DNA of 35,129 nucleotides from assembly GCA_020832135.1 (NCBI GenBank), contig JAFIFG010000078.1, forward strand, positions 1 to 35,129, written 5' to 3'. Shown here piece by piece: positions 1-35,129 of this stretch. Below the pieces are notes generated by a model. It did no database searches. It worked only from the letters and a program-made list of their open reading frames with translations, and was not told where the DNA came from. Numbering within the stretch: the stretch's first letter is position 1; each line of letters opens with the position of its first letter. The stretch is from Clostridiaceae bacterium (lineage in GTDB: Bacteria > Bacillota > Clostridia > Peptostreptococcales > Natronincolaceae). The translations under genes and the position numbers were made by a program.

Positions 1-515
1 GTCCACAGCTTCAATCTAATATTAGGATCGAAGGAAACTAGGACACCATTTTCCTTAGCTATCTCTACTGCTTTGTAAACTGCTTCTCTAGCAGTCTTTG
101 ATAAAGCCAAGGTTATACCTGTAATATGCAATACCTTCGCTGATTTTATATAATTATAATCCAAGTCTTCAACAGTCATATTACTAGCTGCTGAATTTTT
201 TCTATAGTAATATACTTTAGGATTCACATGGGCAAACCTTTCTTTAAAAAGTAACCCAGTACTATTATTAGGGTCAGTTAGAGTCCTAGAGACATCTACA
301 CCCTCTCCTCTGATGGCGGACTCTATATACCTTCCAAACTCATCATCTCCAAGCTTGGAAAACCAACCTACATGATGACCTAATCTTGCAAGGGCAATGG
401 CCACATTAGACTCTGCCCCTGCAATAGTTTTATTGAAATTATAAACATATCTTAAAGGCCCTGTTGAATCAGGGTTAAACAAAACCATGGATTCTCCAAA
501 GGTTATAACTTCCAT
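1..515 (-). CDS. kdgK: PfkB-family 2-keto-3-deoxygluconate kinase, 3' part missing at window edge
   Basis: Only the first 171 codons lie in the window; the gene continues past the left edge. The start ATG is at 515-513, one base after the stop codon of the upstream kinase, so translation is probably coupled. The N terminus reads MEVITFGESMVLF, followed by GPLRYVY and the PfkB signature part AGAESNVAIALARLG near residues 32-46, then FSKLGDDEFGRY. These are typical of KdgK enzymes that phosphorylate 2-keto-3-deoxygluconate to KDPG in the cytoplasm. The ATP-binding GxGD region falls outside the window, so activity cannot be judged. It is the last visible gene of an operon with KDPG aldolase and another PfkB kinase. 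It could also act on another keto-sugar acid. Confidence 0.85.
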   Translation of the reverse strand, partial: MEVITFGESMVLFNPDSTGPLRYVYNFNKTIAGAESNVAIALARLGHHVGWFSKLGDDEFGRYIESAIRGEGVDVSRTLTDPNNSTGLLFKERFAHVNPKVYYYRKNSAASNMTVEDLDYNYIKSAKVLHITGITLALSKTAREAVYKAVEIAKENGVLVSFDPNIRLKLW

Positions 516-516
516 T

Positions 517-1539
517 CTATCTCTGAACCCTTCCAGATCCATCACCCTGTGTTAATATCTCCACTTCATCCTTAGCAACTAAGTTGAAGTCTCCAGGAAT
601 CGTATGTTTTAGAGCTGATGCTGCTACAGCAAACTCTAATGCATCCTGTGTTGGCATTTCTGTAACCAAACCATAAATTAAACCACTGGCAAAGGAGTCT
701 CCTCCACCAACTCTATCTACTATTCTTACATCATATTTCTTAGATAAGTAAGACTTTTCACCATCATATAGTAATGCTGACCAACCATTGTCAGAAGCTG
801 AATAGCTTTCTCTTAAGGTTGAAGCTACATATTTAAAACCAAATCTTTCAATCAATTGCTTAGCAACATTTTCATAAGCCGCATGATTGATTTCACCTTT
901 TGTAATGTCTGTATCATCAGCATGAACACCGAATACTTTTTCTGCATCTTCTTCGTTTCCGATACACACATCTACATATTTCATTAATCCAGCCATAACC
1001 TCTCCGGCTCTTTCTGGTGTCCATAATTTCTTTCTATAGTTTAAGTCTACAGAAACAGTTACTCCCATTTCCTTAGCTGCTTTACAAGCTTCTAGGGTAA
1101 GTTCTGCTGCTTTATCACTTAAAGCTGGGGTAATCCCAGTAAAGTGGAACCAATCAGCACCGTCAAAAATTTCTTTCCAGTTGAAATCAGATAGATCAGC
1201 TTCCGCTATAGCAGAATGAGCTCGATCATAAATAACCTTAGATGCTCTTTGAGATGCTCCAGTTTCTAAGAAATAAATACCTAATCTATCTCCACCTCTT
1301 GCAATATAGCTAGTGTCTACTCCAAATCTTCTCAAAGCATTCACTGCACTTTGTCCAATTTCATGTTGAGGTACCTTTGTTACAAATCTAGTATCTAATC
1401 CATAGTTAGATAAAGATACACAAACATTAGCTTCTCCACCACCATAGTTCACATCAAAACTATCTGATTGTACAAACCTTTCATAACCTGGTGTTGATAG
1501 TCTTAACATAATTTCTCCAAGAGTTACTACTTTTTTCAT
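517..1539 (-). CDS. kdgK: PfkB-family sugar kinase, probable 2-keto-3-deoxygluconate kinase
   Basis: This 340-residue protein is a full-length ribokinase/PfkB kinase. The glycine-rich substrate segment NYGGGEANVCVSLSNYG lies at residues 31-47, and the catalytic/ATP motif VDRVGGGDSFASG near residues 272-284 contains the conserved catalytic Asp. The start ATG has AGGAGGT seven bases upstream. The gene follows KDPG aldolase by 15 bases, and the next kinase begins one base after its stop codon. Family knowledge and context point to phosphorylation of 2-keto-3-deoxygluconate, giving KDPG for the aldolase. It is clearly divergent from the adjacent kinase (different N-terminal motifs), so it is not a recent tandem duplicate. 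An alternative is a related keto-deoxy sugar or fructose-type substrate. Confidence 0.85.
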   Translation of the reverse strand: MKKVVTLGEIMLRLSTPGYERFVQSDSFDVNYGGGEANVCVSLSNYGLDTRFVTKVPQHEIGQSAVNALRRFGVDTSYIARGGDRLGIYFLETGASQRASKVIYDRAHSAIAEADLSDFNWKEIFDGADWFHFTGITPALSDKAAELTLEACKAAKEMGVTVSVDLNYRKKLWTPERAGEVMAGLMKYVDVCIGNEEDAEKVFGVHADDTDITKGEINHAAYENVAKQLIERFGFKYVASTLRESYSASDNGWSALLYDGEKSYLSKKYDVRIVDRVGGGDSFASGLIYGLVTEMPTQDALEFAVAASALKHTIPGDFNLVAKDEVEILTQGDGSGRVQR

Positions 1540-1554
1540 GATAATGACCTCCTA

Positions 1555-2202
1555 TTATTTATTTCTTGCTTCTTTAACTTTTTCTACAAACTTCTTAGCT
1601 GTTTCTGTAATTAATTCAAAATCTCCAGTTTTAGCTCCACCAGTTAATTCTCCACCTACACCAACGGCTACACAACCATTTTTAATCCACTGGTCTACAT
1701 TATCAAGACTTACCCCACCTGTAGGCATAAGTACCGCCTGTGGAAGAGGGCCTTTGATGGCTTTTATGACACTAGGTCCATAAACACTTCCTGGGAATAC
1801 CTTTATTACATCAGCCCCAGCCTCCATAGCCTTTACTATTTCAGTAATAGTCATACAACCTGGCATATATGGAATTTGATAGCGATTACATAGTTTCGCC
1901 GTTTCTAAATCAAAAGAGGGACTAACTATATATTCAGCTCCTGCTAGGATAGCAATTCTTGCAGTTTCACTATCTAATACAGTTCCTGCCCCCACAATCA
2001 ACTCTTCCTTTGTGAACTTTTCCTTTAGAGATGTGATTACCTTATCTGCACCTGGTACAGTAAAGGTCACTTCAACTGCTGGTATACCACCTTTAATGCA
2101 GGCACTAGAAATCTTCTCAGCTATTTCACCATTTTCAGCTCTAACCACCGCTACAACACCTATATTAGTAATTTTGTTTAAAGTTTCAATTTTAGGTATC
2201 AC
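1555..2202 (-). CDS. eda: KDPG / 2-keto-4-hydroxyglutarate aldolase
   Basis: The enzyme cleaves 2-keto-3-deoxy-6-phosphogluconate to pyruvate and glyceraldehyde 3-phosphate. The 215-residue length matches the class I Eda family. Visible motifs are GVVAVVRAE near residue 15, PAVEVTF with the catalytic Glu at 44, GAGTV near 71, SPSFD, and DVIKVFPGS with the Schiff-base Lys at 134. At the position of the Arg that follows EVT(L/F) in E. coli Eda, this protein has Thr, a variant that may affect phosphate or carboxylate handling. I chose the GTG start at 2202 because GGAGG lies seven bases upstream; the in-frame ATG 30 bases further upstream has no ribosome site and would overlap the promoter repeats. 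It is the first gene of the KDG operon. Confidence 0.9.
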   Translation of the reverse strand: MIPKIETLNKITNIGVVAVVRAENGEIAEKISSACIKGGIPAVEVTFTVPGADKVITSLKEKFTKEELIVGAGTVLDSETARIAILAGAEYIVSPSFDLETAKLCNRYQIPYMPGCMTITEIVKAMEAGADVIKVFPGSVYGPSVIKAIKGPLPQAVLMPTGGVSLDNVDQWIKNGCVAVGVGGELTGGAKTGDFELITETAKKFVEKVKEARNK

Positions 2203-2218
2203 TTTACATCCTCCGTTC

Positions 2219-2254
2219 GTTTCATTATACAAACCTTAGTTTCATTATACGAAA
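2219..2254 (-). promoter_or_regulatory. Tandem operator-like repeats over the KDG operon promoter
   Basis: The 12-mer GTATAATGAAAC occurs twice, at 2250-2239 and 2230-2219, exactly 20 bp apart (two helical turns). Each copy sits in an imperfect dyad, TTTC-N7-GAAA for the upstream copy and GTTT-N8-AAAC for the downstream one. One copy overlaps the -10 box and the other covers the start of the transcript. IclR-family regulators such as KdgR bind palindromes with TGAAA/TTTCA arms, and an IclR-type gene lies directly upstream. That this gene's product binds here is inference. Confidence 0.55.
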
Positions 2255-2272
2255 TTAAGTCCCGTGTAGCAA
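2244..2272 (-). promoter_or_regulatory. Sigma-A-type promoter of the KDG operon
   Basis: Reading the minus strand, TTGCTA (2272-2267) and a perfect TATAAT (2249-2244) are separated by 17 bases. Transcription should start near 2237, about 35 bases before the GTG start of the aldolase. The -10 box lies inside one copy of a repeated element, so a repressor bound there would block RNA polymerase. Confidence 0.75.
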
Positions 2273-2386
2273 AACACATAATTTCTTTTAAAAGACCGTT
2301 TATAGTTAATTTTCTCTATTTATTTCTTTTTTACTCCATTTCTTTTAGAATTCCTAAAGTTATCTGTAAAGCATCAATAAAAAATG

Positions 2387-2416
2387 GCTTGGTTACATTA
2401 TCCTCTGTAACCAAGC
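2387..2416 (-). terminator. Intrinsic terminator of the IclR gene, overlapping its stop codon
   Basis: An 11-bp perfect stem (GCTTGGTTACA with TGTAACCAAGC) encloses an 8-base loop that holds the TAA stop of the regulator gene. On the minus strand it is followed by CATTTTTTATT. It separates the regulator from the KDG operon downstream. Confidence 0.75.
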
Positions 2417-3165
2417 TCTCTTGAAATGGCATTGCTATATTTAAGTATAGATGCTTTAAATTCCTCTATCTTTTCTTTTGTCACTCTAATAGTAGGTCCA
2501 GAAACACTAATAGCACCTAGGACCTCTGCCTTATGATTAAATATAGGAGCCCCTATACATCTTATACCTAATTCATTTTCTTCTTCATCTAAAGCATATC
2601 CTGTTTTCCTTACTTTTTCTAAGGTTTTTTTCATGGTTTCTAAATCCAGGATAGTATATTCAGTAAACCTTTTAATATCACTTTTATCCCATATGCAATT
2701 GATTTCTTCTTCCTCTAAATGTGCCATAATAGCTTTTCCTACAGAGGTGCAATACATTGGACTTCTAGTTCCTATGCGGGAATGCATTCTTATTTTATTT
2801 TCAGACTCGACTTTATCTATATACACAATTTCCGTACCTTCTCTAACTACTAAGTGAACAACTTCATTGGTATCTTCCATTAATTGCTGTAAATATGGTT
2901 TAGCCGCAGAAGCTATGTCCATTTTTTCTATAGCTTTATTTCCAAGTTCAAATAATTTTAATGTAAGTCTATATTTATTTGTATTAGAATTCTGCTCTAC
3001 ATATCCTTTGTGTATCAGAGTTACCAGCAATCTGTGAACTGTGCTTTTATGGAGGTCAATCTTAGTACTTATTTCTGTAATACCCATTCCATCTTCATAA
3101 TCCGATAATACTTCTAAAATTGATAATGCTCTATCCACTGACTGTACTGTGTCTTTATCTTTCAT
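2398..3165 (-). CDS. IclR-family transcriptional regulator (KdgR-like)
   Basis: The 255-residue protein has the IclR layout: an N-terminal winged helix-turn-helix at about 8-70 (VDRALSILEVL, then GITEISTKIDLHKSTVHRLLVTL) and a C-terminal effector domain at about 85-250 (VGKAIMAHL, GIRCIGAPIFN, GAISVSGP). The start ATG has AAAGGAAG seven bases upstream. A TATAAT-like -10 at 3268-3263 lies about 100 bases upstream of the start. The gene is on the same strand as, and upstream of, the KDG operon, from which it is insulated by a terminator. By analogy with KdgR it probably represses that operon until a KDG-like ligand binds. The ligand is not determinable from the sequence. Confidence 0.9.
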   Translation of the reverse strand: MKDKDTVQSVDRALSILEVLSDYEDGMGITEISTKIDLHKSTVHRLLVTLIHKGYVEQNSNTNKYRLTLKLFELGNKAIEKMDIASAAKPYLQQLMEDTNEVVHLVVREGTEIVYIDKVESENKIRMHSRIGTRSPMYCTSVGKAIMAHLEEEEINCIWDKSDIKRFTEYTILDLETMKKTLEKVRKTGYALDEEENELGIRCIGAPIFNHKAEVLGAISVSGPTIRVTKEKIEEFKASILKYSNAISRELGYRG

Positions 3166-3329
3166 TTATATACTTCCTTTCTTCTATATGTAAATAGTTA
3201 TATCCCTACGAAAACTTTTACATACACGTCTCCATGATTAAGTTATTGTTTTTTTAATTAACATTATACTAGACAATGTAACTTTATAGAAAGTGTTTTT
3301 TATTTAAGTCTTATTTTATCAACACAGCA

Positions 3330-3362
3330 AAAAACATGGAGGTCTATTTGTTCCATGTTTTT
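3330..3362. terminator. Terminator downstream of the HPr gene
   Basis: AAAAACATGGA pairs with TCCATGTTTTT around an 11-base loop. On the minus strand the stem ends in a T-run followed by TGCTG, about 50 bases past the HPr stop codon. The A/T arms would also allow function on the other strand. Confidence 0.7.
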
Positions 3363-3410
3363 AAATAATTTTTGTATAGTTATTTTGCAGATTCGCACCT
3401 ACTGTCTCTA

Positions 3411-3674
3411 CTATTCATCCTCTAAATTTTCTAGTAAATTATATAAGCCTTCCAAAGCTTCTTTTTCATCAGAGCCTTCTACCTTCAAAGTTAGTTCTTG
3501 CCCTTTTTTTGCCACCATGCTCATTACATTCATAATACTTTTACAATTGTACTCATTTCCTTCTTTAAGAATAAATATCTCTGATTTATATTTTGTGGCC
3601 TCCCTTACCAGTAAGCTGGCAGGACGTGCATGTAACCCACTCTCATTTTTTATAACTACCTTTTTTTGCAGCAT
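3411..3674 (-). CDS. ptsH: HPr-family phosphocarrier protein
   Basis: This 87-residue protein keeps both regulatory sites of Firmicute HPr: the phosphocarrier His15 in GLHARPAS and the regulatory Ser46 in CKSIMNVMSM. It would pass phosphate from enzyme I to sugar permeases, and when phosphorylated on Ser46 by HPr kinase it would act as CcpA corepressor. The presence of His15 argues against a Crh-type protein. The gene follows a PPM-type phosphatase by 24 bases with the ribosome site GGAAGG, so the two are probably co-transcribed. No enzyme I gene is in the window, unlike the common ptsH-ptsI arrangement. Confidence 0.9.
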   Translation of the reverse strand: MLQKKVVIKNESGLHARPASLLVREATKYKSEIFILKEGNEYNCKSIMNVMSMVAKKGQELTLKVEGSDEKEALEGLYNLLENLEDE

Positions 3675-3698
3675 AAAATCCTTCCTTTCCTAATTTTT

Positions 3699-4907
3699 TT
3701 ATATAAATTTAACCCATTTCATTTCCAATATAGACAAATCATCTTTCAATGTTTTCTGTTGACTTATCTTTTGCTTTAAATTTGTAGTTAAGTAATGGTT
3801 ATGATGATTGTATCTTATTTCTTTTTTTATATGCCTCATTAACCCATCATGTTCCAGTGTATCTCCTGCTTGATCTCTTAGTTCTAACAGTCCATCAGTA
3901 TATATAAACAAATTATCTCCAGAGTCAAGATACACTGTATTCTCTTCATATTCCTCCGTAAACTCAAATCCTACAGGAGTGCCATAGCCATCTAACTCTA
4001 GAATATTTCCATCACTTTTAATTAGTATAGGGCTAGGATGTGCTCCTCTGACATATTTACCTACTCCTGTTTTTGTATTTAGAACCATATAAAAAATAGT
4101 AAAGTAATGTTGATATTTTGTAAAAGGAAACCTTCTATTCAAATATTTTATTACTTCCAATGGGGAAACTATTTCGTAATAGGGATATTGATCTAGTTTC
4201 CTCTTTAAAGGCGAGCCCCTATCTATATCTAAAATCAAAGACTCTGACAATGCCACCGCCAACATTGAAGAGGCAACGCCATGACCCATTACATCAATAA
4301 CGTACACTCCCATATGGTCCTCATCCAGCATAAACACATCAAAAATATCTCCTCCTACTTTTCCTGAAGGTTGAAAGTGCCATGCAAAGGAACAGTTAGG
4401 TATACTGCCTAAGGATTGAGGAATAAGGGCCTCTTGAATTTTAGAAGCCATATTCAAATTGTGTTCTAACTCTATCTTTTGATTGTTTATAGTAAATATA
4501 CTTTCTTCCAGGGCTTTTTTCGTTCTATGAAGATCCTCTTGCAACTCAACAATTTTCAATTGATTCTTCACCTTCAAAATCAGCTTTGCTTCATCTATAG
4601 GTGCTTCTATGTAATCCTTTGCCCCCATCTTAATATAAGTCAATTTTTTAGCTTCTTCATTAGCTTTTAAAATAATAATGACAGGTATATTGATTGTCTG
4701 TAATATATTTAAGATTTGTTGATCATTTACTTCATGGTATTCGTCTACCATTAATATAATATGAGGTGCTATCATTGTTATAGCTTGATTTATATTGGTT
4801 CCAATTGGTCTTGTTATAACTTCATATCCATATTTTCTGAGGATTTTTTTAATATCGCTATTTTCTTCTTTGTCTTTATTTAAAATTAAAATCTTCCCAT
4901 GGGTCAT
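3699..4907 (-). CDS. PPM/SpoIIE-type serine phosphatase with degenerate receiver domain (RsbU/RsbP-like)
   Basis: The 402-residue cytoplasmic protein has three parts: a receiver-like domain (about 3-110), a helical probable coiled-coil linker (about 106-155), and a PPM/SpoIIE phosphatase domain (about 160-400). Metal-binding motifs are intact: GGD at 185-187, DVMGHG at 205-210, YTDGLLE and a C-terminal DDLSIL. The receiver is unusual. The residue aligned with the phospho-acceptor Asp is V54 or, with a one-residue shift, D55; the conserved Thr/Ser after strand 4 is absent (ILKAN); and the conserved Lys before Pro is Ala102 (IEAPID). It may signal by protein contact rather than phosphorylation. 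Relatives dephosphorylate anti-sigma antagonists, but none is present; the next gene is HPr. Confidence 0.85.
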   Translation of the reverse strand: MTHGKILILNKDKEENSDIKKILRKYGYEVITRPIGTNINQAITMIAPHIILMVDEYHEVNDQQILNILQTINIPVIIILKANEEAKKLTYIKMGAKDYIEAPIDEAKLILKVKNQLKIVELQEDLHRTKKALEESIFTINNQKIELEHNLNMASKIQEALIPQSLGSIPNCSFAWHFQPSGKVGGDIFDVFMLDEDHMGVYVIDVMGHGVASSMLAVALSESLILDIDRGSPLKRKLDQYPYYEIVSPLEVIKYLNRRFPFTKYQHYFTIFYMVLNTKTGVGKYVRGAHPSPILIKSDGNILELDGYGTPVGFEFTEEYEENTVYLDSGDNLFIYTDGLLELRDQAGDTLEHDGLMRHIKKEIRYNHHNHYLTTNLKQKISQQKTLKDDLSILEMKWVKFI

Positions 4908-5038
4908 TTTTTATCCCAACCTCTTATTCTAAATTCACATTCAATATATATATCTATATATATAGTAATTATAGTTTAACTTTTTTCCTCTAATATAGCA
5001 ATATTATATAAAGCCTATTTGTATAAAGTTTATGTACT

Positions 5039-5758
5039 CTATAAAATCCTATTGTTATGAATAACTTCTATGTTATCCCACAATACAGATTCAATACCTT
5101 CTATACGCTTTAGATCATTAAAAAGTTCTATTCGCTTTAATTTTGGGGGTATTCTTGTGTAGAAAGTAATTTTAATATTGTATTCATATTCGTCTTCTTC
5201 CTGCACTAAATCGTTTTCCACTACAATATTTTTTATGCTAACATGGTATTTGCCAAAAACGGTGCCTATATCACCAATAAAACCTGGACGACCTATGCCT
5301 TTGACTTTTACCTCTGAATAACGTCTTAATTTTACCATTCGTTTTTCTAAAAGACCTAAACTAGCTAAGGAAAACAATGCTAAAATTGTAGTAAGAAAGG
5401 CTCCCAAATAAAAACCTGCACCTACAGCTAATCCAATGCCTCCACTTAACCAAAGGCTTGCTGCTGTAGTAAGTCCTTTCACATTGGTACCTTCTCTTAA
5501 AATAGTTCCGGCTCCTAAAAATCCTATGCCACTTACTACTTGAGCTGCTAGTCTAGCAGGATCACCACCTAAACCTCCAGGACCATAACCTGCAAAACCA
5601 TAGATAGATAAAACCATAATTAGGCAGGATCCTAAGGTAACTAATATATGAGTTCTAAATCCTGCAGGTCGATTATTTACTTCCCTCTCAAAACCTATAA
5701 TTCCTCCAAGTATCGTTGCTGACAACAGTCGTAAAACTAATTCAAAGGCTGAAAGCAT
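5039..5758 (-). CDS. MgtC/SapB-family membrane protein
   Basis: The 239-residue protein has an N-terminal membrane region of about four or five helices (residues 5-135) with family motifs GFERE (22-26), RPAGFRTHILVTLG and VVSGIGFLGAGTILR. A soluble C-terminal domain (about 145-239) resembles the ACT-like domain of MgtC. MgtC proteins are linked to growth in low magnesium, control of ATP synthase and virulence in some bacteria; the function in Clostridia is unclear. The start has AGGTGG seven bases upstream. It appears to be a single-gene unit. I see no riboswitch-like leader in the 113 bases upstream. Confidence 0.85.
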   Translation of the reverse strand: MLSAFELVLRLLSATILGGIIGFEREVNNRPAGFRTHILVTLGSCLIMVLSIYGFAGYGPGGLGGDPARLAAQVVSGIGFLGAGTILREGTNVKGLTTAASLWLSGGIGLAVGAGFYLGAFLTTILALFSLASLGLLEKRMVKLRRYSEVKVKGIGRPGFIGDIGTVFGKYHVSIKNIVVENDLVQEEDEYEYNIKITFYTRIPPKLKRIELFNDLKRIEGIESVLWDNIEVIHNNRIL

Positions 5759-5835
5759 ACTCCCACCACCTAGGAAATGAATTTTTAAAACAAAATGTAT
5801 TTTTATTATTATAACATATTTATACGAAGAAAAAT

Positions 5836-5864
5836 AAAATGAATACTATAATAGTATTCATTTT
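5836..5864. terminator. AT-rich hairpin between the GNAT and MgtC genes
   Basis: AAAATGAATACT pairs with AGTATTCATTTT around a 5-base loop (ATAAT). It lies just after the stop codon of the minus-strand acetyltransferase gene and is probably its terminator. The stem is weak in G/C. Confidence 0.55.
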
Positions 5865-5871
5865 AAAGTAT

Positions 5872-6408
5872 TTATTTTATTGTATTCAAATCTAGGTTCA
5901 TTATGTATCTATGTTCTCCCTCACCATATTCATGTTTGTTGACATCCTCAATTTCAAAGCCTAGTTTATCTCTATATAGGGCTATAGCTGGCTCATTTTT
6001 AACATCAACCGTTAATGCCATATGTGTAAAACCTTGTTCCTTTACATTAAAACAGATCGCCCTAAGAAAGTAATACCCTAAACCTTTTCCTTGTAGTTCT
6101 TCTCTTATGGCATAATCAAATAAGTAGCATTTTTTATTATCTTCCCAATCCCTCATAAGAATTGCCATTCCTACTATTTTACTATGTACGTTCTCTTTCA
6201 GTACAAAAACATTGCCATGTCTTATTTGAGGAACTAGTCCCCATTCATCCATCGCTGCTTCTCCAAAAATGTTTTCTCCAAAATTTACCATTTTTCTTAA
6301 AATGTCAAGGTTGAAATCCTGTACTATATAAACCTTTAAACCTTCAACATCTAAATCTTTGTCTTCCAAAGCTCTTTTGGGTAATTGTCTTACCATATCA
6401 TAATACAC
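5872..6408 (-). CDS. GNAT-family N-acetyltransferase
   Basis: The 178-residue protein contains a GNAT fold at about 30-172. The acetyl-CoA-binding motif A is EELQGKGLGYYFLRA (Q/RxxGxG/A variant), preceded by a beta-strand with CYLFDYAI and followed by LTVDVKNEPAIALYRDKLGFE, the usual motif B. The start is a GTG at 6408, with GAGGGG nine bases upstream. The substrate cannot be deduced. The gene stands alone between the MgtC gene and the divergent beta-CASP gene. Confidence 0.85.
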   Translation of the reverse strand: MYYDMVRQLPKRALEDKDLDVEGLKVYIVQDFNLDILRKMVNFGENIFGEAAMDEWGLVPQIRHGNVFVLKENVHSKIVGMAILMRDWEDNKKCYLFDYAIREELQGKGLGYYFLRAICFNVKEQGFTHMALTVDVKNEPAIALYRDKLGFEIEDVNKHEYGEGEHRYIMNLDLNTIK

Positions 6409-6458
6409 TATTATACACCCCTCTTTAATTTAAAACTTTATTAGTTTTCTTTTCAATC

Positions 6459-6533
6459 TGTCATCCTGAAGGTAATGAAGAATCACTCCTTAATGTATTA
6501 ATCATAAAATTCTTCACTATACTCAAAATGACA
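6459..6533. repeat. 75-bp imperfect inverted repeat with TGTCAT ends
   Basis: The left arm begins TGTCATCCTGAAGGTAATGA and the right arm, read on the other strand, begins TGTCATTTTGAGTATAGTGA; both continue into AGAAT. The ends resemble the widespread interspersed bacterial palindrome with the core TGTCAT(T/C)CTGAG...GAAGAATC. It lies in the shared upstream region of two divergent genes. A degenerate miniature element or a transcribed hairpin are both possible. Confidence 0.5.
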
Positions 6534-6685
6534 CTAACCATAATACATATGTTTACCCTATATAATTTATTCTAAACATTTTTTGCTTTTTTATATTTTT
6601 AAAAAAATTCACTTAGTTGATAATTATACTAAAGATAGGGGTATCTATCATATATATAGATATATATTAGTTAGGGGGTTTGACA

Positions 6686-8317
6686 ATGAAAATACAATTT
6701 TTAGGTGCAGCAAAAGTAGTTACCGGATCTAATATTCTCATTACTACTGGAAAATATAAAATTCTGTTAGACTGCGGTTTATTTCAAGGTAGTAATGAAT
6801 TAGAATCTTTAAACTATGACAAGTTCCAATTTGATCCTAAAGAAATAGATTTTCTTATATTAAGTCATGCTCATATCGATCATAGCGGAAGAATTCCTAA
6901 ACTAGTAAAGGAAGGGTTTAGGGGTAGTATCATTTGTACAAAAGCTACAAAGGATTTAGCATCTATTATGTTGGTGGATAGTGGACATATACAAGAGTCA
7001 GACGTTAAATGGGAAAATCGCAAGCGAAGCAGATCCCACAAGAAACCTCTTGTACCTCTTTATACATCTGAGGATGCACATACAAGTCTAAGGTATTTTA
7101 AATCTTCTCTTTACAACCAAAAAATTAATTTGAATGAAAGCATATCCCTCCGGTTTAGAGATGCAGGTCATATTCTTGGTTCCTCCATTGTAGAGCTATG
7201 GATAACAGAAAACAATGACACAGTAAAAATTGTGTACTCTGGAGATCTAGGCACCAAAAATAAACCCTTAGTTCGTGACCCTGAGATAATAGAGGAGGCA
7301 GATTATCTTATTTTAGAATCCACCTATGGAAATCGCTTACACGACAATGCTGAAGAAAGAGTAGAAAAGTTGATAAAAATCATTAATGCTACAGCCCTTA
7401 GAGGTGGAACTGTCATCATCCCCTCCTTCGCAGTAGGTAGAACTCAGGAGCTGATTTATGAGTTGAATAAGTATTATGAGTACACCAACGAACTAGAAAC
7501 CTTCATGAAGGTACCTATCTACATTGATAGTCCAATGGCTATTTCTGCTACAGAAATTTTCAGAAAAAATGCTGATTGCTTTGATGAAGAAGCTAGAAAT
7601 TTAATCCTTAATGGAGATAATCCTTTAGATTTTGAAAACCTATATTTTGTTAGAGGTCACGAAGAATCTATGAGATTAAATCAAGTGCCCTATCCAAAAG
7701 TAATCATCTCTGCCAGTGGCATGTGTACTGCTGGGAGAATACGTCATCATTTAAAACATAATTTGTGGAAGGCAAAAAATAGTATTATCTTTGTGGGGTA
7801 TCAGGCGGAGGGAACCTTAGGTAAAATTCTAAAGGATGGAGCCGATAAGGTAAAATTATTAGGAGAAGATATAGCTGTACTGGCAGAAATCCATAGTATA
7901 GAGGGTTTTTCAGGCCATGGTGATCAAAAGGATTTATTAAATTGGGTTGGTGCCTTTAAGAAAAAACCTAAAAGAATTTTTCTTGTTCATGGAGAAGAGG
8001 AGTCCACCAATACCTTGGCAAAGCTTATAAAAGAACAATATAATATTCCTACTATTACCCCAAATGTCGGTTATATCTTTCAAGCTGATGCAGAAACATT
8101 AAAATCTTTTTCAGGAGAAATATTAGAGCCTATTCAGAGGAAAGAAAATATAAAGAAAGAACTGCAACAAGTATTTGACCAATTTGAAAGTCTAGTATCT
8201 CAAACAGATCGTTTTATAGAAGAGGATTTACTCAGAAAAAATTATGATGAATTGAAGAATAAATTATTAGAATTACAAAGAGAACTCTTAGATATAAGCA
8301 TGCTATTAGGAGATTAA
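6686..8317 (+). CDS. Beta-CASP metallo-beta-lactamase-fold nuclease (CPSF/YSH1-like)
   Basis: The 543-residue protein has a metallo-beta-lactamase domain (about 1-205) with HAHIDH at 61-66, DAGHILGS and YSGDLG supplying zinc ligands, a beta-CASP domain (about 245-370, SFAVGRTQEL, SASGMCTAGRIRHHL), and an RNA-specificity domain with GFSGHGDQ and FLVHGEEE. The last 75 residues form a charged helical extension. Proteins of this type cut or trim RNA in the cytoplasm; this one resembles the CPSF-like branch rather than RNase J. I start at ATG 6686, seven bases after AGGGGG, rather than at the TTG six bases upstream. A hairpin-forming TATCTAT/ATAGATA dyad lies in the short leader. Confidence 0.88.
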   Translation: MKIQFLGAAKVVTGSNILITTGKYKILLDCGLFQGSNELESLNYDKFQFDPKEIDFLILSHAHIDHSGRIPKLVKEGFRGSIICTKATKDLASIMLVDSGHIQESDVKWENRKRSRSHKKPLVPLYTSEDAHTSLRYFKSSLYNQKINLNESISLRFRDAGHILGSSIVELWITENNDTVKIVYSGDLGTKNKPLVRDPEIIEEADYLILESTYGNRLHDNAEERVEKLIKIINATALRGGTVIIPSFAVGRTQELIYELNKYYEYTNELETFMKVPIYIDSPMAISATEIFRKNADCFDEEARNLILNGDNPLDFENLYFVRGHEESMRLNQVPYPKVIISASGMCTAGRIRHHLKHNLWKAKNSIIFVGYQAEGTLGKILKDGADKVKLLGEDIAVLAEIHSIEGFSGHGDQKDLLNWVGAFKKKPKRIFLVHGEEESTNTLAKLIKEQYNIPTITPNVGYIFQADAETLKSFSGEILEPIQRKENIKKELQQVFDQFESLVSQTDRFIEEDLLRKNYDELKNKLLELQRELLDISMLLGD

Positions 8318-8322
8318 AGGGG

Positions 8323-8359
8323 ATAGCCAAAGATGCAATATTTTTACATCTTTGGCTAT
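8323..8359. terminator. Hairpin between convergent genes
   Basis: ATAGCCAAAGATG pairs perfectly with CATCTTTGGCTAT (13 bp). It fills the gap between the beta-CASP gene and the convergent histidine kinase gene, ending one base before the kinase stop codon. There is no long T-run on either side, so it is a likely but not classic bidirectional terminator. Confidence 0.6.
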
Positions 8360-10765
8360 TTATATGTTTAAACCACCAAATTCTAGGAATATCTTTTCTC
8401 CTAAATCTCGTTCTAACTCTCTATAGATATTTAAGGCTTCTTCCTTTGACTTCTCAGGTGCAGTGCATTTTGGTAGGTAGAGCATAAATTCACTTCCTTG
8501 CCCCTCTATGCTTTTCACCTCTAACTTACCCTCCATCAATTCAGCTAGCTTTTTTACTAAAGATAAACCTATCCCAGTACCCTCATGAGGTCGCCTACTA
8601 GAGTGATCCGCCATATAAAATCGATCAAATATTTTATCTAATTCTTTTTCAGGTATACCTATACCACTATCCTTTACCCCTACTTTTACGTATTTTTTTT
8701 CCTCTGCTACATATACTTCTATTGTACCTTGGTGCTTAGTAAATTTAATAGCATTAGATAGCAGATTAAATAGTATTCTTTCATATTTTTCAATATCTAC
8801 TCCGATAACTTCAGTTTTGCAATTGTCATCAAATATAATTCCTATATTTTTCTTATTGCCTATAGGTAATATAGAATCCACCATTGACTTGGTATACTCC
8901 TTTATATTTATATTGTCCAAATTCAAAGACATAAAACCAGCTTCAGCTTTAGTAATATCTAAGAAGTTGTTTACTAGCCTCAATAGCCTTTGAGAATTTT
9001 TTTCTATCTTTCCAACAAATTTTTTTGTTCTATCGTTAAACTCATCTTTATAATATTCACTAAGTAACATCTGTGCTACAGAGTTAATGACGGCAATCGG
9101 TGATCTTAGTTCATGGGAAACGGTTGTGAAATACTCCTCCTTTGACTTAGTTAAAGCCTCCATATCTTTTTGTAACTGAATCTGTGGTGTTATATCCATT
9201 CCTACTATAATAATATTGATTTTTTTATTACTATATTTAAGGGGAGTATGTATTGTCTGATAATGTTTTATTTCACCGTCTGAAGTTTTAAGGGATACAG
9301 TCTTTGTTTTAGGAATAAGATTATTAAGATCTATCTCCTCTTCTGCAAGATATATATATTCTGATGGTATAATTTCATAAATAGATTTTCCTATAACACT
9401 GCCACGGGTCACTTCAGTTCTTAGTATTTTTGATAGTATTTGTAAGTACTGAGTATTTACATATTTATATTTATGATCTGGATAACTAATGACCGTCACT
9501 GGTGCCCCTAGAGCATCGATTACATTATTTATAAATTCATTTTGATAGTTAATTTTCACCTCTTGCTCTTTTGTCTTTGTAATATCATGAATACTTATTA
9601 CTACATAATCTACTTCACCATCTTCATTGAATACAGGGTTGCCTCTTAATTCTATAAAATGTTTTTTCCCATTGCTTTTAACTATAAAAACTTCTTTTTT
9701 TATCCTTTTACCTTCAAATAACTTTTGAAGTAAGTATTTTTTTATATCAACAATTGTTCCATCTTCTTTAGAGATCTTATAATTATTTATACTTTTATGA
9801 CAATTAAAATCACACGGTTTATCTTCTTTACAACATCCTATTATACAGGGAAATAAATTATGATGATTACATGAACTTCCTACAATACACTCTCCTTCAG
9901 CATTAATAACACATACACCATCAGAAATGGTTTCTATAATAGTATTCAATTGTGTTACTTTATTTCTATAGGCATCTGTCATTTCTTCTAGTTGTACATA
10001 GTTAGTAATATCATCAATAATTTCTACTGATAAATTTCTATCTGATTCATCCTTATAAAGAATGGCATTCACATGTATATAATTTTTTTCTCCATTACCA
10101 TCATGTTCTTCTAAACTTACTTGAAAGTCTTTGACAAACTTCCCGTCAAAGATGGATAGTATAGGATCTTCATCTCTACTGATTCTTTTGCCATCACTAT
10201 CATAGACCTTGAAATTATTATATACATCATCTAATGTGAAAATTTTTTGTTCCTTCATAAGTTCCTTTGCAGATTTATTAAATAACACATATCTTCCTTT
10301 TTCATCCATGATTAGAACTCTTTCTTTTGTATGATCTAATATAAAGTTCAAAAGCTTTGTCTGATCTTCATATAATTTGTTTTGTAAGTCTAACTTGTGG
10401 TTCAGATCCTCTATTTCTTTGAGGTATTGGTTTTGTGCTAATTCCTTTTGAATGGCTTTGACAGCCATAGTAACCAGGGTTTTTATTACTTTATTACATT
10501 GATCTGCCACTAATTCAATATTTAATAAGTAAGTAATATTCTCGTCTTTATCTGTTATGGGAATGACTTCTTTTATGACGTTTTTAGAAAATCCCTGTAG
10601 GTGGATATCTTCTGTGAAATTGCTAGTTTCATAGATTAAGCATCCTTTTTTATCTAATAAACATATGCTATACTTTGATATTTTCTCATCATTGATACCT
10701 TCTACAATGATGTTAAGATACTCCTTTATGAGCTTTAAATTGTGCACATTGTCACTTAGTGTCAC
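8360..10765 (-). CDS. Soluble multi-PAS sensor histidine kinase with a cysteine cluster
   Basis: The 801-residue kinase has no membrane segments. It has an N-terminal sensor-like region (1-110), a coiled coil (about 110-135), and three PAS domains (about 140-260, 275-400, 410-530). The transmitter has VSHELRSP with phospho-acceptor His551, NLLSNAIKFT (N box), DSGIGIP and GTGIGLS (ATP lid). PAS2 contains eight cysteines between 285 and 322 (C285, C293, C299, C307, C311, C312, C318, C322), inserted after the first PAS strands; such spacing could hold an Fe-S cluster or zinc. No response regulator is adjacent. The GTG start has AGGAGG seven bases upstream. A 35-residue charged tail follows the ATPase domain. 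Confidence 0.88.
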   Translation of the reverse strand: MTLSDNVHNLKLIKEYLNIIVEGINDEKISKYSICLLDKKGCLIYETSNFTEDIHLQGFSKNVIKEVIPITDKDENITYLLNIELVADQCNKVIKTLVTMAVKAIQKELAQNQYLKEIEDLNHKLDLQNKLYEDQTKLLNFILDHTKERVLIMDEKGRYVLFNKSAKELMKEQKIFTLDDVYNNFKVYDSDGKRISRDEDPILSIFDGKFVKDFQVSLEEHDGNGEKNYIHVNAILYKDESDRNLSVEIIDDITNYVQLEEMTDAYRNKVTQLNTIIETISDGVCVINAEGECIVGSSCNHHNLFPCIIGCCKEDKPCDFNCHKSINNYKISKEDGTIVDIKKYLLQKLFEGKRIKKEVFIVKSNGKKHFIELRGNPVFNEDGEVDYVVISIHDITKTKEQEVKINYQNEFINNVIDALGAPVTVISYPDHKYKYVNTQYLQILSKILRTEVTRGSVIGKSIYEIIPSEYIYLAEEEIDLNNLIPKTKTVSLKTSDGEIKHYQTIHTPLKYSNKKINIIIVGMDITPQIQLQKDMEALTKSKEEYFTTVSHELRSPIAVINSVAQMLLSEYYKDEFNDRTKKFVGKIEKNSQRLLRLVNNFLDITKAEAGFMSLNLDNINIKEYTKSMVDSILPIGNKKNIGIIFDDNCKTEVIGVDIEKYERILFNLLSNAIKFTKHQGTIEVYVAEEKKYVKVGVKDSGIGIPEKELDKIFDRFYMADHSSRRPHEGTGIGLSLVKKLAELMEGKLEVKSIEGQGSEFMLYLPKCTAPEKSKEEALNIYRELERDLGEKIFLEFGGLNI

Positions 10766-10869
10766 CCCAACCCCTCCTCTTTTTTAGAGAATAAGTTTTT
10801 CCTTGTTTTCCATATATCTACATATTCTATCAGCACTTGGAAAACCCTTCAAAATAATTGAATTTTTTT

Positions 10870-10903
10870 ATTTAGATAATAAAATGATATTTATTATCTA
10901 AAT
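10870..10903. other. AT-rich hairpin upstream of the histidine kinase
   Basis: ATTTAGATAATAAA pairs with TTTATTATCTAAAT (14 bp) around six bases, 105 bases upstream of the kinase start. It directly follows the small gene's terminator in the minus direction. It may be a second terminator or an operator; a role is not established. Confidence 0.4.
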
Positions 10904-10908
10904 AAAAA

Positions 10909-10934
10909 ATTAGTAGGCCACTTAGCCTACTAAT
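10909..10934 (-). terminator. Terminator of the 46-residue gene
   Basis: ATTAGTAGGC pairs with GCCTACTAAT around six bases, and on the minus strand is followed by TTTTTTATTTAGA. The TAG stop codon of the small gene is inside the stem. Confidence 0.75.
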
Positions 10935-11070
10935 AAATATTTTTCCATGTTTTTAATCTTTTTTCCCTATTCTCCAACAATACTTTATAAGCCTTGTCTA
11001 TAGACACCTTTTTTTCCTTTTGTAACTGTGTAACCTCGTTGCTAAGCTTTAACTTTTTTTCCTTCAACAT
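10930..11070 (-). CDS. Small basic, lysine-rich 46-residue protein of unknown function
   Basis: This short gene has an ATG start at 11070, with the ribosome site GGGGAG seven bases upstream, and ends at a TAG inside a good intrinsic terminator. The predicted product starts MLKEKKLKLSNEVTQ and ends with RLKTWKNIY. It is rich in Lys, Glu and Leu and probably helical, with no signal peptide or membrane segment. I do not recognise the family. The combination of ribosome site, clean frame and own terminator is the case for it being real. It lies upstream of the orphan histidine kinase on the same strand but is separated by the terminator. Confidence 0.6.
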   Translation of the reverse strand: MLKEKKLKLSNEVTQLQKEKKVSIDKAYKVLLENREKRLKTWKNIY

Positions 11071-11260
11071 AATACTACTCCCCTCTCCTCATAATATAGA
11101 GCAATATTTTTATTATTGTTACATAAATATAGTATATACAATGGAATGCGATTACTATTTATACATTATTTATGAATATTAATTCATTTATGGTTTCATT
11201 TTACCTTCTTTTCTCATGGAAGTCAATACTACTTTTAAAATTTTTAAAAATAAAAATAGA

Positions 11261-11292
11261 AAATCCCAGCATAGTTGACTATACTGGGATTT
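11261..11292 (-). terminator. Terminator of the FMN-binding lipoprotein gene
   Basis: AAATCCCAG pairs with CTGGGATTT, and an inner ATAGT/ACTAT stem continues the hairpin past one mismatch. On the minus strand it is followed by a T-rich stretch (CTATTTTTATTTTT). Confidence 0.75.
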
Positions 11293-11310
11293 CTTCATGT
11301 TAAATATAAC

Positions 11311-11694
11311 TTATTTATTTTCTGCTTCTGCTAAGGCTTCTGTTATAGCTTCAATTAAAGCATTACTGGTTGCTGTTGCCTGTGTTACAGCATCTAATTC
11401 TTCTGCTTCTTGTTTTTCTAATAATTGCTCTTCTATACCTTCAAAAGCACCATCTGAAATACCTGGTGATTCATCATGGGAAAGTACATTAAGTTCAGTA
11501 ATTTTCCCCTCTTCAATTACCACTTCTATCTCTACATCGCCATTAAAACCTTGAGATGTTGCTGTATAAGCTCCATCTTGATATCTAGCCTCTGTGTCTG
11601 CAGCTGCATCTGCTGGTGCATCTGTACCACATGCTGTTAATGTTAACATACCTGCAGCTAATAAACCTATAGCAACTTTTTTATTAATTTTCAT
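11311..11694 (-). CDS. FMN-binding-domain lipoprotein
   Basis: The 127-residue protein has a lipoprotein signal peptide: KKVAIGLLAAGMLTLTAC, with Cys22 as the lipidation site. A short acidic Ala-rich linker is followed by a single FMN_bind domain (about 38-125). The flavin attachment region is DAVTQATATS at 101-110, in which Thr107 aligns with the Thr that carries FMN in proteins modified by ApbE; the preceding canonical Gly is Gln105. It should sit on the outer face of the membrane and carry electrons if flavinylated. An ApbE gene lies 2.7 kb away. It is a single-gene unit with its own promoter and terminator. Confidence 0.85.
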   Translation of the reverse strand: MKINKKVAIGLLAAGMLTLTACGTDAPADAAADTEARYQDGAYTATSQGFNGDVEIEVVIEEGKITELNVLSHDESPGISDGAFEGIEEQLLEKQEAEELDAVTQATATSNALIEAITEALAEAENK

Positions 11695-11749
11695 TATAAG
11701 TTTCCTCCCTTTACTCTTCTGTGAATATACTAATTAATATTCATTCTTT

Positions 11750-11778
11750 ATTATACAGTATTTTATTTTAGAATACAA
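11750..11778 (-). promoter_or_regulatory. Promoter of the FMN-binding lipoprotein gene
   Basis: Minus strand: TTGTAT (11778-11773), 17 bases, perfect TATAAT (11755-11750). The start codon is 56 bases downstream, with a strong GGGAGG ribosome site. Confidence 0.55.
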
Positions 11779-11826
11779 TATTTCTAGTGATAAAGTAATA
11801 TTTTGAATTTTTTTACTCCTAAAACA

Positions 11827-11850
11827 AAAACCCTCCTATAAGAGGGTTTT
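11827..11850 (-). terminator. Terminator of the L,D-transpeptidase gene
   Basis: AAAACCCTC pairs with GAGGGTTTT around six bases. On the minus strand the stem runs into TTTTTGTTTT. Confidence 0.8.
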
Positions 11851-11864
11851 CATCATTATATCTT

Positions 11865-12707
11865 TTAAGGATCTCTAATATCTAGATATTGTTGTCTAGC
11901 CAATTGCAATTCTTCATAGGTGTCTACTCCTACAGTCCCATCTACAGCTAAATTAAAATCTCTTTGAAAGTCTCGAACTGCTTCTGCTAGTTCCTCATCA
12001 TAAATACCATCTATTTCTCCATCGTAATAGCCTAATTCTACTAGGGTGGTTGTAATATCAAACACATCAGGACCTGGTTCTACTCCTACCGATAAGACTC
12101 TCCCTGTAAACACTTCACCAGTAATCTTTACTGGAGTTCCGAGAGGAACGATATCATATAATTCGTTGACATCTTCATTAAACATTCTAATACAACCATT
12201 ACTAGCAGCAGTTCCTATGGATTCAGGAGCATTGGTACCATGTATTCCATACCCACCCCATGGAACATTAATCCTCATCCATCGAGTACCAAAGGGGCCT
12301 CCTGGATTTGTAGTCTTTTGTATAATTTGCCAATCTCCTACTGGTGTAGGTGTAGTAGGTCTACCTACAGCCACAGGATAGGTTCTTATTGTTTCTGTGA
12401 AACGCTTTAATGTTAATACTTTTCTGTCTAAATCTATTTCTATACTATATCCTTCCTCTGGCATAGGGTAACGCCTCTCTGGATCTAATCCCAAGGCATT
12501 CCATGTATCTGGTCCCACAATACCATCAGGGTTTAAACCAAAATCTGCTTGAAATTCCCTAACATTCTGATGAACATCTTCATTATATATACCATCTATC
12601 TCTCCATCATAAAATCCATAGAAGGTTAACCGCTCCTGCACATGCATTACATCTGGACCTTCCATATAAGGGTCTAACAGTCTTAAATATCTGCTGGCCA
12701 TCCTCAC
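11865..12707 (-). CDS. L,D-transpeptidase (YkuD) flanked by two peptidoglycan-binding domains
   Basis: The roughly 280-residue protein has a PG_binding_1 domain (about 13-75; VQERLTFYGFYDGEIDGIY...VREFQ), a YkuD catalytic domain (about 85-200) with HGT and SNGCIRM carrying the catalytic His and Cys, and a second PG_binding_1 domain (about 215-270; LVELGYYDGEIDGIYDEE). It would make 3-3 cross-links or attach proteins in peptidoglycan. No signal peptide is visible, which is odd for a wall enzyme but occurs in some spore-related YkuD proteins. I chose GTG 12707, eight bases after GGAGG; an ATG at 12701 is possible, and a GTG nine bases upstream overlaps the ribosome site. Confidence 0.88.
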   Translation of the reverse strand: MRMASRYLRLLDPYMEGPDVMHVQERLTFYGFYDGEIDGIYNEDVHQNVREFQADFGLNPDGIVGPDTWNALGLDPERRYPMPEEGYSIEIDLDRKVLTLKRFTETIRTYPVAVGRPTTPTPVGDWQIIQKTTNPGGPFGTRWMRINVPWGGYGIHGTNAPESIGTAASNGCIRMFNEDVNELYDIVPLGTPVKITGEVFTGRVLSVGVEPGPDVFDITTTLVELGYYDGEIDGIYDEELAEAVRDFQRDFNLAVDGTVGVDTYEELQLARQQYLDIRDP

Positions 12708-12751
12708 ACACTTCACCTCCTTACTCTATCATACGTAAAACCTTTATAAAG

Positions 12752-12780
12752 TTGACAATAGAATAAACTCTATGTAGAAA
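12752..12780 (+). promoter_or_regulatory. Promoter of the GNAT gene at 12870
   Basis: A perfect TTGACA (12752-12757) is followed after 17 bases by TAGAAA (12775-12780), a 4/6 match to the -10 consensus. A leader hairpin AGCTTTTT/AAAAAGCT (12791-12813) lies between it and the gene. Confidence 0.5.
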
Positions 12781-12869
12781 TAAACTTATGAGCTTTTTTC
12801 TGAATAAAAAGCTTTCTTCTTTGTTAGTCTATCTATAGAAGATTAATTTAGCAGGGAGGAATATACTTT

Positions 12870-13334
12870 ATGAAGTTTCGCTTAGCAGATCAGGGGGATA
12901 TCGACTTTTTTATAGAGGATTATTTGGATCGTTATGGTTCTGATGAAACCTTGGCAGAAAAATATGCTATTGCCTGTACCAAGCTACATAGAAGTATTTT
13001 ATTATACTCTGATGATAAAATCATAGGAGCTATTACATGGTCTGTGAAGGAGGGAACTAAATCAGGATTGGTGGAAATATTTCAAATGACGATCCCAAAC
13101 AAAGAAAATCGTGGTAAAGGCTATGGCGCTACGATGTTAAAGGAATGTTTAGAGGATATTGAGAATTATTATATAGAAAGGTCATTTGTTTTAAGAAGAG
13201 TTTTTATCGTTATTGATGAAGAAAATTTAGCTGGAAGAAATGTCTATAAAAATTATAGCTTCGATATTATTGCTGAAATAAACAGTCACCTAAAACCCCA
13301 ACGCAAATCCTTGATTTATGCAAAGAATTACTGA
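12870..13334 (+). CDS. GNAT-family N-acetyltransferase
   Basis: The 154-residue protein starts MKFRLADQGDIDFFIEDYL and has the GNAT core: a beta-strand LVEIFQMTI, motif A NRGKGYGATMLKEC (R-G-x-G-x-G/A type, about 87-100), and motif B with EENLAGRNVYKNYSFDII. The ATG has GGGAGGA about nine bases upstream. The substrate is unknown. It is transcribed away from the L,D-transpeptidase gene and converges on the tandem FMN lipoprotein gene; there is no clear functional link. Confidence 0.85.
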   Translation: MKFRLADQGDIDFFIEDYLDRYGSDETLAEKYAIACTKLHRSILLYSDDKIIGAITWSVKEGTKSGLVEIFQMTIPNKENRGKGYGATMLKECLEDIENYYIERSFVLRRVFIVIDEENLAGRNVYKNYSFDIIAEINSHLKPQRKSLIYAKNY

Positions 13335-13342
13335 AACTAAAA

Positions 13343-13375
13343 CAGCACCTCTCGATCATAATGTGAGAGGTGCTG
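13343..13375. terminator. Bidirectional terminator
   Basis: CAGCACCTCTC pairs with GAGAGGTGCTG (11 bp) around an 11-base loop, between the convergent GNAT and FMN lipoprotein genes. T-rich sequence follows only loosely. Confidence 0.75.
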
Positions 13376-13394
13376 CTATAATATTTATTAATTA

Positions 13395-14147
13395 TTATCT
13401 TCTTGCATTTTCTAAAGCATCTTCAACTGCTTCCATCCACCCAGTACTTGAGCTAGTAGCTCCAGTAAAGATTTCAACGTCAGTTCCATTTGCCTCTACA
13501 AATCTAGCTGGCATTGCTTCTACAGCTTCATGCCATGTATCGAATCCATAATCTTCGTCCTTGAAGTTCTCTTCACCATCAGGGATAGTTGTTTCTGTTA
13601 ACTCAACTTCTATGATTGTATCATTTTCAATAGTTACTCTTGCAAACTTAGTTCCTCTTTCACCTACTTCAGAGGCACCGAAGAATACACCATCAAAGTA
13701 TTCATTAGTAGATGCAGGCTCAACTAATGCTTTTTCCAGAGCTCTTTCTACAGCTTGTTGCCATTTAGTTGTAGAGCTTGTAGCATTTGTAACTACTTCT
13801 ACAGCTGTTCCATTAGCTTCAACAAATCTTTCTGGTAATACATCCTTAGCTTCATGATATGCTTCATAACTATAATCTTCAGGCTTTGGATTGTTCATAG
13901 CTTGGAATTCTTCTAATTCAACATTTACAATAACATCATTTTCGATTGTGATTGTAGCCATATTGTAACCTCTTGTATTAGCATCAGATACAGCTGTGTA
14001 TGTACCGTCATTGTATTTGTTAGTAGTTCCCTCGACAGATGTTTCTACCTCTGCTGGTTCTTCATCTGGTGTAGCAGCTGGACTTGAGCATCCAATAAGA
14101 GATATAATCATTACCATTGCTAAAAGCAACATTAAAACTTTTTTCAT
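13395..14147 (-). CDS. Lipoprotein with two tandem FMN-binding domains
   Basis: The 250-residue protein has a lipoprotein signal (MKKVLMLLLAMVMIISLIGC, lipid Cys20), an acidic linker, and two homologous FMN_bind repeats at about 48-140 and 150-248. Each repeat has a D/F-G-(T/V)-Y/F start, ATITIEND or ARVTIENDTI, RFVEANGT and the attachment loop. The loop is TNATSS at 120-125 in repeat 1 and TGATSS at 228-233 in repeat 2. Only repeat 2 has the canonical Gly before Ala-Thr; the acceptor would be Thr231, and Thr123 in repeat 1 is uncertain. It should be membrane-anchored outside the cell. A divergent ApbE flavin transferase gene starts 277 bases away. Confidence 0.87.
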   Translation of the reverse strand: MKKVLMLLLAMVMIISLIGCSSPAATPDEEPAEVETSVEGTTNKYNDGTYTAVSDANTRGYNMATITIENDVIVNVELEEFQAMNNPKPEDYSYEAYHEAKDVLPERFVEANGTAVEVVTNATSSTTKWQQAVERALEKALVEPASTNEYFDGVFFGASEVGERGTKFARVTIENDTIIEVELTETTIPDGEENFKDEDYGFDTWHEAVEAMPARFVEANGTDVEIFTGATSSSTGWMEAVEDALENARR

Positions 14148-14194
14148 TTTTATTTCCTCCTCTGATACAAATAAGTATTTGTTGGTACAAGTTA

Positions 14195-14223
14195 ATTATA
14201 TAACAAACGAAATTAATTTTCAA
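14195..14223 (-). promoter_or_regulatory. Promoter of the tandem FMN lipoprotein gene
   Basis: Minus strand: TTGAAA (14223-14218), 17 bases, perfect TATAAT (14200-14195). Copies of TATTTGTT(G/A)GTA at 14176-14187 and 14241-14252 bracket it, one just past the start site and one upstream, and could be operator half-sites. Confidence 0.65.
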
Positions 14224-14363
14224 TATTATTTTTTATTAATTATTTGTTAGTATTTTTTTACAAATACAAAGTAGTGCTCATTACTTAAAAATAGCTATTT
14301 TCCATAAACAATTACACTTCAATACTTTCAAGATAGTCTAGCATATCTTTCCTATCTGTTTAC

Positions 14364-14392
14364 TTTACATTTTATCAAGCACTTGCTATAAT
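14364..14392 (+). promoter_or_regulatory. Promoter of the apbE-like gene
   Basis: TTTACA (14364-14369), 17 bases, perfect TATAAT (14387-14392), with the extended TGC directly before the -10. Transcription would start about 25 bases before the TTG start codon. Confidence 0.7.
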
Positions 14393-14424
14393 AAATTGAA
14401 ACTGAAAGTGAGGTGTTTACTGAG

Positions 14425-15516
14425 TTGACTACTATGATTAACAACAAATGGAAAGTTTTAATACTGTTCATTATCTTATCATTATTCATGTCGGCATGTA
14501 CTCCTAAGGAGAAAGACCTCGAAGAGGGAGAACCTGAATTAATAAGGGAACGACAAAGTGTTTTAGGTGGTACAATCGGACAAATTCATGGCTATAGCGT
14601 CTCTCCTGATGAAGGAAAAAATGCTATAACAAAGGCATACCAACGTATCAACACTATAGAAAATACCATGAGTGTTGTTATTGAAGGTAGTGATATCTAT
14701 AAAGTGAATGCAAATGCAGGTAAAGGAGCCGTTGGGGTTACAGATGAGACACTCCAAGTTATTAAAGATGGTATCTATTATTATGAACTTACAGATGGTG
14801 TCTTTAATATAGGCATGGGTACTTTGATAGACCTATGGGGTATAAGTATACAGAGTAGTGAGCAGTCTCAAAGAGTACCTACTCCAAAAGAAATTGAATT
14901 TGCCATGCAGCATATGGATTTAAGTAACTTAGAGATCAATGGTAACAAAGTATTTTTAAAGGATGCTAATATGTCCATAGACTTAGGAGGTATAGCTAAA
15001 GGCTATGCAGTAGATGAAGCTGCAAGGGTATTAAAGGATCATGGGATAAAAAGTGGATTTGTTAATTTAGGTGGAGATATTTATGTCCTAGGTCCTAAAC
15101 CAGATGGAAGCCACTGGAAAATGGGAATTGAAAATCCTCTTAAAAATTCTGAAACACCCTCTAATCATGTTATAGCAGGAATTTCTCTTATTAACAAAGC
15201 TATTGTGACATCAGGAGATTATGAAAGAACACTTGAGGGAACAGATCAACATTTTCATCATATTTTGGACCCAGAAACCGGTTATCCTACAAAAAATGAA
15301 TTAACTAGTACTACGATTATAGCAAATACCGCCATAAGTGCGGATGTTTTGTCTACAGCTGTATTTGTTATGGGGCTTGAAAAAGGCTTTAATTTCATTG
15401 AAGAGTTAACAGATGTTGAAGGTATCTTTATTACTAAGAACAAAGAAGTATATATAACATCAGGTATTAAAGATGAAGTAGAGATCTTGGACTCCTCCTT
15501 CAAAGTAGTTAATTAA
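14425..15516 (+). CDS. apbE: ApbE-family FAD:protein FMN transferase, lipoprotein
   Basis: The enzyme transfers FMN from FAD to a Thr of FMN_bind domains outside the membrane. The roughly 363-residue protein has a lipoprotein signal (WKVLILFIILSLFMSAC, lipid Cys about 25) and ApbE signatures: GTLIDLWGI, SIDLGGIAKGYAVDEA, NLGGDIYVLG, HHILDPETGYP and the metal-site region SADVLSTAVFVMG. I chose TTG 14425, nine bases after GAGGTG. The GTG 12 bases upstream overlaps that ribosome site, and the ATG nine bases downstream is too far from it. It is divergent from the tandem FMN_bind lipoprotein gene, its likely substrate, and 2.7 kb from a second one. Confidence 0.9.
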   Translation: MTTMINNKWKVLILFIILSLFMSACTPKEKDLEEGEPELIRERQSVLGGTIGQIHGYSVSPDEGKNAITKAYQRINTIENTMSVVIEGSDIYKVNANAGKGAVGVTDETLQVIKDGIYYYELTDGVFNIGMGTLIDLWGISIQSSEQSQRVPTPKEIEFAMQHMDLSNLEINGNKVFLKDANMSIDLGGIAKGYAVDEAARVLKDHGIKSGFVNLGGDIYVLGPKPDGSHWKMGIENPLKNSETPSNHVIAGISLINKAIVTSGDYERTLEGTDQHFHHILDPETGYPTKNELTSTTIIANTAISADVLSTAVFVMGLEKGFNFIEELTDVEGIFITKNKEVYITSGIKDEVEILDSSFKVVN

Positions 15517-15521
15517 TTCAT

Positions 15522-15557
15522 AAAAAAGTAAGGGATATAAACTTCCCTTACTTTTTT
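15522..15557. terminator. Bidirectional terminator between apbE and the HAD gene
   Basis: AAAAAAGTAAGGGA pairs with TCCCTTACTTTTTT (14 bp) around eight bases; T-runs flank both strands. It serves the convergent apbE and HAD genes. Confidence 0.9.
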
Positions 15558-15568
15558 CATGAATTTTT

Positions 15569-16294
15569 TTATAACATTTCAACATCTGCATCTAATTTAT
15601 AAATAACATCTTTTCTTTCTATAATAATAGTAAGCTTTTCTTTTAATTCTTTATCTTTCTTAGTATTTAACAGCAATTCCTTTGCAGGGTTGATTGCTAT
15701 AGGGTTACCCACTAGCTTTAACATGGAGAAATCTCCATTTGTATCTCCATAGGAGTAGCTTTTTTCTAAGTCAATATTATACTTATCTACAAATTCCATA
15801 ATAGCTTTATGCTTACTATCAGAATCCCACATTTGTGTTATTTCTCCTGTAAAGTGATTGTTTTCATCTACTTCATAATGGGTTGCTACATGGTCCGTAA
15901 CACCATATTTTTCTGCCATTTTACCTACTAAGTAATCAGGACTTCCGGATATAAATATTACTTTATGACCTTGGCTTTTATGCCATTCTATGCGATCTCT
16001 AGTGAATCTATAGACCCTGTCTCCCTTAATATTGATCACTTGATTGGTTATGAATTCAATATGCTGTTTATTTTGCCCCTTCATACTGTTTACATAGATT
16101 TCAGCTACATCTAATAAATAGTCTTCATAATTTCCTTGCCTTTTATCCCAATCATGAAAGGTTTTCTTTGCAATATTATGCCAAATAGAAGGATCTACTA
16201 TTTCGTATTTTATTAACCTCTTAAAATGTTCCACCATTAGAGAATCTCTATACAAGGTACCATCCACATCAAAAAAAGCTGCGATATTTTTCAT
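15569..16294 (-). CDS. HAD-superfamily IB phosphatase (SerB-like)
   Basis: The 241-residue protein has the HAD motifs: FFDVDGTLYRDS (motif I, with the nucleophile Asp near residue 9), VIFISGSPDYL (motif II Ser), and YSYGDTNGDFSMLKLVGNP (motif IV). The helical cap between motifs I and II and the SGSP signature place it in subfamily IB with SerB-like phosphatases and CDP-diacylglycerol-pathway relatives. The substrate is not clear; phosphoserine or a lipid phosphate are possible. The ATG has AGGAGG upstream. It is a single-gene unit downstream of cphA, separated by the cphA terminator. Confidence 0.85.
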   Translation of the reverse strand: MKNIAAFFDVDGTLYRDSLMVEHFKRLIKYEIVDPSIWHNIAKKTFHDWDKRQGNYEDYLLDVAEIYVNSMKGQNKQHIEFITNQVINIKGDRVYRFTRDRIEWHKSQGHKVIFISGSPDYLVGKMAEKYGVTDHVATHYEVDENNHFTGEITQMWDSDSKHKAIMEFVDKYNIDLEKSYSYGDTNGDFSMLKLVGNPIAINPAKELLLNTKKDKELKEKLTIIIERKDVIYKLDADVEML

Positions 16295-16470
16295 ATTATT
16301 CCTCCTCTCTCTTTTAAATTAAGTTTCTTGTTTAGGTGTATTGGCAATATATGCTTCAAATCGATTCCATTATCATTTAATAGAAGTAAAAGTGCCTTAT
16401 GAATTAAGTTTCATTTTATTTAATATAATATACAATTACACAAGTTATTACAACTTTTTTCTAAAAATAA

Positions 16471-16490
16471 TAGCCCCAGATTAGGGGCTA
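16471..16490 (-). terminator. Terminator of the cphB-cphA operon
   Basis: TAGCCCC pairs with GGGGCTA around six bases; the cphA stop codon is in the loop region. On the minus strand TTATTTTTAG follows. Confidence 0.75.
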
Positions 16491-19135
16491 ATACTCGCAA
16501 TTTTCACACTTATATCTGATGCTTGTATATCCTGACACTTGCTTTTAAAGACTTCTATAGCTTTTACTAGAGGATAATAGTCCTCATAAAATACAATGAT
16601 TATATCCCCATCTTCAGCATTCTCCATAGCTTTTTGAAGGGCGGTTATTTCGCATAGCTCTATCTCCATATTACTGTCGCTTAGTCCCCCCATGCTACAT
16701 CCCTTCTTTATAATACCCGCTACTTCTCCTTTTTTTCTACCTCTTAGATCCTTATCTTCTTTTATATAAGCATAATCAAAGAATTTTCCTGATGTCTCTC
16801 CAATCTTTAATATGCTAATATCCGTTCTATCTCCAGGAATTCCTATTACACCTACTAATTTATTGGTTTTTATTTTGTTGAGTCCCTCTAGTACTTTATT
16901 GTAGCCGTCAATATTATGACCATAATCAATGATTACTTTAAAGTCCTTTACATCAAACACATTAAACCTTCCAGGATTGCTTATGGTGTCTGTATGGAAA
17001 TGACTTAATGCATGATGTATTGTTTTTACTTCTATACCATAAGAGTGGGCTCCAGCTATTGCTGCCATGCTATTTTCTATATTATGCTCTAAAACACCAC
17101 CAAAGGTTGCTGGTATTTCATTTGATTTTATAACCGGTATTTCATTATCTCCATCAAATATATAAATGGTATTTTCTTTTAAATATACTGCCTTTCCTCC
17201 TGTTGCTATATGTTTCTTTAAAATTTCATTGAATTTATCTTTTGAAAAATAAATAATATTACATGTTACTCTTTCAGCTATTCTTGAAACATAAGCATCC
17301 TCTGCATTAAGAATAGCATAGCCATCTTCTTTTATAGCTTCTACTATTAAAGCCTTTACATCTGCCATTTCCTCTAGGGTATTTATACCATCTATTCCTA
17401 AATGATCATTGCCTATGTTGGTTATAATGCCTACATCTGCTAAATCATAGGCTAATCCTTTATTTACAATACCGCCTCTGGCGGTTTCCAGCACTGCTAC
17501 TTCTACTCTTTTATCCATAAGGACAGTTTGAGCACTTTTAGGTCCTGTTGTATCTCCCTTTCTAATCTCTTCATTGTCAATATAAACACCACCAGTACTG
17601 GTCATGCCCACCACCATTCCCTGCTCTTGAAATATCTTTGCCAACATTCTTGTAGTGGTTGTTTTACCATTAGTACCGGTTATTGATAGTATTGGTATAG
17701 AGTGATTTGTACCCTCTGGAAACATTTGATCAACAATAGCCTTTGCTACATTCCTACTTTTTCCTTCTGAGGGGTAATGGTGCATTCTTATTCCAGGGCA
17801 AGCATTTACTTCTATAATACTCCCCTCATTTTCAAAAATAGATTTTCCTATATCTTCTGTCGTAATATCTACACCCGCTACATCTAATCCAATAGCTCTA
17901 GTAGCATTAATGGCTAGCTTTGCATTATCAGGGTGAATGGAATCCGTCACATCTATGGCAATACCGCCCGTACTTAAGTTATCATTTTCTCTTAAATAAA
18001 TTTTTTCCCCATCCTGTGGTATATCCTCTAGACCTAGTCCCTTCTTTTTTAAAATTAAACTCATGACATCATCAATTTTAATCTTGGTTAATGGTTTTTC
18101 ATGACCTTCTCCTCTGAGTGGATTTTTATTTTCAATATCTACTAATTCTTTGATTGTATTTTTGCCATTACCTATAACATGTGCAGCTATTCTTTCGGAG
18201 ACCGCCACCACTTTTTCTCCTATTACTGCAACACGGTAATGTTTTCCTGCTATATACTGTTCTACTAATACACGTTGACTAAATTTTTTAGCAATAAAAA
18301 ATGCCTTTCGTGCTTCCCTAAGATTGGTTATAGACAGAGATACACCCTTGCCTTGGTTCCCATCGTAGGGTTTGATAGCAACGGGAAAACCTAATTCTTT
18401 TATTATATTTTTTGCTTCTTCATAATGCTCTGCAACACTTCCTTCAGGTACTGGTATAGCATGTAATCTTAAAATCTCATTTGTTAATTCTTTATCTCCT
18501 GCAGTATCTACTGCTATACAGTTAGTTCCATCAGTGATAGTAGCCTGTACCCTTCTGGCATATTTACCATAGCCCAGTTGTAACAAGCTGTCCTTGCCGA
18601 TTCGCATCACTGGTATTTTTCTTTTTTTAGCCTCTTCTAAAATTGCAGCTGTACTTTGTCCTAACTCTTCAGCTGCCATTTGTTCTTTTATATTGTTTAA
18701 TCGTTCTTCTAAATCTATAGTTTCATGATCTAATAGAGCTTTTATTATATCAAAAGCTAATTCACCAGCTTTAAGCCCAGCTATCTTATTATGATATCTA
18801 TATATAATGTAATAAATGGAATCCCCTTTTAGATACCTAGCCTTCCCAAAGGTAATATTAAAACCCAGTAATTTTTGTAATTCTAAAGTGATATGTTCTA
18901 GCACATGTGCTAAATAGGTTCCTCTTTGGAGTCTTTTGACAAATCCTCCTTTAGTACCTATACTACATTTATGATCTTGTAATCCTGGTAGGAGAGATTG
19001 CAAGCCTTCATTAAACCCTTCTATATCGCATGTCGGTATATCTACATATTTCCCTATATCTACATCTATTCTTATAATAGGAAAATGGGCATATATATTT
19101 CTGTTTGGATATACCCTAGTATTTAACAAATTCAT
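16481..19135 (-). CDS. cphA: Cyanophycin synthetase
   Basis: CphA polymerises Asp and Arg, using ATP, into cyanophycin, a cytoplasmic nitrogen store with a poly-Asp backbone and Arg side groups. The 884-residue length and order match the family: an N-terminal domain (about 1-160), an ATP-grasp domain (about 225-450; VAIKPYDGNQGKGVS, IEVNACPGIRMHHYPSEG) that adds Asp, and a Mur-ligase-like domain (about 480-880; P-loop GTNGKTT at 487-493, NIGNDHLGIDG, VIIDYGHN) that adds Arg. The start overlaps the end of cphB by four bases (ATGA), so the two are translationally coupled. Both active domains look intact. Confidence 0.95.
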   Translation of the reverse strand: MNLLNTRVYPNRNIYAHFPIIRIDVDIGKYVDIPTCDIEGFNEGLQSLLPGLQDHKCSIGTKGGFVKRLQRGTYLAHVLEHITLELQKLLGFNITFGKARYLKGDSIYYIIYRYHNKIAGLKAGELAFDIIKALLDHETIDLEERLNNIKEQMAAEELGQSTAAILEEAKKRKIPVMRIGKDSLLQLGYGKYARRVQATITDGTNCIAVDTAGDKELTNEILRLHAIPVPEGSVAEHYEEAKNIIKELGFPVAIKPYDGNQGKGVSLSITNLREARKAFFIAKKFSQRVLVEQYIAGKHYRVAVIGEKVVAVSERIAAHVIGNGKNTIKELVDIENKNPLRGEGHEKPLTKIKIDDVMSLILKKKGLGLEDIPQDGEKIYLRENDNLSTGGIAIDVTDSIHPDNAKLAINATRAIGLDVAGVDITTEDIGKSIFENEGSIIEVNACPGIRMHHYPSEGKSRNVAKAIVDQMFPEGTNHSIPILSITGTNGKTTTTRMLAKIFQEQGMVVGMTSTGGVYIDNEEIRKGDTTGPKSAQTVLMDKRVEVAVLETARGGIVNKGLAYDLADVGIITNIGNDHLGIDGINTLEEMADVKALIVEAIKEDGYAILNAEDAYVSRIAERVTCNIIYFSKDKFNEILKKHIATGGKAVYLKENTIYIFDGDNEIPVIKSNEIPATFGGVLEHNIENSMAAIAGAHSYGIEVKTIHHALSHFHTDTISNPGRFNVFDVKDFKVIIDYGHNIDGYNKVLEGLNKIKTNKLVGVIGIPGDRTDISILKIGETSGKFFDYAYIKEDKDLRGRKKGEVAGIIKKGCSMGGLSDSNMEIELCEITALQKAMENAEDGDIIIVFYEDYYPLVKAIEVFKSKCQDIQASDISVKIASISP

Positions 19136-19974
19136 CTATGGTCCTCCTCTGTTTCCTTTGTATTGACATCATCGATGATAGCTTTTCTATTGACTAAATT
19201 ATATCTATATCCCTTAGGCAAAATATGAACATTAACATTAGTTATAGCTAATGGTTCATCTGGATACTGCTCTGAAATATTGGTATACTTTATATTTTTA
19301 CCATCTACAATAGTAATTACTCCCGAGCCCACTACTTGGATCTCATTACTAGTATCCACTACAATAGCGGTATCTTCATCTATCCCAATACCTAACGTAT
19401 AGGGATTTTGAGCTACAGCACCTAGCAATCTACCGATTCTTCCTCTTTGGTTAAAATGCTGATCAATAATAACTTCTTTTAAAAACCCCATACCTGGTGC
19501 CATACTCACAGTACATTTTCTGGGGGCATCCTCATCATCCCCCTCCACCACCATTACTTCACTCATCATAGATGCTCCTGCACTTGTACCCGCTATAATC
19601 AATCTATCCTCTAAGTGTTTTTGTATATAATGATGAAATTCTGTACCTCCTAATATACTGGAAATTCTTAATTGATCTCCACCTACAAAAAAAACACAAT
19701 CTATATCATCTAAGCTTCTAAGTAATTGTTTTTGATTAGCTTCTTTCCTACTGGCAATGTTTATGGTATCTACTTTACTTACTCCTAAGTCGTAGAATAT
19801 TCTTTTATACTCTTCCCCTACCTCTAAAGGATAATTGGTAGCAGTTGTAATTACTGCGATCTTTGTTTTTTCTCCACCGGATAAATGAACTACTTCCTTT
19901 AAAATTTTTTTATCAGCTCTTTTATCTTCTCCTCCGCCTATAATAATCAAACGTATATTCTCTTCCTTTGCCAT
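19132..19974 (-). CDS. cphB: Cyanophycinase
   Basis: CphB is a serine-type exopeptidase that releases beta-Asp-Arg dipeptides from cyanophycin. The 280-residue protein shows the peptidase S51-like signatures: IIGGGEDKR near the N terminus, FFVGGDQLR (about 95-103), the nucleophile elbow GTSAGAS with Ser131, and DQHFNQRGR followed by GIGIDEDTA. The start ATG has AAGGAG seven bases upstream. It is the first gene of a two-gene operon with cphA, an arrangement common in cyanophycin producers. No isoaspartyl dipeptidase gene is nearby, so the dipeptide must be split by an enzyme encoded elsewhere. Confidence 0.93.
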   Translation of the reverse strand: MAKEENIRLIIIGGGEDKRADKKILKEVVHLSGGEKTKIAVITTATNYPLEVGEEYKRIFYDLGVSKVDTINIASRKEANQKQLLRSLDDIDCVFFVGGDQLRISSILGGTEFHHYIQKHLEDRLIIAGTSAGASMMSEVMVVEGDDEDAPRKCTVSMAPGMGFLKEVIIDQHFNQRGRIGRLLGAVAQNPYTLGIGIDEDTAIVVDTSNEIQVVGSGVITIVDGKNIKYTNISEQYPDEPLAITNVNVHILPKGYRYNLVNRKAIIDDVNTKETEEDHR

Positions 19975-20010
19975 AGCGAACTCCTTCCAATTTACAGTAA
20001 AACTATTTTT

Positions 20011-20040
20011 ATTTTATCCCTTCCTATTTTTAATATTCAA
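20011..20040 (-). promoter_or_regulatory. Candidate promoter of cphBA
   Basis: Minus strand: TTGAAT (20040-20035), 18 bases, TAAAAT (20016-20011, 5/6 match). The start codon of cphB is about 37 bases downstream. Confidence 0.5.
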
Positions 20041-20102
20041 CTTTATTAATATTCACAGCAATTTTTGTAATTTTTTTCTATATTTTCTAGGCAATAAAAA
20101 AA

Positions 20103-20123
20103 GAACCTAGAAAATCTAGGCTC
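20103..20123 (-). terminator. Terminator of the Na/phosphate cotransporter gene
   Basis: A nine-pair stem with one G-T pair (GAGCCTAGA/TCTAGGTTC on the minus strand) and a three-base loop is followed by TTTTTTTATT. Confidence 0.85.
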
Positions 20124-20137
20124 CTACTTTGTTACTA

Positions 20138-21748
20138 TTACTTAGTTTTTACTTTGTCTAGTACAGCCATGGCTATATTAGAAGCATGGTCAGCAATTCT
20201 CTCTAAATTACTAATAATATCTAAAAATACTACCCCTGAAGCAGGCATGCATTGTTGATTGTTTAAACGGCCTATGTGGTTCGCCCTTAAGGTTTTCTCC
20301 ATAAGATCCACCTGTCCCTCAGCTTCTATCACCTTCATGGCCAAGCTGGCATCTAGATTTCTTAAAGCTGTCAAAGCATCCTTATAGGCTTTTAATGTCG
20401 TATCAGAGATTTCTTTTAACTCCTCCATCGCCGTATCAGAAAATTCCAGTTTATTATCTATTTTGTATATAGCTAATTCTGCTATATTCTCTGCATGATC
20501 TCCAACTCTTTCTATATCGTTTATGGTATCGAATAATCCACTGACAATATCTCGATTTCCCATAGAAAGGTTTGTATTAGACAACTTAACTAAATAACCA
20601 GCTAGTTCTCTTTCCAACTCATTTACGGTTTTTTCTAATTTAAAGGTTTCATTAACCTTTTTTTGGCTTCCAGTTTCAAAAGCTTCTATAGCACTTTCTA
20701 AAGATTCCCTTGCAACATTTCCCATGTGTAATGTTTCTTTAATGGTATTAACTGTAGCAATAGCAGGAGTTTCTAAAATACGATTATCTATATATTTAAT
20801 TCCTTGAACAACTTCTTCTTCACCTGGGACCATCTTCTTAGCTATATTAACTAATATTCCCGCAAAAGGAAGCATTATCAAAGTAGTGGTTATATTAAAT
20901 ATTGTATGGGCATTTGCTATTTGTCTAGAAATATCTTGAGGATCTAAATAAGTAATGATTCTATAAGTTATTCCTTGGAAAACAAATATAAATATAATCG
21001 TCCCTACAAGGTTAAAAATTAAGTGGAATGCCGCAGCTCGCTTTGCTGTAGTATTAGCCCCTATACTAGATAGCATGGCTGTCACAGTGGTCCCTATATT
21101 AATACCAAACAAAACAGGTAGTCCAGAAGATATAGGAATAAGCCCCTCCATTGCAAGTGCCAGCACAATACTGGTGGAGGCAGTACTACTTTGTACTGCT
21201 ACGGTAATAACAAATCCTGCTAGAATACCAAGCAAAGGTGTTTCTCCAAAGCTTACAATCATTTCTCTAAAGGCTTCCAATTCCCTTAAGGGCCTCAAGG
21301 CATCCCCCATAAAGCGCATACCAATAAATAATATCCCGAAGCCTATAAAGGCCTCTGCCAATTGTTTGATTTTCCGATCTTTACTAAATAACCAAATAGC
21401 TACCGAGATCCCTACTATAATAGGAGCATACTTATCTATTTTAAAACTGATGATTTGGGCAGTAATGGTTGTCCCTATATTGGCTCCCATAATAACACCA
21501 ACTGCTTGCGTTAGTTTCATCATTCCTGCATTAACGAAACCAACCACCATAACAGTGGAGGCACTACTACTTTGTACGATTGCTGTAACAACAGCCCCCA
21601 CTACAACTGCCATATATCTATTACTGGTTAACATCCCTATGATGGACTTCAGCTTATCTCCTGCCGCCTTCTGAAGTCCAGTACTCATCACATGCATTCC
21701 ATATAAAAACAGACCTAATCCTCCTAATAAACCAAATAAGATTTCCAT
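20138..21748 (-). CDS. Na+/phosphate cotransporter with C-terminal PhoU-like domain (NptA/YjbB type)
   Basis: The 536-residue protein has an N-terminal membrane domain (about 1-310) made of two inverted Na_Pi_cotrans repeats. Each carries the QSS signature: VTAIVQSSSAST near residue 60 and VAVQSSTASTS near residue 185. The cytoplasmic part (about 330-535) is a PhoU-like helical bundle with two repeats (NDIERVGDHAENIAE and SNLERIADHASNIAM, each E-R-x-x-D-H-A). It moves phosphate with sodium; direction in bacteria may be uptake or efflux. The start ATG has GGGAGG upstream. A PHO-box-like array 90 bases upstream suggests induction by PhoP under phosphate limitation, which favours uptake. Confidence 0.92.
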   Translation of the reverse strand: MEILFGLLGGLGLFLYGMHVMSTGLQKAAGDKLKSIIGMLTSNRYMAVVVGAVVTAIVQSSSASTVMVVGFVNAGMMKLTQAVGVIMGANIGTTITAQIISFKIDKYAPIIVGISVAIWLFSKDRKIKQLAEAFIGFGILFIGMRFMGDALRPLRELEAFREMIVSFGETPLLGILAGFVITVAVQSSTASTSIVLALAMEGLIPISSGLPVLFGINIGTTVTAMLSSIGANTTAKRAAAFHLIFNLVGTIIFIFVFQGITYRIITYLDPQDISRQIANAHTIFNITTTLIMLPFAGILVNIAKKMVPGEEEVVQGIKYIDNRILETPAIATVNTIKETLHMGNVARESLESAIEAFETGSQKKVNETFKLEKTVNELERELAGYLVKLSNTNLSMGNRDIVSGLFDTINDIERVGDHAENIAELAIYKIDNKLEFSDTAMEELKEISDTTLKAYKDALTALRNLDASLAMKVIEAEGQVDLMEKTLRANHIGRLNNQQCMPASGVVFLDIISNLERIADHASNIAMAVLDKVKTK

Positions 21749-21820
21749 CTAAATCCTCCCTTTTTTTCCTTTGCAAGTTAAGTATTCCCCATAGTTTATC
21801 TTCTACACACATTTATTAAT

Positions 21821-21903
21821 AATATACCTAATCTATTAACTATGTGTTAAATAAATGTTAAATCTATGTTAAATATTTTAACCTGAATTTAACGAAATCT
21901 TAA
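21821..21903 (-). promoter_or_regulatory. PHO-box-like array and -10 upstream of the phosphate cotransporter gene
   Basis: On the minus strand, seven TTAANA-type hexamers begin every 11 bp except for one 9-bp step. In plus coordinates they occupy 21834-21839, 21845-21850, 21856-21861, 21867-21872, 21876-21881, 21887-21892 and 21898-21903. The three central copies are TTAACA, the Bacillus PhoP half-site, and the spacing equals the known six-base repeat plus five-base gap. A -10 box TATATT is at 21826-21821, with no good -35 box; the array covers that position, as at PhoP-activated promoters. Confidence 0.75.
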
Positions 21904-21925
21904 ATGTTTTATTAGTTTATAGTTA

Positions 21926-22648
21926 TTAATTGATAGCTTTCGCTTCTTCAATTTCCTTTGCTGTGTCTATAGCTTTCTTAGCTAGAATAGTTAAAGGATC
22001 AATGACAGGTAAATTTATATACTCCGATGTCATCACTAGACCAATTTCTGTGCAACCTGCCACCACTGCTTCTATGCCCTGACTCTTCATAGTTTCAACA
22101 GCACTCACTAGCTTTTTAATAGCATGAGATGAAGTGTTTCCTGACTTTATACCACCAACACCATAGATAGTATCCATAACCATCTCTTGCATCTCCTTAT
22201 TAGGTAGAATAATCTCTTTTCCCTTCATGGCATGTTGAAAAAGTTGCATTTTAATGGTGCCAGTTGTAGCTAAGATGCCTAGCTTTTCTATAGAGGGATA
22301 GGTTTTTTCAACATACTTATTGGTTTCTTCTAATGCATTTATAATGGGTATGGCAATATTTTTTTGTATTTCATCAATAAAGTAATGAGCCGTTATACAG
22401 GGCATAATGATAAAATCTACTCCCGCAATCTCTAAGTTTTTAGCTGTTTCCACCATTTCATTTATAGGACTCACGCCTTTATACAATATTGATTTTGTAC
22501 GGTCAGGAATTTTAGAATTACTATCTATGATCACTCTAATATGATCTTTGTCATCTTCTACATCAGTTAATTTAATAATTCTCCTAAAAATTTCACAGGT
22601 AGCTTCTGGTCCCATACCTCCCAAAATACCTATTACCTTCTCCCTCAT
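21926..22648 (-). CDS. Aspartate/glutamate racemase family protein
   Basis: The 240-residue cytoplasmic protein starts with VIGILGGMGPEAT, typical of aspartate racemases, and keeps both catalytic cysteines: Cys84 in MPCITAHY and Cys199 in VVAGCTEIGL. In the first motif Ile replaces the usual Asn after Cys. It should be a PLP-independent racemase, most likely making D-aspartate or D-glutamate. I chose ATG 22648, nine bases after AGGAGG; the TTG 18 bases upstream lies inside that ribosome site. It is upstream of the phosphate cotransporter gene on the same strand. The PHO-box array lies in the gap, so they are probably separate units. Confidence 0.87.
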   Translation of the reverse strand: MREKVIGILGGMGPEATCEIFRRIIKLTDVEDDKDHIRVIIDSNSKIPDRTKSILYKGVSPINEMVETAKNLEIAGVDFIIMPCITAHYFIDEIQKNIAIPIINALEETNKYVEKTYPSIEKLGILATTGTIKMQLFQHAMKGKEIILPNKEMQEMVMDTIYGVGGIKSGNTSSHAIKKLVSAVETMKSQGIEAVVAGCTEIGLVMTSEYINLPVIDPLTILAKKAIDTAKEIEEAKAIN

Positions 22649-22840
22649 CCTACTACTCCTCCTCAATAAATATACTTTTATTCATTGCTCATGATAATAT
22701 TCTACATTTAAATTTTTATCCCTTCGTAATATTTACAGAATAGTATATAATTTTTTGATTTTTCATTCATAAGATTTTTATAAAGAAGATATACACAATT
22801 TTTATATTTTATGGTATTCTAAATAGGAAGTTTTGCCTAT

Positions 22841-22868
22841 ACTATGTAGGTGCAACCTAGTACATAGT
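22841..22868. promoter_or_regulatory. Dyad in the acyl carrier protein leader
   Basis: ACTATGTA (22841-22848) is matched by TACATAGT (22861-22868), with an inner GGT/ACC pair. It overlaps the candidate -10 TATACT (22838-22843) and contains ACCTAGTAC, which resembles the centre of FapR boxes. It could be an operator for a fatty-acid regulator or a leader hairpin. Confidence 0.4.
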
Positions 22869-22889
22869 TCATTAAAAATATAAAATTTC

Positions 22890-22927
22890 AAGGAGGTGAA
22901 CACCTAGATTGTAAAGGTACAGTCTAG
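22890..22927 (+). promoter_or_regulatory. Distant strong Shine-Dalgarno followed by a hairpin
   Basis: A near-perfect anti-16S match AAGGAGGTGA (22890-22899) lies about 40 bases before the carrier protein start, too far for normal use. Between them a 10-bp hairpin (CTAGATTGTA with TACAGTCTAG, one T-G pair, loop AAGG) spans 22904-22927. If folded it would shorten the gap to about 18 bases from the ATG. The local site AGGAA sits eight bases before the ATG. Confidence 0.45.
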
Positions 22928-22938
22928 GAATATTGAGT

Positions 22939-23166
22939 ATGTTTGAAAAGATCAAAGAAGTTATTGTAGAACAATTAGGACTTAGTGATATTGATTCTAT
23001 CACATTAGAAACCTCATTAACCAATGATTTAAATGCTGACTCTTTAGATGCCGTTGAAGTTATCATGGCTATAGAAGATGAGTTTGATGTTGAAATTCCT
23101 GATGAAGAGGCAGAAGGATTTAAAAATATCGGAGATATTGTTGAATATATTAACAACCATAAATAG
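22939..23166 (+). CDS. acpP: Acyl carrier protein
   Basis: The 75-residue acidic protein has the carrier-protein fold and the phosphopantetheine site DLNADSLDAVEV, with the modified Ser35, followed by FDVEIPDEEAEGFKNIGDIVEYI. It carries growing acyl chains in fatty-acid synthesis. It stands alone with its own terminator, not next to fab genes as is usual, so it may be a second or specialised carrier, or simply relocated. ATG 22939 has AGGAA eight bases upstream; a TTG six bases earlier is an alternative start. The leader holds a distant, stronger ribosome site and two hairpins. Confidence 0.9.
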   Translation: MFEKIKEVIVEQLGLSDIDSITLETSLTNDLNADSLDAVEVIMAIEDEFDVEIPDEEAEGFKNIGDIVEYINNHK

Positions 23167-23208
23167 TTTAAAGAACACCACTTACTATAGTAAGTGGTGT
23201 TCTTTAAA
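23167..23208. terminator. Terminator of the acyl carrier protein gene
   Basis: A perfect 42-bp palindrome with arms such as AAAGAACACCACTTACTA and its complement begins at the stop codon; its outer end is AT-rich (TTTAAA). Confidence 0.85.
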
Positions 23209-23315
23209 TTTTATAGTTAATTCTAATGTACAAGTTTCAAAATTAAAACCCCTTCATATTCTATAATTAAAGGAGTAAATAAATAACACCAACATATAAT
23301 ATAGGGGGTTTTTCT

Positions 23316-23717
23316 GTGGAAACAAAAAAAGATTATAATAATTATCCAGTAAAAGAGGACCATAAGCATCCATCAATGCCGATGCCACCAGGTCATGCAC
23401 CTGCTATGCCGATGCCAAGCGGAATGCCAGGGATGACACCTGCTATGCCAGGAATGCCGGGAATGATGCCAGGGATGACACCCGCTATGCCAGGAATGCC
23501 GGGAATGATGCCAGGGATGCCTATTGAAATGCCAGGGATGATGCCAGGAATGCCTATGGAGGGTCATGATATGTATGAACATATGAAGAGAACTTATTAT
23601 ATGCATATGTATATGGCCTATATGAACAAAGCAGAAGCTTATAAACATAAAATGATGTATTATGAGCATCATCATCATCATCAACATCATCATTATGATG
23701 ACTATGATCACTGTTAA
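23316..23717 (+). CDS. Met-Pro-Gly repeat protein with His-rich tail, function unknown
   Basis: The 133-residue protein has 30 Met and 16 His. A polar N terminus (1-20) leads to a PGM/PAM-repeat region (21-82), with two exact copies of GMTPAMPGMPGMMP at 39-52 and 53-66. A Tyr/Met helix-like segment (86-116) follows, then a tail of HHHHHQHHHYDDYDHC. There is no signal peptide. The GTG start has AGGGGG seven bases upstream. Dense Met and His motifs suggest binding of soft metals such as copper, but spore-coat proteins can also be rich in Gly, His, Met and Tyr. I do not recognise a family. A CopZ-like cysteine protein is encoded 460 bases away on the other strand. Confidence 0.75.
   Translation: METKKDYNNYPVKEDHKHPSMPMPPGHAPAMPMPSGMPGMTPAMPGMPGMMPGMTPAMPGMPGMMPGMPIEMPGMMPGMPMEGHDMYEHMKRTYYMHMYMAYMNKAEAYKHKMMYYEHHHHHQHHHYDDYDHC
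23430..23513 (+). repeat. Two 42-bp tandem repeats inside the Met-rich gene
   Basis: The units 23430-23471 and 23472-23513 differ by one silent base (ACACCT versus ACACCC). They encode the duplicated 14-residue block. The high identity suggests recent slippage or recombination, and repeat number may vary between strains. Confidence 0.85.
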
Positions 23718-23725
23718 CTAAATCT

Positions 23726-23765
23726 AACTAATAAAGACAGGTATATATACCTGTCTTTATTAGTT
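23726..23765. terminator. Bidirectional terminator overlapping the Asp23 stop codon
   Basis: A perfect 40-bp palindrome with AATAAAGACAGGTATA arms lies between two convergent genes; its right arm contains the end of the Asp23-family gene. Confidence 0.85.
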
Positions 23766-24125
23766 GAAAATTTCTATATCCTGAACAAACACATTCACTT
23801 TGGAAACTTGAATATCCGTCATAGATTCAATAGAACTTTTTACTTTTTCCTGCACTTGCCCTATAACCTCAGGAATAATAGTTCCATACTTTACCACGAC
23901 AGATAGATTAATAACCACCTGTGTTTCTTGACTCTGTATTTTTATTCCTTTTTTATTACTTGTGTTTTTACTAAAAAGTTCACCAATACCTCCAGGTAGT
24001 CCTCCTTTTATAGATGTAATACCTTCCACTTCTTCTGCTGCATGTCTAGCTATGGTCATAACAATATCATGAGCTATTTTAATTTTTCCCTGTTTCCCAC
24101 TTATCTCCATAGAATCTTTTGCCAT
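23760..24125 (-). CDS. Asp23/Gls24 family protein
   Basis: The 121-residue protein shows the family pattern: GKIKIAHDIVMTIARHAAEEVEGITSIKG (residues 13-41), a variable middle, then VVINLSVVVKYGTIIPEVIGQVQEKVKSSIESMT and VSKVNVFVQDI. Members are linked to the envelope and alkaline stress, with some anchored by a membrane partner; the YloU-like types are often near fatty-acid or DAK genes. There is no signal peptide. The start has GAGGTG five bases upstream. It lies 51 bases after the cysteine-rich gene and may be read from the same transcript. Confidence 0.88.
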   Translation of the reverse strand: MAKDSMEISGKQGKIKIAHDIVMTIARHAAEEVEGITSIKGGLPGGIGELFSKNTSNKKGIKIQSQETQVVINLSVVVKYGTIIPEVIGQVQEKVKSSIESMTDIQVSKVNVFVQDIEIFN

Positions 24126-24176
24126 ATAATCACCTCTATTATAAATTTAATTCCTATGCTTTTTATTTGATGCTCT

Positions 24177-24479
24177 TTAATGACATGAATTACAACCTTT
24201 ATGGCAACCTCCACCATCGGTTTTACATACTTCATTAAAGTCTGCTGCCATATTTATATCTATGTTTAAAAACATAGTGTCTTTTTCTTCATTATAGAAT
24301 ACAGCCTCACATTTATCATTCCTACAAATAAAATATTTATCATTTTGAACTAAATATTTCAAATCCTTTTTTACTACTTCTTTAACAACTAAGTGATGTA
24401 AATTCTTTCCCTCTTCTTTACATAGAGGACATGTTTTTTTTACTACATATAGTTTATTATTACACTGACAAGATGTCAT
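24177..24479 (-). CDS. CopZ-type N-terminal-domain protein, cysteine-rich
   Basis: The 100-residue protein has ten cysteines: C4, C6, C17 and C20 (CPLC), C52 and C57 (YFICRNDKCEAVFYN), and C85, C92, C96 and C99 in the tail EVCKTDGGGCHKGCNSCH. The pattern CPxC followed by a beta-rich core and YxxCxxxxCxxVFY resembles the N-terminal zinc/[2Fe-2S] domain of archaeal CopZ and the Fe-S metallochaperone-like family. The usual C-terminal heavy-metal domain is absent. A role in metal or sulfide handling is inference. The ribosome site GGAGG is 11 bases upstream. It is followed by the Asp23 gene. Confidence 0.7.
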   Translation of the reverse strand: MTSCQCNNKLYVVKKTCPLCKEEGKNLHHLVVKEVVKKDLKYLVQNDKYFICRNDKCEAVFYNEEKDTMFLNIDINMAADFNEVCKTDGGGCHKGCNSCH

Positions 24480-24506
24480 AAAGTTCTATTCCTCCAATTC
24501 TACAAT

Positions 24507-24534
24507 AATATACCTTTATTATGCTGTTTTTCAA
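24507..24534 (-). promoter_or_regulatory. Promoter of the CopZ-like gene
   Basis: Minus strand: TTGAAA (24534-24529), 16 bases, TATATT (24512-24507). It sits in the 69-base gap after the HAD gene, so the cysteine-rich gene and Asp23 can be transcribed separately. Confidence 0.5.
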
Positions 24535-24548
24535 TGGTATTTATCCTT

Positions 24549-25262
24549 TTATTCAACTTTTGGTAAAGACTCTACAAATCTATAGAAGTCTTCATATTTA
24601 CCTATATAATCTATATGATCTATACAGTCCCCTCTTTGTATCTTACAATCTTCTATTAAATATGTTTTCAAACCTAATTGACCAGCAACCATATCCTCTT
24701 CAACATCATTCCCTACCATCATACATTCTTCAGGTTTTCTGCCTACTTTGGCTAGAATCTCTTTATAAAATTCTATAGTAGGTTTACAGAAGTGCATCTC
24801 TTCAAAGCTAGTAATAAATTTAAAGTCTTCTTTATCCAATCCTGCCCATTCGATTCTATGTAAAATTGCTTTCTTAGGGAATAAAGGGTTTGTAGCAACA
24901 ACCAATTCATATCCTTTTTTCTTTAATAGTGCTATAGACTTTACTATATATTCCTCTTGTTTTGTAGCTTCCTTTACCTTTATGAAATCATTAGTATAAA
25001 AATCATCAAACAAATTATATAGAGTAGCTGAAGTGTGCTTTGTCTTACTATAAAAATTTTCAAAAAAAGCTTCTTCATTAGTCTTATTTTCATCTATATT
25101 TTTAACCATGTATTCAGTTGATTCCCATATAAGTTTTGTTAATTCCTTAGGTTCAAAATAATCTTTTAACTTTGTAGACAGTCCTTGAAAATATCTTCTT
25201 AGAAAATCATCCATATCTAAAGGTAATAGTGTTCCGTCTAAATCGAATAATATAGTTTTCAT
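24549..25262 (-). CDS. HAD-superfamily IA hydrolase
   Basis: The 237-residue protein has motif I FDLDGTLLPLD with the nucleophile Asp (residues 6-8), motif II VVATNPLFPKKA, the motif III Lys in HFCKPTIEFY and motif IV MVGNDVEEDMVAGQLGLKT. The helical cap inserted after motif I marks subfamily IA. Such enzymes dephosphorylate small metabolites; the substrate is not clear. The start has GGGAG upstream and its own promoter. It may be co-transcribed with the CopZ-like and Asp23 genes downstream. Confidence 0.87.
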   Translation of the reverse strand: MKTILFDLDGTLLPLDMDDFLRRYFQGLSTKLKDYFEPKELTKLIWESTEYMVKNIDENKTNEEAFFENFYSKTKHTSATLYNLFDDFYTNDFIKVKEATKQEEYIVKSIALLKKKGYELVVATNPLFPKKAILHRIEWAGLDKEDFKFITSFEEMHFCKPTIEFYKEILAKVGRKPEECMMVGNDVEEDMVAGQLGLKTYLIEDCKIQRGDCIDHIDYIGKYEDFYRFVESLPKVE

Positions 25263-25306
25263 CTTTTTTCTCCCTTCACCCTTATGCTAATATGTGTATA
25301 TTTTTT

Positions 25307-25334
25307 ATTATACAACTTTATCTTAAATAATCAA
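25307..25334 (-). promoter_or_regulatory. Promoter of the HAD gene
   Basis: Minus strand: TTGATT (25334-25329), 16 bases, perfect TATAAT (25312-25307). Confidence 0.55.
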
Positions 25335-25356
25335 AATTCCATTTTTATTAGTATCA

Positions 25357-25385
25357 TTGTTTTTTTAATAATGAGGTGATATATT
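25357..25385 (+). promoter_or_regulatory. Promoter of azlCD
   Basis: TTGTTT (25357-25362), 17 bases, TATATT (25380-25385). The start codon of azlC is 35 bases downstream. No T-box or other leader riboswitch is visible. Confidence 0.5.
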
Positions 25386-25420
25386 TAAGTATATATTTAC
25401 TATAAGAAAGGAAGATAAGT

Positions 25421-26152
25421 ATGCATACACAAGCAAGAGAGACTAATAAGTTCTATGAATCAACAAACAACAAACAAATTTTTTTAAATGGTGCTAAAAC
25501 TGCTATGCCTATCGTAATAGGTTATCTTCCTATCGCTATATCCTTTGGGGTTATTTCTTCTCAAACAGGAATTCCCATGCTTTATGCAGCCTTAATGTCT
25601 TCTATGGTCTATGCTGGAGCCAGTCAATTTATGGCTCTAAATATGTTGGCTATCGATGTTTTAGGCATAGAAATTATATTGGCTACCCTCATTTTAAATT
25701 TTCGTCATTTTATTATGAGTATGTCACTAACCAGTAAAATACAACACCTTCCTCTCAAATGGAAAATCCCTCTATCCTTCGGTATAACTGATGAGACCTT
25801 TGCTTTATTATCTATGGAACAAAACGAAGAAAATAAACAGATGAAGGGTTTCTTTGTTGCAGGAGTCATGTTAGCCTCCTACAGTTCTTGGACTTTAGGT
25901 ACTATTATAGGAGGTATGCTATCTATGTTTATTCCTCCTTCTGTTGGAGCCAGTATGTCTATAGGCTTATATGCAATGTTTATTGGTTTATTGATGCCAG
26001 CAATTAAAGAAAATTTCAAGGTGGGTGCTATTGCAATAATAAGCGGTGTATTATGTTATTTATTCAACCTATTTTTAAATTCTGGATGGGCAATTGTCAT
26101 GGCTACATTAATTGGTTCTTTTATGGGGACTTTTATAGTGAAAGGAGAGTAA
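25421..26152 (+). CDS. azlC: AzlC-family branched-chain amino acid exporter, large subunit
   Basis: The 243-residue membrane protein matches AzlC: GAKTAMPIVIGYLPIAISFGV near residue 25, SSMVYAGASQFMALNML, LILNFRHFIMSMSL, and FGITDETFAL. About eight helices are expected. With AzlD it forms an exporter for branched-chain amino acids and related analogues. The ATG has AAAGGAAG six bases upstream, and the partner gene starts four bases after its stop codon. Membrane location is certain; substrate range is inferred from the family. Confidence 0.92.
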   Translation: MHTQARETNKFYESTNNKQIFLNGAKTAMPIVIGYLPIAISFGVISSQTGIPMLYAALMSSMVYAGASQFMALNMLAIDVLGIEIILATLILNFRHFIMSMSLTSKIQHLPLKWKIPLSFGITDETFALLSMEQNEENKQMKGFFVAGVMLASYSSWTLGTIIGGMLSMFIPPSVGASMSIGLYAMFIGLLMPAIKENFKVGAIAIISGVLCYLFNLFLNSGWAIVMATLIGSFMGTFIVKGE

Positions 26153-26156
26153 TACA

Positions 26157-26462
26157 ATGGAATTATTTTTTATTATACTAGGCATGGCTTTAGTAACCTT
26201 CATTCCTAGATTATTACCAGTATTGATTATGGATCGATTAACACTATCACCTTGGGTTAAAAAATGGCTCAAAACCATTCCCTATGCAGCATTAGGCGCC
26301 TTAATATTTCCTGGGATTTTATCTATTGAAGCTGGGGTGCCTTTTATTGGTCTAGCAGGAGGAATCGTAGCTGGTGGTATAGCATTTTTTAAACTCCACA
26401 TTATCTATGTAGTGTTTGGTTCTATTTTTACTGTCATGCTAATGAAATTTTTCCTCTTATAA
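26157..26462 (+). CDS. azlD: AzlD-family branched-chain amino acid exporter, small subunit
   Basis: The 101-residue protein has about four helices and the AzlD pattern FIPRLLPVLIMDR and WLKTIPYAALGALIFPG. It is the small partner of AzlC and follows it by four bases. Its last codons overlap those of the opposite ydjM-like gene by six bases (TTATAA serves both stop codons), so the two transcripts collide tail to tail with no visible terminator between them. Confidence 0.9.
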   Translation: MELFFIILGMALVTFIPRLLPVLIMDRLTLSPWVKKWLKTIPYAALGALIFPGILSIEAGVPFIGLAGGIVAGGIAFFKLHIIYVVFGSIFTVMLMKFFLL

Positions 26463-27203
26463 TAGTCTGGTCAATCTAAATACCAATATGCAAGTGATAA
26501 AAAAAACTATATTTTCTAATTTTCCACCTGTTTTTATAGTAAACAGAAACCTTACCCTTTTTTTGCTAAAGGGATAAAATAATAATACACCTGCCTTAGT
26601 GAACATGTCTCCCATGATATGAGAGGCAACACTAACTCCAAACAAAATACCATAATCTACTGCTCCATAAAACCTACTGATGCTCGAAACTATGGATACC
26701 GTTATTATTACAAATAGTATGGAGTGAGAAAGACCTCTATGTTTGCTAAATAATAATAACAACAAAACAACTCCTATCCCCATTAATGGTAACTGGTTAT
26801 AATAATAAGCAGCTGCTATAAACCCTATACCTACGATTCCCTGAACAAAATTTCTCAGCATATGATATCCCTTATTAGAAAATTCCTTAGAAAATAAAGC
26901 TCCTAGTAATAACATAAAAATAATTCCATAAAAGATAGGAGTACTTCTAAAAAATATAGTTGTAACTATTGCTAATAATAATATAGTAATAAGCCAAATT
27001 TTTTCTATTTGACTTACCTTTAATACAGCAAATTTTCCTGCCAAAGAGGAAGTCCCCATATCTAAATCTGGTAATAGAGCACCAATAATGACAACAAGGA
27101 TAGCGATCAAGTCTAAGCCTCCATCAAAGTAAGTCATGCCAAATAAAAATGTTAAACCTATCGCAAAAAGTACACCTAAAGCTATATGAGTTCTTGCTAA
27201 CAT
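26457..27203 (-). CDS. YdjM-family membrane-bound metal-dependent hydrolase (DUF457-like)
   Basis: The 248-residue protein has six or more helices and the YdjM pattern: an early RTHIALG, then GALLPDLDMGTSS, a central KHRGLSHS (His/Arg/His) and SHIMGDMFTKAGV. These His and Asp residues are the putative metal site. The biochemical role of the family is not settled; E. coli YdjM is SOS-induced. The start ATG has AAAGGAG upstream. It converges on azlD with a six-base overlap. Confidence 0.85.
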   Translation of the reverse strand: MLARTHIALGVLFAIGLTFLFGMTYFDGGLDLIAILVVIIGALLPDLDMGTSSLAGKFAVLKVSQIEKIWLITILLLAIVTTIFFRSTPIFYGIIFMLLLGALFSKEFSNKGYHMLRNFVQGIVGIGFIAAAYYYNQLPLMGIGVVLLLLLFSKHRGLSHSILFVIITVSIVSSISRFYGAVDYGILFGVSVASHIMGDMFTKAGVLLFYPFSKKRVRFLFTIKTGGKLENIVFFITCILVFRLTRLL

Positions 27204-27278
27204 AATTTTGCTCCTTTCATTCTTTACATAGTACCATTATAATGAGAACGTATGTTTAGTGCAACTTATTTGCAAAAA

Positions 27279-27316
27279 ATAAATGTAGGAGGGGTAAATT
27301 CCCCTCCTACATTTAT
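27279..27316 (-). terminator. Terminator of the CoA-transferase operon
   Basis: A perfect 16-bp stem (ATAAATGTAGGAGGGG with its complement) around six bases is followed on the minus strand by TTTTTTGC. Confidence 0.9.
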
Positions 27317-27326
27317 AATAAAGTAT

Positions 27327-27977
27327 TTAAACATTCATTTGTTTTAAATCTGAAGGAATAATCAAATCTGCTTCTGTTGCTGCTTTTATTTCATCTACTG
27401 TGACACCTTCTGCTATTTCCTTTAGAACTAATCCTTTATCGGTAACTTCCATTACTCCCATCTCAGTAACAATAAGGTCTACTTCTCCTGCCGCTGTTAA
27501 TGGTAATGTGCATTCCTTTAAAATTTTAGGTCTCCCCTTAGCTGTGTGTTCCATAGCAATGATTACCTTTTTAGCTCCTACTACTAAGTCCATGGCACCA
27601 CCCATACCAGGTACCATTTTTCCAGGTATCATCCAATTAGCAAGATTTCCTTTTGCATCTACCTGTAGTGCTCCTAATACTGTAGCATCCACATGTCCAC
27701 CTCTAATAATTACAAATGAAGTGGCACTGTCAAAGAAACAAGCACCCTTCTTTACAGTAACAGGCATTGCCCCTGCATTTACAAGGTCCTTATCTTCTTC
27801 ACCTGCTTTAGGTGCAGTTCCCATACCTATAAAACCATTTTCAGATTGTAGAATAACTTCAATATCATCTGAAACATAGTTTGCCACCATTGTAGGCATA
27901 CCTATTCCAAGATTTACTATATCTCCATCCTCTAATTCCATAGCTACTCTTCTTGCAATTTTCTCTCTATAATCCAT
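27327..27977 (-). CDS. ctfB: 3-oxoacid / acetoacetate CoA-transferase subunit B
   Basis: The 216-residue beta subunit carries the catalytic Glu in the [10 protein letters not shown] motif near residue 45, and [14 protein letters not shown] and [21 protein letters not shown] typical of AtoA/CtfB/ScoB. With the A subunit it moves CoA between acetoacetate or a short-chain acid and an acyl-CoA. Its ATG follows the stop codon of the A-subunit gene with no gap, so translation is coupled. It is transcribed from a sigma-54-type promoter. The symbol could equally be atoA; acetoacetate, butyrate or an amino-acid-derived acid are possible substrates. Confidence 0.92.
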
Positions 27978-28631
27978 TTACTTCCCCTCCTTTACAATGT
28001 AATCTACAAATATACCGGAGGTTACAACATTGTTAGCATCAATGTCTCCCGTTTCAACGATCTCCTCAGCCTCTACAATAACCACATCTGCAGCTGTTGC
28101 CATAAGAGGATTAAAGTTTCTAGTAGCGTTGTTATACCATACATTTCCCTTTGCATCTACTTTACTGCCCCTTAGTAAAGCGATGTCAGCCTTTAAAGGT
28201 AATTCTAATAAATATTCCTTGTTATTTACCAGAATTTTTTCTTTTCCTTCCTCAACAACAGTTCCTATACCTGTAGGTGTAAGGATTCCACCTAATCCTG
28301 CCCCAGCAGCTCTAATTCTCTCTGCTAATGTGCCTTGTGGTACTAAGTCTACTTCCATTTCTCCAGCATTCATTTGTCTGCCAGTTTCTGGATTTGTGCC
28401 TATATGGGAGGTTATCACTCTTTTAACCTGTTTATTTACAACCAATTTCCCTATCCCTTTATCGGGAAATGCTGTATCGTTGCAAATAATAGTTAAATCC
28501 TTCACTCCTTTTTCAACCAATTTATCAATAATGGTTTCAGGAGTGCCTACAGCCAAAAATCCACCAATCATTACTACCATACCGTCCTTGACTAATTCTA
28601 GCACCCTTTCCAATTCAACTACCTTACTCAT
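27978..28631 (-). CDS. ctfA: 3-oxoacid / acetoacetate CoA-transferase subunit A
   Basis: The 217-residue alpha subunit shows the family pattern VMIGGFLAVGTPETIIDKL (CoA-binding loop), ICNDTAFPDKGIGKL, SHIGTNPETGRQM and GGILTPTGIGT. The start ATG has AAGGGGG seven bases upstream. It is the first gene of the operon; a near-perfect -24/-12 promoter lies 38 bases upstream of its start codon, and a sigma-54 activator gene is next upstream. In clostridia such pairs work in acid re-uptake or amino-acid and ketone-body fermentation. Confidence 0.92.
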   Translation of the reverse strand: MSKVVELERVLELVKDGMVVMIGGFLAVGTPETIIDKLVEKGVKDLTIICNDTAFPDKGIGKLVVNKQVKRVITSHIGTNPETGRQMNAGEMEVDLVPQGTLAERIRAAGAGLGGILTPTGIGTVVEEGKEKILVNNKEYLLELPLKADIALLRGSKVDAKGNVWYNNATRNFNPLMATAADVVIVEAEEIVETGDIDANNVVTSGIFVDYIVKEGK

Positions 28632-28668
28632 ATAATATCCCCCTTTGGATTATTCAATATATTAATAT

Positions 28669-28684
28669 AGCAATATATGTGCCA
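28669..28684 (-). promoter_or_regulatory. Sigma-54 (-24/-12) promoter of the CoA-transferase operon
   Basis: Minus strand: TGGCAC, five bases, TTGCT (28684-28669), an exact match to the TGGCAC-N5-TTGCW consensus with GG and GC at the required spacing. Transcription would start about 12 bases downstream, near 28657. Confidence 0.9.
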
Positions 28685-28733
28685 ATATTAAAAAGTTTTA
28701 AAGAATATTTTTTGTTAGTTTGTTTCTAGTGTT

Positions 28734-28756
28734 ATGAACCTTCGTGACAAGTTCAT
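28734..28756. promoter_or_regulatory. Candidate enhancer site for the sigma-54 activator
   Basis: The dyad ATGAAC-N11-GTTCAT is centred about 88 bases upstream of the predicted start of the CoA-transferase transcript, a usual enhancer distance. A second short dyad GACA-N8-TGTC overlaps it. Binding by the adjacent activator is inferred. Confidence 0.45.
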
Positions 28757-28826
28757 TTGTCTCATGCAATTCTTCATATTCATTATTTAGATGTATAATG
28801 ACATCGATTTTTATAAAAACTCTTTA

Positions 28827-28855
28827 CATCAGTAATATAAGCTATGTTATTGATG
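28827..28855 (-). terminator. Possible terminator of the sigma-54 activator gene
   Basis: CATCAGTAA pairs with TTATTGATG (one G-T pair) around the last codons of the gene; weak T-rich sequence (GAGTTTTTATAAAAA) follows on the minus strand. Confidence 0.45.
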
Positions 28856-30247
28856 CGTTTCAACATCACAACGATGTAATATTTCATCATAACTTAACCT
28901 ATACTTCTTTATTTTTCGAACCAATGTAGACTGGTCAATTCCTAGTTGCTTTGCAGCAGCTCTAGTGGAACGATGTAACTTTAAGGCTTCTTTTATCATT
29001 TGAACCTCCAGCTCCTTTACAGCTGCCTTTAAATCATCTGTCTTTTTACTATAAATAGCATTTTTGGAGTTCAATAATTCTATTACATCCCCCTGTGTTA
29101 TATTTTCCCCATCCACCATGACAAGTAATCTTTCTATAATATTTTGCAGCTCTCGTACATTCCCTCTCCAATGGTGATTATATAAAAGGGCCAGTGCATT
29201 TTCATTTATTATTTTATTAAAATTATATTTTTTGTTAAAGGTACTAATAAAATAATTAATTAATGGTATGATATCTTCTTGACGTTCTCTCAGTGGAGGT
29301 ATCTTGATAGGGATAACATTTACTCTATAATAGAGATCTTCTCTAAACTTTCCCTCCCGCACCATAAATTCCAAGTCTCTATTTGTGGCAGCTATCACTC
29401 TAGTCTCTATAGCTATCTGCTTTGTCCCCCCAATTCTAATGACTTCTTTTTCCTGTATTACTCTTAAAAGCTTGGCTTGTAGATGGATAGGTAGCTCCGC
29501 TATTTCATCTAAAAATATAGTACCTTTGTGGGCAAGCTCAAACATCCCAGGTTTACCTTGTTTTTTTGCTCCTGTAAAGGATCCATATTCATATCCAAAT
29601 AATTCACTTTCTAATAAATGTTCTGGTATGGCTGCACAGTTTATTTTTATATAAGTACCACTATAGCCACTGGCTTTATGTATAAGCCTAGCAATAACAT
29701 CTTTTCCTACTCCTGATTCTCCTAAAATTAAAATATTTGAACTGACTTTAGAAGCCTTCAATGCCAACTCCACAACCTTATCCATAGCCTTACTATGAAA
29801 AATAAAATCCTCTTCACCTTCCTTTAAGGCTATCTTGCTCCCTACTGTTTCACTTTGCAAATTATATATTTCTGTTAAGTCCCATACATTATTGACAATC
29901 ATTTTTATATTATTTTTTTCATCAAACACCGGAACACCTTTTGCCAGTAACCTTTTACCAGTTTTCACCGTATACATTACGGTGGCAGGAGCTTTAAGTT
30001 TTAATACTTGAAGACTGGCGGATTGAGAAAAATATCCTTCTTGTACAAGTTCCTTCATGTTTTTCCCAACTAATTCTTCACTCTTAATGCCGGACATTTT
30101 TTCATAGGTTTTATTTACTCTTAAAGTGTTTCCTTCACCATCAGTTATATAGATGCCATCACATAAGTGTTCTATAACTTCATTCAGCACTTCTATTTGT
30201 TTATTTACATTCTTTAATTCTATTTCTAGTTTATCTGATCCACTCAT
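28847..30247 (-). CDS. Sigma-54-dependent enhancer-binding regulator with PAS domain
   Basis: The 466-residue activator has a PAS domain (about 15-125; GIYITDGEGNTLRVN), an AAA+ domain (about 148-385) with Walker A GESGVGKD at 176-183, the sigma-54 contact loop GSFTGA at 222-227 (usual form GAFTGA), Walker B TIFLDEI and the arginine-finger region REDLYYRVNV, and a C-terminal helix-turn-helix (about 430-455; TRAAAKQLGIDQSTLVRKI). There is no receiver domain, so a ligand bound by the PAS domain probably controls it. The ATG has AAAGGTG eight bases upstream. It lies just upstream of the CoA-transferase operon and its -24/-12 promoter, its probable target. Confidence 0.93.
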   Translation of the reverse strand: MSGSDKLEIELKNVNKQIEVLNEVIEHLCDGIYITDGEGNTLRVNKTYEKMSGIKSEELVGKNMKELVQEGYFSQSASLQVLKLKAPATVMYTVKTGKRLLAKGVPVFDEKNNIKMIVNNVWDLTEIYNLQSETVGSKIALKEGEEDFIFHSKAMDKVVELALKASKVSSNILILGESGVGKDVIARLIHKASGYSGTYIKINCAAIPEHLLESELFGYEYGSFTGAKKQGKPGMFELAHKGTIFLDEIAELPIHLQAKLLRVIQEKEVIRIGGTKQIAIETRVIAATNRDLEFMVREGKFREDLYYRVNVIPIKIPPLRERQEDIIPLINYFISTFNKKYNFNKIINENALALLYNHHWRGNVRELQNIIERLLVMVDGENITQGDVIELLNSKNAIYSKKTDDLKAAVKELEVQMIKEALKLHRSTRAAAKQLGIDQSTLVRKIKKYRLSYDEILHRCDVETHQ

Positions 30248-30280
30248 TGTTGTATCACCTTTTTTCCTTCATTTAGCTTT

Positions 30281-30309
30281 ATCATATCAAATATAAATAC
30301 ATCTGTCTA
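30281..30309 (-). promoter_or_regulatory. Promoter of the sigma-54 activator gene
   Basis: Minus strand: TAGACA (30309-30304), 17 bases, TATGAT (30286-30281); both boxes match consensus at five of six positions. Confidence 0.55.
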
Positions 30310-30333
30310 AATCTGTGTAAACCTTCAATTATT

Positions 30334-31572
30334 TTATTTTCTATTGTTTAATTCTCGATGTAGCCAACAAAGAGCCTGCACCACAGCATACTGTCGTACT
30401 CTCTGTCTATCTCCCTTGAAAAATAGCTCCTTTACCCTTACTTTTCCTTCTATAGTTAATCCTATATATATTAATCCTACTGGTTTTTCCTCAGTGCCTC
30501 CTGTAGGTCCAGCTATTCCTGTAATAGAAAGACCTATATCTGCATTTCCTAGTTGTGCAACCCCTATAGCCATTTCTTTTGCTGTCTCTTTACTGACAGC
30601 ACCATACCTTTTTAAGGTTGTGTCCTTTACCTTTAAAAGTTGTACTTTTGATGCATTGCTATAGGTAGTCACTCCCTCCATAAATACCGATGAAATTCCT
30701 GGAACATTTATAAGCCTCGACGACAAAAGTCCACCTGTACATGATTCAGCAGTTGCAATAGTTAATTGGTTTTTTATTAATAAATCACCAATCACTTCCT
30801 CTAAAGAGGTTTCTCCTTCACCATAGATGTACCCCTCTAAACGTCTTCCTATCTTTTCCTCTATCGGTAGAATTAAATCCTCCGCCTCCCTTAAAGTACT
30901 GGCTTTTGCTGTTATCCGCAGTGTTACTTCTCCATCTTTTGCATAGGGTGCAATGGTGGGGTTATTTTGATTTTCTATGATATCTTGAATCTTTTCCTCC
31001 ATCGTACTTTCTCCAATGCCACAAATTCTCAACACCTTTGATTTAAGCACACCCTCTTGATATTTACTTAAATAAGGTAACACCTGTTGCTCTAACATAG
31101 GTATCATTTCTCTTGGTGGCCCAGGTAAAAGAATTAATATCTTACCCTCTTCTTCTATGATACAGCCCGGTGCTGTCCCGTTATTATTTTTTAATATGAC
31201 AGCTCCTTCAGGAAAATATGCTTGTTTTTTATTGTTGTTTGTCATACATATATTTCTGTATAGAAAAAACTCTTTTATATAATTATAGGCTTCTTCATCT
31301 AGTACAAGTTTCTTATTAAAATAATCTGCAGCTATTTCTTTTGTTAAATCATCCTTTGTAGGACCTAACCCTCCTGTCACGATCACCAAGTCTACCCTAT
31401 TAAAAGCAATTTCATAAGCCTTCTTCATTCTTTCTGCATTGTCACCTACTACCGATTGATAATATATCCCCAGTCCTACATCCGCTAATCTTTTGGCAAT
31501 GTACTGAGCATTAGTATTTACAATATCCCCCATTAATATTTCCGTTCCAACTGCTAGAATTTCTATCTTCAT
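30334..31572 (-). CDS. cinA: CinA: nicotinamide-nucleotide amidohydrolase / competence-damage protein
   Basis: The 412-residue protein has both usual domains: an N-terminal MoCF_biosynth-like domain (about 1-170; AVGTEILMGDIVNTNAQYI, VTGGLGPTKDDLTKE, LLPGPPREM) and a C-terminal CinA deamidase domain (about 255-405; TIATAESCTGGLLSSRLINV, GAVSKETAKEMA, SITGIAGPTGGT). The latter removes amide from nicotinamide mononucleotide; the N-terminal domain may act as ADP-ribose pyrophosphatase. I start at ATG 31572, five bases after GAGGTG, not at the in-frame start 57 bases upstream, which lacks a ribosome site. It is divergent from the PucR-family gene. Confidence 0.93.
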   Translation of the reverse strand: MKIEILAVGTEILMGDIVNTNAQYIAKRLADVGLGIYYQSVVGDNAERMKKAYEIAFNRVDLVIVTGGLGPTKDDLTKEIAADYFNKKLVLDEEAYNYIKEFFLYRNICMTNNNKKQAYFPEGAVILKNNNGTAPGCIIEEEGKILILLPGPPREMIPMLEQQVLPYLSKYQEGVLKSKVLRICGIGESTMEEKIQDIIENQNNPTIAPYAKDGEVTLRITAKASTLREAEDLILPIEEKIGRRLEGYIYGEGETSLEEVIGDLLIKNQLTIATAESCTGGLLSSRLINVPGISSVFMEGVTTYSNASKVQLLKVKDTTLKRYGAVSKETAKEMAIGVAQLGNADIGLSITGIAGPTGGTEEKPVGLIYIGLTIEGKVRVKELFFKGDRQRVRQYAVVQALCWLHRELNNRK

Positions 31573-31728
31573 TATTACACCTCTTCCACTAATTTTGGAA
31601 TTTGATTTCTCTCCTTGAAATAAGTTCAATGAAAATCTGTCATTTCCTTTAATATATTTCTATTTTATATCATAGTAATAAAACAAATGTACAATAAAAT
31701 ATACTGCTTCTCAGAGGGGGATACGTGC

Positions 31729-33423
31729 TTGAAGAATAATTATGATGTAAGAGTAAAAGATATCATGAATCTTGCACCATTAAAAAATGCCAAAATTGTT
31801 ACGAAAAGTGAGCTAGCATTTGAAAATATCATTAAAAGAGTAAATGTTTTAGAGGTACCGGATATTCATGATTGGCATATAGAAAATGAGTTGTTACTTA
31901 CTCAAGGATTTTCCCTAAAGGAAGAAAAAGAAAGACAACAACTTCTGCTAGATATTATAGACAAAGGTGCTTCCGCACTAATTATTAAATCCAAAAGATA
32001 TTTGGACAAAATCCCCAAAGATATGATTGAATTAGCAAACGAAAAAAACTTTCCCTTGATAGAATTGCCTTTTGAATTAAGATTTTCAGAAATCATTACA
32101 GAAGTTATGAATTTAATAAATAGTAGACAAACCATGCTTTTAGAATATAATATAAAAATTCATAAAGAATTGATGGAGGTAGTGTTAAAGGGAGGTGCCA
32201 TATCCAAGGTTTGTGAGGAAATCACAGGTTTTATCAATAATACTGTAATTATCGAGGATAGGCACGAGAAGCTTCTAAGTCATTGCACTGTATGTAAGAC
32301 TGCGGAGGAACAGAGAATATTAGAGGAAGCGATAAAAGCAGCCTATTGTAAAAGTACAGATAATAAATTATTAAATATAAATCATGCAATTAATAACAAA
32401 TATAAAGAAATAAAAATCCCCATCAACAACGGATTAGAAATTTTAGGTTATTTAACTATTTTAGAAACTATAAGGGAGTTTTCTGGGTTAGATATGAACA
32501 TTTTAGAAAGTGCAACTAAAGTTACTGCCTTTGCCATTATTAATGAACGCACTGTGAAAGAAACTGAGAAGAAACATTTAAATGAATTTATCAATTCCTT
32601 AATTTCAGGTAATATAGAGGAGGATGATATACTCTTTAGAGGAAAACACCATAATATGGATCTTTCTAGTAAATACAATCTAGTTATTATTAAATATAAT
32701 GATATCGCTACGAAGGAAAGTAATTTTGCTAAAAATCGTGATAATATTAATAAAATATTAGATAAAATATATAATTTATCAAAGTTTTCATTATCTTTAG
32801 AAGGGTTTCAAGGAATTATTGGTACTAAAACCGACGAAATTATATTAATCATTGAAGACAATAAATTTAACGATAGAATCACACTTAAAAACCATTTAAA
32901 TCAATTTTGTCAAAACATATTAGATAAAATAAAAGAAGCATTTAAAGGAAATGACTTTATAATATCAATCAGTAACCTTTATACAGGTGTAGATCTTTCA
33001 AAGGCATATAAAGAAGCAAGAACCGCAATCATGATCTGCAAAAATAATCCCTTCATGCAGGAAAGGATTATACACTTTGATGATTTAGGGGTTTTTAAAC
33101 TATTAAATTACATACCTAAGCAAGAACAAACTATTTTTCTTGAAGAATATCTATCATCATTATTAAGCTCTGATATAAAAAATAATAAAGAATTAATTGA
33201 AACCCTTGAAGCTTACTTTATATTTGATGGAAACACTAAAGATATGGCTAAGTACTTACATGTCCATTATAATACTGTACTATATAGATTGCAGAAAATA
33301 AAAGATATTATAGGTAATAACTTAGAAAGCTGGGATCACCGTTTAAACCTTCAAATAGCTCTTAAAATACTAAGATTAAACCCACAAAAGTATAATACTA
33401 CAGAATATCATCTAAATAGCTAA
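31729..33423 (+). CDS. PucR-family transcriptional regulator
   Basis: The 564-residue protein has an N-terminal PucR sensor domain (about 5-130; VKDIMNLAPLKNAKIV, NELLLTQGFSL), a central GGDEF-like domain (about 290-430) and a C-terminal helix-turn-helix (about 490-550; LIETLEAYFIFDGNTKDMAKYLHVHYNTVLYRLQKI, ending RLNLQIAL). PucR regulators control purine degradation in Bacillus. I chose the TTG at 31729, eight bases after GAGGGGG; the ATG 42 bases upstream has no ribosome site. The next gene, convergent, is an NCS2 permease followed by a molybdenum hydroxylase, so purine control is likely. Confidence 0.88.
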   Translation: MKNNYDVRVKDIMNLAPLKNAKIVTKSELAFENIIKRVNVLEVPDIHDWHIENELLLTQGFSLKEEKERQQLLLDIIDKGASALIIKSKRYLDKIPKDMIELANEKNFPLIELPFELRFSEIITEVMNLINSRQTMLLEYNIKIHKELMEVVLKGGAISKVCEEITGFINNTVIIEDRHEKLLSHCTVCKTAEEQRILEEAIKAAYCKSTDNKLLNINHAINNKYKEIKIPINNGLEILGYLTILETIREFSGLDMNILESATKVTAFAIINERTVKETEKKHLNEFINSLISGNIEEDDILFRGKHHNMDLSSKYNLVIIKYNDIATKESNFAKNRDNINKILDKIYNLSKFSLSLEGFQGIIGTKTDEIILIIEDNKFNDRITLKNHLNQFCQNILDKIKEAFKGNDFIISISNLYTGVDLSKAYKEARTAIMICKNNPFMQERIIHFDDLGVFKLLNYIPKQEQTIFLEEYLSSLLSSDIKNNKELIETLEAYFIFDGNTKDMAKYLHVHYNTVLYRLQKIKDIIGNNLESWDHRLNLQIALKILRLNPQKYNTTEYHLNS

Positions 33424-33431
33424 TGATTAAT

Positions 33432-33467
33432 AAAAACCACCTTAGTCTACATACCAAGGTGGTTTTT
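33432..33467. terminator. Bidirectional terminator
   Basis: AAAAACCACCTT pairs with AAGGTGGTTTTT (12 bp) around 12 bases between the convergent regulator and permease genes, with T-runs on both strands. Confidence 0.9.
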
Positions 33468-33477
33468 TGTGTACTTT

Positions 33478-34716
33478 CTATTCTGGTAATATCAAATTCA
33501 ATATAACCCCTGAAACAGCTGCTACTACCATACCACTCAATTCAATACCAGCTACATCAAAGGATTCCGCGCCAACTCCAATTACTAAAATTACACTTGC
33601 TACGATAAGATTTCTTGTTTTTACAAAATTAACTTTGTTTTCCACAACTGTTCGAACACCTACAGCTCCAATCATCCCATATAGCAATACTGAAACTCCA
33701 CCAATAACAGCCATTGGAATAGTAAGAATAAGTGCTTCTACTTTAGGAATGAAGGCTAAGGCTATAGCCCAACAAGCTCCCATACTTACCACAAAAGTAG
33801 CGTAAATTCTAGTTAAAGCTAGCACTCCAATGTTTTCACCATAGGTAGTTAATGAAGGTCCACCTACGAAACCCGAAAGGATTGAAGCAACACCACCACC
33901 ATAAAAGGTGGGAGCAATTCCTGGATCTCTTTTAACATCTCTTCCTATAGTACTTCCAATTGCCAGTACATCCCCAATATGTTCAAGAAGAGATACAATA
34001 GCAGCAGGTGTAACTAATAATATTGCCGCCATACTGAATTTAGGCATTGTGAATCCCGGAACCCCTATTATGCTAGCTTCTCCAACAGCTGAAAAATCTA
34101 CTAATCCAACAGCTAGAGCTGCAATATAACCTACTACTAGCCCTGCAACAACTGGAATTACCTTCATAAATCCTTTACCCCAAATATTGAAAATTACCGC
34201 TGTAGCTAACGTAATAAATGCCACAATATAATGGTCGCTAGCCATCATTATACCGATTGGTGCTAAACCTAAACCAATAATCATAATGATAGGTCCTGTA
34301 ACTACCGGTGGGAATACTTTGGATACCTTATCAGGTCCCATCTTTTGTATGATATACCCAACTATCAAGTATATAATACCCGCACCAATAACACCACCCT
34401 GGGCATATTCAACACCCATGGTTTCAACTGCAAGAATTAAAGGAGCAACAAAAGCAAAAGAAGATCCTAAAAATCCGGGTACCTTACCTTTAGTAAACCA
34501 ATGAAAAATAAGGGTACCTGCACCTGCTGCAAATAAAGTTACCGAAATATTTAGCCCTGTTAAAATAGGTATAAGTATACATGCACCAAACATCGCTAAC
34601 GTATGTTGGAGACCTAAGAATACCTGTTGGGTCCTACTAAAGTTACCCGATAAGTCAGTTCCTGATGAGTATTCATTTTCTTGTATTTCCTCTTCTTTTC
34701 TTTTAACTTCCGTCAT
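33478..34716 (-). CDS. NCS2-family uracil/xanthine permease
   Basis: The 412-residue protein has the 14-helix NCS2 layout: LGLQHTLAMFGACILIPIL near residue 38, EHIGDVLAIGSTIGRD in helix 8 with the substrate Glu, and GGPSLTTYGENIGVLALTR in helix 10. The TTYGENIG form is the uracil-permease (UraA/PyrP) type, not the usual xanthine type, yet the neighbours are a PucR-like regulator and a molybdenum hydroxylase. I chose ATG 34716, eight bases after GAGGGGG; the TTG 18 bases upstream overlaps that site. It is a proton or sodium symporter for a nucleobase; which base is uncertain. Confidence 0.9.
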   Translation of the reverse strand: MTEVKRKEEEIQENEYSSGTDLSGNFSRTQQVFLGLQHTLAMFGACILIPILTGLNISVTLFAAGAGTLIFHWFTKGKVPGFLGSSFAFVAPLILAVETMGVEYAQGGVIGAGIIYLIVGYIIQKMGPDKVSKVFPPVVTGPIIMIIGLGLAPIGIMMASDHYIVAFITLATAVIFNIWGKGFMKVIPVVAGLVVGYIAALAVGLVDFSAVGEASIIGVPGFTMPKFSMAAILLVTPAAIVSLLEHIGDVLAIGSTIGRDVKRDPGIAPTFYGGGVASILSGFVGGPSLTTYGENIGVLALTRIYATFVVSMGACWAIALAFIPKVEALILTIPMAVIGGVSVLLYGMIGAVGVRTVVENKVNFVKTRNLIVASVILVIGVGAESFDVAGIELSGMVVAAVSGVILNLILPE

Positions 34717-34752
34717 ACTAAATCCCCCTCTCAAATTCAGGTAATTTATACG

Positions 34753-34767
34753 AATTTTCAGAAAATT
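34753..34767. promoter_or_regulatory. 15-bp palindrome upstream of the permease gene
   Basis: AATTTTCAGAAAATT is symmetric around one base and lies 37 bases upstream of the permease start. It could be an operator, for example for the PucR-like protein, but no consensus for this branch is available to compare. Confidence 0.35.
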
Positions 34768-34877
34768 GTTTTTATATCTACCCTCCTTCCTCTTAAAGTA
34801 ATTCTCCCATCTTAATAGGGTATGTTCTTATGTCATTTTTATAGTGTTCCATTAAAGTGATAAGATGTTGTATTTGT

Positions 34878-34914
34878 AGTATGGGCTATAGGTGACTTTG
34901 CTACAGCCCATACT
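34878..34914 (-). terminator. Hairpin downstream of the molybdenum hydroxylase gene
   Basis: AGTATGGGCT pairs with AGCCCATACT around 17 bases, ending 11 bases after the hydroxylase stop codon. No T-run follows, so termination may be weak and some transcription may continue into the permease gene. Confidence 0.55.
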
Positions 34915-34924
34915 TATACAATAT

Positions 34925-35129
34925 TTAGTTATTACCTTTTTTCTTTATCGCTTGTATAACTCTTTCTGGGGTTAGTGGAAGTTCATTTACTCTAATACCT
35001 GTAGCATTGTAGAAGGCACTTACAATGGCCGGTGCTGCTGGAATCATGGCTGGTTCCGCCATACCCCTAGCTCCAAAAGGTCCATCATGCTGTGAATTCT
35101 CTACAAATCCTACTGTCATATTAGGCATA
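34925..35129 (-). CDS. Xanthine dehydrogenase-type molybdopterin-binding subunit, C-terminal end
   Basis: Only the last 67 codons are in the window; the gene begins beyond the right edge, and the methionine near the edge is not its start. The segment GARGMAEPAMIPAAPAI matches the C-terminal molybdenum-site region of xanthine dehydrogenase and aldehyde oxidoreductase large subunits, where the Glu of this motif is the catalytic base. The end reads IRVNELPLTPERVIQAI, the normal family terminus. With the permease it suggests oxidation of an imported purine or related heterocycle. The exact substrate (xanthine, nicotinate, hypoxanthine) cannot be told. Confidence 0.85.
   Translation of the reverse strand, partial: MPNMTVGFVENSQHDGPFGARGMAEPAMIPAAPAIVSAFYNATGIRVNELPLTPERVIQAIKKKGNN

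Follow-up and report, generated by a model that had tools for sequence, protein, structure and literature searches.

The array of TTAACA-like hexamers that precedes the nptA-type gene in the window (the whole stretch of 35,129 nucleotides analysed here) is probably, at roughly 85%, the operator and promoter through which PhoP controls nptA as part of the Pho regulon, as judged from sequence comparisons. The array is a forward PHO box lying back-to-back with an inverted one, and not a run of seven hexamers in the same direction with a 9-bp slip. A PhoPR-dependent nptA is already known in Staphylococcus aureus; what is new here is the inverted, gene-specific extension of the box.

Architecture of the nptA upstream region

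In Bacillus subtilis the core sites of PhoP are TTAACA-like hexamers 11 bp apart, usually four in number. An earlier note had described the array as seven TTAANA hexamers pointing towards the gene. Direct reading bore out its coordinates, strand and spacing and the presence of three exact TTAACA copies. TTAA hexamers start on the minus strand at 21903, 21892, 21881, 21872, 21861, 21850 and 21839, in steps of 11, 11, 9, 11, 11 and 11 bp, and six of the seven fit TTAANA, the exception being TTAAAT at 21892. The common direction of the repeats did not hold. Scored in the forward direction with a hexamer matrix, which was built from 32 pstS hexamers only, the upstream three fit poorly (2.1, -0.7 and 2.1), whereas on the other strand TTAACC scores 9.4 and TTAACG 4.1, with the third (TTAAAT) still at -0.7. 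Moreover, counting the upstream hexamers on the opposite strand turns the 9-bp step into one of 11, so that all steps are 11 bp.

The forward PHO box spans 21834-21872 (minus strand) and comprises TTAACA at 21872-21867, 21861-21856 and 21850-21845 and a weaker TTAATA at 21839-21834, in 11-bp steps. The inverted PHO box spans 21878-21905 (plus strand), with TTAACC at 21878-21883, TTAACG at 21889-21894 and a poor TTAAAT at 21900-21905, also in 11-bp steps. The junction of the two boxes reads GGTTAA-N5-TTAACA on the minus strand.

TTAACA-like hexamers at 11-bp repeats exceed chance upstream of nptA. The four-hexamer array starting at 21872 scored 28.6. Shuffling the whole window 60 times gave at best 21.9 (mean 7.0), and shuffling only the 300 bp upstream of the gene 300 times gave no score above 10.2. 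A bare hexamer-pair pattern gave 3 matches in the whole window where 1.15 were expected, which was not significant (12 of 100 shuffles reached 3). Two plain patterns were discarded as unspecific in the genome: three TTAANA units with at most one mismatch (23 matches, 17 with the reversed control) and three TTAAC units with at most two (34 and 26). The eight matches to the latter with no or one mismatch were three at nptA, four on contig C29 (28 kb of 4.0 Mb) and one on contig C49.

A probable PHO box in the place of the -35 element

The forward box is predicted to be a PHO-box promoter of the ordinary kind and is very probably genuine. It sits in the -35 place, and a -10 element, TATTAT (21819-21824, minus strand), begins 26 bp downstream of position 21850, where the third TTAACA starts; an alternative -10, TATATT (21826-21821, minus strand), overlaps it. 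At all 11 nptA orthologs that carry the inverted box, a TAnnnT is found at 48 or 59 bp downstream of the first forward hexamer, so that its distance from the third or fourth is 26 bp.

The promoters of pstS in the same and neighbouring families resemble that of nptA in hexamer and register. A search for PstS gave 15 loci, and the nine closest, being those that could be placed by their gene starts, share the distance as well: in 9/9 exactly 26 bp separate the start of the last hexamer from that of the best -10. The earlier suggestion that the array covers the -35 position of a promoter with a -10 box only is in keeping with this geometry. As for the other six loci, the best -10 lies at 25 bp in L184, at 18 bp in L190 (with 26 bp second) and at other distances in L188 and L189, where the arrays are weaker; L191, the second pst locus of the genome under study, and L192 are without an array. 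The pstS arrays comprise 3 to 8 hexamers, and since those of two relatives hold 6 (L180) and 8 (L181), the nptA array can be called unusually long, as it had been, only in a relative sense. Unlike nptA, none of the 15 pstS loci has a perfect inverted hexamer 11 bp upstream; one (L183) has TTAACT there.

The nptA site is also like the B. subtilis PhoP sites in its hexamer, its 11-bp repeat, its place over the -35 region and its -10 without a -35. However, it is unlike them in that an inverted box abuts the forward one in an unbroken 11-bp register with no divergent gene. At tagAB/tagDEF of B. subtilis, PhoP acts in an intergenic control region that separates two divergent operons, whereas at nptA no divergent gene accompanies the inverted box.

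Distribution of the array

Eighteen nptA upstream regions of family f1, the family of the genome under study, were examined (17 loci, L036-L052, own included, and L240); genome G013, with a partial nptA match, and G018, in which only the short paralog matched, were left out. The forward four-hexamer array scored above all 300 shuffles in 15 of the 18, the exceptions being L045 (irregular), L052 and L240. The 200-bp nptA upstream sequence of G012 is identical to that of Natronincola peptidivorans, and those of G017, G002, G008 and G007 are identical to those of Alkaliphilus species. When 13 genomes of the family were searched for PhoP, only G011 was without a close one (best 50% identity), the other 11 relatives having matches of 69-82%. 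G011 also has no PstC over the cut-off and no nptA array (L240). PhoP, PstS and nptA are all present in G004, but the array is absent (L052).

Outside the family the array is patchy. It was found at none of 12 nptA genes of families f4 and f6 (L053-L062, L064, L065), despite the presence of PhoP and PstS in the members searched (G022, G024), and it is present at the nptA locus L063 of family f7. Four of 19 nptA loci picked from other families scored above all shuffles (L241, L242, L248, L250), and several further ones keep only TTAACAYAGATTTAACA or a sequence close to it. We rejected the possibility that nptA stands in for an absent Pst system, since 18 of 20 family genomes have a PstC above the cut-off, even though PstS gave no match in 6 of 13.

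An S. aureus-labelled record without annotation from a plasmid collection (L261), which is not proven to contain the nptA of published work, carries TGTTAA-N5-TTTACC-N5-TTAACA-N5-TTTACA followed by TATAAA 26 bp on (26 by eye). It differs from the window in having one inverted hexamer only, and as a single case it has a chance of about 0.0025, taken from a background of 37 in 14750 positions.

A predicted Pho regulon within the genome

A genome scan with a PhoP matrix, proposed in the earlier note, placed pst, a phoP-like gene and the nptA site together at the top. The sequence-only model used was made from eight pstS promoters, including that of the genome itself and leaving nptA out, and was run over the 4.0-Mb genome. 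The five best matches were pstS (43.0 bits, in the training set), a phnD-like gene (22.1), a phnF-like gene (21.2), an orphan phoP-like gene (15.7) and nptA (15.0), ranks 2 to 4 all being phosphate or phosphonate genes by family matches. The phnF-like gene is of the GntR type, its match to the PhnF model falling below that model's cut-off. For nptA, at rank 5, the E value of 0.096 is marginal and the next match, at 14.0, is 1 bit lower, with 150 of 1672 candidates scored. Under the hexamer matrix the scores were 33.2 for pstS, 29.4 for phnD-like, 28.6 for nptA, 26.9 for phoP-like and 21.7 for phnF-like, the last not above the best window shuffle (21.9). The top four loci of the scan are all on contig C29, clustered with pstSCAB-phoU and phn genes. 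Thus one motif is common to pst, other Pho genes and, at a marginal E value, nptA in a single genome. No box above a score of 12 was found at a short second Na/Pi gene, without a PhoU domain, on contig C26.

PhoPR is present: by best match, the genome encodes two PhoP-like regulators and a PhoR-like kinase. The PhoP-like paralogs, on C29 (L034, 7951-8640) and contig C117 (L223, 3024-5482), are 75% identical. The former is an orphan beside pst and phn with its own PHO box, and the latter adjoins the best PhoR match of the genome, the C117 pair having no box above a hexamer-matrix score of 12. Matches to the PhoB model (C29 protein) and the PhoR model fall below the curated cut-offs, so the PhoP and PhoR assignments are by best match.

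PHO-box-like arrays were also seen before two genes flanking the orphan phoP-like gene, one for a methyl-accepting chemotaxis protein (L034, 7905-7931, minus strand, score 17.0) and one for an EAL-domain phosphodiesterase (L034, about 9010-9060, plus strand, score 9.3); both scores are below that of the best window shuffle. If real, these arrays would place chemotaxis and c-di-GMP under phosphate control.

Another OmpR-family regulator could own the nptA site, its TTAACA units being merely PHO-box-like. The genome has nine regulators that match PhoP at E 1e-50 or better, the two PhoP-like ones included. Moreover, several distant families share the core TTAACAYAGATTTAACA at nptA down to its spacer, unlike the spacers at pstS, and a TAGAT spacer that is common at nptA is absent from the pstS sites compared. 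However, a matrix made from pstS alone detects the site, which shares the 11-bp register and the 26-bp distance to the -10 with the closest pstS promoters, and the array is missing in the one of 13 family genomes that lacks a close PhoP. Furthermore, expression of both pst and nptA in S. aureus was PhoPR-dependent in the medium used (PMC13170248). We therefore regard a different regulator as quite improbable and retain PhoP.

Within the family the inverted half was seen only at nptA

Within family f1, a perfect inverted TTAACA or TTAACC lies exactly 11 bp upstream of the forward box in 11 of the 15 anchored orthologs, the others being L041, L042, L047 and L051; in the background such a hexamer occurs at 37 of 14750 upstream-region positions. 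Read forward at the 9-bp step, no ortholog scores above 2.1 apart from L049 and L050, which have a forward TTAACA 20 bp upstream. The exact back-to-back pattern GTTAA-N5-TTAAC-N6-TTAAC, allowing no mismatch, had 16 matches in 20 family genomes, 16/16 at nptA, and none with the reversed control, though looser copies at other sites would be missed by it. The matches come from 11 genomes in 8 genera, and since these are related the counts are not independent. A form of the pattern with TG matched four of 398 genomes of the phylum (reversed control, 1). Besides the nptA described here, these matches lay beside purF-like, transposase-like and pectate-lyase-like genes (named by eye) and were taken as chance. 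Searches of the open-licence literature found no report of an inverted-plus-forward arrangement, nor of such an operator of the PhoB/PhoP family without a divergent gene.

The reading we favour, at about even odds, is that the inverted half provides extra PhoP binding. It could instead form a two-way promoter, driving a second PhoP-dependent transcript of the upstream gene or antisense over its end. Taken by itself the inverted box looks like a PHO box, and in some nptA orthologs (L043, L046, L048) it comprises three inverted hexamers. On its far side six of the 11 orthologs (L036-L040, L046) have a TATTAT or TATAGT at a distance of 40 or 42 bp from its first hexamer, and the mean best -10 score there is 3.49 against 3.76 on the nptA side (11 orthologs), a profile that by itself gives no separation. 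However, these -10-like boxes are not at 26 bp, are missing in five of the 11, and in L037-L040 the far-side TATTAT overlaps a forward TATAAT. The nearest long upstream frame varies (racemase, cation-transporter-like, rubredoxin-like or acpP, by eye), and 10 of the 11 genomes that have the inverted box show it in tandem with nptA, which makes control of a divergent gene unlikely. Among the four anchored genomes without the inverted box, the neighbour is tandem in one and divergent in three. The nptA site of the window is no divergent two-gene PhoP promoter, the racemase gene upstream (21926-22666, above the cut-off of the cysteate racemase CuyB model) being on the same strand as nptA. An antisense transcript from the inverted box may be less easily dismissed than divergent gene control, but a two-way promoter of either sort appears unlikely.

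A very improbable alternative is that the palindrome acts as an RNA or DNA hairpin, as a terminator of the upstream gene or a leader element, and not as a protein site. Across the 11 orthologs, 117 of 132 hexamer columns and 38 of 55 spacer columns are pairable (G-T counted). However, no terminator-like site was found in 21600-22800, and outgroup nptA loci keep the forward hexamers without the inverted half. Moreover, the palindrome lies upstream of the -10 and is thus outside the nptA leader made from that promoter.

A recurring GTAG...TGRTATAATA was noticed by eye about 165-180 bp upstream of nptA in L037-L041, a single sub-clade. It looks like a second forward promoter, whose transcript would cross the PhoP sites.

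The nptA product and its neighbourhood

The nptA-type gene (20138-21748, minus strand) encodes 536 aa with two Na_Pi_cotrans stretches and C-terminal PhoU domains (Pfam PF02690, E 2.3e-70; PF01895, E 2.5e-36) and exceeds the cut-off of NCBIfam TIGR00704 (258.8 bits, cut-off 210.1). Directly 3' of it, at 20101-20125 (minus strand), is an intrinsic-terminator-like hairpin, one being found where shuffles gave 0.1. The hairpin is present in the centroid fold, although the 166-nt region taken as a whole does not exceed shuffles in stability (z -0.48). It separates nptA from the cyanophycinase and cyanophycin synthetase genes downstream (16481-19974), so that nptA is probably the only gene served by the PHO box; its cotranscription with the cyanophycin genes was rejected. 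By eye, 14 of 17 family loci have a cyanophycinase-like frame after nptA.

Elsewhere in the window, positions 23316-23717 encode a small protein with many MPGM repeats and a histidine cluster, and similar Met/Pro/Gly-rich frames were seen by eye upstream of nptA in L042, L044, L045, L047, L048, L051 and L052. At 11311-15516, lipoproteins with FMN-binding-type repeats lie beside an ApbE-like frame (by eye), a set that resembles genes of flavin-based electron transfer.

Uptake of phosphate with sodium is the most likely function of the product. Uptake is favoured because of the regulation, the box type being common to pst and phn genes, and because of kinship to the NptA of Firmicutes. In pairwise BLAST of 13 proteins, the window protein was 36-42% identical to three Firmicute NptA-type proteins (321-420 bits), among them an Alkalihalophilus one (42%) and the NptA-like protein of the unannotated S. 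aureus-labelled record (36%), against 25% to Escherichia coli YjbB (168 bits). An exporter of the YjbB kind, induced for a reason other than uptake, has in its favour that the two proteins share general size and domain type, that YjbB is annotated as a putative phosphate export protein, and that both are above the TIGR00704 cut-off. However, the nearer kinship to Firmicute NptA and the box type shared with the pst and phn uptake genes argue against it, and we consider export improbable. In the S. aureus study, YjbB is reported to be insufficient for import in E. coli (PMC13170248). The study also describes an S. aureus NptA that, like the window protein, ends in a PhoU domain, which acts on the system, and that is PhoPR-dependent like pst (PMC13170248).

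Discussion

By analogy with PhoB/PhoP proteins, phosphorylated PhoP would, at low phosphate, occupy the forward box where a -35 element would otherwise lie and recruit RNA polymerase to the -10 at 21824-21819. The two good inverted sites directly upstream, in the same 11-bp register, may well enlarge the PhoP assembly and give a stronger or more sensitive switch, though this is a guess. The product probably also acts back on the signal through its PhoU domain, as has been reported for NptA of S. aureus.

A more specific proposal, which we advance tentatively and think rather doubtful, is a symmetric PhoP operator dedicated to nptA, in which one to three good inverted and three or four forward hexamers hold a back-to-back complex and give nptA a response unlike that of pst. 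If true, examples of such a response would be a sharper threshold, an antisense transcript confined to starved cells, and activation of its own promoter coupled with repression of one upstream.

Taken together, the array would place nptA, the gene of a widespread PhoU-tailed transporter, in the Pho regulon of Natronincola/Alkaliphilus-type Clostridia with the pst and phosphonate genes, and this company favours uptake over export. A back-to-back operator at only one gene in a family would also offer a test case for how a direct-repeat regulator behaves on two arrays that point away from one another on a shared helical register.
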